The notes under the pieces: generated by a model
What the model was told of the DNA's origin: nothing
Databases searched by the model: none
What the model saw: only the letters and a program-made list of their open reading frames with translations
Shown: one piece after another, positions 1-64,000 of the stretch
Position numbering within the stretch: the first letter of the stretch is position 1
Layout: every line of letters starts with the position of its first letter
Origin: Tetrahymena thermophila SB210
Lineage: Eukaryota > Ciliophora > Oligohymenophorea > Hymenostomatida > Tetrahymenidae
NCBI RefSeq assembly: GCF_000189635.1
Contig: NW_002476559.1
Location: 1,240,001-1,304,000, forward strand
Direction of reading: 5' to 3'
DNA length: 64,000 nucleotides
Made by a program: the position numbers and the translations under genes

Positions 1-3000
1 TCCATGCTTGCATAGTAATAAATCAAATCTAAAAATGACAAAATCCAAAACATCAAAGTCATGATTGTAATACTCAAAACAATCCAATTATCTCCCATTA
101 GCTTAGCAAGAATAGAACTTGGGTAGTACACTATAGTTTCCAGATAAATTAATCTCATTGGAGAAATTAGAGAATAAGTTGATTATTAAGCTCTTATAAA
201 AATAGCTAGAATAAATAAAGGACTACCTATGAAGCCCATTACCAAAACATGAGCTAAGACAGTTATAAGATCAAAAAACTACCAACCTGTAGCTACTTAG
301 ATGTCCTTTTGAGCTTATTTAAAATCTTCTGTATCATAAAGCATGCTGAATAAAAAGCTATCTTTAGCCAGCAAAATCTTAAAATTGTTTTCTACTCTTT
401 TTTTATCTATAAAGTATTTCTTTTATAATTTTTACACATCATATTTTTCGTCTCTCTCAATCCATTGCTGAGGTAAATAAACAGTAGATATTCCATAATC
501 TCTCATGAGAGCTCCTTCATTTAATTATAGTTTTTGCATATGATTCAAAGTGCAGAACTCCTTGAATTTTTAAAATATTAATTGAAAAAAAATAAGAAAA
601 AATATTTTAATTAAATAAATACTTAGTAATATTTATCTAATTCCTAAGATTCTATACGATCAGTATCGAATTTTGTGAGGCTACAGCAACTGGAAATAAA
701 TTAATCTAAAGAAGTTTTATTTGGCTACTCAGGTATCGAAGGTATAGTACCATTGTATTTAATGTATGTAAAATATTAAGTCTATGCATCAAGCCTGGCA
801 ACAATTTTGAAACCCATCTCTGTTAAAAACTTCAAATTTTTTTCATCATCAAATTTCCTCTCTAAATACAGATTAAGATAGCAGAATTTTTCATAAAGCT
901 ATTTCATTTCATTCCCCAATAATTAATCTTTTTCCAAGCTATGAATTTCTTCATTGTCATTTTCTTTTAACTCTTCCAGCTTTTTAGCCCTAAAAAGTAG
1001 CTTGTAAAATTCTTTAATCGAATTTTATTTAGCCTTTTGTAGCAGAAGCACTATATAGTCGATCAAAGCACTTAAAGGAGGAGACATATGGATAAGTTAA
1101 TTAAACTAACTAAAAATGCTACTAATGTTATATTTAGGTACATAACCTTATTCCATACTTTCTGGATGTTCACCTGATACTTTTTTATTTTATTCTTCAA
1201 TTATTTTTTACTATTCTTCCTAAATTTTAGAGTATTTTCAAATAAAATTGTCCATTTATAATAAAAAATTAGTTAACCTTGTATTCAAGATAAAAACGCC
1301 TCTTATGAATATCTAAAGTGGATTCATCTATTTCTCCTGCTCCTCCTTTTTCTAATTGTGCATATTTATGTGTGCTCTCTATGTGATTAAGAACCCAGAT
1401 ATAATTTTTATTGATAACGAACATTAGAAAAACTAGCAAGATAATACCTAAAATACCTGAAAGAACGCAGCTTACAATAATAGCAGCACACAATTAACCT
1501 AAATTTTGTGAAAAAAATTAAATAAAATATTTGAATGCTTATTTTACTGTTATAAGAAAAATCGTAGTTTTTAACATTGTAAATTTTAGATTAATCAACA
1601 TCGACCCCTATCCATTTCTCATCAAGATTCCTGTTTAAATTAATATCCCTGAATCCATTATAAATATCATTCTATTCAAATCTTTAAGGTGGATAATGAA
1701 CATATGGCTACCAAGCATTTGTTATTAGGGAATATTGAGGTGCTGAATTTGATTGCATAAAATTGCTTAACAAATTTTGTGTTTTATAAATTTTGTCTAA
1801 TGAAAGCGCTGGAACATATGGACAGAAACCAGGAGATAAAGTATACTAACCAGTATATTTTTGTGTTGTCATCAAAGTCAAAGTTAGTTCTCCTAGCCAG
1901 TATGGTTTCATGTAAGTATATGCTGAATTATAAGTAAACTATTCATTTTTTAAATAAAAATATTTTAATTAAAAGCTTTTTCAAATCGTAATAAAAAAAT
2001 GAAATAAAATTAAGCAATATTTAAAAAATCATTTTATTTTACTTAAATTTATTAGAATGTAGCTGATCTTGTGAATTTAGGACCTATTTCAAAAACAAAT
2101 ATTGGATCATAAATTTTAGGATTTGATGCCTCTTTGGTCTAATTTAGTAAATTAGCTTAACCCAGATTAGAAATGTTAATATAGTCAATGTTTTTATTGT
2201 TATCTTAATTATCAGTTTTGCTAGCTTTGTTAAATAGAACTTAGTAATTTTGAGAAGAAGCCTATACATACTTCCCTTAGGCAGAAATAACATTTACAAA
2301 TATATTTCCATAAGAATTTGAAGCCGTTAATGTAGAAGTTCCCAAACCTGCGTTCTTCAAAAAAACTTGATTGCTATAACATCTATATTCAATTACATTA
2401 TCTGCGTTTTATTAATCTTGAGGTAGACCCCACGGATAAACTTTATTAAATTTGAATTATTAAATGTGAATCTAGAGAAAAATAATTATTTTTATTTTTT
2501 AAAAAAGTATTTACCTGCTTGGCATTATGCTACATCAGATTAAAATTTAATGCTACTCTGATATGATTTTAAATTTAAAATATTATTTGTAGTATCAGTT
2601 ATTTATTTAGATGATAAACAGTTGTAGGGATCTTTTTGAGTGTATGTAAGATTGATATCACTAGTAGATTATATAGAAATATCTCCCTCTCTTGTATTTA
2701 TATTAGCAGTTTAAAAAACAAAAAAGGGTATTTCAATAGATCCTTTCATACTGAAGTAATTAAAAACCTAATGAAGTAATCAATAAAAATAATTATGAGT
2801 CATGTTATTTTATTTTAGTTTATGTTTTTTTTACATTTACTGTTAGATACGGAGCATTCATTTAAACATTTACGCCTTTAATGTTCATAGTATTTGTACT
2901 TAGTTATGTAGAATAAATGACAATATTACATTAATTAGAATCTCCACAATTAATATTCAATGATTAAAATTAAGTAGGCTTATAAACAAGTAGAACAATT

Positions 3001-3901
3001 TCACATTCATAACTATTTAATTTATTATTAAAATTGAATGTCTTAACTCCATTATTTTCACTCTATATTTATAATAGAAATAAAAATTTATATAAAATTA
3101 ACTTGAAATTAATAACAAAATAAAAGTAATTTATTAATTTGTATTTGTTTATTAATTCTTTGTTTTTTGTTTGTTTGTTTGTTTGTTTTAATGAAACCAA
3201 CTAAAACAAAATTTAAAAGTTATTTATATTTTTTCAAAAACTTAATTTACATAAGAATAAGTGCTACGCTCGCCGTAGAGAGAGGCATCAGGGTATATAT
3301 ATTGCAAATAGATATTCTCATCCGAATCTAATGAAGAAGGTATAGAATGACCTGCAGATAGATAATTAACGTCTAAAGTATACTAGCCGTTCAAAGAGTA
3401 ATCATAAATCATTAAAGAGCAGCTTTCTAAATTCAAAACCACTTATTCGCCATTTCCTAATCTAAGAGAATCTCTTATAAATGCAAAAGAATAATAACAT
3501 ATTAAAGCAAATATTAACATTATTATTACAAAAAGTATGAGCAAAAATATTCTCCATGATTTTCTTAGATACAGATTATTTTTAAGCAGATTCTTAATAA
3601 AAGATGTAGAATTTTTTTACTAATTTTATGAGTCTTCATAGCTCAGCATTTCTAACTACTTTAATCTGAATTTTTTTTTTAATGCCTTCTACTACTCATA
3701 AGCATTAAATTTAATATTTTTTTCTTCTTTTTAATCAGCACCACTAATTGTTGTAATTTAACTTTGCTAATTTGCTGTATCTTTAGATTTTCTTCCTTTA
3801 TTATTATTTTTCTTTAATGTAGCTTTTACACCATTTTTTAGATTAATTGTTTGCACTGTACCATCTTATTACAGTATTACACTCTATGGATGCTTTTGCA
3901 T
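1..3901 (-). CDS. multi-pass transmembrane protein, 3' end beyond window
   Basis: Spliced minus-strand gene starting at ATG 3901 and leaving the window at position 1; about 1099 residues are visible. Exons on the minus strand: 3901-3251, 3062-2835, 2767-2515, 2440-2043, 1938-1548, 1498-1278, 1219-623, 560-1; every junction is GT...AG and the phases match. Residues 1-110 are a charged, probably cytosolic region; a TM lies near 114-137, followed by about 500 residues of extracellular-looking sequence with scattered Cys. A second TM follows near 642-668 (motif SGILGIILLVFLMFV), then a charged region with an EELKENDNEE stretch and two more hydrophobic segments near 1004-1030 and 1070-1095. In-frame TAA/TAG are read as Gln. 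I do not recognise the family; it resembles the many anonymous ciliate membrane proteins. Exon structure is well supported, function is unknown. Confidence 0.75.
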
Positions 3902-5611
3902 TTCAATATTTATATTTTAACCTGATTTGTTCTACTAAATAATTTATAATATAATTATTTGAATTGAGTTAAATAAAAATGGAGTGGAAAATTAATTTTA
4001 TTAAATACAATTTGAGGTATTTTTTAAGCTAAAATAAATCACTTATTCAAATAAATTAATAAATTTTAAATGTTACCAATAATTATTGATTGTTTTAACC
4101 ATTGATGATATTGTTTATAACTTCTAAATTACTTCTATAGCTTTACTGCTCATAGTCTGTTTCATAAAGAATCCTTTGATTGATGTTATTATCAAATGTT
4201 TGATCTAAATTTAATTCCACATTTATATGTTAACTATGAATATTATTGTTTGAAAACTTATTCATTCAAATATAAATTGAATAATTCAAATGTTTGTTTG
4301 TTTTTATGCGGTTTTACTCGCCTTCTTTGATCTTTAGTTTTATTATGTGTTATCTTTTTCTTTAATTTTGTTTTTAAAGGATATTCAACTTTTCAATTTA
4401 ATTAAAATATTAATTTCTTTTTTTCTTCAATTCTTATTTAATAAATACTGTTTGTTTTTAGTAGTTTTTTTTGGTATTTTAATAAACTTCACAATACTTT
4501 CATTACAAATACTAATAAAATACTTTTATTTTTCTTGCACACTTAATAAATAAATATCTTTATATTCAAAGATATTTCATAGTTTTATAACTCTAATAGA
4601 TAGATATCTTTAAAAGCTTTCATTGTTGATAAACCAAACAATCTTCACAATTAATTAGTATTTGATTTAAAAAATGATGAAGATATAAATATTTTTAAAA
4701 ATTATACTTTTAATTTTATTATATAATTAATTTAACGATCATTAAATAAAAGTGGTAGCATAAAATTAAGATTATTAAACTTTAATTTAGTAATTATAAA
4801 TTTATGAATTGAGCCTATTCTGAATTCTCCTTTCACTAAAAATTCAAATTTTTAAAATATTGAAATTTGATTAATTATTTTTGATAACAAAAAATTTAAA
4901 ATCATATTTTTTTGATAAAATTGTAAACAGTTTTCCAAAAAAAATATAACCTTAAAGTGGTAATAACTTTTAAAATAATATTTTAATTTATTTATTTTTA
5001 TTGATGATTATAAATTCAAGCTCACAAAGAATTTATTAAGATATTTACAAATACAGAAATAAATTTACTAAATGAAATTTAATTAAGTTTTTTTTTAATG
5101 GTTAAACAAAATTTATTTATTGTGTTCAGAAGTTTAATTGAAGCTTTCTTAGAAACTTTAAAAAAAAAGCAAAACTAATCCTTAAATAAAATAATTTTTT
5201 TATTTAGGTCATAATCGCCAAAGAAGTATAATCTTATTATATGTTTATTATAATAGTGAATTTTATAAAATTTAATAAAAAATAAACAAGAAATTTAACT
5301 CAATTTTAAAATTTATATCATAGATTGAAACAAATGTAGAAGAAAGATTTAAGGAAAAAACTTTTGTGGTTGATGAATTTAAGGTGCATATTTACAAAGT
5401 TATATTAATTTTACAAAAATATGCTAATCAAATACGACGTTTGTTACTTACTATTAAATCCGTCAAAAATTTAATTAGAAACAGTCAAATAAAAACTGCA
5501 AAATAAATAAATAAGTAAGCAAAACAAAATTTTTTAATTTAAAATTTGTATTTCAAGAAAACAATTAGAATCTAAATTATAAAAAAAGTATACTTAAGTT
5601 CGAGAAAGACA
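3902..5611. other. divergent intergenic region
   Basis: AT-rich spacer between two divergently transcribed genes, so it should carry both promoters. The stretch just upstream of 3901 has no in-frame ATG. I see no conserved protein, RNA gene or recognisable motif. Short apparent ORFs (for example around 4347-4553) are homopolymer-rich and have no coding character. Confidence 0.5.
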
Positions 5612-7825
5612 ATGTGCAAATATCTGAGCTTTAATTGTGTTAAAAATTTACTTTAGGGCATTGACATATTTGGTTTAGCAGTTACGTTTAGAATATTTTC
5701 ACAGAAAAATCATAAAACTCATTTTGGAGGGTTTGTTACACTGTTGATTGTTTTTGTAATCATGTACTAAATAGTATAATTCTTTCAGGTTATTTTTTTT
5801 TAGAATTAGCCTAGTTCAGTTATATAACAGTAAAACTATGTATTTCAACCAGAGCCTTTTTATTTTACTCCAAAGCTTTTTTCTTTTGCATTTGGACTTT
5901 AAGACTCTTTTGGCAACAATTTCATAGACGAAAGGGTCTATAAAGTAAAGTCTACTTTGTAAATAAATAGAAGAGTGTTGAATAATCTAACTGGGAAATA
6001 TGATCTTGTTATAAGTTAAAGAGATGTTTCATTAGTTAGGTGTACTCTAGAACACTTTTAAGTTGATGGGACTTAAGATTACTTTATAAAACTTCCTATT
6101 GATTAGCTCTATTGCTTTGCATTAAATGAAACATAAATATATATTGAAGGTGAGTTTTCAGCTTTGAATTTTACATAATTTAATATATAAATATCTGAAT
6201 GTACAGGCAATTAATGTCTTGATACTATGTAAAGATAAAAAATTTTATTCAGTCCAAGACTTGGGATTTACACAATTGATAATATTATTTAAATTACAAA
6301 TAATGGTAAACCTTATGTTTCTGTAGGAAAAAACTTATTTTGGGTGTCTGGATTGAGCTTTTAAAAGGAAATACGTTATAATTTGGTAAATAATTATGTT
6401 CACACAGATGACGGTTTAATTGCACAAAATAATAGAATAGACCGAATAGTTTCTTACTACGATGATACGGAGTAGATTCTAGATAGAAGCTCGCCACTTC
6501 TCTTTAACTTTTATATTGATTATGAAAAGAATAAAGAAATAGTTTATTATAGGTAATATCCTAAATTAGTCATGCTTTTTTCTTAGTTAGGAGGTACTTT
6601 TAATGTTTTAGTTGGAATAGGATGTCTATTGTGTTGGCCAATTTCTTAATTAGAGTTGAATAGGAAAATTATAAATTCAGCTTTTAATATAGATTAATCC
6701 GTAATTGATCTGATAGAAACAAAAAAGGATTCAAAAAAAAAAAGTAAAGACAAATCTGATTTTTAAATAAAGAATAATTAAATATAATAAAGTAATCAAA
6801 ATTACAGCAACAAATAAGATACGCATATTGATCCTGAACATGCTAAAAACTCCCAAAAATTATAATCAGAAACAGCATATCAAAGTTAAGATCGAATTTT
6901 CAAAATTTTTTCTTAATCATTTTCCTAAGTAAAGCTCAAATTAAGAGATTATATAATGACTTATTTTAACTTTTTTTGCAGCAAAAAATCCAACAAATCT
7001 CTCATGATTAAATATGGGACAGACATTTTATACAGTCACATAGATATTTTTAATATAGTCAATAAACTCATAGAGTTAGAAAAGCTAAAGCATTTGCTGC
7101 TTAACGAGGATTAAATTAAATTATTTGATTATCTTCCTAAACCAACACTAAAATTGCCGAAAGCAGAAGATCAAAGCATGTTAAAAAATAATAAACTTGC
7201 TTCATTAAATAAAGTAACTTTATAAGTATCTTAAGAAAATGATTAGTAAGAAATTAAACTAGATTAATTGAGTAATCAAAGTACCTAAGTTAATAATTAA
7301 TCCAGTCTACTTTTTATGCCTCAAAAGACGTCTGAAGAAAAAGCTAAGGAAGCTCATGAAGCTTTTAACAAAATAATAAACTAATCTTCAAATATTAATT
7401 CAGATATTGATAAAAAGTTAATTTCTATGATAGATATAAATTTATTATCATATTTTAAATAAAATTTTGATTAGCCTTTTAATAAAAGCATTTAATTTAA
7501 ACCCTTTTAATTTAACTAAATTGCCTAGAAAAATTCATATTAAGTAAATCCAGAACCACAAACAGAAAAGTAAATAGTATAATAAATTGATAATTTCGTT
7601 ACAGAAGAAGATTGCATCAATCCTTTTTATGAGTCTAAGGCAAAGCACTTGGCATCTAAGGTTTTTGGTGAGACAAGTTCTAATAAATAAGAAGATTAAA
7701 CCTCAATTTCAGAATCAAGTAACTACAGAGATTTTTCTTAGTTAAGTAAACATAAAATGATTAGAAATACTGCTTTAAAAATTAAAATAGACTCAAGCTA
7801 TGCTTATTCAATAAATTAACTATGA
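5612..7825 (+). CDS. two-TM ciliate-type membrane protein
   Basis: Intronless ORF of 737 residues from ATG 5612 to TGA 7825, with many in-frame TAA/TAG Gln codons. The N-terminus has the pattern DIFG followed by T..GG and a hydrophobic segment (GIDIFGLAVTF, then HFGGFVTLLIVFVIMY, residues about 25-60). I associate this start with a large ciliate-specific family of two-pass membrane proteins. About 265 residues of non-cytosolic-looking sequence follow, then a second TM near residues 328-352 (GGTFNVLVGIGCLLCWPIS). The last 380 residues are Lys/Gln/Ser-rich, probably cytosolic and largely disordered, with a more ordered patch near 450-520. No catalytic motif is visible, so function cannot be assigned. 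It lies 616 bp upstream of the first giant receptor-like gene on the same strand. Confidence 0.8.
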
Positions 7826-8441
7826 ATTAAATTAATAAATAAGTAAATAAATAAATTAATTAAAATTTGTATTTTTATTTTTATTTTTTACTGTGCTAAA
7901 AATTAAGGAAAATTAAGTAATTATATTTAGAATTTAAAATTTTCTTTTAATTTAAATCTTATAACTAACAACTAACATAATATCTTATAAACAGCATTAT
8001 GTTAGTTAAATGATACTTATTTGTATTGATATTATTGGCACATATCTGTCATATTTTAAAATAAAACTTAGATAAAAGAAAATATAAAATGAGAATAGTT
8101 AAAAGTTTAAATAAAATTATTATTGTTCAACTTTTAGTTATTTTAATTAAAAAACTTTATTTTTTTAAAGCTTGTTAAGTAATTGAAATTAATTTAGCTT
8201 GTGCTTTTACTATTTTTTGCTCAAAGCAGTTTGTCTCATTAAACCATAAAATTTATAAAAAGAAAATTATTCAGTAATAGTAGATTCAAAAAGTATTTTC
8301 TATTTGATAATCATACATAACATAGTCTAAATTAGATAAGAATTAATTTTCTTTTATATTTGATAATTTGAGTTGAAAACATAATCAATTAAATATTGTT
8401 GTAAACTATTACAGAATAGGTAGGACATTTAAATAAAATAA
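7826..8441. other. intergenic spacer
   Basis: AT-rich 616-bp spacer between two same-strand genes. It should hold the 3' UTR of the upstream gene and the promoter of the giant gene beginning at 8442. Nothing else recognised. Confidence 0.5.
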
Positions 8442-11400
8442 ATGACTTTTAGAGTTTTTTTACAATATGTAGTCATATTGATGTTTTTTGAAAAAATAGC
8501 TTCTTCCTTAGAGTGCCCATTTTAATGTAAAAAATGCTAGTACTCAGGAAATTTGGATAACAAAATGTTAATATGCTTAGAATGCAACTAAAATTATAAG
8601 TTGAGCAAAGATTAAACTTATTGTTACAGCAATTGCGAGGATGATAGATATTATTTAGATTTGCTTGATTACATTTTTTTAAACGATTTTACTATCCCTT
8701 AACTTCCATAGATAAAAACTTATGATTGTGTACCATCCTGTGATTTTAAATCTTATTACACCGACCAAAAAACAAAGAGTTGCATTATGATGAACATCTG
8801 CCCAAATGTTAATCAATATGGTTTCAATTTTTAAGGTGACTTAGAAGCTTACAGTAGTAAATAATAAAATTTATGACTAAAAATTTAATTTAATTAAAAT
8901 AACTCATTTTATTAAAATAATTTTGACCAAAATTTTACTTAAATAGTTAAATTTTCGAAAAAGTAGAACTTATTAGCAGCATACTTCGAAAGCAATAACT
9001 ATTTTAAGCTTTGGAAGTTAGATAACGGGGAATACATAGGAGAAATATAGATAAGCATTGATCCTTCAGATTCCACTGCCTCTTAGAATGGTAAATTAAC
9101 TAAATTTTTCTTTGGAGATAAGCTTTTGCTTGAGGGATCAATCAAAGATAAAGACATTTTAATTGGAATTTCACAAAAAAATATTTATTTTTGGGATACT
9201 AGAGTTGGTAGCTTAATTTAATAATATAATAGCTTTGATGCTAATGTATTTACTCACTACTTTTACTAAGATAAGCAATATATCTTCTTATTAAATCCTT
9301 CAACTTTTGAAATATTTTTATAGAAATTAAATAATTAGTAGACCTCATTTTTAGGATTTGCAGTATCTTCTTCAGCTGTTTAGTAAATTTATAATTAATA
9401 TTCGAATGAGCTTGCATGCTTTGGTTATAGTGATTAAACTAATAAATTACAATTATAAGTCTTTTTTTTAGATTAGAGTTTTTTTATTGGAGTTGTGAAT
9501 AAGTAAATAGATATAGGAATAATTGAATTCATAAGCTAACTAATTGTTGTGGACTAAAATCTATATTTAATTTTATCTAACCATATTCCCTATTTGGTTA
9601 ATTCATTGAACAATTCAATCTAGTTAATAGAAATACCCTTATTCTCAAAAGTAATAAATGTTTAATTTCCATTTGAACAAGCAATAAATAATGTAAAGTT
9701 AGATATAATAAAATTGAAGAGAGATAATTAAATAAATTTAAATCTGGCATTAGTACAATAAAAGTCAGATTCACTGTAAACCAGCTTAACTTTGAATTTA
9801 TTTTAGAATAACACTTTTTTAAGAGTTATAGAAATAATTCCTGAAATTAATATTTATAGTGTTAGAGTGCTCAATAGCCATATCGAAGATTAAAACATTG
9901 TGAGGCTATTTTGTATAAACGATTTCCAAACGAAAATCATAATTTATGAAATTGATTTGATTGGGAGATCTCTTCTAAATACATATCCAATCAATCAATA
10001 ATTTCCAATAATAAACTCAACATTATTTTTCACAGGCTCTTGGGAGGAAAAAGAACTAGTGTTTTATAATTCTTAGTTGTTAATTTTTTTATAGATTAAA
10101 AGTATTTCTTAATTGGAGCTTTCACTTAATATTAAATTTGAAATAAGAAACTACAATTAGGTTCACTTAATCAACTATGAATAGTTAAAAATTCATAAAA
10201 TAAATAAAATGTATGAAGATACTAGTAACAATTAATTTGTCTATTTGAACAACATTCTCAAAGAGATCAGAATAGTAGACCTCAAAAAACAAGAAATTGT
10301 TGGTAAAATAATTTTTTAAGAAAGTAGCAACTGTTTTCCGATTGATTTCGTGATTAGCTAAATCTAAAATCTCCAATTTATTAATATCTTGTGTGATAAT
10401 TAACAAATTTATATTTATGATTATATATCATTTTAACTTGTAAGTAACTATACTTTTTACAATGCTGATGAAAATGGTTTGTTAGATTTTGCTTTTCTAT
10501 AAAATTTTATAGATAATGGAGCTTTGATTGTCTTTTCAAGCAGGATAATTATAAGGTTGAATATTTCAAACAATGGAAAAATCATAAACTAAATAGTGAA
10601 TGAAAATTTCAATTAAATTATTATTAAAGATATTATTTATTTTGCTGATAATTAGAATTATCCTAAAATTTTGTATGTATTAACTTTTTAAGAACTTTCA
10701 ATACTTCAAATAAACTCTGACACTCTCGAATTATATGCTAATAGAACATAATACAAGCACACATAAAAAACCACTATTATGAGCTACAATATTGATTATC
10801 AAAAATGTAAAAATTAATTTTTAAAGTAAAATATTAATTTAATTTTTTAGAGTAAATAGGAATTAGTTGTTTTACAAACGAAATAATTATTTTCAATACT
10901 GATCTAGTTAAAGTTTTTGTCTTGAATTTAGCAGATAAAAATATAAGGTGCTTTAATCCTAGATAAATTGATGAAATTTCTATCATTTGCAATATTTAAA
11001 TAACAAATGTTAACTAGTCAAATAAATAGAATAATTTCATCGGTTTAATTAAAAATAACGCATAAATTAATTTATTTGGATCATATTTTGAAGATAGTAA
11101 ATATTTTTTTGACGATAAAAGTAAATAGCTTTTGTATTATACCAATTTAGACAATGTAAATTTGCTTTCTATAAAAATTTATGCAAACTAAAATATTTAT
11201 TAATACTCTAACACATACATTCTAACCCAAGATATTTATCAACACTATTACAGTTAAGGATCCGACAGGTATTTATTTTTAATATTAAAAATTCATAATT
11301 TAATTTATTACTTTTAAATTTTTCTCATTTCAATAATGTTTAAGAGTGGATGGAGGTTTTATAGGAGATTACAGAAATTAAAACCTTTTTTGATAAATAA

Positions 11401-14400
11401 ACTAAACTTAAAAAAAATAAAATATTTAAATAACTTAACACTCCCTCCCTTTCCTCTCCTCTCTCTTTCATTTATTTAAGTTATCTTTCAATTAGCTTAA
11501 TAAGATTTTAATTATTTCACTTTTGAAACATAAAAAGAATGTTTTTTGCTCAGAATAGAGGATTTGATGTGGAAGCATTGCACTTTGATTAATAATTTGA
11601 GTATGTAATAAAATAAATAGAGGTTAATGATAATAAAACAATTTAAAATGTTATTATTTTAAATGAAAGAAATTAATTAATAGAAGTAAAAAGCAATGGT
11701 TTTATCATATACACATTGAGTACAAACGAAATAATTTATAATTCTTAAGATGAATTAGAATAGTGCCAAAACTTACTAACAAATACTTTAAGCTATTGGG
11801 TAGATGATGATTTCCTTCTTTTTATATGCGATTTTTAGTTATATTAACTTAGGCTAATAAGTGTGAAATAATACAAAATATATTAACTTAAAAGTAATTT
11901 AGAAGGTATAGCGAGCTACTTATATATATAAAAAGAATAAAAGATGATAATTTAATCATAGGATCAATCTCTCTACCTCTACATTTTTTATTTAGAAGAA
12001 GCACCCATTGATTAATACACTTTCGAAGAATATTTTTAGTATACTATTTAAGAGACCAATATTATAAGCTTTATGTATGAACCAAATCTCTAAACTATCT
12101 TTTGTGTAGTTTAAAGTAAAATAAGCTATTACATTTACAGATTTATGCTTTTACAAGAAACTCCTATAAATTAAAACAGTTTAATTGGAGATGTTCAGAA
12201 ATTAGATTAATAATCAAATCTTTTTATCTTAAATAGCGAAACAAAATTTTTAATAATAATTATGAATAAAATAATTTATGTAATTAACCTTGACAATCAA
12301 AATGAATTTAACTATTAACAAATTATGATGTAAGGTGTAGAGTAATACCAAATTTTATCTTAAGTTCTTATATTAAGAAACTCGAAAAAGATATTAATTT
12401 TTACAATAGCTGATATTATCCAATCTTTTTTGAATTATCAGTCTAATATAATCAGCCCTCAAGTAACGATCAAAAATAATTTAATTTAAACATTCTTAAC
12501 TATTCCTGACTTTTAGGATATCAGCAAATGGTTGATAGTAGTTGCTGTTAAATTAAATTAACAAACTTAAATTTATATTTATGATTAAACAGGATAAATT
12601 ATTTAATCAATACCGCTCTAAACAAGTAATGATTTTGCATCTTAACTTTAATATGATGTCAAGTCTAAGATATTATATATTTGTACCCAAAAGGGTTTTA
12701 TATTAGGAATCGAGGCAACCTTTGGCTTTCTATAATCGTATCAGATTAGCACAAAGTATTCTTTACAGCTTTAATATCAAGATTAGTCTGTAAAAACCTA
12801 ACTATACTTTTTCGTTGAATGTAAATTTTGTTTTTTAAATGCTTTTTACAAAAATAAATTTAAATTTACTTTTCAAAATTAATAATTAAACTTGAAAATT
12901 CATAAAATTTTTTATCTAAAGCAGTAAGAAAAGCTTATTTATTTTTTAATATTTACTCTTCAGAGCAATTAATCTTACTTAAAAAAACAATAATATTGGC
13001 TTGAATAAATCCATTAATTGAAAGGATGTTGAAGAAAGAGAATAGAAATAAAAATATTTTTTTAATTTCATTTAAAATAGAGAATTAGATAGATAAATTA
13101 ATTAATTTATTTTTGTTTGAATATTTATTAAATATAGCAAACTAGTTTATAATATGGAATAAATATTACATTGGATTGGTTTCTATTACTAATTTTATAG
13201 AAATTCCGATGAACATTGTTGGAAGAATAAAAACGTCAGTATATTTATCAAACTAAACCAATTATATTTACCTTTTTGATGAAGCAAATATACTTTGGAA
13301 GCTTTCTTTTATTTCAGATAATTTGAAATATGTTTATTCTTTTGGTTATTTATAGGAATAAGCAAATATAATATATGTTGATATTAGTTAAACGATGATA
13401 ATATAATAAGGAGGAAACATATTTGTTGTAAAAGAAGGATCAATTGCATATAAATATGAAATATTAGCTCAAAAAGTTTATAAAAACGTGTTAATTTTAG
13501 CTAATAATAATTAATAATAATAATAATTTTAAGGATTGCTTATATTCACTTTAGACAGAAAGATTTTTTTTTTGAATTCATCTTTTTAAGCTGAAGAAAT
13601 CTACTAATTTAAGTAAGACTAGAACAAAATTTAATGTGTTCTACCAAACTATGTAGTTGCTTCTGACTATTAGAGCACAATTATTATTTTTGATAAAAAA
13701 AGTTTAAAAATAATTTCTGAAATTCAGATTGAAGAATAAAGTTAATTAATAGAAATTTACTGCTAATCAATTTAAGATATTTTCTTTACTGTCAATTCTT
13801 AATATAGTATGCAAGTATTTTATGTTTCTCAACAGTCTTATAATGTCATCTTGACTTACGTATTTCCTTATCCTTTTCCTTTTGCAAAAGGAAAACTATA
13901 GTTATACTTTGAGAACGATCAGAGTAGAGTATTTTTCATACAAACAAATAAAAGATAAATCTTTTGTTATGACTATAAATTAAAAGTAAGTATAAATAGC
14001 CTGTTGATTCCTCCATGCCCAAATTTTAATTTTAAGATTACTAAATCTTTTATATTTTTGACATGTTTATACTAATTTAATCTTCACTTTAAATATGACA
14101 TGAAATACTTGATGTCAATTTATACCAATGAAAGTATCGGTGAAACAATATAGTCAGTTATTGAAATATCTCCTTAATTTATAATATTTAACTCTAATTA
14201 TTAAATAAGCGTTTATACATTTATTTATGGAAAAGATCAGACAATTTAGGTTGGGCTCCTTTAAAGTTTCTAGACACATGATGAAGAGATTTTATATTAT
14301 AATTTAATGTCAAAAAATTTTTAAATATAGCTAATAAGTCGTGATGATACTTAAATATATTCTAGGCGTTTCAGCTCAAAAGTTTAGAATGATCACTATC

Positions 14401-17400
14401 GCTGTTATTAAGATATTGTTTTAGACGACTAATATCAATTAAAATATCAAATGGATAATATAGAAGCATCTCTATCTCTTATCAAGCCAATACCTAAATT
14501 TGTTTATATAAATTGCTTTTTTAATTACTAATTTTTCTTCTCTAATCTAGGTTTATAGGATTTTCTTCTAGGAATTAGATTACATTAAAAGGAAATAACC
14601 ATTCAAGATGAACTAGGATCCATACAAAATGGGTTTGACCCAACACTAATTGAAAACTTCAATTTTAAGAGCCTATAACTATTTGAACTTCAGAATATTG
14701 AGAATTTAAAGCAACTAAGCTTGATAAATATTTATCTTAATTTAACTAGAATCGATTAAGCCTTACAACTACCATTAAAACCAAGCTATTCCTATACTCC
14801 AAATTAATTCTAAAAGTAGAATTAGCTTATTTTTTAATAAGAATATATAACCAGCTTCATAAATTAAAGCTTAGAATCTATTGTTTTATAAAATATTCTT
14901 TTAAGAAATCAAACCTTATTAAAAACAATTTATTAAATTAAAGGTTCATAAAAAGCTATCATTAAAAGTTTAGTCTTGAATAATATTAATTTAAAAAGCT
15001 CAATATTATTCTACATCTTAAACGTAAATTGATTAATTAATAAATATTCATATCTTATTTTATTTGTTTGATATATTATTTAAAATTCCTTTCATTTTTT
15101 TATTGAATTCCAAATTAAATTTTTTAAAATTTTTGTTAAAGTTTTTAAAAAACAAAAAATTATTAATTTAATTTAAAAAATAAATATCACAATAAATAAT
15201 AATTTAAAAAGGAATTTTTATGATAATTTATTGCTGATTTAAATAAATTAAAATATTCAGAAAAAATTTAAATGACCTAATAAATTTATCTTTATCTTTA
15301 TAAATCAAATATTAATAAAATCAATTATTTTAAAATAAATTAGGTTGAAACAGTTATAATAGAAAATCTAGTTATAAAAGAGTGCATTTTGGATGATTCT
15401 TATTTATTTTTTGTTGAGAACTCTGTAAATTTGTAAATTAAAAATGCTAAAATATTTTAAAACGAAATTGGGTATTCCTCTTCTTTATTTTATCTTGCTA
15501 ATACATAGCAAAATATTAAAATAGTGAATTTGACTTTATACGATAATAAAAATTCACAAAAAGAAAATGACCTTTTAAACAGTGGAAGATTTAAACTTCC
15601 ATGTCTAATAATAATTTAAAAGGTTTCTGATTGTTAGATATAATCTTTGAATTTCACAAATAATAGATAAGTCTAGTTATTATTCTACTCAAATCAATAT
15701 CAAACTGAATAATAACAAATAGAACTTAAATAGGATTAAATTATTTTATAAAACTTAACTTTATTTAATAATATTTTTGAAATTGAAGATTAAAGTAATT
15801 TAATAGATATTAACTCTTTGGTTTTTTTAAAATCTATTCAACCTTATATAATGTCTTTAGATGTTTAGTCTAATATATCTCCTTTTGGTAAAGGTATTAT
15901 CAATATTGCTGAGGCACTAACATCATATATTTTTGATACTAATTTTTATAACAACACATCTTTAGAAGGAGGATGCTTGTACATATAAGATTCATCAGAT
16001 GTATAAATATCTCATTCTAATTTCACTTTTAATAGGGCTTTAGCATGTGGAGGAGCTCTATATTTGAAGGATTCTATTGTTACTCTTAATATTAAAGTAT
16101 TATTTAAATCTAATTAGGCGCTAATAGGAGGAGCTATTAGATTAACGGCAGCTTCTAATATATAAAATGACTAATAAAATACATTATTTTTAGATAATAA
16201 AGCAGAAATAGCTGGTAATACAATAGCTAATTTTTAAAAGTTTAAGCTAAAACTTAAGGATAATTTTTTTGATTATTAATAAGAAGAGAGAGGAGTTGAT
16301 TATGACTATTAAATTTAGAATGAATAAATACATGTAATATAATTTCTAAGACCTGGAGCTCTTTTATCTTTTTTATTAGTCTTATAAGATGAAGAATAGA
16401 ATTTGTTTTAACTAAATAGCTAAATTTCTTAATACCCCTAAATTATACAAGAAGAATTATAAAAACTCACAATTCAAATTTAAACAAAAAAGGATGAGAA
16501 AATTTTAGATGTGAATTCCAATTTTATGAAAAATTTACTTTCTTATTCGTCTATTCAAAATGGTTTCTTCCTAGAAAATATTTAATTTAACATGAAACAG
16601 CTTCTCAGTTAAGATTAAATGAATTATTATTAATAAAATATGCCAAAAGATGATCAAATTAATTTTTAAATAAATATTTATGATCTGTCTTTAGAATAAT
16701 AAGAACCTATTAGCGAAATTTAATTTGCAATATACTTCCGTTTTTGTTAAAAAGGAGAGATTCTCAGCTAAAATCAGTTAAAACATTATCAATGCATTCC
16801 ATGTGAATAAGGTTCCTATTCACTACAAAATCCTCAAATTCGCACTGGAACAGCGGAAAACGGACAGTAAAAAGATGCTAAATGCCTCCCTTGTCCTTTA
16901 TAGGCTTTGAGTTGCTTTAGGAATTAGATTTATTTAAAAAATGGTTTTTGGAGATAGGATATAAATGATGATGCCATATATTAATGTAAAAATAATAATT
17001 GCTTAGCCTAAAATTTTAACTAAACAAAAATTTGCAATGAAGGCTATACTGGTCCTTTGTGTGAGTCTTGCGAAGGAGAAAAAAATCTTCAAAATAACTG
17101 GTAACATTTTCTACTTTTTAACTTAAAGATATTGATAAATATTTTAATAATATAAAAAGGTATGTTAAATTGGGGATGTATAAATGTTAGGAATGTGATA
17201 GAGAAAAATAATTAGAATTCAAAATAAATCTAGGGATTACATTTTTTTTAACATTGATCTTTCTTGTTTTGTAAACTTATGTTTTAAACAAGTAATTTAA
17301 ATATGTGCAGATAGGATATTATATGAGAAGAATGGAAATTCTTAGCATTTCAAAGAGCTGTGAAATAAAAGTTAATTTTGAATTGGTTAAGATAATGGCT

Positions 17401-18927
17401 TATTTTATTTAGATATTTTCAGTTGTTAATTAAATTTATTAATTTCCTTTGAAATTCATGCCTTTTGAGATGGTTATTGGAAAACAGCCTTAATTTGTTA
17501 TGGAAAGATTATAATGTATGTATTTAAATGTTTTCTTTAAAGAAAAAGATTAATATGACTATAGCTTTAATAACTATAGGATCTTAATGGTTGTTTTGAC
17601 TCCTTTTGTCTATCAATTTATTTTAAGCATTATTTACTATTTGTTGCTGAGTTTAAAGCTGATAAAACGTATAAGAAATTTTTTGTATAACTTATTTTAG
17701 ATAATATCTCTGCTGATGTAACCAAATATAATACTTAATCTATTTATTTCATTATCCTGCCGCAATATTGGAAATAATTGGTACATTTTAACTGATATGA
17801 AGCAAGTATGTTTTACTAGTGATCATTTATAGTAAATATATTTCATAATACTTCCAAGTTTAATTGTCTGGTTTGGAATACCTCTCTATTATTTATTCCA
17901 GATTAAATTATAAAAAAAAGATTTGAATTAATTTAAACAACTCTTTTAATATGGAGTGTTTTATCAAGAGTTCAATGAAAAGAGCTTCTACTGGGAATTT
18001 GTTAGAATGAGTTTCCGAATATGTATTACTATCGCCTTAACAATAGGACAAACAATTTATTTCACTATCAACCATTTTAGCATGCTTTTGCTTATTTTGT
18101 ATCTCATATGGATTTACAAAAGATCACCTTATAGAGAACATCGAGTTTGGAAATTAGATATCATCGCTAATGTTGTTTTAATTTTAATTATTATATTAAA
18201 TTTAGAATTCATAGAGATTTAATAAGACTATGATGATGAAAAAAGTAAAGTTATTAAATAGATTATTTAGACATTCATTTTTATACTCTATTTCGGATAC
18301 CTACTTTATATGTTTTAAATATTCTTGAGAACTTGGTATGTGCTATCTTTGAAAGACAAAATAATGCCGCTATTATTTAAGCTTAAAAGTAGATTTAGCA
18401 TTCTTAAAATAATACTTAAGGCAGATAAGTATTAAGAATAAAATAAAATGCCCATATTTAAAAAATGGATGTTTATAAAAAAGTCAATTTAAAAAATATG
18501 CTCATTTCAATCAAGGAGGTTCTTGGTAACAGAAGAAAACAGACCTAAATCAATTAATTTTAGCAAAGTAAATATCTCAATAGCCAAATAAGAGGACTCT
18601 CCTTTGCATATAGACATTAATAAAAAGAATGTTCCATAGCTTATTTCGGAGTCTAAAATCTAAAACAAAGGCTCATAATAAGAAGTATTTTTGTATTCTG
18701 ATTTTGTTTCAAATTCGAATTCAATATAAAGCCCTAACAAATAAAATTACAAAGAATAAAGTGAAGAATAAGATAATTAATCAAGAACAGATATTCTCTA
18801 AAGAACTTTTGAGCCTAAGAAGGTGTTAGATTTAAACTAAATTTAATAAAAAATTTTTACTAACTCATCAATTTCGTCCTACTCTTTAGAAGGAATATCA
18901 CCAAAAAAAGATTTAAAACAAAAATGA
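8442..18927 (+). CDS. giant receptor-like protein 1 (propeller, beta-helix, Cys-rich, multi-TM)
   Basis: Seven exons: 8442-8856, 8947-10806, 10851-11268, 11538-12820, 13138-15023, 15344-17100, 17160-18927. They give 3128 residues ending at TGA 18925-18927. Residues 1-22 are a signal peptide (FLQYVVILMFFEKIASS). Residues 24-138 form a Cys-rich start (CPFQCKKC and CLEC repeats). Residues about 140-1900 are long repetitive beta sequence of propeller type. Residues about 1900-2400 look like a right-handed beta-helix with GGG/GGA turns (LEGGCLYI, ACGGALYL, IGGAIRL). Residues about 2420-2540 are a Cys module (CIPCEQGSYS, NGFWR, GYTGPLCESCE). The rest has eight or nine hydrophobic segments and a Ser/Lys/Gln-rich tail. 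Several intron positions and phases match those of the downstream gene at 20145, which supports one gene model here. Likely a plasma-membrane or secretory-pathway protein; ligand and signalling partner are unknown. Confidence 0.82.
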
Positions 18928-19097
18928 ATAAATAAATTAATATTTTTATATGTTTAGAATTAATTTTTTATAGCTTATAGAAAATACTCAATAAATAATG
19001 AATGATAGATAGTTCTTTAACTTAAATTTTCCAAAATTAACTCATTTAAAAAAAATAATATTTAATTAAATTGAAAATAGAGTTTATTTGTAAAACA

Positions 19098-19133
<36 letters not shown>

Positions 19134-19533
19134 ATGTTTAATGAAAAAGAATAAAGTGAAGAATAAGATAATTAATCAAGAACAGATATTCTCTAAAGAA
19201 CTTTTGAGCCTAAAAAGGTGTTAGATTTAAACTAAATTTAATAAAAAATTTTTACTAGCTCATTAATTTCGTCCTACTCTTTAGATGGAATATCACCAAA
19301 AAAGATTTAAAACAAAAATGAATAAATAAATTAATATTTTTATGTGTTTAGAATTATTTTTTTTATAGCGTAGAGAAAATACTCAATAAATAATGAATGA
19401 TAGTTCTTTAACTTAAATTTTCCAAAATTAACTCATTTAAAAAAAAATAATATTTATTTAATTAAAATATTATTAATTTTGAAAATAGAGTTTATTCATA
19501 AAACATTAAATAAATAAATAAATGTTAAATGAA
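18752..19533. repeat. 395-bp direct tandem duplication of a gene 3' end
   Basis: The block starting at 18752 recurs starting at 19147 (period 395) at very high identity. Unit 1 covers the last codons and the stop of giant gene 1 plus its 3' flank. Unit 2 repeats them with small differences, including one A fewer in the A-run before the old stop and a shortened (AAAT)n tract. The second copy is outside the gene and should be non-coding. Confidence 0.9.
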
Positions 19534-20144
19534 AACATTGTATAAATTCTTAATTTTACTATTATTTTATAAAAGTGTCTTTTCAAAAATAAGCAATTTC
19601 AATTAAATATATTTATGATATGGTACATAATCTATCTATCATACATAAATCCCCAACATTTAGTACCATATTTTTATTAAAGACTTATGGAATATACATA
19701 TTACTTTATAAGCTCTACTAATGAATATTTATTTAAAATTTAATCAATAAATTAAATTCTATGTTACCTCTTCTGCAAACAGCTCCATTTAATTTACCGA
19801 ATACTTAATTTAAAATATATTTTATTTTTCTTTAATAAAATAAAGATTTTCCACATTTTTTATAATATTACTCAAGTATTTTAATACTGATTAAAACAAA
19901 TTTTACTTACAATATATAATTTTAATTATAAATTTGCTTTCAAAGATAAATAAAAATATATTTTTTAACCAAATGCATGCAAAATTTAACAGTTGATTAA
20001 ACTGCTTGCTTTTATTCATTAATAATTACAATCAAATTACTTTTGTATTATACTTAAACAAATTTTTGGAATGAGTAATTAGATATATCTGTAATAGAAG
20101 AAGAATAATAAATTATCTAAAAGTAATTGTAAATCTTAACTTTA
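18928..20144. other. intergenic region between the two giant genes
   Basis: Contains the remainder of the 3'-end duplication (to about 19533), an (AAAT)n tract near 19099-19135 and about 600 bp of AT-rich sequence that must include the promoter of the gene at 20145. No further gene seen. Confidence 0.6.
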
Positions 20145-23100
20145 ATGACTAAATATTGTTATTTTATTTTATTTATTTTGCATTTTAATACTCAACTTAT
20201 TCTATCTTTGAAATGCCCAGCTAATTGCTAATCTTGCTATGATGACTTCAAACCTTTTGATACATAAACTTATTGTAATTAATGCAATGAAGGTTTCTAA
20301 TTAAACGAAAAAAATACTTTATGCATCAGTAACTGTGATGTTGGATAATATTATGACAATGAAATGCAAAGTTGTTCAAATAGTTGCTCATAAGATGATT
20401 AATTATCTAACCCTATAACAAAATCTTGTGACTAAATTCTTTAATGCCCTTCTATGAGAAAAATAGGCTAATAAATTCCATCTAAGATTAAAAATTGTAA
20501 ATCATTTTTAATTTTTACTATTTTTTAAATCATCATCATTTTCACTAAATAGTAATTATTTCAGAAAAGTATAATCTAATCGCAATACAATACACTGAAA
20601 ATTTTTATATAACCATTTTGAGTTTGGATAAAGGATAACTTAGAGGGAAAATAGACAGCGTTCAAGAAGAAATAAATAAAATCTAAACATCTATTGAAAT
20701 ATATGATATTATCATACCTGATTATTATCCTTAATAATTGTATAATTCTACTTTAGGGATCATAATAATACAATACTGGAATTGTTTGAAGGTTTATGAA
20801 GCGTTTACTGGTAAAATGATAGATAAAATTTGTTTTGATAAAGAATAAATTTTGTTTTCACAATTCGAATAGGAATTTTAATACATTTATCTTTTAGAGA
20901 ATGATTAACAAAATTTTGTAATAAGGAATTTCATAGATAAAAAAGTTGTATTTATCTAGATATTATAAGTATAATATGTAATATATGCTAGCTATAACAA
21001 ATAATTTAATGAAGTCATAATCGTCAACAGCGCCGATAACTAAGACGATTATTTATATTAATTTAGTTTAATATTCTTAAATTTGATATCAAATGAAATT
21101 TAAACATGTTAATCAGATTAAATGTTTGAGTTTTAAAATTTGTATTATGCATCAATTTAATAAATTAGTAATAGTACCATTTATGAACCTCTTTATTTGG
21201 TTTTTAGCAAGTAAAATCAAGAAGTTTAGTTAGTAAGCAAAAGCAGATGTTTTTTACCTCTAAATTTGTTTTATTAAAGCTACGAATTTAAAATTTTAAA
21301 AGACAGTAATTAGAAAGAGAGATACATACTCGCTCTAGTGAAAACTGATAAAACTTCTGGCTTTTAAGTAGAAATATAAATTTATGAATTAAATTTAAAT
21401 ACTTCTTAATTTGATTTAATTATAGTTCTAAAATAAGAAGAAGGCTTTTATAAATTCTAAATTACATCTAACTCACTTTTAGATAATATACTAGAATGTA
21501 TAGTTACTTTTTCTAGTCGTTAACATCTAATTTATAAGGTTAATATTGATAATAAAACTTACTCATCAGCAACTTTTGTTAGCAATCTTGCATACAGCTT
21601 AGATTTTGTGTATCAAACATCACAATAACTTTACATATATTATGGGGAATATACAATTGCTTTGCTCTAATTTAACAGCTCCAATGGATTTTCAACACTC
21701 AATCTTATATAAAATTACAATCAAGTATTTAAATCAGATTTTTATTTATTTTTTCTTAGTTCAAAAACAATTTCTTTAGATTTAATTTAGTTATTATTTT
21801 TAATCAATTAAGTTTAATTTATTTTATTTACTAGTTATTATCTAATTAAAAATAAAGGAAAATGAATCTAATAAACAGTTTACCTAAAGCAAAAAGATAA
21901 CTTAATTCTACGAAGATTAAGAAGACCACTACATATTATACTACGATTTAACAAATGAATTGATAAGTGTCATTGATTTAGAAAACAGTAAATTAATAGT
22001 TTAAATTTAAACATAAGTATTTGATGCTGAAGTTATTTGCTTTAAAGTTATAAAAAGCTAAGGAAATAAATTTTTAGTTGCTATAAATCCTAACTTAAAA
22101 CTGCATATTTATGAATATTAAACTTTTAGCCAAGTATTTTGGCAAGAGTATGATGGAAGTGATCCAATTAATGTTTAGATACTTCAAAGTTATAACATAG
22201 ATGGAGAAATGATTGCTTATAATCCTAACAATATATATAAATTTTACATTTCTCCTAACGGAAATGTTTCAAAATTTGATAAAATAAATTTTGAAAACAT
22301 TGTCATTTTTGATCTGGTTTTTTTTAATGATTCAGACAAGTATATTTATTTATTAAGAGAAGATCAATTTCAAATAATTGCTATAGACCAAAAAAATATG
22401 TAGCAATCTTCCTTATCAAGCTAAATATTTAATGAAAAAAACGGAATATCGTAATATACTGTCGATTATCAATTAAGTAAATAAAATTTATTGCATTTTT
22501 TCTTCATTTTTAACTATAATTTAAAAATTTAGAATACATAACAGCAGCTTCGAATGATAATTTTATTTTGACTCTTGACGAAAAATTAGAAATATAGTTA
22601 TTTTTTGCATTTTAATCCACAATTTATTTATGTAAAATTCCTACTTTTATAGATCAACAGAATGTATTCTGTTTACTTTAACCCGTATATGGAGAATCTT
22701 TATCTTGCATTAGCATAGTTAATTCTATTACAAAAAATTATAATTGTATGGGTAAAATATAGACTCCTAAATACATATAATTTGATCGCTTGTCATAAAT
22801 GGTGTCATATTTGTGCTTTAAAGATGATTAATATGCTTTGGTGTACTAAAAACTATCAAGTGGCAATTTATTCGACAAATTTTATAAATAATTTCCAAAT
22901 TTAGAGGTAGATAACATAAAAAGCTTAAATTAGGCTGGCAACAAGTATTTCAAATTTCTAAATTTTTTATTAAATATCAATTTTATTAATTAAAAAAAGG
23001 TTGAATGGATATTTGAACGATACCTCAGGGGAGATATATAAATTCAAAGTAGATCTGAATTATGAAACTTCACTTTCAAGTGTAATTAAAGGATAAGAAA

Positions 23101-26100
23101 AATATAATTTGACAGAAAACGTCATTTTATGGTAAAGCAAAGGAGTCTTAGTTGAAAATCAATACAATCATATTTAAATTTACTCCCTATTGGCGAAAAA
23201 GCTAGTTTTTTCAACCAAAAATACAATTAATTTCTTTTGCAATTATAAAATAAAAGATATACAATTAATAAAAGATGTTATCATGTTTTTTATTTGTGAC
23301 TCAACCCTTTATGCAGTAGCTGCATAACAGATAATGTAGTTTTAAATGGCTTAAATTTAAGAAAGCTTTTTAAATAATAGACCTAGCATCTCAAAATACC
23401 TTAGCTTACATGATATTTAAAATATAATAATATTTTATTCAGATAATTAAATAATTTAGTTTGAATATCAAATAACGCAAGAGGTTAGCTTCATTACATT
23501 AAAATAAAATTTCATTTACAAAAAATTTTAAGGAGATTTATAAATTGTAAAGTACATTGCTATTCGCTAGTTTTTTATTTATGCCTCATATAGTTAGCTA
23601 TAAATTTAGTTAGGTTTATATGGGTTAAATGATGAGAATCAGATTAAGGCTTACAAGTTGAATATTAAAAAAATATTGTCATTTGAATTTTCTGAAGATT
23701 TTTTTTAATTGGCTGTTTTAGGTAGTAATTTTTTGTACTATTTAGACTTAAATAAGGCGTATTATATGAAAATAATGAATGTTGAAAACAAAAACGGGGT
23801 AAAAATCTATCTTACCTCTAAGTTTTTAATTTTACAAAGTGAAACAGTACTATATTCATACAATATTAAGGAATTAATAACAGTTAATAGCTAATAATAA
23901 ATTAAACCGTTTTAGTACTTTACTAGTGGAAGAATCTTAACTGTTTGTATTTTTGAAGATAAATTATCAGTTTCGACAGATATTATCGCATCAATAAAAC
24001 TATATGTCTTTTCGATATCAGCTTGGAATCCTTTAGCAGTTATTTCACAAGATTCTTAGTATTCCCTCAGCTTTATTTAAGATATTGTTTACGACAGTTA
24101 TTCAGGCTATTTGTTTACTATTGATAATTTAGGAATAATATGTATAATCAATACCAAAATTGGTTATGATCCAATTTAAAAATTTTATTTTAATGATATA
24201 CTAAACAGCTAGCAGGTAGTTGTCACGAATTATAAAATAATCTTAGACAATAAAAGTAAATTTATTCTTTTACTATTTTTAAATAAAAAAAATATTTGTA
24301 ATAAAATTCATTAAAAGCTTAAAATCATATTAGAATTATTTTTTCAAAATTTAAAATTCATGCTAATTTTTACTAATATCTAATAAAACAATTCATAAAA
24401 AACACTAATTATCATAGTCAATAAGCTTTACTTAACAAACAAAACAACATATTTACTCAATCAAACATATTTAAATAATGTATGATATAAAATAATTATT
24501 AAATTTTAACTATCTACATTTTTTCAATTAAAATAACGACTTTTTAACCAAAAAAATATTTGATTTGAGTAAAAGATTTTTTAAAATAGCTAAAAATAAT
24601 TTAAGTTGAACCAATATTTACATTTTAAATGAATAAAAATAAATAGGGATAATATTGTAATAAAATTAATAAAAAGCTTAAAATCTTATTAGAATTATTT
24701 TTTCAATATTTAAAATTCATGCTAATTTTTACTATATTCTAATAAAACAATTCATAAAAAACACTAATTACTACAGTCAATAAACTTTACTTAACAAACA
24801 TAACAAAATATTTAAATAATGTAATATATAAAATAATTATTAAATTTTAACTATCTACATTTTTTCAATTAAAATAACAACTTTTTAACCAAAAATATAT
24901 TTGATTTGAGTAAAAGATTTTTTTAAAAAGCTAAAAATAATTTAAGTTGAACTAATATTTACATTTTAAATGAATAAAAATAGGAAATTTGTTAATTGTT
25001 TGGAGTCCTTATACAATAATGACATTAGAATTGAGCATTCTGAACAATGATATTACTGTTGTTTTGGAGAGATTATAGAAAGGAACTTTTTATTGGGATT
25101 AAATCACCAATTCTTTGTTCATAATTGATACAAATAAAATACTATTTTTAATGAAGTTGGATAGCTAATTATAATATTTATTTTAGTTTGAAAATTATGA
25201 AAGTTAGATTGAACTGTTATATGTTAATACACAAGAAAGCTTTGCTCTTGCTAGATCTGATACTCAAATAATAAAAATTTTAGATAACAGGCAGGATTGT
25301 ACAAGCAATTTGAATTCTTTATATCAAAAATATCTCATTATTAAAAATTAACAAACCCTTGACATCTACATTTCTACTAAGTAAAATATCCTTTACTATT
25401 TTTAGTACTAGAATTGCAATATTACATAAATATACTAATTTAAGTATTCAATAAGAATATTATAAAAAATAAAACCAAATTTCATTTTGGCTGTTGATAA
25501 TTAAAATGAAATTATAGTGATAGATTAACTCAATAATTAAATAGTATCAAACCTTAGTTAAAATAGCAGAGTATTAGATATCTTAGAGTTAATTGAGAGT
25601 AAAAACAATTACTTAATAATTGTGAATCAAAATTTGGAAATATTATGTTATAAATTTGAATAAAACTCTTATCAACTTAATTAAAAATCTTAAATTTAAC
25701 TTAAATTGTCTAATTTGACTGAAAATTTAAACAAAAAAATGATTCCTTATACTTTTTTTGACAAATTAAATAAATAAATTTTTATATCATTTAATTAACT
25801 CAAACATATAGAAGCTTTTTCGTTCGAAACTAAATCAATGCAGATAAATTTTCTTTCAGTAATAGATATGCCTGGAGTAGATTCAAAAATAAAAATAGTA
25901 TATGATTACATTTTAATATATACTAATTACCAAATAAATGTTTACTAAAGATCTGACCTTAAGTATTTTTGCATGTATAAATCGTATAATAGCTAGATTA
26001 ACTATATCTACTAGATATCATTTGATATATTTTTAATTAACTTTAGTGAGGAAAACCTCCTGGCAAAATTATAAAATAACTAGTAAATGAATAAGTATAA

Positions 26101-29100
26101 ACTACATGAAGATTAAGGAGAGCTAATCACATATTTATAATTAAATAAATTGAGACAAAAAGTTGTTTATTACCAATTCGATGAAGAGCTTCTACTTTTT
26201 AAAATAATTTTTGCAACTGACACTTTCATTTACGATTTTGAATTTGTAATAGGCTAATTAGGATATTTTGATGCTTGTTTTAAAAATTTGATACCATAAG
26301 ATCAATATTCATACTAGCAACTAATTGATAACTTTAATTATTCTCTAAGTTAATTGAGTTTTTCAATACGTACCCTAGCACTTAATATTAAGCTTAATAA
26401 TCAATTCTCAATAAGCACTTTTAACTTTACTTCAGTTTAGAATTTAATTATTCGATTTTCAGATACAAATATCATAAATTATAGATAAATTTAGGAATAT
26501 TAGCAAGAAAAAATTTATATTTTTGATACAAGGTAAATAAATAAATAAATATTAAAAATTTTATATTAATTTTTAAATACCATATTTATTATTGATATAT
26601 CTCTTTCTTAACCCACTCCCTCCCTCCACAAAATACTAAACAATCTTTTAATTTTAAAAAATTACTAATTTATTTAAATAACACAATTATGATAATTTAT
26701 GGTGTTTAAAATTATGAAAATAATTTTATTTATAAAATTTTCTATTTGAATTTTATTAACTCTGCAAATTTATTTATATTTGTTTAATGAGGAGATAAGT
26801 AAGTGATTTTTATTTTGAATATTATTAATTTATAAAATAGTTAAATTTTTGGAGTAGATGAATACACTATTAAAAATATAAATTTCAGGTATTATCTTCA
26901 AGACAAATAAATGATTTATAAATAGATTAACTATCTAATGTTTGGATAGGAAACAAAAATAGTAAATTTTGAAAATATTTTGATAGAAAATGAAATGATT
27001 TCTGATGCAAGTTTTATCTTTAATAATTTGAAATAGCTTTATATAAATAATTTAATAATTAGGAATTGCTCATTTTTAAGAAGTTAGTTAATAATGGCTT
27101 GGTACACTTAAAAAATTGAAATATAAAATATGTTTATAATGAATTGCACTTTAGAAAATTCTGTCATGCTTACTATTAAAGAAGCTCAAAACATAAATAT
27201 TTAAAATATTACATTCAAAGATAATATTTTAAAAAATTTAGATAGCACATTTTTGGAAATAGTGAATACTACCTCAACAAATATTAGATTATTAAATGTA
27301 GAAAACAACATAAATCTCCTTAATATTTATAAATCCAATTTAGATTCATAGAAATCTTAAGAGACTTTTTCTATTTTTTATTATAGAATAGTATATTTAA
27401 TCTAATTTTATTCCATTCAATACATGAACATTTCTCAAGCTTAACTTTACAATAATACAGATATTTAATTGATACGTATATCGTCATCTTCTGAAAGCAA
27501 AAATCAAACAACAGTTCTCTACTAAAATCAAGTTTATTTCAATTAAGTTAATGTTCTCAGCAACAAGTTGTATTTATAAGAAGACTAAATAAAAAAAACT
27601 AAAGGTAAATAAAATGAAAGTAATGACCCAACAAATGATTTATTAAATCCTGTACTCGTTTAAAATTTTAATGCTTCTTAACATGTTTAGGCAGTTAGTG
27701 GTTTTAGTTTTATTTAAATGGAATCTTCTAACATTCAGATTTAAAATTCTACCTTCAATAGTAATGTGTCTCCTGTAACAAATGGCGTTGCATGGATTAT
27801 GTACTCACAAAAAATATAAATAATCGATTCTAATTTTTATAAAAACTAAGCAGGAGAAGGAGGAACATTTTATTTTTCTAATTAATGCTAAATTAAAATT
27901 TCAAATTCCATTTTTATTGAAAACATTGCTTTATTTTCTGGAGGAGCTATTTTGGTAGAAAGCTAAAGCAGCCTAGAAATAATTAATTCTGTGTTCATCT
28001 CTAACCTTTCGTAATATGGTGGTGCAATAAGGACAAGACTCTAATCAAAACTTAAGTACGATATATAAACTTAAGCTTAATTCAAGAACAATTAAGGTTA
28101 AATTTGGGGAAATAATTGGAGTGAAGCTTCTCTTTTAAAATTAAAGATTAAAAAAATTATTTGCTACGAATAAAATGGAATAAGCTATAGAAGTGATAAT
28201 GACTATAATAAATTAATTAATGATGATGATGAAAATCCTAACATAGATATATGCTTCGATGAATACAAAATATAAGATAATTAATCTGAAGGAGTTATAA
28301 GAGGTATGAGAAGTGGTGGATCTTTAACTATTGTAGTTTAATTAATAGATTAGGATGGAAAATATTTTGATAATCCAAATTCTAATTTGTTAAATATCAT
28401 ATAAAACAGCGAGCTGAACTAAATGAGTATCTCAATATAGACTTATTCTTAAAACCTTATAGTACAAAATGATGTTTTAATGAGTTTGACGAGATATTCT
28501 GAAGAAGAAAAAGGATTTGTGTTTGAAAATGTGAGATTCAAAATTAAGGAATTTTAAAAAATTGAAAATAAAATCTAAGAGTAGAATTAAAATCTAACTT
28601 TTTATATTCTACTAAAGTCTTTTTATGGAAACCTTACTTAAACAATCGGAGATTTTAAATTTAATATTGATTTTAGATAGTGTTATAAAGGTGAGATATA
28701 TCAGAAAGAAAAATCTAATGATGGAGGTGTTATCTGTGATTTATGCTCAAAAGGAACCTATTCTTTTGATGATCCAATGAAATATTTGGAAAATAGTTAA
28801 GCAACAAATTTTCAATGTAAAGAGTGTCCTTAATCTGCATATCTTTGTTTCAAAGATTAAGTTTATTTGAAAAATGGATATTGGAGAGAATCACCAACTA
28901 GTGAAATAATCATTTAGTGTAATAATGAACCATCGAACTGCTTAGCTTAATCAAATAGAAATCAAAGTTTAATATGCAAAGTTGGTCATATTGGACCTCT
29001 TTGTGAATCCTGCGATAATTATGGATATGTTTGGCATTAATAGTAAATTATTTTAGACAAAATTTACTTTATTTTTTAATTATAAAATACCAAAAATTTA

Positions 29101-31254
29101 TTATTTAATTTAATGGAAATAAAATTATTTATTTTAGAAATACTTTTTGCAAAAAAATAAAGAAGAATAAAAAAATTAACAAATAAATAGAAAGAAGTCA
29201 ATCAAATAAATTAAAAAGAATTGGTTTTTATAAAAAAAAAAATTAAAATTTTATAAATTTAATGAATATTTTTGTTTTTTTAAATTCACAATTGATAAAA
29301 AAAAGTCTTGTAATATATTGGTTATAATTATTTTATAATATATATTAAAAGGTATGTGAGTAACTTTGGATTCAAATGTACAGAATGTGACTAAAATAAT
29401 AAATTAAAGTTGTATGCCTATGTAGGAGCGGTCTTTCTAGGATTTACTATTTACATGTATATGTAAGTAAGAAACCATATGGACTAAGTACTTTAGCAAT
29501 AGAAAGGTTACTATATAAGGATGATAGGATTCGCTAGTATTTATACATCATGCTTTAGGGATGGTATTCGTTATAAAGTAAAAATAGTTTTATATTATTT
29601 GCAAATAGTAAATTCTATTAATAGAATTGAGCTTTATATTCCATCTATTTTAAACTATTTTACTCTCACTTTTGGTTCTCCTTCCACTTCTCTCAGTTTG
29701 CAAACACAATGCATCTTACTGAAAAAGCCTAATAATTATGAAATCACTATTCCTCTTTTGTACTCATAGATGATCATTGTATTCTTGTCTCCGTTCTTAT
29801 ATTTCTTAGGCATTTCCTCTATTCACTATCTTTTAACTAGTATGAATGTTGTTAGGAGGAAAAAAAACTTTTTAATAACGACTTTTGTTTTAATTTGTTT
29901 TTTCCTTCAACCTAACGTTATTGCTTTAATAGTCACAGCTCTGGGCTGCAGAAAAATAGGAAATAAATTTTATGTGCAAGCAGACATTTAATATGAGTGC
30001 TTTGATTATTATCATTCTAAGTTTGTTTACTTTTTTTTCATTCCTGCAATTATCTTTTGGCTTATTGTCCCTTTAGCTTTTTTCAAGTAAATATCATCTG
30101 CTTCTGAATAAAATAGGGAAAACTTTAGTATGTTGTATAAATATGGTTATCTCTATAGTGAATACAAAACAAAATTATATTTTTGGGAATTTATAAAAAT
30201 TCTTTTAAGAATGATTGTTACGATTAGCACAAATTTATTTTCTGAATACTTTTAAGAAGTTCAAACTTTCAATATTATGTTAATATTTAGTTACATTGTA
30301 GCTTTGTTAAGTATTAAGCCTTATAAATTTAAACACTTAGTCAACTTGGATTTGCAAACTCATATCATACTCATATTAATGATTTTACTGAACATTTAGC
30401 ATAATTATTTCCTTGGAGAGTCAGAATAAAACACAGCTTTAAGTGTAATCTGGATGTCTATCTTTTTGTCTTACATCTTGACTGCTGGTTACTTAATCTT
30501 ATCAGAGTCATTTAGAATAGTCATCCTTCCTCAAATAGTCTTTATTGTATACAAACTATCAAAAATTTTTAAATTTCTCAAACCATTCTATGCAATTCTA
30601 GAGAAAAACTTAGGAAAAAGCAAAATTCATGTGTTTAAAAAGTGGAAACTGATTAAAATAAACTTAAAGTATTTAGTTTATCTCAAAATATCTCGATAAA
30701 ACAAATAAACAGGAGAACAACTTACTCAGAATTAATCTGAGAAAAATATAAATATTTAATCTTATTAAACAAATTAAAGCAAAAAAAATCAATCAAAATT
30801 CAAAGAAATATCTATTAACACTAAATAAAAATCTTTCAATTATAAAAATAGTTTTAATATGTACAACAACGATAGTTAGAATAGAATTAATTAAAATAAT
30901 TCATACAACCAGTAAAAGAGCATTTTTTTTTCAAATTCTCTAATTCATTTTTCTCCTACTAAATTGACTAGAGAGATTTTAAATAGCGATAGCAAGATTT
31001 CAATTGCTCAGTCATTTCAGTAATCCTCTTCAATTTCCCAGTCTTTAAACTAAATCTAAAATTTGGAAAGCTCGCAAAAGATTTCAAATGAAAAAAAGGA
31101 TGAATCAGAGTGCTAAAACGAAAGCAGTCCTTAAAGCTTAAAAAATAAAATAAACAAAATAAACGAAAATCATTTGAATAGGCAATTTAATGTTTTTACA
31201 ATTAATCATCTAAATTAAATAGGAGAAAATAAATCAAATCAAATTGATAATTGA
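20145..31254 (+). CDS. giant receptor-like protein 2, tandem paralogue
   Basis: Eight exons: 20145-20496, 20553-21724, 21879-22476, 22533-22944, 23000-24255, 24984-26532, 26889-29042, 29352-31254. They give 3131 residues; TGA at 31252-31254. Domain order matches giant gene 1. There is a signal peptide (FILFILHFNTQLILS), then a Cys-rich start (CPANCQSC, YCNQCNEGF, CISNCDVGQYY). A propeller-like beta region runs to about residue 1780, then beta-helix repeats (EGGTFYF, SGGAILV, YGGAI). A Cys module follows (CDLCSKGTYS, CKECPQSAYLC, NGYWRE, HIGPLCESCD). After it come about eight hydrophobic segments and a tail rich in Ser, Asn, Gln and Lys. The phase-1 intron after the Cys-rich start, the phase-2 intron at 22945, the intron at 24256 and the phase-2 intron before the TM domain have counterparts in gene 1. 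The intron at 21725 is absent there. Function unknown; probably a cell-surface protein. Confidence 0.82.
24297..24983. repeat. tandem duplication inside an intron
   Basis: Within the 728-bp intron 24256-24983 of giant gene 2, a unit of about 359 bp (24297-24655) is followed by a diverged copy (24656-24983). Both units end in a very similar stretch finishing AATAAAAATA(AA)TAG, so each carries its own potential 3' splice site. The downstream one gives the correct frame. Confidence 0.85.
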
Positions 31255-31411
31255 AATTGTTATAAATTTATTTCTAAAATATTATTTAAAAGTGAAAAAA
31301 ATATTAAAATTAACATTTTTATATATATCAAATTCAAATTTATGCTAGTTTTTTGTATTTAAATTTACTTACTATAAAATCTTCTTCCATTTATAAATTG
31401 AATATTTTAAA
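30959..31411. repeat. left copy of exact 453-bp direct repeat flanking the gap
   Basis: Identical base for base to 31673-32125 as far as I can follow. It covers the last 98 codons and stop of giant gene 2 and 157 bp of 3' flank. After 31411 the sequence (31412-31572) differs from what follows the right copy. Confidence 0.95.
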
Positions 31412-31572
31412 GGTCAATTTAAAAAATTTGTTTATAGGAAAATTTAACCATCAACAAAAACTAACCCAACGAGTCAGTAATAAAGTTAGGGTTTTTACAA
31501 TAATTTTTTAATCAAATTTTAATTAATAGATAGATAGTTCTATGGATATTTATAAAGTAAATATTCTCTTCA

Positions 31573-31672
31573 NNNNNNNNNNNNNNNNNNNNNNNNNNNN
31601 NNNNNNNNNNNNNNNNNNNNNNNNNNNNNNNNNNNNNNNNNNNNNNNNNNNNNNNNNNNNNNNNNNNNNNNN
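31573..31672. other. assembly gap of exactly 100 N
   Basis: One hundred consecutive N, a conventional placeholder for a gap of unknown size. The sequence on its right restarts inside the coding region of the gene that already ended to its left. Confidence 0.99.
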
Positions 31673-32125
31673 CTAAATTGACTAGAGAGATTTTAAATAG
31701 CGATAGCAAGATTTCAATTGCTCAGTCATTTCAGTAATCCTCTTCAATTTCCCAGTCTTTAAACTAAATCTAAAATTTGGAAAGCTCGCAAAAGATTTCA
31801 AATGAAAAAAAGGATGAATCAGAGTGCTAAAACGAAAGCAGTCCTTAAAGCTTAAAAAATAAAATAAACAAAATAAACGAAAATCATTTGAATAGGCAAT
31901 TTAATGTTTTTACAATTAATCATCTAAATTAAATAGGAGAAAATAAATCAAATCAAATTGATAATTGAAATTGTTATAAATTTATTTCTAAAATATTATT
32001 TAAAAGTGAAAAAAATATTAAAATTAACATTTTTATATATATCAAATTCAAATTTATGCTAGTTTTTTGTATTTAAATTTACTTACTATAAAATCTTCTT
32101 CCATTTATAAATTGAATATTTTAAA
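31673..32125 (+). repeat. right copy of the 453-bp repeat (duplicate 3' end of giant gene 2)
   Basis: Exact copy of 30959-31411. It begins directly after the gap, contains an in-frame duplicate of the C-terminal codons and the TGA, and then continues into sequence not present on the left side. It could be contig overlap that was not merged, an alternative macronuclear junction, or a real tandem duplication. Confidence 0.93.
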
Positions 32126-32498
32126 TAATCAATTACGATTCATTTAAAAATAAAATACTGCCCAAGAGTTTATATAATTTTTTACTTAAATCAAGATTGA
32201 TTTTTCAAATTGATCAAAAGTAAAATTTTTTTTAATGTAAAAAGTTAATTTTTTTTATTTTTATTTAAAATAAATAAACTTTCTTAGAGAAATTAGAATA
32301 TTTAAATTAAAAATTTAAAGAAAATCAAACAAACAAACACACACTAATTCAGCACAAATAAGCAATAAAAATTGGTTTGCATATTTAGTTTTCATTTATT
32401 CTAAGAAAGCAATCAAATGATAGTGTGCGTTGTTTGTTTGTTTATACCAAAAATATTTATTTGATTAAAATTGAAAAAGAATTAATTAGAGAAAAGGA
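32126..32498. promoter_or_regulatory. upstream region of NMNAT-like gene 1 with inverted repeats
   Basis: AT-rich 373-bp leader. It holds two interleaved inverted-repeat pairs: CTTTCTTAG at 32279-32287 with CTAAGAAAG at 32401-32409, and an AAAC-rich arm at 32327-32344 with its imperfect complement at 32421-32442. Presumed promoter/5' UTR; no defined element recognised. Confidence 0.4.
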
Positions 32499-33161
32499 AT
32501 GAATATGATCTAATAATCAATTGAAAATTAATTTAAAAAGCATTTTAAAGAGAAATATGAGAAATAAATATAGAGCTAGATTAATCTGAGTAATAAGTAA
32601 TCAGTGGTAATTCTCTGCAGTGGCTGCTACTGTCCTCCACATTTAGGTCACTATTTTATGATGCAAGAAGCAGTTATTTAGCTATAAAAAAAATATAATT
32701 ATAATGTCTTATTGGGTATCTATTCAGTAGCAAATGACTAATATATGCAATCTAAAGTAAAGGATTTCTAAATGGATTTTGACTAAAGAAAACAAGAACT
32801 TGAATTAATTATTTAGGAAAATTAAGCATCTTCTAAAACTTCTTAAAAAATACTAGTTGATGATTTTGAAAAGAATAAAAGATTTATTGACTATCCTGAA
32901 TTATGTCTTTTGTATAAAAATTGCTTGAATCAGTTAAATGTTAAATTGATTTATTGTGTCGGTAGCGATTTACTTAAATATTAAATACATAAATAATTCA
33001 AGTAATTTGCAGATTTGCTCATTATTTTTGAGAGAGAGTAAATGAAAGTAGAACAGAATATTGCAAACAAAGATGACATTATTGTTTTGTAGAATCAGGA
33101 AACTACAAGCATAAGTTCCACATAAATTAGAAGTATTTTTGATAAATTTGATAACTAATGA
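32499..33161 (+). CDS. NMNAT-like nucleotidylyltransferase 1
   Basis: Intronless 220-residue ORF, ATG 32499 to TGA 33161. It belongs to the HxGH nucleotidylyltransferase superfamily. The nucleotide-binding loop CYCPPHLGH lies near residues 42-50, GIYSVANDQY near 70-80, GSDLL near 155, and a textbook ISSTQIR motif near 205. The combination of HxGH, a GxxSxxxDxY segment, GSDLL and ISSTxIR is that of nicotinamide mononucleotide adenylyltransferases, which make NAD from NMN and ATP. I therefore infer a step of NAD synthesis or salvage. Start chosen at 32499 rather than the in-frame ATG at 32505 because the paralogue also begins with Met-Asn. It lies 534 bp upstream of a same-strand paralogue. Confidence 0.8.
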
Positions 33162-33695
33162 GAGACCTTAAAATTATATACTTAAAATATGATTTATGAA
33201 ATAAGCTAAGTAATAAATAATATTTAAGCATTTATAAATTCATTTCCTAGCAAATTTATATAGTAAATATCTATCTATCTGATTGTTTCTGTTCTTAATT
33301 TTTAATAAGTGTACTTAAGAGTTTATTTTATATAAACAAACTTATATGATTTATTTATTTATTGTTGCTCTTTAATAGATAGATGGATGATCTATCTTAT
33401 TAGTTTGTTTATTATATTATTATTTTATTTACTAAAAAATATTTTTATAAAATTATATAATCTAACATGATCTGTCTGTTTTTGTATCGTTTTTTTTTTA
33501 TTAGGCAATCAATCAATCAATCAATCTTCGTTTTTAATTAATATCAACTTAAAAAATCAATATTCTAATTCAAAAATTCTTATATATTTTGATTTCTTAT
33601 TTTCTATATCTTTTAAAACAAAATTAACAAAAAAAATAATTAATCAATTAATTAGATATTAAAAAAATCTGAAAAACAAACAAACAGTAAGAAAA
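33162..33695. other. spacer between NMNAT-like paralogues
   Basis: AT-rich 534-bp spacer with a short (CAAT)n tract near 33508-33527 and an AAAC-rich stretch just before the next ATG. No gene seen. Confidence 0.5.
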
Positions 33696-34367
33696 ATGAA
33701 TCCTTAAATTGTTGGTCAATTCGAAAATCACTTCAAAGGAAAGTATGAATAAAAGGTTAAAAAGTATTTAAAAGAAAGTAAAAATGATCGCCAGAAAGTA
33801 GTAGTGCTTTGTAGTGGCTGCTATTGTCCTCCACATGAAGGTCATTTTTTCATGATGGAAGATGCTATAAAGCACTTGATATCAAACAATTATGATGTCG
33901 TAATGGGAATTTACTCAGTTGCAAGTGATGCATACATGTAAGGAAAAATAAAAGATATACAATTTGGCTTTGATGAAAGACAGAAATAGCTTCTATATTT
34001 AATCTAATAAAAGAAATCTATCCAATAAGAAATTATTGTTGATGACTTCGAAAAGGGTAAAGCCTTTATCGATTATCCATATTTATGTGCTATGTATTAA
34101 AGGGAATTCGCAAAATATAATATCAAGTTTTCTTATTGTGCAGGTAGCGATTTACTAAAATATGGCTTAAATCATTAATTTTATAATTTTGCTGACTTCT
34201 TAATTATCTATTAGAGAGACTAAAAAAAAGTAGAAGAACATATAAAAAAACAACAGGGCATTTTCGTTTTAGAGCATGAATAGACTAAGAATTTGAATTC
34301 ATCAGAAATAAGATAAAAACTCAAACAAGATTATAGCAATGAATTAAATCCAAATAAAAAAAAATGA
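33696..34367 (+). CDS. NMNAT-like nucleotidylyltransferase 2
   Basis: Intronless 223-residue ORF, ATG 33696 to TGA 34365-34367, clearly a tandem paralogue of the gene at 32499. Shared landmarks are CSGCYCPPHEGH (HxGH loop, residues about 38-48), GIYSVASDAYMQ, VDDFEKGKAFIDYP, GSDLLKYG near residue 150 and SSEIRQKL near 200. The last motif is a slightly altered form of the ISSTxIR signature, with Glu in place of Thr-Gln type residues. Family-level function: transfer of AMP from ATP to nicotinamide mononucleotide. The N-terminal 30 residues (Lys/Glu/Gln rich) are also shared with paralogue 1. Lineage-specific duplication is the simplest reading; any division of labour is unknown. Confidence 0.8.
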
Positions 34368-35536
34368 AAACTTTCTTTGCTTAAGATTTAGATAGATGCC
34401 AAGATAGAATTAATCAGCAAAATAAGCTGCATATATTATTATTGCAAGCAAATAAACAAAGAACTTAGAATTTATGTATTTAAATTAATTATTAGAATAT
34501 TTCATTTACTAATTATTATAAATAAATAAAACCAAATTTAATGTTTGTCTGCTTTTATATTTTTTATTCTTTTTGTAATAATTTTCAAAATTATTTTAAA
34601 AGAAATTAAGTAAAATTAACATTAATTCATTCATTTATCTAAAAAACAAAAAAGTAGACATTTTTAAAACAATAATTTGTTATGAATTAAATGAATGTAT
34701 TTATTTTATTTATATATAGCCTTTATCATTATTTTTAAAATATAAAGAGATATTAAATATATTAAAAATGTGTGTAATTAATTGAATTTATTTAATTAAT
34801 TAAAGTAGAAATAATTGTAAGATTTGTTTATAAAGATATTAAAATTAATTTATTTTGGTATTCTTTATATATTTATTATATGTTTCTTTAGTTATAAATA
34901 GATGGTTATTTGAACTAAAGGAAAATAAATAAATACATTGACAAAAAAAGATTTTTTTTATTATTTTTAATTTTGAATGAACATATATATTTACATATCG
35001 ATTATTTATTTAAAACAATTTAATTTATTTAATTAAAGTAGAAACAATTGTAAGATTTGTTTATAAATATATTAAAATGAATTTATTTTGGTATTCTTTA
35101 TATAATTATTATATGTTTCTTTACTTATACATAGATGGTTGGTTATTTGAACAAATGGTAAAGGAAAATAAATAATATTATTGAGAAAAAAATATTTTTT
35201 TATTATTTTTAATTTTGAATGAACATATATATACATATATCAATTAATTATTTTATACATTTTATTAACATTTTTAATAGCCAAATATTATGTTAGCATT
35301 TATTCACAATTGTAAAAAGTTGATTAATTAATTAAGTTGGTAAAAAAAGATAAACAAATTCTTAGAATATTTATTTATTTATTTTATCTCTTTATCATTT
35401 TGAATACTGATTTATATATATATATAGATATAACAGGAACTAATTCTTATTAATTTAACACAAATATTTACTTTTTTTCTTTCATTCTTATTATTTTACT
35501 AAGAAAGTAAAACATAATAAATAAATAACTCTTATT
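34368..35536. other. convergent intergenic region
   Basis: Lies between the 3' ends of NMNAT-like 2 and ATG3. It is dominated by the imperfect 233-bp tandem duplication listed separately; the rest is AT-rich sequence without recognisable genes. Confidence 0.55.
34781..35255. repeat. imperfect 233-bp tandem duplication
   Basis: Unit 1 (about 34781-35013) and unit 2 (about 35014-35255) share long blocks such as AGTAGAAAYAATTGTAAGA and a shared ATTTTGAATGAACATATATA. Small substitutions and indels separate them. Non-coding. Confidence 0.85.
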
Positions 35537-36479
35537 TCAAATCTCTAAATCTGTAGTTGTTTCTATTTCTAAAGTGGGTAGAACTGAGCCTACGAATTTA
35601 AGGAAAATAATAAGGGCTTGATTAGGTTTAATAGTTCTTCCATTTTCCTTTGCTTGATCAATAAAACTTTTAAGGATTTATGAGTGTTTGCAAGGGTGGA
35701 TTGTCATTTAATCATATCCTAAGTGAGGGTGTTTTTCAAGGGTGACCTTTTTTGATTTAAATTAATGTTAAAATTACATAAAATTAAATTGATTTGCATC
35801 TAATCGATCAATCATTTAATTGCAAAATTAAAATTATTACTGTTTCGTCTCTATACTCTGGCATTACATCTTCGAACATTTATTCTTTCTTTAAAGGTTT
35901 TTGGTTTTCATCAACTCCAGAAAACCAAATTCTTGGAACATGATAATAAGTGTCATAAGTAATAGAAAAGTTATATATTCTCATTTCTTCTTCTTCTTCT
36001 TGATTATCTTAAGCATTTGATTAACGCTAAATATTTATATAAAGAACGAATCAGATATAGGTTTTTTTAAATTTTACATTTATTTGCTTTTTTTTAGCTT
36101 TCTTGCTATTAAAATTTTTTGAAGTTGTTTTTTTTTTGTTTCAACAACAAATTGGTTTTACACAAATAAAAGAAATTTAAGAAAATTACTTGGCTAGTCT
36201 CAACAAATCCTTCACTATTAACTTTCTCTTCTAAATCATCAAAAACATTCTTTTTGATTCTGTTAAACTTCTTCCCTAAAAGGTTAAAAACTACTTTTTA
36301 GGATCTGTCAAACTTTTGTTGAGCTTTTTATTGTCATCGACCTTTTCCCACTTCCATCCCATTAAAGTTAATTAATCACCTGATTCCAAAAATTACTTAG
36401 GAGTCAAAAAACCATGCTTATCAAAATCTTCAGGTGATGGTGTCTTAAATGAGCTAACAAAATTACTAAATGCATTCAT
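35537..36479 (-). CDS. ATG3: autophagy-related protein 3 (E2-like LC3/Atg8 conjugase), with apparent frameshift
   Basis: Three exons on the minus strand: 36479-36190, 36026-35841, 35746-35537; stop TGA at 35537-35539. ATG3 transfers Atg8/LC3 from E1 (Atg7) to phosphatidylethanolamine during autophagosome formation. Conserved blocks: GFLTPKQFLESGDQL near residues 23-37 (family form GVITPEEFVAAGDHL), KKQFL, ITYDTYYHVPRIWFSG in exon 2, HPHL, and the catalytic motif IHPCKH whose Cys is near residue 178; the end is ALIIFLKFVGSVLPT. About 228 residues, shorter than the roughly 310 of animal or yeast ATG3, because the flexible acidic insert is reduced to EEEEE. Reading breaks by one base near 36267-36280: upstream KKQFLTF and downstream GKKFNRIKKNVFDDLEEK are in different frames. 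Exon lengths sum to 686, one short of a multiple of three. Confidence 0.93.
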
Positions 36480-38295
36480 TACTGTATATCTATTTTCTAA
36501 TATTTAATTATTGAGCTTTTTTTTGTAAATCTAATAGACTTAGTTAATTAATTAATTGATGCTTCTTTCTTTGTTTCTTTTTGCTTTTTTTATTCTTTTC
36601 TTTTAATAATAACAAATTTTTAAATCTAATAATTTTTCTGAGAAATACTAATTACTATTTCCCCTTTTATTTAATATTCCTTATACTTATTATCAAAAAA
36701 AAAATAAATAAATAGTGAGCAAAATGTTTATATATATATACATTTCCATTTCATCAACTAACTAGTCTTATTGATACTCACTCAGAATTACCTCCATCTT
36801 CTTTTTTGACTGACTGATCAAATAAATAGGAGAAAAGATAGATAAATAGATGTTCTATATTAATTAACTTTCTATTTTATTTGATTTGAATTGAGCAAAA
36901 ATAAACAAACAAACAAACAAACAAACAAAAAAACAATTTTTGATTAAATTGTAATTCTATTAAATAGACATATCAGATTGGTGGTATGTAAGATAAGATC
37001 TTAAATATTAAAAATTAAAGGTGCTTACAAAACTCTTCATTCATTTTACATATAAATCATTTTTAATTTAAAATTAAAATTATTTCTAGAGTATTTTTTC
37101 TTAAAATATAACTCAACCAAGTAAATTTTTAATATTATTTTAGCTAAAAATAAAGATTTTTATGAACTTTTTTCAAATTTTTTTTATTAGACTTAAGCTT
37201 AGATAATAAATGTTTTAAATTAAAATGAATGTTATGATTTAATTTAAAAGGTTTATTTATTTTTCCTAAAATCAAACTATTTATTTTATATTTTTATTAA
37301 TTTGCCAAATAAAATATATATTTTATTCACAATTTTTCTTTTTTATTTTAAACAAAACTTTAACTTTCAAACTGAAAAATTTATTTAGATTCTCAAAAAA
37401 TTTATTTATTTTTAAGTTAAAAAATTTCTATTTTAAAAACAAGTGTTTATACTATATCTCAAAAAATATGTTCGATTCTTGAATTAATTCTTTTCAAAAA
37501 TAAAATTCTCTAAAAAATTTATTAAACATGATCAAAAATTTTTAAATTATTTTTAATTTTTTACAAGATTAGTTTATTTGAGCAATCACAAAACTCAATT
37601 AATTAAGAGTAATTTTATTAATAAATATTTATTATTTAATCTAAAACAAAATTCAAATTTATTTTAACATTGCCAACAAATGAAAATAAATTAAATATTT
37701 TTTCTAATTAAATATATAAATATTTTAAGATGAGATTTGTTTATTATTTAAATTGATATTATTTTTTATTTATTGTTTTAAATTAACTTTTTTGATATCA
37801 GAAAACAGTAGAAAAATAAATAAATAAATTCTATGATCTTTTTATTTCTTCAAAATTTTTTAGTTTATTTAAAATGGTAATTTATCATTTTTTATTAGTT
37901 GTGCATAAATAACATAAAAAGATGGATGATTTATTGATTGATTGATTTAAATAATTTATAGTATTTAATTTAGGAAATATATGAAAATGAATTTATTTAT
38001 TTATATATGGATGTAAACGTATTTTATAATTTATTATAGTTAAGGCTTTTGATCAATATTCATTATAAATAAGGAATTTTAGTTGAAAATAAATAAATAA
38101 TATATTGATTTGTTAGACTTTAAAGAAAAATTAGGTATTAATTATTTGCATACTCTAAGAGTAAGGCAAGCTAATTTTTTACAAATATAAAAAAGATTTA
38201 TTCACTAATAAAAGCTCCCTCTTGACATATTTAAGTAATAATAGGAATAGCAAAACAAATTATATTGATATTAATTTAGCACCCATCAACAGCTG
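36480..38295. other. 1.8-kb intergenic region
   Basis: AT-rich sequence upstream of ATG3 (minus) and of the small plus-strand gene at 38296, so it holds both promoters. Contains an (AAAC)n tract near 36904-36935 and AT dinucleotide runs. No coding or RNA gene seen. Confidence 0.5.
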
Positions 38296-38966
38296 ATGTC
38301 AAAATAAGAAGTAAAGTCATTTGAAACATTTTTATTTTAAAACAAATGAATTAGCATTTTATGCATTATTAACAGATTTAGCTTTTGGTAAAATGGTATT
38401 TTCAAGGCAAATAATTATTTATTTTATATTAGGTGCAAGAAAGTAGCAGTTAAGGTTAGCCTAAGACTTAAAGTGCTTAAGATTTGGAAAACCCTTAAAG
38501 GAAGTTTTCAAATATGAGCAATGTTAGCTAAAATTTTAGTGAAATATAGTTTGAAATAGGACCAACAAGTGATAACTTTGTAATGATTTTTGATGAATTA
38601 GAAGCAAATCAATAGGTCTTAAAAAAGGAGGAATAAAATTTAAAAAATATTTTATCAGATGATCAGCAAACTTAGCAAAATAAAAAAATTATTAAATAAG
38701 CTGTTGAAAAGAGAAAACACGAGGAACAAAATCGTTCCAAATGGTAGAAACTCTAAAATCTTTTGAAGCAAGAGTAGATTTTACTTGATAATGGTAATTC
38801 TTTCTACTCTAATAAGTTATATTAATAGCTCATAAAGATATATTAAATGCCAATAAGATAGAATCATGCAAATTATTTCAATATTTCAAAATAAAATTAA
38901 TTTTGTAAAATAAAATCTACTTTGTTAGATAAATTCTACAAAGAAAAATATAATGAATTGAATTGA
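38296..38966 (+). CDS. small char­ged hypothetical protein
   Basis: Two exons, 38296-38310 and 38433-38966, 182 residues, TGA at 38964-38966. The first exon encodes only five residues (MSKQE) before a phase-0 intron 38311-38432 with GTAAAG and TATTAG ends. The product is hydrophilic: a Ser/Gln-rich start, an FEIGPTSDNFVMIFDELEAN segment, then a Lys/Glu/Gln-rich helix with coiled-coil character (EKRKHEEQNRSKWQKL) and a basic C-terminus. The basic-then-helical stretch is faintly bZIP-like, but no proper leucine heptad is visible. I do not recognise a family. The frame is supported by absence of TGA over 178 codons and by coding-like Gln use of TAA/TAG. The tiny first exon is the weakest part of the model. 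Confidence 0.6.
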
Positions 38967-39391
38967 GTTAGTAAAAGATATTTAACTTTCACATGAAATA
39001 TATATAATTAACAAACAAACAAATAAACAACACCAACTTATTATTAAAATAAATGCAAGTAATTGATTGAATCATGTATTTACAAATTATTTGATATTTT
39101 CCCATAAAATGAAAAATAAATAAATAAATAACTCAGTTCTATCTAATTTAATAAATTTTAAACAATGTTTATTATCACAATTTTGATTGAATCCATTTAA
39201 ATTTAATTGGTTGATAGGTTTTTTTTTAAAAACATATTATATTTTAAGTGAAATAATTTATTTTATCTTTTTATTTGAATTAAATTTAATAAATATCTTT
39301 ATTTTTATAAAAAAAAGAGAAGGAAATATTTGCGAAAAAGTTGAAAAAAATAAAGCATTTAGAGTAAAAATACTATGAATCGTTCTTAAGC
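38967..39391. other. intergenic spacer
   Basis: AT-rich 425-bp spacer that should carry the promoter of the RME-6-like gene. An ATG at 39374 opens another frame that soon meets TGA, so the gene start is placed at 39392. Confidence 0.5.
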
Positions 39392-42300
39392 ATGCAGAAC
39401 ATAACATCAAATATTCAGAAATACTTTATCCCACCATCTGAGCACTCAAAGCTGTTTTATAACAATCAAAATACTTTTGTTTCTTTTATCAAAGAATTAA
39501 GGATAAAGCCAAAACTGCTTTTGACACTTATAGAAAAGAATCAATTGAATATTTCATCTGCTATAAGAAGTTTGCCTTAAACTCTTTCCCAATCGTTTTT
39601 TCAGTCTCATTTAAAAAAAGGTATATCAAGTGATGTCTTGATATTTATTAACAAAAACATCGAAATGGAAATAAATCTTTCTAATGATAGACAAAATATG
39701 CTACGTACAGACACACTGCCCAAAAAGATTATAAAAGAATTTTTTAATCAACCAAAGTACACAAAAAACTTAGAAAAGATATTTAAAGACACTCTCTACG
39801 AAATTTCTAAATTGACAGAAGATCTTCGATTAGAAAACGAAATGTAAAATATTTTTATCTTTTCATAATAAAGAAGTAAAATCAAAAAATGATAAAATTG
39901 CTTCAAAGAAAAAGTGGATTTAAATTCTTAAAAAAAGTATATATTTAATTTAAGCATAAATATTGCTTTGAAATTAAATTTTAATTAAAGAGTTTAGTTT
40001 CAATGATATTATAAAAAATAGTTTTTGAAAATATTGAATTTATGGAGTTTTATTATAATCATTTAAATAAAAATAGTATAGAAAATGAATCAATAAGGAG
40101 AATAAGTTTGAGAAAATAATCTGACTTCTCAGCTGTAGTGAGGAAAAAGAGTGAATTTAAATCTGCAAAACCAAATAGAAAGAAACTTACTGTGCTCAGT
40201 TCAGGAAATGAACATGTAGAGAGCTCTAACTGCAATAGAGCTGAAAGATATTAAGAAATATTGAGAAGCTTTGATAAATCTAGGATGTTTAGATCAAACA
40301 CTATTTCAGATTAAATTTATAGCATTCTTAAAATAGAACAGCAAAGTAATTAAAATTCAATCATTTTTATTTTATCTTTTATAAAAGATTTCAAAATTAG
40401 ATTAAAGAAAGCATGTAAATGGGAAAAGAACTAAATCAGATCCTGATTTTGAAAAAGAAAGTTTACCTCTATTTTAGATGCAATAAAGTGGTGAAAAGTA
40501 GGCAAATATGTTTACTACCTCAACTTAGCTCACTTTTCCAAATCCTAAAATTTAACAAAATGAAACAGAAACAGGTTTTTCAATCAAAATTTAAGACGAT
40601 TAAATGCAATGGTAGAAATTAGATAGAAGTGATAGCATGGTTATTTAAGATAGATAGCAGTGGCTTTAAGACATAATTAATTTACAGGAGTGGGAAACGT
40701 CTGAAGGTTCAGTTAAGTCTGATAACCCTCAAAGGAAAACTTCTAAAAATGTTCACCAAAACGTACTGTTTTCTTCAGGTTCTTAAGAGTCTATATAGTC
40801 AGCTCCATAATAATTAGAAGGATCTTCTGCTTAACAACCAACTTAAAGGTAAAATAGAGGATTAACTTTAGATGATAAACATAAGCAAATTTTAGACAAA
40901 GAAAAAGAAAAAGTAAAATTTTTATTTTATAAATTTTTTAATTTGAATTAAGAACTAATTTTTGAAAGAAACTTTTAATAAATTAATAAATAAATCAAAT
41001 TTTTTAACCTTTAATTTAGATTAAGAATTAATTTTAAAAACAAGCAATTTTCCTTTCCATCCAATAATAAATTACCAATTTTATTTTTTAAAATCTTTGA
41101 CAATTCAATTTTTAAGTAAATAATTAATTAATTATAAATTTTCAAATTAAAATTAATAATTTGAATCAATCAGTTTAATAAAAAATATTTTATTAATTAA
41201 ACAAAAAAAGTCAGTCAGTATATTAAAAATTTACAAATACATTTTTAAATGAATTTTTAATTATTTGAATTGAAAATAAGATTTTTGAAAACAGCTTTCT
41301 TAATTTAATTTATTTTGAAATTTCTTTAAGATAAATTAAAATTTAATTATTTTTTAAACAATAATATAGATTATTTAGAAGAAGGTGAAGAAGGTTAATA
41401 AGATAATTTAAAATATGTTGGAGCAATTATTCATGAATATCGAGATTATTCCTAATGATATTAGGATTATTTGTGCTTTGATTAAATATCATGCTTAAAA
41501 AAAATACCCTGATTTAACTAATGCCTAGCTTTACTATTCTCTGAGCTACTTTTTCATAGATGACTGGGTGCTTCATATATTTATGAAGAGTTTTAATAAA
41601 TATTAAGATATGGATCAATCTAAGTAGGAGATCTTGTAAAAAAATATGCTTTACATTCAATCGATTATTAAAAATGTAAATAAATTTTGATATTTATTTT
41701 AAATATTTGTAAAATTTGCTTTATTTAACAAATTAGATAATGAAAAAGCAAGTGTTCAAATAAGAAGGCTTAATTGCAAGATTTAATTCATTAATATTTT
41801 AGCTAGGTGATTATGTGACTCATTACTATGATCAACTTATGAATATAGACATGACTAAAATTTTAAATTAAATTATTATTCCGTCTGAACAGAAGAGTTT
41901 ATAATTTTAGCTGTAATGTTTTTTTTTGAAATATTTAATTGTTTAAATTAAAAAATAATAATGAAATTAACATAAAATTATAAAATTTTAGAGATTTCTG
42001 CTCTGTTTATATGAGCTTAGAGAATATTTAAAAGATGGCCCAACTGATTGCTTCTAATGATAAAGATTTTATTTAAATGAATGAAACAAAAGTTGTCGAA
42101 TATGCTAAATCTATCAATATTCAAGCAGAAAAAATATTTAATGATAGATCTGATTTATTCTATGGGGTTACTCTCAAAAAAGACTAAATTTATACAATAT
42201 TTTAATTTTATCATACTGGAGCTTAGGATTTTTTTGATTAATACTTTGATATCCCTTCATTGAAGCTCCCTTACTAACGATTTAGCTAAGAAAATGAGTT

Positions 42301-44280
42301 TTAAGATTCTTCTAAATACTTTGATAAGTTCAAAAACCTTCTTAGAAGCATACTTGTAAGTGTAGAAAAGCTAGAAGTTATTTCTTAATTTTCAGGATTC
42401 AATGATTTGGACATTACTTCTATTCTCAAAATTTTAGAAGATGTAAATTATTTTTCAATTAAATTTTTATAATAAATTAATTAATTAACTTTTTAAAATT
42501 CATTTATTTCTTTTTGAGTTTAAATTAATTTGGGATAGTTATTTATTTATTATTTTACAGTAAGTTTGTGAGAGATATAATTCTGAAATTGTCAATGTTC
42601 CTCTTGTCGCTTCTTACTTAAATTCAATGATAAAAAATTATTTAAATCCAAAATACCTGCAAAATAATCTGCAGCTTATATGGAAATATATGAGTTCAGA
42701 GTATAAAGCGAGAATTAGTTAATTGGAAAGAATTTCTTTTCTTGAAAAAACTAATAACGCTCGTTTAATTAAATTTCTTAAGCTAAATATCAACTAAGTG
42801 GAAGAAGTCATAAGAAAATAAGAAAAAAATAAAAGAAAAATTTACATAAAAGAGTTTTTTGATTCATTTTAGCTAAATGTTTGTATTTCCTCACCTCAGT
42901 CGCGTTTCAAATTAAGTAATACATCAAAAAAATTGTATTCTGAATTTGATCATTCTAAAATATGGGTCGAAGACTTATCTTGTTGCATACATAAAACTGC
43001 TAACCTAGAATTTGTTAAAGATTTAACTGGTAAATAAATAAATAAATAATACACTAAAGAAATAAAATTTTAAATTATCAAAATATTTTTACTAAAAAAA
43101 GATACCTTACTTATTCTTTCATTAATAAAACAATTGTTTAGTAAAATAATTTTTATCATGAAATAATTAATTTTAAAATTTAGAAATAAGATTTGATTAT
43201 TTGTGAAGAAAATAGAAAAAATATGCTATATAAAATATTTATTTAATTTAAATTAGGTGAAATATCTCCAACTAAAAAAGAATAAATTCAAGAACACCAT
43301 TGTGAAAATTTAGTCTAGTTTATTGAAGTAAAAATTTTAAAAGATTAAATGATAATAATAAATTTTATTTATTTATATCTTGTTAGCAATTCAGCAAATT
43401 GCCTGAACTAAATTTATTGCTCCAAGAAGGAAGAGACATATGGGGGATAAATGAAGCTTATTCAATAATTTTAGATAAACTTGAGGATGGAGTAAAAGAA
43501 TATCCTTAATTTAAAAACTTAAATGAAGAACAATAAAACGAAATTATTGAAAGTTTATTTAAATCGATAAACAAAATATTTCATAGAAATCTTTTTCCTA
43601 AAAGATAAACCTATAAAGACGCAGCATTTTATATCTTACTAAAATCATTAGACTTCTTAACACCAGAGAATCTTGAAATAACCAACAATACCCATTCAGA
43701 ATGGATCTGGAAGATATGCTCTCAAAGTACATTTAAATTAATTATGCTTACAGATTGATAAATTTATTAAAATAAATAATAAATTTTTAGTATTAGTCTC
43801 AATGGACCATAAAAAGTCTCCTGAGTAAAAATTGAAATGCCTTTCAGAATGCACAAAAGTAATTGCAGAAGTCTTAAAACTGTCATCTCTTAAAGATGAA
43901 GCAGCATCTGCTGACCTGACTCTTCCTAATCTCATTTATGTCCTAATTAAATCAAAACCTAAAAGACTTTGTTCAAATATTAAGTATTTAATTAATTTTT
44001 GTTTGAAATTTCTTATATTTATAAGTTTTATTTTAGCTTTATAACAGCGTTTCAATGCAAAAATAAAATGCTTTCAGAAGCTGGTTATTGTTTTATATAA
44101 GTGTAAAGTGCCATTAAATTTATAGAAGACCTTGATCCTAGTGAACTGAAGGAAATTTCAAAATAAGATTTTTATTTGTAATCATTAAATTGCTAATGCT
44201 GCTAAATTTTAATTTATTTTTTTTAAATTGAAAAAGAAATCTAAGAAACGAAGAAGTAAAAATAGGTATCGCATATATGA
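39392..44280 (+). CDS. RME-6/GAPVD1-like protein: RasGAP-like plus VPS9 Rab5-GEF
   Basis: Eleven exons: 39392-39843, 40077-40345, 40401-40912, 41370-41675, 41737-41912, 41992-42442, 42561-43029, 43257-43327, 43387-43726, 43791-43983, 44037-44280. Together they give 1160 residues, with all junctions GT...AG and phases matching. Residues 1-150 resemble the first half of the GAPVD1 RasGAP fold, including LRTDTLPKKIIKEFF where the arginine-finger loop would be. Residues about 151-411 are a Ser/Gln/Lys-rich insertion, probably disordered. The RasGAP-like fold resumes near 412 (IPNDIRIICALIKYH). The C-terminus is a VPS9 domain: SPEQKLKCLSECTKVI, ADLTLPNLIYVLIKSKP near 1055-1072, then SNINFI and EAGYCFIQVQSAIKFIEDL. 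VPS9 domains activate Rab5-type GTPases, so a role at early endosomes is expected. The GAP half may be degenerate, since no FLR motif is seen. Confidence 0.85.
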
Positions 44281-45371
44281 AAAAGCGAAAAAGAAATGGT
44301 CACTCATTTGATGCAGAAAAATATTATTAAACTTAATGTTAAATTCTAGATTTAAACAACAATAATTAATTGGCAAAAAATTCCTAATCAAATACTAATT
44401 TAATTAATGTTATTAAATGATTTATTTATTTTGTCAATTATGCTAAATTAAAAAAATAATTAATTTCTCCAATCTTAATTTTTTATTTATTTCTTTATTC
44501 TTAAATTAATTAATTATTATTCTTATTCATTAGCTTTATTAAAAAATTCACATATTTCCTATAAAATTTATTTTAAATGTTATGCTATTTATCTTTACAA
44601 ATAGCCATCATTTTGAAATAAAAAATATATGCATTCTTTACACATAAAAAAAATTTTTTTCTTCTTCTTGTTTCATTTAGTTTTATTTCAATTTTAAAAG
44701 TGAAGCAAACATCTTTTATTTTTAATATTTAAAGCTATTATGGAATATTATTTATTATTTTTGTTTAAACAAAGCTAGTTGATTAGTTTATATTTATTAA
44801 TATGTTATTTTATTGATCAAGGTCAATAAAAGTAAATTAAAAAGTTATTTTAAAAGATATTTTTTATAGTCAGATCAATTAAAATTTTAAGTTTTACATT
44901 CAGATTATAAATTAATTTGATAGAAAGAAATTTTTTTATAATTAAACCATTTAAAGTTTATAAATTATTACTATAATATATAAATAAATAAAAGTTAATA
45001 TATTTGTAATGTAATATTAAAATATAATTTAAAAAAAATAAATAAATGTGATGGAAAGAGATATTTTTAAAATTTGATCATTTAAATTTTTGTAGTTAAC
45101 TAACTAGAAAATATATAAATAATAAATGTTTTTTAAGTTGTTCATAAGCTGTATAGTTGGTCGGGTATTTATTTATATATGGTATAATTGTATCATTCAT
45201 AATTTTTTGGCTATTTAGGATATTAAATAAATAAAACAAAAGATATTGATTGCTACATATTAAATATATTATTTAATTATTAAAACACTATTGCTGCTTC
45301 TTTTAATTTAGATAGACTTTAAGTGTTCTTATTAATAATCTTTAAATGGTATTCATTATTAATTAATTAAT
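44281..45371. other. convergent intergenic region
   Basis: AT-rich spacer between the 3' ends of the RME-6-like gene and tetraspanin-like gene 1. Just after 44221 another frame encodes a strongly basic stretch (KKKSKKRRSKNRYR) that could be an alternative C-terminal exon of the RME-6-like gene. Otherwise nothing recognised. Confidence 0.5.
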
Positions 45372-46325
45372 TCATTTTAAGTTGTTTTAATTTTTTTCTT
45401 AATTTTAAGAAATAGTTTTATCGTTATTCAATTTATTTATTTAGGGGAGTTATATTTAATCTGAATTTTTGTAATAACCCTCATTATTTGTTTTTTCTTG
45501 GCTGAAAATAATCCTTAGAGAAAAATAACTTATTATAATGATGTAGATAGTTACAATGGATATTAGAATAGTAGTTGTGAGTACACTTTTAGAAATATAA
45601 TTTAAGAACTCGACTTTGCAATCCTATCCATCAACAGGAGTTCCATCATTCATATCTCTAAACACATAATAACTATTTGTACTACAAAATCCACTGCAAT
45701 TAAACTTTTCTTCAGATGTTTTAAGTAGACTAACAAAATTTTCTAATTATTTATTTTCATAACCAAAAGGAAACTAAGTATCTATTCTTTTAATATAATC
45801 TTAGCATTCATTGAGTTTGTTAGCTCCTTTTTTAGAAACTGAAAAGGATTAATATATTTGAGGGGGGAAATTAGATTAATCAGCATTACAAGAGCATTTA
45901 GAACTACATAAAAGTTTTTTGCCAGCATTATAAGCAGTGCTTAATTCTATCATAAGGTCTTCTTCAGTACAGTAGATATCATCCTTAAATTACGATAATT
46001 ATACTTATAAAAGAATAATAACAATTATTGATCCTCCAATAAAAAGCATTAATAGGATGATACCAATATTGTATATAGACATAGAATTATTGCTCTTAAC
46101 TCTTTAAGCATATATTCCTAGTGCACCTAATAATACAAAAAAGATTCCAATTAAAATAAGTAGAGTAAAACATTCTTCGCAGTCATCATAAAACTGTCCA
46201 TAGTCTTAAAACTCAGAATTAATTAAAAAAAGAATAACTCCAGCTATTATTTCAGCTAATCCAATAGCTAAATTTACATAGGAAAATCTCTCTACCCAAC
46301 GTAGATTATTCTTAAGGCTTGACAT
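45372..46325 (-). CDS. tetraspanin-like protein 1
   Basis: Uninterrupted minus-strand ORF of 317 residues, ATG 46325 to TGA 45372-45374. Four hydrophobic segments: about 16-38 (VNLAIGLAEIIAGVILFLI), 53-73 (LLILIGIFFVLLGALGIYA), 86-107 (IIVIILL region) and 250-275 (TTTILISIVTIYIIIISYF). TM3 and TM4 enclose a loop of about 140 residues with paired Cys (CSSKCSCNA, then NCSGFCSTNSYYVF). That layout, with small intracellular ends and one large Cys-containing extracellular loop, is the tetraspanin plan, although the canonical CCG motif is replaced by CSGFC. Tetraspanins organise membrane protein assemblies. The last 30 residues are Gln/Asn-rich and weakly coding, so the true C-terminus could lie earlier or use an intron. 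Strong homologue lies next door at 47843. Confidence 0.75.
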
Positions 46326-47842
46326 AAAATTTTGTCAATTTTTTTATTGTAAATAATTTTAATTTTCTTAATTTAATAAATATTTGATTTAAAATGTCCT
46401 GTTTTCTATTTGTTTCTTTGAGGTTTTATTTTAAATAATGTTTAAATTTAAATTTTTACTTAAAAACAAATTTTATTTAGCATTTATTTTTATGCTCTTT
46501 GATTTGTTTGTTAAATTTTAAAAGCTAAATCGATTAAAAATAGTTATGAAATATAATTTTCTTATTAATCGCAGTTTCAATGCAAACAGATGTAAAACAA
46601 TTAATACGATCCTTAAATTTTCTGGTTAAATTTTAGAATCTATTTCAAAATCAAAATATATTTCAATAAATTAATCTATCAATCAATCAAAAAATGACCA
46701 GTTTAATTGAATTAATTCATATAAGAAATTATCAATGTAATACTTAGATTACAATACTTGTAATACAATTTTTGATAATCTAAAAAAAACTATTAGTACA
46801 ATCAATAAATAGTTTATTAGATAGTTATAATAATTTTTTCTTACATCATATGAATTTCAAGATTAAATATACAAACAAATATCTAAAGAATGTCTAATTT
46901 TATTTAATCTATTTTATTTATTCTTTCATTTTGATTTCGTAGAAAAAGAAATTTTTTGTTAGCTTAGTTTTTTTTCTCTACTTTCATATTTTTTATTTAA
47001 TTCTAAATATTTTAGAAAAAGTTAATTTGTGCAAAATGAAAATAATTTTCTTAAGCATAAATTTTGCTTAATATTAAATAAATAAATAAAAATTTAGAAT
47101 ATCTGATAAAAATTATATTTTATCTATACAATTTTTAGATTAAATACAATACTTGTAATAAATTTTTGAAAATCTAAAATAAGTATTTGACTGACAATCA
47201 ATAAATAAATAGTTATAATAAATTTATCTTACATCATACGTATTTCAAGATGTAACTAACATATGGAGAGAGAATGACTAAATTTATTTTATTTATCCTT
47301 ACTTTTTCCTTTCGTAAAAAATGATATTTTTAATGTTAGATTAATATTTTTTATCTCTACTTTCATATATTTTATTTCAAATATTTTAGAAAAGGTTTAT
47401 ACTGAATACCTAAATTATTAATGCAAAATGAAAATATTTTTCTTTAGCAAACATTTTCCTTCATATTAAAAAATAAAAACATAGAATATTTAATAAAATT
47501 AATTTATTATATCATCAGACTAATTTTTTAAGGCTTAATAAAATAAATATAAATTTTTATGAAAATTAAGATAGAGCGAGCGAGTGTTTATGATTTGTAA
47601 ACTAAATTAATTAAAATAATTAATTAATTAATAACACAGGTAAATTACAAAATAAAAATTTATAAATAGATTACATTTTTAAATAAACTGACTTAAATCA
47701 AAGAATTAAATTATATCAATATTTAACTTTTTAGCATTTTTTAGATAAGGAGTTTGCTTTTAATTAGCATAACCTTGATTAGCTTATTGGAGTTGAGGGT
47801 ATTTTTTTTATATGTTTTACGATTAAATTTCTAAATTATATT
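46326..47842. other. spacer between tetraspanin-like genes
   Basis: Promoter region of tetraspanin-like gene 1 and 3' flank of gene 2. Most of it is covered by an imperfect 395-bp tandem duplication and by the second copy of the tetraspanin 2 tail. No other gene seen. Confidence 0.55.
46748..47520. repeat. imperfect 395-bp tandem duplication
   Basis: ACAATACTTGTAATA at 46751 and again at 47146 mark corresponding points. Downstream, both units share TTATAATAA..TTCTTACATCATA-like, CTCTACTTTCATAT and TAGAAAA...ATGCAAAATGAAAATA blocks with many small differences. Non-coding. Confidence 0.75.
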
Positions 47843-47950
47843 TCAATATTTAGCGTATTTAGCATTTTCTTGATGAGGAGTTTGCATGTTATTAATATAA
47901 CCTTGATTAGTTTATTAGAGTTGAGGGTATTTTTGTTCTTAGTTTTACAA
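47706..47950 (-). repeat. tandem duplication of the tetraspanin 2 C-terminal tail
   Basis: Unit 1 (about 47832-47950) encodes the last residues of tetraspanin-like 2, including KYPQL, NQGY and QTPHQENAKYAKY before TGA. Unit 2 (about 47706-47820) repeats the block with the same frame largely kept (KYPQLQQANQGYANQKQTP), but it lies past the stop. Confidence 0.8.
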
Positions 47951-49111
47951 TTAAATTTCTTAAATAACTGGTAGTCCTTCAATATTCTAAGGTGGAGCGA
48001 TTCCTGGAACATAAGTGATATTTTACTAATACTGATAGTTATTAGGATATGGTCTATTTATATATGAAACACTGTTATTATTTTTCGTTGGTTAATTAGT
48101 GTTGTAAATGTTATTGTTATTGTTATAATTATTATAAATGTTATTATTCATGTTTCCTAAATTATTTTAATTGCTATTTGGGATATAGTTCATATTTTCA
48201 ACATTATTTTATTCATTTTGATTAGGAACTTAGATTCTATTTTATTCTTAGTAGTAACCTCCGTTTTATTTTCTTTCATCACTAAGCATAGTACTAAGAG
48301 ATAGATAAGTCACTATCAGCATGTATACAACTAATATAGATGTTATAACAATAGCTATGATTATATTTTTAGAAATAAAATTTAGGAATTCCTCTTTGCA
48401 ATCCTTTCCAGCAGAAGGAGTGCCATCGTTTATGTTTCTAAAAACATAATAACTATTTGTACTACAAAAACCGCTACAATTAAATGACTCTTCAGCTGTT
48501 CTTAAAAGGTTAACCAAGTTTCTAAGGTAGTCGTTATAGTTATTGTAATCGTATGAAAAATTGATATCTATTTTATGAGTATAGTTGTTACATTCATCTA
48601 ATCTCTCTACTCCATTATTAGCAAAATAAAAATTTGAATATACTTGAGCAGGAAAAGAGATTGGGTTGGCATCGCAAGGACACCTTGAACTGCACAGTAG
48701 GCTTTTACCAGCGTCATAAGTAGCTTTTAAATCTTTCATAAGACTTTATTTGGAGCAATTTGTATCATCCTTAAACTAAGATAGTTTAACTTTAGTATAA
48801 ATCATAACAATTAAGGAACATCCTATAAATATCATCAAGACAATAACACCTATATTATAAATAGTCATAGTGCAATTTCTCTTTTTTCTCTAAGCACAAA
48901 TACCTAATAAACCTAAAATTGCAAAAAAAACTCCGACTAAAATAAGTAAAGTATAAGATGCTTTATAAATATTATAACTCTCTCCAAAGTCTTTATAATC
49001 TGAATTAACCCCTAATAAAACTATTCCAGTAATAATTCCAACTAAACCTGTAACTAAATTCGCGTAGCACAATTTCTCAGTGAGGCGGAGATTAGTCTTA
49101 AAGCTTCCCAT
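47843..49111 (-). CDS. tetraspanin-like protein 2
   Basis: Intronless minus-strand ORF of 422 residues, ATG 49111 to TGA 47843-47845. It is a close homologue of the gene at 45372. Shared features: start MGSFKTNLRLTEKLCYANL, TMs near 17-38, 53-73 (LLILVGVFFAILGLLGICA) and 84-107, then a large Cys loop (CSSRCPCDA, NCSGFCSTNSYYVFR, a GTP.AG.DCK segment), and TM4 near 255-280. Unlike paralogue 1 it has a long, low-complexity cytosolic tail of about 140 residues made largely of Asn, Tyr, Gln and Pro (NNYNNNNNIYN). The tail is partly duplicated just downstream of the stop. Tail length is the main difference between the paralogues and may set localisation or partners, but that is inference. Confidence 0.8.
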
Positions 49112-49593
49112 TTTTTTATAAAGTATTTTTTTTATCTAGCTTGAATTAATTTAATTTTTATTTTGTATTAGTTTTTGATTTTAGATATAATTATTAGATT
49201 AAAAATATTATTGAATATTTCAATCGCTATTGAATTAGTGTATCCAACCAAGTAGTATGCATTAAGCACAATAAAATTTTTTTCATTAAAAATTAAAACC
49301 ACTAAATTAATTAATGAATTAATAATTGATGCTGCTCAAAAATACTGATTTATCTATTAAAAAATCTTTAAAGTTTTTATTTTCTGATGAAATTTATTAT
49401 AAAATTTGAAATTAAATGATTATTGAAATAGAAATCTATCAATCCATTCCAAAATGACCAAATTAATTTAAATAATTTGAAGCAAGCACCCAAAATTATT
49501 AGACAAATTAAATTCTTACTGTTTTTAATTAAAAAAAAAATCTTAAGAAATATGTATAGATAAAATCGATTCTTTTATATCATATCATGTTTG

Positions 49594-49594
49594 T

Positions 49595-49653
<59 letters not shown>

Positions 49654-49655
49654 TT
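49594..49655. repeat. (ATTT)n microsatellite
   Basis: About fifteen uninterrupted TTTA/ATTT units. Similar but shorter tetranucleotide runs occur near 19099-19135 (AAAT), 36904-36935 (AAAC), 55172-55205 (TTTA), 56232-56262 (TATC) and 62540-62571 (ATTA). Confidence 0.95.
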
Positions 49656-51189
49656 AGTTAAGCATAAACATAATAGATAAGTATTTTTTTTTTGTTGCTT
49701 TTTTAAATCTGAATTTTAGTTTACTACTTTTGTTTTTAGTTAGTAATTAAAAAGTTTCTTGCTTGCTTTATTACCATTTTTCTAATAATGCATAATAGTT
49801 CTATTGGTTTTGAATTTTTATTATGAAATACTTGTTTACTTAAGAAAATTATAATGTTTGATCTATAATAACTAATTACTATTAAATTAAATTCTAAAAA
49901 TAGCAAAAAAAATAGACAAATTTCAAATTTTAACAATTTAAATAGGAATTGATAAGATTCTTTTTATAATATTTTTTATGGTATAAATAAATATAAGCAT
50001 ATTGATTTTAAATTATAATTAAATAAATATTTATTTACTTAACAACGTAAAATTTGTTTATTTTTAATAAATAATAATCAAATAAATACCTAAATAAAAT
50101 ATTAAATCTAAACAAAGTAGTAGTAATTAATTAAAAAGATTCTTTCTTATTTTTGGCCATTTTCAGTGCCTAAATAATAATTATATTGATTTTGGGTTGT
50201 AATTGAATACTTATTTATTTTCTTAAGATATGATATTTTTTTTTGTAAAAGTTGTTAGCAAATCAATTAAATACTTTAAAGTAGACAATATTTCAAATTT
50301 TTTAATTTAATAAATCTAAAATTAATAAAATAGAAAAAAATTAAAATAAAATATAACTTAAAGATTAATAATTTATTTAAATCAAAAGCAAATAAGATTA
50401 AAATCCTTAAAAAAGTAATCTGATTCTATTGATTTTAAAGTTACAAAATATAAATAATAAAAAAGATTACTTTAGTTAAATAGTAAGAAAATAATAAGAA
50501 AATTTATATTCAAGTAAGTAATTATCTAAATATTATGTTTCTTGCATTTAATTAAATACAAATATATTAACTATATGTTTGCTTATTTAAATAATATTTA
50601 TTTATTCACCTAAGTAAAATCTAAAAATTCATGTTTTTTTTCAATTTTAATTTATATAAGACAAAATAATATGCTTTTATTCCTATTTTCCTTCCAATTT
50701 TAAATTAGCTTTAAAAAACATTTTTATAAATTTTAAAAATCAAAATTAATTAAAGAGAAATTAGAGTATCATAATTTAGATCTTTTGCTGTAATTATAAA
50801 TAAATTTTTTCATTTTTTATATTTAACAAAAATAAAGATTAAAATCAGATTATTAATAAATTTTTCTATTTATTTTGATTTCTTGATGATAACTTTATTA
50901 TTTCTTAATAAAATCTTAAGAAAATATAAAATTTTTTTTAAAGGGGAGCTTAAAAAACATTTTTTAGATCTACAAACTTTTGAGCTATTTTTTTTTTCAA
51001 AAATATATCTATCAATTTTCAACATCTGAATTAAGTACTCCTTCTATTAATCAAACAAAATTGTATTTTTAACCTTCTTATTTTTATATTAAATTAACAA
51101 ATATCATATCCTCTTTAAACTATACTCATTATAAGTAAAAAAAAAAAATAATAAAATAAATAAATTTATTTATTTTTTAATTTTTTTCC

Positions 51190-51410
51190 ACCTTAATATT
51201 AAAGCTACCTTAAAGAGAGTCACCATATCTAAGGGGATGGTATATTTTACCATAAAGATGATATGATTGTTATTTTCTTCTTTTAGATAATTGATCTTAT
51301 AAGGAGAAAAATTTCAAATAATAATTATTTACGCTTTTAATTTTTTTAGAAATTAATTTTATAATCCTTCTAAAATAAGGCGGCTATCAATCATATCATT
51401 AAAAGCTACA
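51190..51410. ncRNA. possible structured element or RNA gene (speculative)
   Basis: A block slightly richer in G/C than its surroundings. It has a perfect 12-bp inverted repeat (ATGATATGATTG at 51258-51269 and CAATCATATCAT at 51388-51399) and a local hairpin ATGGTA-TATTT-TACCAT near 51237-51253. It matches no RNA family I know, and no promoter is recognised. Low confidence. Confidence 0.15.
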
Positions 51411-53289
51411 TATATGAAATAATTTATTTATTTATTAAATTAGTTCAACATATTTTAAATTATTTTGTAATTTTAAATTTTATAATAAAATATAGAATAA
51501 AAAATCAATTAATTTAATACAATTTTTACTATCTAAATTAATTATTAAAATAAAAATTATTTTAGTCTGTTAAAATTTTTAATATCAAACAAACAAATCT
51601 TTAAGTATTATTTAGAATTATCAGAATTGTTTATTTCATTTATTATCATTTTAAATTTATGATTGTTGTTTTTTTATTAAAATTTTCTAAAAATACTACT
51701 AATAGTGATTTATAACAAGAAATTAATATCTAATTATGTGAATATATTTATTATTTTATCCATCACTCATTAAGCTTGTATAATTTAATAACTATTTTTT
51801 TAAATTATCAATTCTTAACTCCTATAGTATGCTAAAAAATTAAATAAATTTTATCGATAAATAAATATTGGTAAGATTTCTCAATTAAATACTAATTAAT
51901 AAACTTTTTTTAAAAAAAATATCTAAAATTTAATATTAATAAATGTGTAGTAAGTATTTAGTTTTTAGATTTTTTAAATGTCTGTTAGATTAAAAGCAAA
52001 TTCATAAATTTGTCATAAATATCTCAATTTTATTTAGAAAAATAAATAAAATCTGAATAAATAAACTATTTTCTAGCAAGGCCAAAAATAAAGGTAAAAG
52101 TAAGTAAGTAAGTAAGGGATGTATTTATTTTAATCGAATATGTTAAATATGATAGTTTAGAAGAGTAAAATTGAAACTAATATCAAGATTAATTATAGCT
52201 CCATTATATTTTTTAAATTTATTAATTAATTATTTCTATTTCTAAAGAAAGGATATAGATAGATATATATATTACCTTACTAAATTAATTAATAAGATAA
52301 TTGTTAATATTTATTTTTTTGGTAAGTTGTTTGATATTTTAAGAATTGAAATAGCAATCAAAAATATAAGTAACTTTGACAAAATTTAATATTTTTTCTA
52401 AGTAAATAATAATTAGTTAGTTTATTTTACATTAATCTTTGATTCTTTTCTTTTGATAATATATAATTCTTAATAATTAAACCACTTTTAAAAAGTAAGC
52501 AAACAAGCAATTTAAGATTGTATTATATTTATTTTTATATTATTATAATACTTCTAATATTTAAAATTTTTTCAAAGCCTTTTAGGTAAAAATAATAATT
52601 TTTATAAAATATTTTATTTGAAAAATCAATACTTGTTAAAAAATAATCATTATATTATTTTCATCGATTAGAAAATCATATAAAAAAGTGTAAGTTAATT
52701 TCTTTAGGCTAGAATAGAAAGAAAAAAAACACATTTAAAATGCAATTAATTTTACTCTAGGTAAATTTAATTTTTAAAAATGAAAAATAGACAAAAAAAT
52801 TACATCAAGCTTAGTTTTGAAGGTTTTGTAAAATGAATGAGATAGCCATTTATTTATGGGAATTTCATTATAACTACTTTATAATATATTAAATATTCAT
52901 TCATTATTTGAAATAAATTTTTTAATTAAGTGATTATTTATTTATTCTATAAATAAATTATTACTTCTTCTTCTTTTGGCTCTTCATTTTTTATTTAAAA
53001 AATTTTTGAAAATTAAATTACTAATTATTATATTTGATCAAGGTTTTAATTTAATTTAAAATATTCTTTTTAATTCTGATAAAACATTCTTTTAATCAAA
53101 ATTTAATTTTTATAAGGAGCTATCCGATATTTAATTAGCTACCCTGATGTAAGAACATAATGGGCAATAAAATTTTCACTAATTGAGCTTAATAATTAAT
53201 ATTTCTTCAAAAGATATTGTGACAAACAAATCAACTTCGAAACAAAGAGAAATTAGCTAAAATTTTGCATTAACAAATATATTTATTAC

Positions 53290-54765
53290 ATGAGTACTAT
53301 AATTAACGTTGACTGTGAAGGATATTTGTCTCAAGTATAAGTAGATATAAATTTAAATCTTGGTTGCTTTAGAGAATAATTAAACTAAGGTGACTATCTA
53401 TTTATTGATAGAGATGGTATTCAAATAGAAAAAAGCTTTGAAAACAACTTTAAAGTTATTGATATTTTAGACCAAGTCTCGAATACTATTTACTTGAAGC
53501 CTGAACAATAAAAGTTATACCAATTTTCTAAAGATGCACTCTTCTAGCTAGAAATAAAAAACTAAGAAATCGAGAATCTTAAAAAGCAGCTCTTAGAGCA
53601 GAAAATGTATGCTAGAAATCTTGAGATCGAAATAGAGAAAGTCAAAAAAATTGATGACTAAGATGCTAAAAAATAACTTTTCTCTAACCTAAATGTTAAT
53701 AAGGAATACTATGAAGAAGATGAATACAAATCTTCATCCGATACTCTTCAAAAAAAATTTATAAATGATAAAGATTATTTCAAATACGTTATTTTAACCC
53801 CAGTTTCTTCTAATTAGTAAAACAGCACATCAAACATGAACTCTAAAAAATTGAATTTAGAAAATAATGTAATCAAAAAAGACTAGCTACAGCTACAGTG
53901 TGAATAGCAGTTATACAGAAGCCAGCACTTAGAAAAGGTGCTTTACCCTTCTAAAAAGATAAAAGAGCTCACCTATGAAGAACTGTAAAAGAGAAAAATA
54001 GAACACTAAGTGAACATAATCAGACCAAGGATAGAGAATAATCTGAATAAACTAGAATCACAAATGAGACAAATGGAATTTATTCTCAAAAACAAAGACT
54101 AAATCAATATGAACAAAAACTACCATATAACAATAACTCAAGAAACCATAAATAGAGTCCAGACTAAGTATAGCAACACTGTTTGTATGTTATGTAACAT
54201 AACTTGCCATGAAAACTGCACATACACAAACGAAAAATCTGACTGCATAGCCATGCAAGAAGAATTCTGCACAGTATGTCCTTAAAGATGTACCTGGGAA
54301 TAACATTAAAACAAGCAATACAAAATCGAATATAGCTTAGTTACTAAAGTGGTTACTGTTGATGATCTTAGAAAAATGTATTGCCAAACTGAATCAGACA
54401 GTCTTCAAAGCGATTAAATTCTACTAGGGCTTATGAAAGAATTTCTCACAACAAAGAAACAAATATATGATGAAATCAATAATCTCAAAACTTCTATCAA
54501 TAAATTCGGAAATCTGCTTAATAGGCCAAATGATATCTCCTCCTTAGAGATCATTGAATCGATGATACAAAATGAAAAGTTAGTCAGAAAAATTGGATTT
54601 TAATTAAGAGTAAAGCACCTAGAAGATTTAAAAAATTAATTTTAGAATATCAACCAATTACAAGGAGATTTAAAATAAAAAGAGATAGACCTAGTATTTA
54701 GTGACTACAAACAGCAAGTTATCAACTTGAAAATATAAAGCATAAACTAAATTTTATTTGGATGA
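53290..54765 (+). CDS. coiled-coil protein with TCH/CP Cys cluster
   Basis: Intronless ORF of 491 residues, ATG 53290 to TGA 54763-54765. Residues 1-70 form a small beta-rich domain (INVDCEGYLSQVQVDINLNL, DYLFIDRDGIQI, then FKVIDIL) that I have seen as an N-terminal module of ciliate proteins. Residues about 75-125 and 370-480 look like coiled coils, with a charged linker between them. A Cys/His cluster spans about 299-345: CMLCNITCHENC, then CIAMQEEFC and CPQRCTWEQH. Clusters with TCH..C, C.aM, CP..C.W..H spacing are known to me from the C-terminal part of AIG1/septin-like GTPases of animals and protists. Here no P-loop or other GTPase motif exists. The Cys and His residues probably bind metal. 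Function not assignable. Confidence 0.8.
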
Positions 54766-57120
54766 TATCTAAAAAATACTATTGAAATTTATAACAATAT
54801 GAACAAAATAATCTATATATCAATCGCTCTGTATATTTATATAATTTTCTATTAAGTTACTTTACTCAATTTTAAAAATTCATTAAAAATATTTTTATAT
54901 ATCTATCTATATAAACTTATTGGTGTTTGATTGTCTGTCTAATAATTAAATAAAAATGTATTTATTCAATTTTATACATAAAAAATAATTAAATAAAAAT
55001 ATATAATTATACTCTTTGCATCTAAAATATCTAGATGATCTTTAAGGAAATATTTAGATTTTTATTTGTAAATTTTAAATAATTAATATTTATATAGAAT
55101 TTTTCTAAAGTTTCTATTTTTATAGTGTTTTTATCAATTAATTAACTTTAAACAAAGAACAAATAAATCAATATCTATTTATTTATTTATTTATTTATTT
55201 ATTTATGTATTACTCAATCATAATAATTTCATAATTTTAAATATTTTTATTTATTAATAATGAATGATAATAAATTTGTATTTAAAATTGTATTAACAAA
55301 AAATTAATTTCAAACAATAAAATAATAATAATCCAATAAAATGTTAAATTTGAATACCATATTCTCTAATATATTAAGACATTTAATTTACTAAGTTATT
55401 TTTAAATGAAATTAACTATTTTGAAAAAAAAAATTTTTACCTCTTTAAAATCTTGTTTTAATTAATTAGGATTCACAATCAATACATTCCTTCCATATAT
55501 ATAATAACCTATTACCTTATCAACTACATTAAAATTTTTGATAGTAGAAAAACTAATAACACAATTAAATATTTTTAAACGCACTCTTAGCATAAATTAG
55601 ACTAAAAAGTGAGAAATTAATAAAGGTTGCCAATATTAGATTTACAGTATTATCTATGATCAAATAGCCAAAATTAAAGTTAAAGAACACACATTTAATA
55701 TTAAATAGCTAAAATCAAATTAAATTGAGAGGAAAAGTAGACATAAAAAATTTTAAAAGCAAGCAAATAAATAATAAATTAAATATTCTAATATAATCTT
55801 AAAAGATTATATATGTGTTTTTATTAAAAATGAGGAGCATTTATTTTGATTGATAATAGACTATCTATTTTAATATTAAAATTTTAATTCTGACAAGTGT
55901 TTAATTAGAAACTTTAATCTGATTTACTTAAGATTTTATATATAATCTTTTTGATTAAGGAAAGAATTTTTTATAATAATATATTAGTAGGATTAAACTG
56001 AAACAAACAAATTTTAGTTAATAGATTGATTAATAAATACAATTTAGTTTAACTTTTATTCAACTGTATTATTATCTTAATTATTCATACGAAATGAAAT
56101 TTAAATATTTTTAGGAAATCAGGTATAAAACTAACTAGCAAGCAACATAATTAATTTTATTTAGTCTAAATTAAGTTTTACATAAAAATTGTATAGCTAA
56201 TTTAAAAAATTAACAATTGTTTTCCACACACAATATCTATCTATCTATATATCTATCTATCTATCGCATATTATTAGAGAAATTACAGAGAGTTGACAAA
56301 ATATTAGAATTAATTAATTTATAAAATAATCTTTATTGCTTAACTTAAGCACTTGATCAGTTTACTAAGGTGGCAAATAAAAGGGGATAGGGAAAATTAG
56401 CTTCCTAAAATAGAAAAGCGTAAAATAAATGCAAAAATTAAATGATTCCTTTACTTGAAACGTAAGAGGAATTATCAATTTATCATATCATAAAAAAAAA
56501 TAAATAGACAAATAAAATAAAAACAGAGAAAACGCTCAAATAAGTTGCGTGGTTGTTAATTTAAAACTATGATAATTTTGTAAAATAGATTGATGAATTA
56601 ATTATTTGGTTGATGTTTAGATTGGATTCGGTATATAAGTTTGGACAATGGCTATTTAGTTAGTTAATATAGATAATTTTTGAAGATATGTTATGTTTTT
56701 GTATGTTTATTTATATGTGTGAAAATAGATATTATAAATAATAAGTACTAGATAATGTTAAAAATAACTGAGAAAAGGCTAGAGAAAAGATTGAAAAAAC
56801 CAATAATTTAAAAATAGGGAAATAAAAAAATAAATAAAAAATTATTAAAAAAAAAAAACAAAAAAGCAAACAAAAAAATAATAAAAAAGGAAAAAGAGCC
56901 TAAATATTTTACATTGAATTTAATTAATTCTTTTAGTTAAAAAATTAAAGCAAAAAATTAAGATAAATATTTTTCTTCTTCTTTCAACTGCATAATTAAA
57001 TCTGCAAATGAAAACATATGTACTTACTAATCAATTAATTAATTTACTTATTTCAAATTTATTATTCTTAATATTAAACAAATAATCAAACAAATTATAC
57101 ATAATTTGATTATTCTACAT
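54766..57120. other. 2.4-kb intergenic region
   Basis: AT-rich; contains (TTTA)n near 55172-55205 and a TATC repeat at 56232-56262. A short stem (ATTCCTTTAC with GTAAGAGGAAT) lies near 56443-56473. No gene recognised on either strand. Confidence 0.5.
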
Positions 57121-59208
57121 ATGCATTACATTCATTCATTCATTTCTCATACTTTATGTTAACAAATATAGTTATCCACTTGTTCAGCTCCAAATTTATC
57201 CTTCAGTTCTTAATTTCAAAGAAAAGTAAATCATTGATCAGAAAATATTTATTTTATTTCTGATTGTTTGTTGCATTTGATTCTTTTCACTGCAACTTAT
57301 AATCATCATTCATTCATTAATTCATTATCATTCATTTTTCATTTTTTAAATTATTCTCTCATTTAATTCAATAGAGACCAAAAGTGAAGAACCTCACAAT
57401 ATGCAAGATCTCCGCAATCCTTGAGAAGATTCAGGAAAATTCCTCTGCGATTCCACATTACAACTTTTAGAAACACAAGATGATTGTATTTGACTTGGAA
57501 GAAGATTTACAAAAATTAAAATTAACCTAATAAGATATATACACATAGAATAATTTAGTCTCTATTAAAGAATTTCTATACAAAATATAAAGTAATTTGA
57601 AATGCCCAGATGAGTATTTCGTAGCAGCATTTTTGCTCATTTTAAAGTATTTGAGCCTTTCTTCAATTTAATTCACAGAAAACAACTGCTAAAGGTACTT
57701 TTTACACATTTATCTTAATTTTTTATGCAACATAAATCATAGATCAGTTATATAAAAACAAAAATAGTTAATTCATACTCAAATAAATTCTTCTTTTAGA
57801 AGGCATTTTGTCTAAAGAAGTCTGCAATTTTACAACTAAAAAGAATAATCAATATTTTATTTATTGACTTCTTTCTTTCTTTCTTAATTTCTCTGCTGAG
57901 TGTCTTTAATGAATGCACATAATAGATGCTTTCATAGAAATTTTATAATAGGATCTAAACAACCAGCTTTCCAAAACTAACCAAATAATAAACACACAAA
58001 CAAACAATCAAGCAAACAAACAAATAAAGTTATAACTAACTTATTGTATGCAGATACAAAATTTTTTAACCAGCAAATTGGTTTGTTTGTTTGTTTGTGA
58101 TTTATTTACTCATTTGCTATAGTTTTTACACACGAAATTATCAAATTAAGTAATAATTCATGCTTCCAAATAGATTTCTAATTTACTATTAAAAAATAAT
58201 ACTAAAAATTTTCACTTCGCCGTACTCATATAGCGAGTCACTTTTCTTTGTTATGTCATTAATTAAAAACAGACATATGATTATTGCGGCATAACAATTT
58301 CTATAAGTTATTTTACAACTTTAACACGACGTTTACAACTAAATAAATCTTAAATAGAAACAATCAATTAAATATATTATTTTTAAATTTTAGCATGAAA
58401 ACTATTTTTAAATACTTCCTCTATTACGAAGAAAAAGTTGCTTTACTTTTTAATTTTTCTTCTTCTGATTTGATTGTTGTGAGTGCTGAACTAGTCTTAA
58501 AAATTATAAACAGATATATTATTAAAGATTAATAAATATTAATAGATTGATTGATTGATATATACTTTGATTAATTTAAAAATTATAAATAGAAAAACAA
58601 ATTTTCAAAAAATTAAGCTAAGCAAATAAGATTTTACAACTTAATACTAATTCAAATAAGTCCCCCACATAAAATAGCCAAGCAATTTGTTCATTTATAA
58701 TTACTACTATAGATGATTTATAATTTTTATCATCAATATTAAATATCACTTCAGTTAAAAGCCAACAAAATTAAACATAATAACTCAGCACATTTATAAA
58801 TACCTACATAGAAATTAATATTTACTAAAAATTTCATGTAACACGCATAATTGTAAAGGATATTGATTACTCTCATAAAATTATTGGTGAAATCAAAAAC
58901 TATAAAATTGATTAGATTTCTAATTAAAAGAATTTATTTGCATACAAATTGATATTCTATTTCAAATAATTTTACTAATAGAATTTTTTATTTAAAATAG
59001 ATTGATTGCCTGCGCCATTATGCTTATAGAAAAATAATATAGTGATTATATATTATCACTCTACGCCTACTCTAGAGGAGTAAACATACCTGTTAAAGAT
59101 TTATAAGAAATGGAATTATAATTTTTGTCTACAATAAACTGGGAAATTAATATTAAAGAAGAAGAATTTCAAGCTTTTTAAGAGTATTTCAACACAATAA
59201 GCGCATGA
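57121..59208 (+). CDS. PHO80-like cyclin
   Basis: Three exons: 57121-57225, 57375-57694, 59001-59208; 210 residues; TGA at 59206-59208. Cyclins of the Pho80/P/U type bind and activate cyclin-dependent kinases. The cyclin box is recognisable: SIKEFLYKIQSNLKCPDEYF near residues 85-104, FLLILKYLSL, then ENNCQRLIACAIMLIEKQYSD across the exon 2/3 junction (family form NNCHRLLLTS.MLA.KY.DD). After it come LQEMELQFLSTINWEINIK and EEEFQAFQEYF, the usual end of this subfamily. The 1306-bp intron splits the Arg codon after NNCQ and sits in the middle of the box. Exons 2 and 3 are well supported. Exon 1 (starting MHYIHSF) is less certain; it was chosen because no ATG precedes the cyclin box in exon 2 and the junction keeps phase. 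Confidence 0.75.
57988..58100. repeat. AAAC-rich inverted repeat inside cyclin intron
   Basis: AAACACACAAACAAACAA-type sequence near 57988-58025 is followed about 55 bp later by TTGGTTTGTTTGTTTGTTTG near 58079-58098. The two could form a long imperfect stem in the unspliced RNA. Confidence 0.6.
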
Positions 59209-61531
59209 AATAGTAAAATTTTTGTTTGATACATCTACCAACCAACCTACCTTCCTACCATCTACTTACTAATTAACTAAAATAGATAAAAATCTATATT
59301 ATTAAATATAACAATAAAATATTGATATATAATATAAAACAGCTTTCTATTTGATTATACTTTCAAAGACTCAAAGATAATATTTGTAAATAAAATGGAA
59401 TTTAAATACTACTCTTTCCAACAATAATAACCACAATAATTATCATCAAATAATAACCTCAAAAATAAATAAAAAAAGTTACAAAATTTATTCAACTCAA
59501 AACTACCTCTAAATAATAAATAATAATTAAATCTTATTAAAAATCTTTTATCATAAAATGAATAAAAAATTAAAATGGTGCTTAATAAATAAATAAGTAA
59601 ATACTTTTAATTTAAATCAAAAAAATTTTCATTCAAAGTAAGGTTAAAAATTAAATAAAAAATCAGACACATTTCTTTGAGAAAACATTTAAATTATCTC
59701 TTCGCATGTAAATAATTAAATTAATTCACCTATTAGATATCTCATTTTAATAGAGTAAGTATGTACTTTTAATTCAAAATATCAAAGAAGTCATCTAGAA
59801 TGTAAATTATGTGCTAATTTTATCTAGTAAACTTAGCAAGCAAACAAATGATAAAAGTAGAAATAAATAATAATTTTCCTTAATAATGAATTAAAAAAAA
59901 ATAATAATAACCAAGTAAAATAAAAATTTGAATATTCTATCTATTTATTACATAGTTAAGTTTAATTTAACAGCGCCCAAAATACTTAACAATTATATTA
60001 ATAATCAAAATAAAATAATAAAATAATATAATTTTCAACTAATTAATAAAATCATAATAAAATTATATAATTTATTATTTAAAAAATAATAAATAAATTA
60101 ACCAAATTAACAAATAAATAAATAAAATTAATTATTGGAAATACAAAAAATAGTGTAATTCACATACATCAAAATAAATAATATATATAAAGAGTTTTAA
60201 ATTCTAATTATAAATTAATAAATAATTTTTGATACTTTGATGGTTGTTTACTTTCTTTCCCATATCTATAGATTCCTACCTATCTCCAGCCTATATATCT
60301 ATCTAGATCATATATTCTAGTTTAGTGATAATATTTATATTTTAAAATTTGTATTATAACTTTTTATTAAATATGTATTTTATCCTTTCTTATAAATTAC
60401 TTAAAATTTTAGTTAAATTAAGCTTAATGACTTTTTCTCAATATTTTATTATTCTTAAATTAAAAATAAAACTTTCTTTAATATTTTCTTAGAAAGTATA
60501 GAAATAAGTTTATATTGAATTAAGATAATTATAATCACTGATAAAATAAATTAAATAATTTATTAATTTAATTAAGTAAATGTCATTTCTAAATTTCTAT
60601 TTAAAATAATATTTTAATTTTCAAGATAAAATCAAGGTTTCTATAAAACATATTAAAAATTTATCTTGAAAACTCTTAGAAAATAATAAAAAGCAGATAA
60701 ACACATTTATACATACATATACAATTTAATTTATCTGATTTTATCAAAAGATACTTGCAAATTAATCATGTCTTATTGTAAAACTCATCCTTGTTTGAGG
60801 TTAACAAAGCATTACTAAGTAAAATAATTTTAAAAATATATTTATTTATTATTTATTTGCTAATTAACATAAGTGAATTTAAGCTAATAATGAATTTTTT
60901 TTGCCATTTTAAAAAGTGTTTGAATAATTAGGATTATGATTAAAAATTAAATTAGAAATTAGGAAGAAGGAAATAAATTTATGAATAATTTTTTTATAAG
61001 CAATATTTAAAAAGTTAAAAATTAACTCTTTAATTTTTACCTTAAATAAAAATATAATAAAATGGAGGACTTTAGAATTTTTTAATTTGAATTTCTTTGT
61101 AAAAATGAATAAAATTTTTAAGTGAATGAATTTTTTAATGAATGTGCTAAAGTGAATTTTGAGATTAAGATGTATTAATTTGATAAGAAATGAATGAGAG
61201 TACTCATTAATTAATAGAAGTGTTAATTATTGAAGAAGGTAAGTATGTAAATATATGTATATTTGTTAATATAAATGCAAGTCTTTGAAATAGTCTGCCT
61301 AGCTAGCTTGGTAATTAAGATTAAATGTAGATCGATAGAGAAATTAAACTAAATCAAATAAGGAGAAGAGAGAAAAGAATAAATCAATGATCTTTTAAAA
61401 AGATAGAGTATATTAAATAGAATCTTTACATACAAACATTTATTATCAATATCCTCTTTGCTTGAGTATTAAAAGATAACAAATAGGAGAGACACAGAAT
61501 TTATAATAGAAAAGCAAAATTTAAATTAGAA
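59209..61531. other. 2.3-kb intergenic region
   Basis: AT-rich sequence carrying the cyclin 3' flank and the promoter of the mS29 gene. Nothing else recognised. Confidence 0.5.
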
Positions 61532-64000
61532 ATGAAGATCGGATTCATAGAAACAATTAAAAGAGTTGGCAAAAATTTGGGAGCCACAAAGGAGGAAAAA
61601 TTCAGAGTTTTGGCAAAGAAAACCACTATTCCCAACAGAAGATTAAAAGATGATTCTTCAACTCATAAAAGAATGCCTCCTATTGAATAATTCAGAACTT
61701 ACACTAAGCAAATTCTCCCTCAAATGGAGCAATCTATTGAAATCAGCATGTTATAGAAGTAATTCCAAGAAATTAAGAGCGAAGAACTTAAATAAGATTT
61801 AATCCGCGCTTATACTCGTCGTCGCATAAAAGATTTAGCCAATTAATTCTCCAAACTTGATGACTACAAGAAATAGGAAGATTCCATGAGACATCATGAT
61901 TTGCCTGAATTGAATGTCTACTCATTCGTTCCCATCGGCGATCATGATTTCGAAGATGTTGGCAAATACACAATGTTCCCTGCAACTGACATTCAAAAAT
62001 ATTTCCTCAACAACCAAATGTTCGGTGAATACTTCGAAGTTGAGTTCTATCGTACTAGAAAGTTCGGTGTTATGATTTCAGAAGAAGTAAAAATAACAAA
62101 AATATTTTTTTCTAGATAGGCAACAGTAGAAATAGTTAATAAACTTTAAAGCTCACAAGCACATACAATGAAAAAACCAATTAAAATAACTTACACAATT
62201 ATCAATTTAGTTAAATCCAAACAAATTTATCCAGTTCGTCTCAAAAATCAATTCACTATAAAAATAGTTATTTAGTTAAAATTGAATAATCTTAAAATAT
62301 CTTTTTTAATTAATAAAATCAAAATCTTTAAAATAAACTCTGATTTATTTATCAAGCAAGCAATCATGCATGCATGCATAAAATCGTGCAACATAGAATA
62401 GCAATTTAAAATGTATTTTTAAAATCTTCTCTTAAGTATCTATCATCTTTACGAGCTATTTAAATAAATTCCTAAATGAAATATGCATTATAAACACACA
62501 CGCTTTCGTCTACTTGCCAAAAACAAAACTTATTAGAAATAATTAATTAATTAATTAATTAATTAATTAATTTAACAACATTCATAATATTTTATAATTA
62601 AATTATTTTAATTATGAATGAAAAAATTAGGGAGCTAAGATTGTTAATCACTTGCAACATATTTAAGATAATAAGGAAACTCCTTTAAATTATATTAACT
62701 TATTCAAGAGATATCCCACTGAAAAAATTAAAGAAAAGATTATTGAAGATGAAGACGTTTATCCCTGTCTTTTCCACGATTTAGGTAAGTACAATTAATT
62801 TATTTATTTATTTGCAACAAAAAATATTTCAATAAAATGTATTTATTTATTAACTTATTTTTAAAAATTACCTAAATTATTAAAGCCAAAGCTGCTATTG
62901 AAGAATTGGAAGCTTATAGAAATAACACTCTTTTCGAAAGACTTTTCTGCTTACCTAGTTTATTTGATTTAACTATTAATGTTGTTTTGAGAGAATTGGG
63001 CGAAAATCCTAATGCCCTTCTTCCTCTCTTTTTAAAGTAATAAGAATAGATCGATAATCCCTAATTCACTGGCAAGAAGGTCTTCAATCAACTCTTCGAA
63101 TAGATCTTCAAATAAATTAATGAAAGAGCTCATCCTGAATTCTCCAACCCTTAACAATATAAATAATTCCTTGAAGATATTTGTAAAATTTGTTTGTTTT
63201 AAACAATCAATTTTTAACTAAATGTTTTTTATGTAACTCAAAGAGAAATTCTAAATTAGCATCAAGGATTGCACTGAACATGAAATTGATTTAATTAAAT
63301 ACTGTAAGGAACCTAGATGGATTCCCAGAAACATTAAAAAGTACTCTTTGAGAAAGTTTATTGGATTCAACTCTGGCGCTCTCTTATACGGTGATAGTGG
63401 TTCTGGTAATTACCAAACAATATTCTAATTACTCATATGTGTTATTAAAAATATTATTTATATAAAAAGGCAAGAGTGGTACTTTACTCTATGTCACAAT
63501 GTGGGCTCATTACAAGAAATGGATTGTACTTAATGTTCCAAGTGCTTTTAACTGGACTTAAAAGGAATGGAAGTTCGTCAGACATCCTAAGACAGGTCTT
63601 TATATTTAAAACGAATTAGCTTAAGATTGGATGAAATCTTTCAAGCACGCCAACAGCGATTTATTAAAGTAGATCCCAGTTAATATGGATATTTATGGTT
63701 TCTACAATTTGTCTGGCTAACACGATAAGGAATGTGATGCTGTCCCTGATCTCTATTACAAAGACAGAAAGGTTAACTTCGAAGAACACAAAAAGTTCTT
63801 GACAGAAGAAGAAAATATTATTGATGGTGAAACAAACAAAGACTTCAGAGTCAGACTAAAAGAAAAGTTAACTAATCCCCTTACAGTCCTTGATATAATC
63901 GATTACGGTCTCGAAAACGAATTCTTTGCTACTAATGCTTTGTACGAAGTCCTCGAACAAATCCGTAACTAGGATAAATTCTGTGTTTTAAAAGTAATTG
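61532..64000 (+). CDS. DAP3: mitochondrial small-subunit ribosomal protein mS29 (DAP3), 3' end beyond window
   Basis: Exons 61532-62086, 62631-62784, 62886-63182, 63244-63405 and 63470 to the right edge; about 566 residues visible, phases consistent. mS29 is a GTP-binding protein of the mitochondrial small ribosomal subunit. The P-loop LYGDSGSGKSGTLLY (Walker A, near residues 382-396) is split by the phase-1 intron 63406-63469. Downstream blocks also fit: WIVLNVPSAFNW (DAP3 form W.I.HIP.A..W), QDWMKSFKHANSDLL..IPV, and LTVLDIIDYGLENEFFATNA (DAP3 form LGEVVEQGI.RV.NATDA). The N-terminal 380 residues are much longer than in animal DAP3. They are basic at the start (AKKTTIPNRRLK, plausible mitochondrial targeting) and contain ARG-rich RAYTRRRIKDLA. 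Codon use is more C-ending than in neighbouring genes, as expected of a well-expressed ribosomal protein gene. Confidence 0.88.
62540..62571. repeat. (ATTA)n microsatellite in mS29 intron 1
   Basis: Eight ATTA units within the 544-bp intron 62087-62630. Confidence 0.9.

Follow-up and report, generated by a model that had tools for sequence, protein, structure and literature searches.

A Tetrahymena gene model combining a RasGAP domain with a C-terminal VPS9 domain

Within the window (a 64,000-nucleotide stretch of the Tetrahymena thermophila SB210 genome), one predicted spliced reading frame encodes both a RasGAP domain and a C-terminal VPS9 domain, and a paralogue carries the same pair. Judged from its sequence, the gene quite probably encodes a regulator of two GTPases, in which the VPS9 domain would load a Rab5-family GTPase and the RasGAP domain would turn off a Ras-like one. 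The presence of this combination in a ciliate is a real extension of its known range: either it originated earlier or the two domains fused a second time.

Gene model, domains and paralogues

Read with the ciliate code, 11 exons on the + strand (39392-44280) join into 3567 bp, which specify 1188 aa in one continuous frame. All ten introns are of the GT..AG type and are spliced in frame. The spliced model contains 52 TAA and 15 TAG codons in frame, and TGA solely as the terminal stop; each of its remaining five frames has 18-55 TGA. The coordinates and the single coding frame are those of the initial annotation, but its length of 1160 residues has to be replaced by 1188. The features are as follows.

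39392..39843, + strand: exon 1, N-terminus and first RasGAP half (Pfam profile 1-63 at aa 85-148, about 39644-39835)
39704..39706, + strand: codon of Arg105, at the arginine-finger column (MLRTDT) of the three-paralogue alignment; Lys in two paralogues
39993..40345, + strand: exon 2, RasGAP insert, with an NxAxxYxxILRxxD stretch common to paralogue C122; start uncertain (gene finder: 40077)
40401..40912, + strand: exon 3, remainder of the 289-residue RasGAP insert
41370..41675, + strand: exon 4, second RasGAP half (profile 105-203, E 1.4e-7); gene finder start at 41379
41737..41912, + strand: exon 5, end of the RasGAP domain; the IQGAP2 alignment extends into it
41992..42442, + strand: exon 6, linker, conserved with C122
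42561..43029, + strand: exon 7, linker, conserved with C122
43257..43327, + strand: exon 8, short linker exon that brings the frame back for exon 9; gene finder junctions identical
43387..43726, + strand: exon 9, pre-VPS9 region aligning with Rabex5 and AtVPS9a, then start of VPS9
43708..44136, + strand: VPS9 domain, aa 1038-1141, with two introns inside (Pfam PF02204, E 2.5e-29)
43791..43983, + strand: exon 10, VPS9 core with Asp1085 (43913-43915) and Pro1089; gene finder start at 43797
44037..44280, + strand: exon 11, end of VPS9 with Tyr1125 (44086-44088), C-terminus and TGA stop

A small purpose-written gene finder placed seven of the ten junctions identically, whereas its remaining three are displaced by 6, 9 and 84 bases; its start and end also differ from those of the model. 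It is not independent support, because its training set included this gene's own exons and introns. Confidence in the model is lowest for the final ~35 residues and the stop, where the gene finder places an intron at 44178-44265.

The Pfam RasGAP profile matches the spliced protein with 47.5 bits (E 2.6e-12, cut-off 28.3). The two halves of the domain are also recognized separately, in profile order: exon 1 alone reaches 23.2 bits (E 6.9e-5), under the cut-off and followed by unrelated families at E 0.009-0.05, and exon 4 by itself reaches 32.1 bits, over it. A six-frame search of the whole genome scored the halves at 22.5 and 24.4 bits, both under the cut-off. Single-sequence AlphaFold2 models of exons 1 and 4 (mean pLDDT 39.6 and 52.4) were too poor for a fold search. 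The VPS9 profile scores 102.2 bits (cut-off 27), and the best PDB matches of the C-terminus include Rabex-5 (5.5e-21) and Arabidopsis VPS9a (1.7e-20). Both domains had been proposed by eye, together with a profile search of the translation, and that search bears them out. Apart from these two, no Pfam family matched the protein at E up to 10.

Three RasGAP loci were found in the genome, two of which include VPS9. In C122, RasGAP (5.3e-31) is followed by VPS9 (4.8e-17, both Pfam) on one strand. The C122 product and the protein described here share 31% identity in an alignment of 706 columns (E 4.75e-88) that extends from the second half of RasGAP to VPS9. The third locus, C112, has a clear RasGAP domain (2.2e-21, Pfam). 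It was rejected as a third gene of the combined type, with no VPS9 found by Pfam or by two home-made VPS9 profiles, and a direct blastp against the present protein gave nothing significant (best E 0.65). A weak alignment of C112 with C122 (E 0.019) reaches the pre-VPS9 region, which suggests that VPS9 may have been lost from C112. Three scans of viral and prokaryotic contig collections returned no relatives, a result uninformative on other ciliates. With two of the three RasGAP loci of this kind, most of this ciliate's RasGAP function may go through endosomal exchange factors.

A false merger of two adjacent genes by the exon model is very improbable. The three differing junctions of the gene finder would fit such a merger. 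However, the RasGAP domain is itself divided between exons 1 and 4 with its profile order kept, and the layout recurs in C122. In addition, C122 aligns in one piece that takes in the second half of RasGAP, the linker and VPS9 (the first half lies outside it), and the first in-frame TGA is the end of the model. The two-gene artefact was rejected on these grounds.

Catalytic positions and proposed mechanism

Asp1085, Pro1089 and Tyr1125 are present at the likely catalytic columns of the VPS9 domain. We take these columns to be those of Rabex-5 Asp313, Pro317 and Tyr354. At the column that presumably corresponds to Rabex-5 Thr357, the protein has Ile, and in the VPS9 alignment Leu stands in place of the second Asp in the Rabex-5 pair; the catalytic assignment is therefore tentative. 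Asp313 is a named Rabex-5 residue in the text of PMC4102244.

In the RasGAP domain, the LRTDT segment had been described as arginine-finger-like, and its arginine (Arg105) indeed occupies the finger column when the three paralogues are aligned. It is kept in this copy alone, the other two having Lys. The FLR arginine is replaced by Asp (IDD; Cys in C122), the PA motif is missing and the domain carries an insert of 289 residues (200 and 189 in the two paralogues). The substitution and the insert cast doubt on GAP activity. Against the PDB, a profile of the three paralogous RasGAP domains finds IQGAP2 (2.4e-11) and IQGAP1 (4.7e-10), and also p120GAP and neurofibromin.

For the two enzymatic activities, the site of action and the GTPases concerned, we infer the following mechanism. 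Rabex-5 and Arabidopsis VPS9a are exchange factors for Rab5-family GTPases. The C-terminal VPS9 domain would most likely load GTP onto a GTPase of this family (Rab5/21/22 type) on nascent endocytic or phagocytic membrane; Rab21 and Rab22A are reported by name from T. thermophila (PMC2954822). The N-terminal RasGAP domain would dock on a Ras-like GTPase and, via Arg105, would probably switch it off. The two RasGEF loci of the genome make a Ras-type cycle plausible. A Ras signal would be ended and endosome identity begun at one spot, an arrangement suggested by the two activities of GAPVD1, whose RasGAP activity is described for H-Ras and whose Vps9 domain is described as interacting with Rab5 (PMC6032885). 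The function of the GAPVD1 RasGAP domain is called largely unknown in another text (PMC8038846).

Of the two proposed activities, GAP is the less secure, given the Asp in place of the FLR arginine and the absence of the PA motif. It is quite possible, if somewhat short of an even chance, that the RasGAP domain is non-catalytic and reads the GTP state of a Ras-like GTPase or serves as a scaffold, as the GRDs of IQGAPs do, steering VPS9 to Ras-marked membrane. Besides the altered motifs, the Lys at the finger of two paralogues and the rank of IQGAP GRDs, whose GAP activity is stated to be lost (PMC12871552), as nearest PDB relatives would agree with such a role. However, the retention of Arg105 in this copy alone of three is hard to explain for a dead domain. 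The IQGAP match also says little on activity, since IQGAP2 is the top PDB match of the RasGAP domain of human GAPVD1 too (the human GAPVD1 sequence used for all comparisons is a provisional one).

Origin of the domain combination

Ciliates are members of SAR. Initially described as best known from animals, the RasGAP and VPS9 combination is indeed found there, but this understates its published distribution, which also covers Amoebozoa, Fonticula alba and one putative Naegleria protein (Herman et al. 2018, PMC6032885). This amounts to Amorphea plus one weakly supported Naegleria sequence; the available text of the survey names no SAR example, and mentions RasGAP on Vps9 proteins of individual taxa (PMC6032885). 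Among the open-licence paper titles listed, none announces a ciliate protein of this kind; automatic annotation in InterPro or UniProt may show the architecture.

A VPS9 tree was built from 12 sequences, including seven of the ten other VPS9 loci of the genome and the provisional GAPVD1 sequence. This gene (C17), C122, Rabex5, AtVPS9a and GAPVD1 fall together (bootstrap 93), a placement that holds only in contrast to those seven loci, because Alsin and Varp are absent from the tree. Inside the clade, the protein groups with Rabex5 (bootstrap 51) and GAPVD1 with AtVPS9a (70). Over the whole domain, the three-paralogue RasGAP profile scores the provisional GAPVD1 sequence at 26.4 bits versus 46.1 for IQGAP2. 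For the first half, GAPVD1 (15.8 bits) exceeds NF1 (7.2) and the IQGAPs (2.1-2.7), in agreement with the likeness to the GAPVD1 RasGAP start seen by eye; the second-half tree did not resolve the branching.

A by-eye likeness of the linker to the pre-VPS9 stretch of human GAPVD1 was rejected as homology, as it does not rise above shuffles. In local alignments with the provisional GAPVD1 sequence, 10%-98% of 2000 shuffles reached the score, depending on sequence and matrix (this gene's linker: 10% with BLOSUM62, 46% with BLOSUM45; paralogues higher with BLOSUM62). With a two-sequence linker profile, the real segment reached at best -1.0 bits, versus 4.4-6.5 for the eight best of 1000 shuffles. 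DUF5601, a helical bundle before VPS9, is found in GAPVD1 (2.3e-18), whereas a Pfam scan of this protein gave no match for it up to E 10; C122 gives 18.7 bits (E 0.0019, cut-off 23), the sole match of the genome (E 0.022).

The initial designation as RME-6/GAPVD1-like holds for the layout, both domains being present in the same order. A place in that lineage could not be demonstrated: GAPVD1 is not the partner of the protein in the VPS9 tree, the second-half RasGAP tree lacks resolution and the linker stays at shuffle level. Two histories can be weighed. The chances are about even that a RasGAP domain joined a Rabex5-type VPS9 within the ciliate lineage, separately from the fusion in GAPVD1. 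The weak grouping with Rabex5, the linker result and the higher profile score of IQGAP2 agree with this, as does C112, whose lack of detectable VPS9 would follow from a fusion later than the RasGAP duplication. On the other hand, the C112-C122 alignment suggests VPS9 loss instead, the domain order is identical to that of GAPVD1, the first RasGAP half prefers GAPVD1, and the combination is reported from Naegleria too (PMC6032885). More tentatively, with a chance somewhat short of even, the fusion would predate the split between Amorphea, Naegleria and SAR, near the eukaryotic root, and would have been lost from most lineages, the ciliate protein being a true GAPVD1 relative. In that case, endocytosis would ancestrally have linked the shut-off of Ras to the switch-on of Rab5. 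Had the architecture arisen twice, this would argue that joining the two functions is useful. Endocytosis regulators of this kind may predate earlier estimates or have multiple origins, and with a duplicated gene in a ciliate the age of the architecture can be tested directly.

Comparison with known RasGAP and VPS9 proteins

The VPS9 module and the region just upstream align with Rabex-5 and Arabidopsis VPS9a, with Asp, Pro and Tyr in common at the likely catalytic columns. Neither of those proteins is known to have a RasGAP domain. The A20 / ubiquitin-binding zinc finger of Rabex-5 was not found in the ciliate protein (Pfam, E up to 10).

Within a family considered together with fungal GAP1, the IQGAPs are the best PDB relatives of the RasGAP domain. 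No CH, WW, IQ or RasGAP_C domain was detected in this protein, C122 or a 1135-aa part of C112 (Pfam, E up to 10). IQGAPs are described with Thr at the finger and YYR instead of FLR (PMC12871552), in contrast to Arg and IDD in the ciliate protein.

In its overall layout, the protein resembles RME-6/GAPVD1 (Gapex-5, RAP6), with RasGAP towards the N-terminus, a long linker and VPS9 at the C-terminus. It differs by its RasGAP insert, by a VPS9 domain that in the weakly supported tree does not come out as sister to that of GAPVD1, and by its length (~1480 aa in human GAPVD1). The VPS9 regions of the two match at 4.3e-12, and in both the finger arginine is present and the FLR arginine absent.

Gene model and domain layout

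The window is positions 1240001-1304000 of contig G000:C17. The gene model comprises 11 exons and encodes a protein of 1188 residues (the C17 protein). Its 10 introns are all of the GT..AG type, and the frame is kept throughout. The G+C content is 9-15% in the introns and 24-32% in exons 1-10. TAA and TAG encode glutamine in the window's genes, including this one: the spliced frame contains 52 TAA and 15 TAG codons and TGA solely at its end, compared with TGA counts of 18-55 in the other five frames. A simple gene finder written for this analysis, which is not independent since it was partly trained on this gene, recovered seven of the ten junctions and shifted the remaining three by 6, 9 and 84 bases. 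Its start and end also differ from the model. Three parts of the model are therefore provisional: the precise N-terminus, where exon 2 starts, and the final ~35 residues. A tetraspanin gene adjoins the locus in convergent orientation.

39392-44280, + strand: RasGAP-VPS9 gene
45372-46334, - strand: tetraspanin gene (Pfam, 1.1e-14)

Pfam identifies a VPS9 domain (residues 1038-1141, 102.2 bits, E 2.5e-29) and a RasGAP domain in two stretches (47.5 bits, E 2.6e-12). Each score passes its curated threshold, and nothing else in Pfam matches at E up to 10. The two domains lie in one spliced frame, which confirms the observation and the two-domain architecture proposed in the initial annotation. Taken alone, exon 1 covers positions 1-63 of the RasGAP profile at 23.2 bits (E 6.9e-5), short of the 28.3-bit cut-off; exon 4 covers positions 105-203 at 32.1 bits (E 1.4e-7) and passes it.

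Paralogues in the genome

Exon-by-exon searches of the genome (101.0 Mb, 445 contigs) revealed at least three RasGAP loci (six rows) and at least 12 VPS9 loci (13 rows). Two carry both domains: the gene under study and C122, where the two sit on one strand, with VPS9 1.8 kb downstream of RasGAP. The modelled C122 protein has 1526 residues (RasGAP 5.3e-31, VPS9 4.8e-17) and shares 31% identity with the C17 protein over 706 columns (blastp, E 4.75e-88), from the second RasGAP half (C17 residue 474) through the linker to just beyond VPS9 (residue 1154). The first RasGAP half falls outside this alignment and was compared in the multiple alignment alone (23% identity overall). A whole-genome search with the complete C17 protein (E up to 0.1) returned 15 rows, 11 from its own gene and four from C122, and no other locus. 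Four VPS9 loci (L001, L002, L003 and L005) have in common a divergent VPS9 type, apart from the Rabex5-like clade, and their open frames bear long low-complexity or charged extensions.

The third RasGAP locus, C112, has a clear RasGAP domain (Pfam, 2.2e-21), and neither Pfam nor two home-made profiles found VPS9 in it. Beyond RasGAP it aligns with C122 (E 2.2e-10), and a weaker alignment with C122 (E 0.019) reaches the region that precedes VPS9; with the C17 protein there is no significant alignment (best E 0.65). C112 may once have had a VPS9 domain that was lost, or may have lacked one from the outset. A kinase gene adjoins it.

L016 1-6000: C112 RasGAP locus
L016 6560-7942, - strand: MORN-repeat protein kinase (Pfam, kinase 1.2e-35, MORN 2.6e-13)

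The two C17 RasGAP halves are separated by 289 residues. At the same place the two paralogues, whose first halves match the RasGAP profile at 1.1e-10 and 6.5e-8, carry inserts 200 and 189 residues long. A short stretch, NxAxxYxxILRxxD, is common to the C17 and C122 inserts, which argues that the C17 insert is coding.

Catalytic residues and proposed function

In the VPS9 domain, Asp1085, Pro1089 and Tyr1125 occupy columns that we take to be those of Rabex-5 Asp313, Pro317 and Tyr354, the last two numbers and the placing of the Rabex-5 sites on the alignment being provisional. The second residue of the Rabex-5 Asp pair is Leu, and the column taken as that of Thr357 holds Ile. Rabex-5 Asp313 is named in PMC4102244. 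The roles of the RasGAP arginine finger and of the FLR motif are described in PMC12871552. The finger column holds Arg105 in C17 and Lys in C122 and C112; at the FLR arginine column, C17 has Asp and C122 has Cys, and the arginine itself is present in C112. None of the three ciliate copies has both arginines.

On the likeliest reading, the VPS9 module would activate a Rab5-family GTPase on nascent endocytic or phagocytic vesicles. The T. thermophila Rab survey (PMC2954822) names Rab21 and Rab22A, and the string Rab5 is absent from the portion of its text available; the partner may therefore be a Rab21/22-type protein. The RasGAP domain would bind a Ras-like GTPase and probably switch it off via Arg105. 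A Ras-type cycle is plausible, since two RasGEF loci provide its other end in this genome.

G000:C332:235314-235868: RasGEF locus (E 4.2e-24)
G000:C81:339039-339533: RasGEF locus (E 2.9e-11)

Judged from sequence, the predicted exchange activity is well supported and the predicted GAP activity only half as much. The main rival to GAP activity is a pseudo-GAP that reads Ras; Asp at the FLR column is consistent with it, and the retained Arg105 with GAP activity.

Published distribution and relation to GAPVD1

In the parts seen of the survey by Herman et al. 2018 (PMC6032885; 48 genomes and nine transcriptomes), clear GAPVD1 orthologues are confined to Amorphea and RasGAP+Vps9 is reported from Dictyostelium, Fonticula and animals, with one putative case of limited support in Naegleria and RasGAP domains added in single taxa that it does not name; "ciliate" and "Tetrahymena" are absent from its main text. 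A paper on Dictyostelium NF1 (PMC4374526) states that certain ciliates have RasGAPs, and VPS9 is absent from its main text.

The RME-6/GAPVD1-like label of the initial annotation holds for the layout; for kinship with GAPVD1 there is evidence on both sides, settling it neither way. The closest solved structures are Rabex-5 and Arabidopsis VPS9a for the C-terminus, and IQGAP2 and IQGAP1, then p120GAP and neurofibromin, for the RasGAP domain. The human GAPVD1 sequence in all comparisons is a reconstruction, not a database entry; three Pfam matches, to RasGAP (2.1e-42), VPS9 (1.2e-31) and DUF5601 (2.3e-18), support it at the domain level only. One result speaks against kinship: with the ciliate RasGAP profile, reconstructed GAPVD1 (26.4 bits) ranks below IQGAP2 (46.1), an ordering that is weak evidence since the best PDB match of the reconstructed GAPVD1 RasGAP is itself IQGAP2 (28.5 bits). 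In favour, the first half of the profile gives reconstructed GAPVD1 15.8 bits, NF1 7.2 and the IQGAPs 2.1-2.7, but the order is reversed in the second half (5.5 for reconstructed GAPVD1 versus 43.9 for IQGAP2). Also in favour, pairwise blastp of the first half against reconstructed GAPVD1 gave E 0.032 (C17) and 0.006 (C122). The similarity between the C17 and reconstructed GAPVD1 linkers was not above shuffles.

In a VPS9 tree of 12 sequences, including seven of the genome's ten other VPS9 loci, C17 and C122 pair (94) within a clade of Rabex5, VPS9a and reconstructed GAPVD1 (93). Of those seven, L007 is next to join (99) and six stand apart. Inside the clade, the pair groups with Rabex5 at 51 only; in a tree of eight second RasGAP halves, support for the placing of reconstructed GAPVD1 is only 45-52.

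The C17 protein is of a known kind, in a new lineage, with an altered RasGAP domain. Reconstructed GAPVD1 keeps the finger arginine and has Cys for the FLR arginine; C17 has likewise kept one and lost the other.
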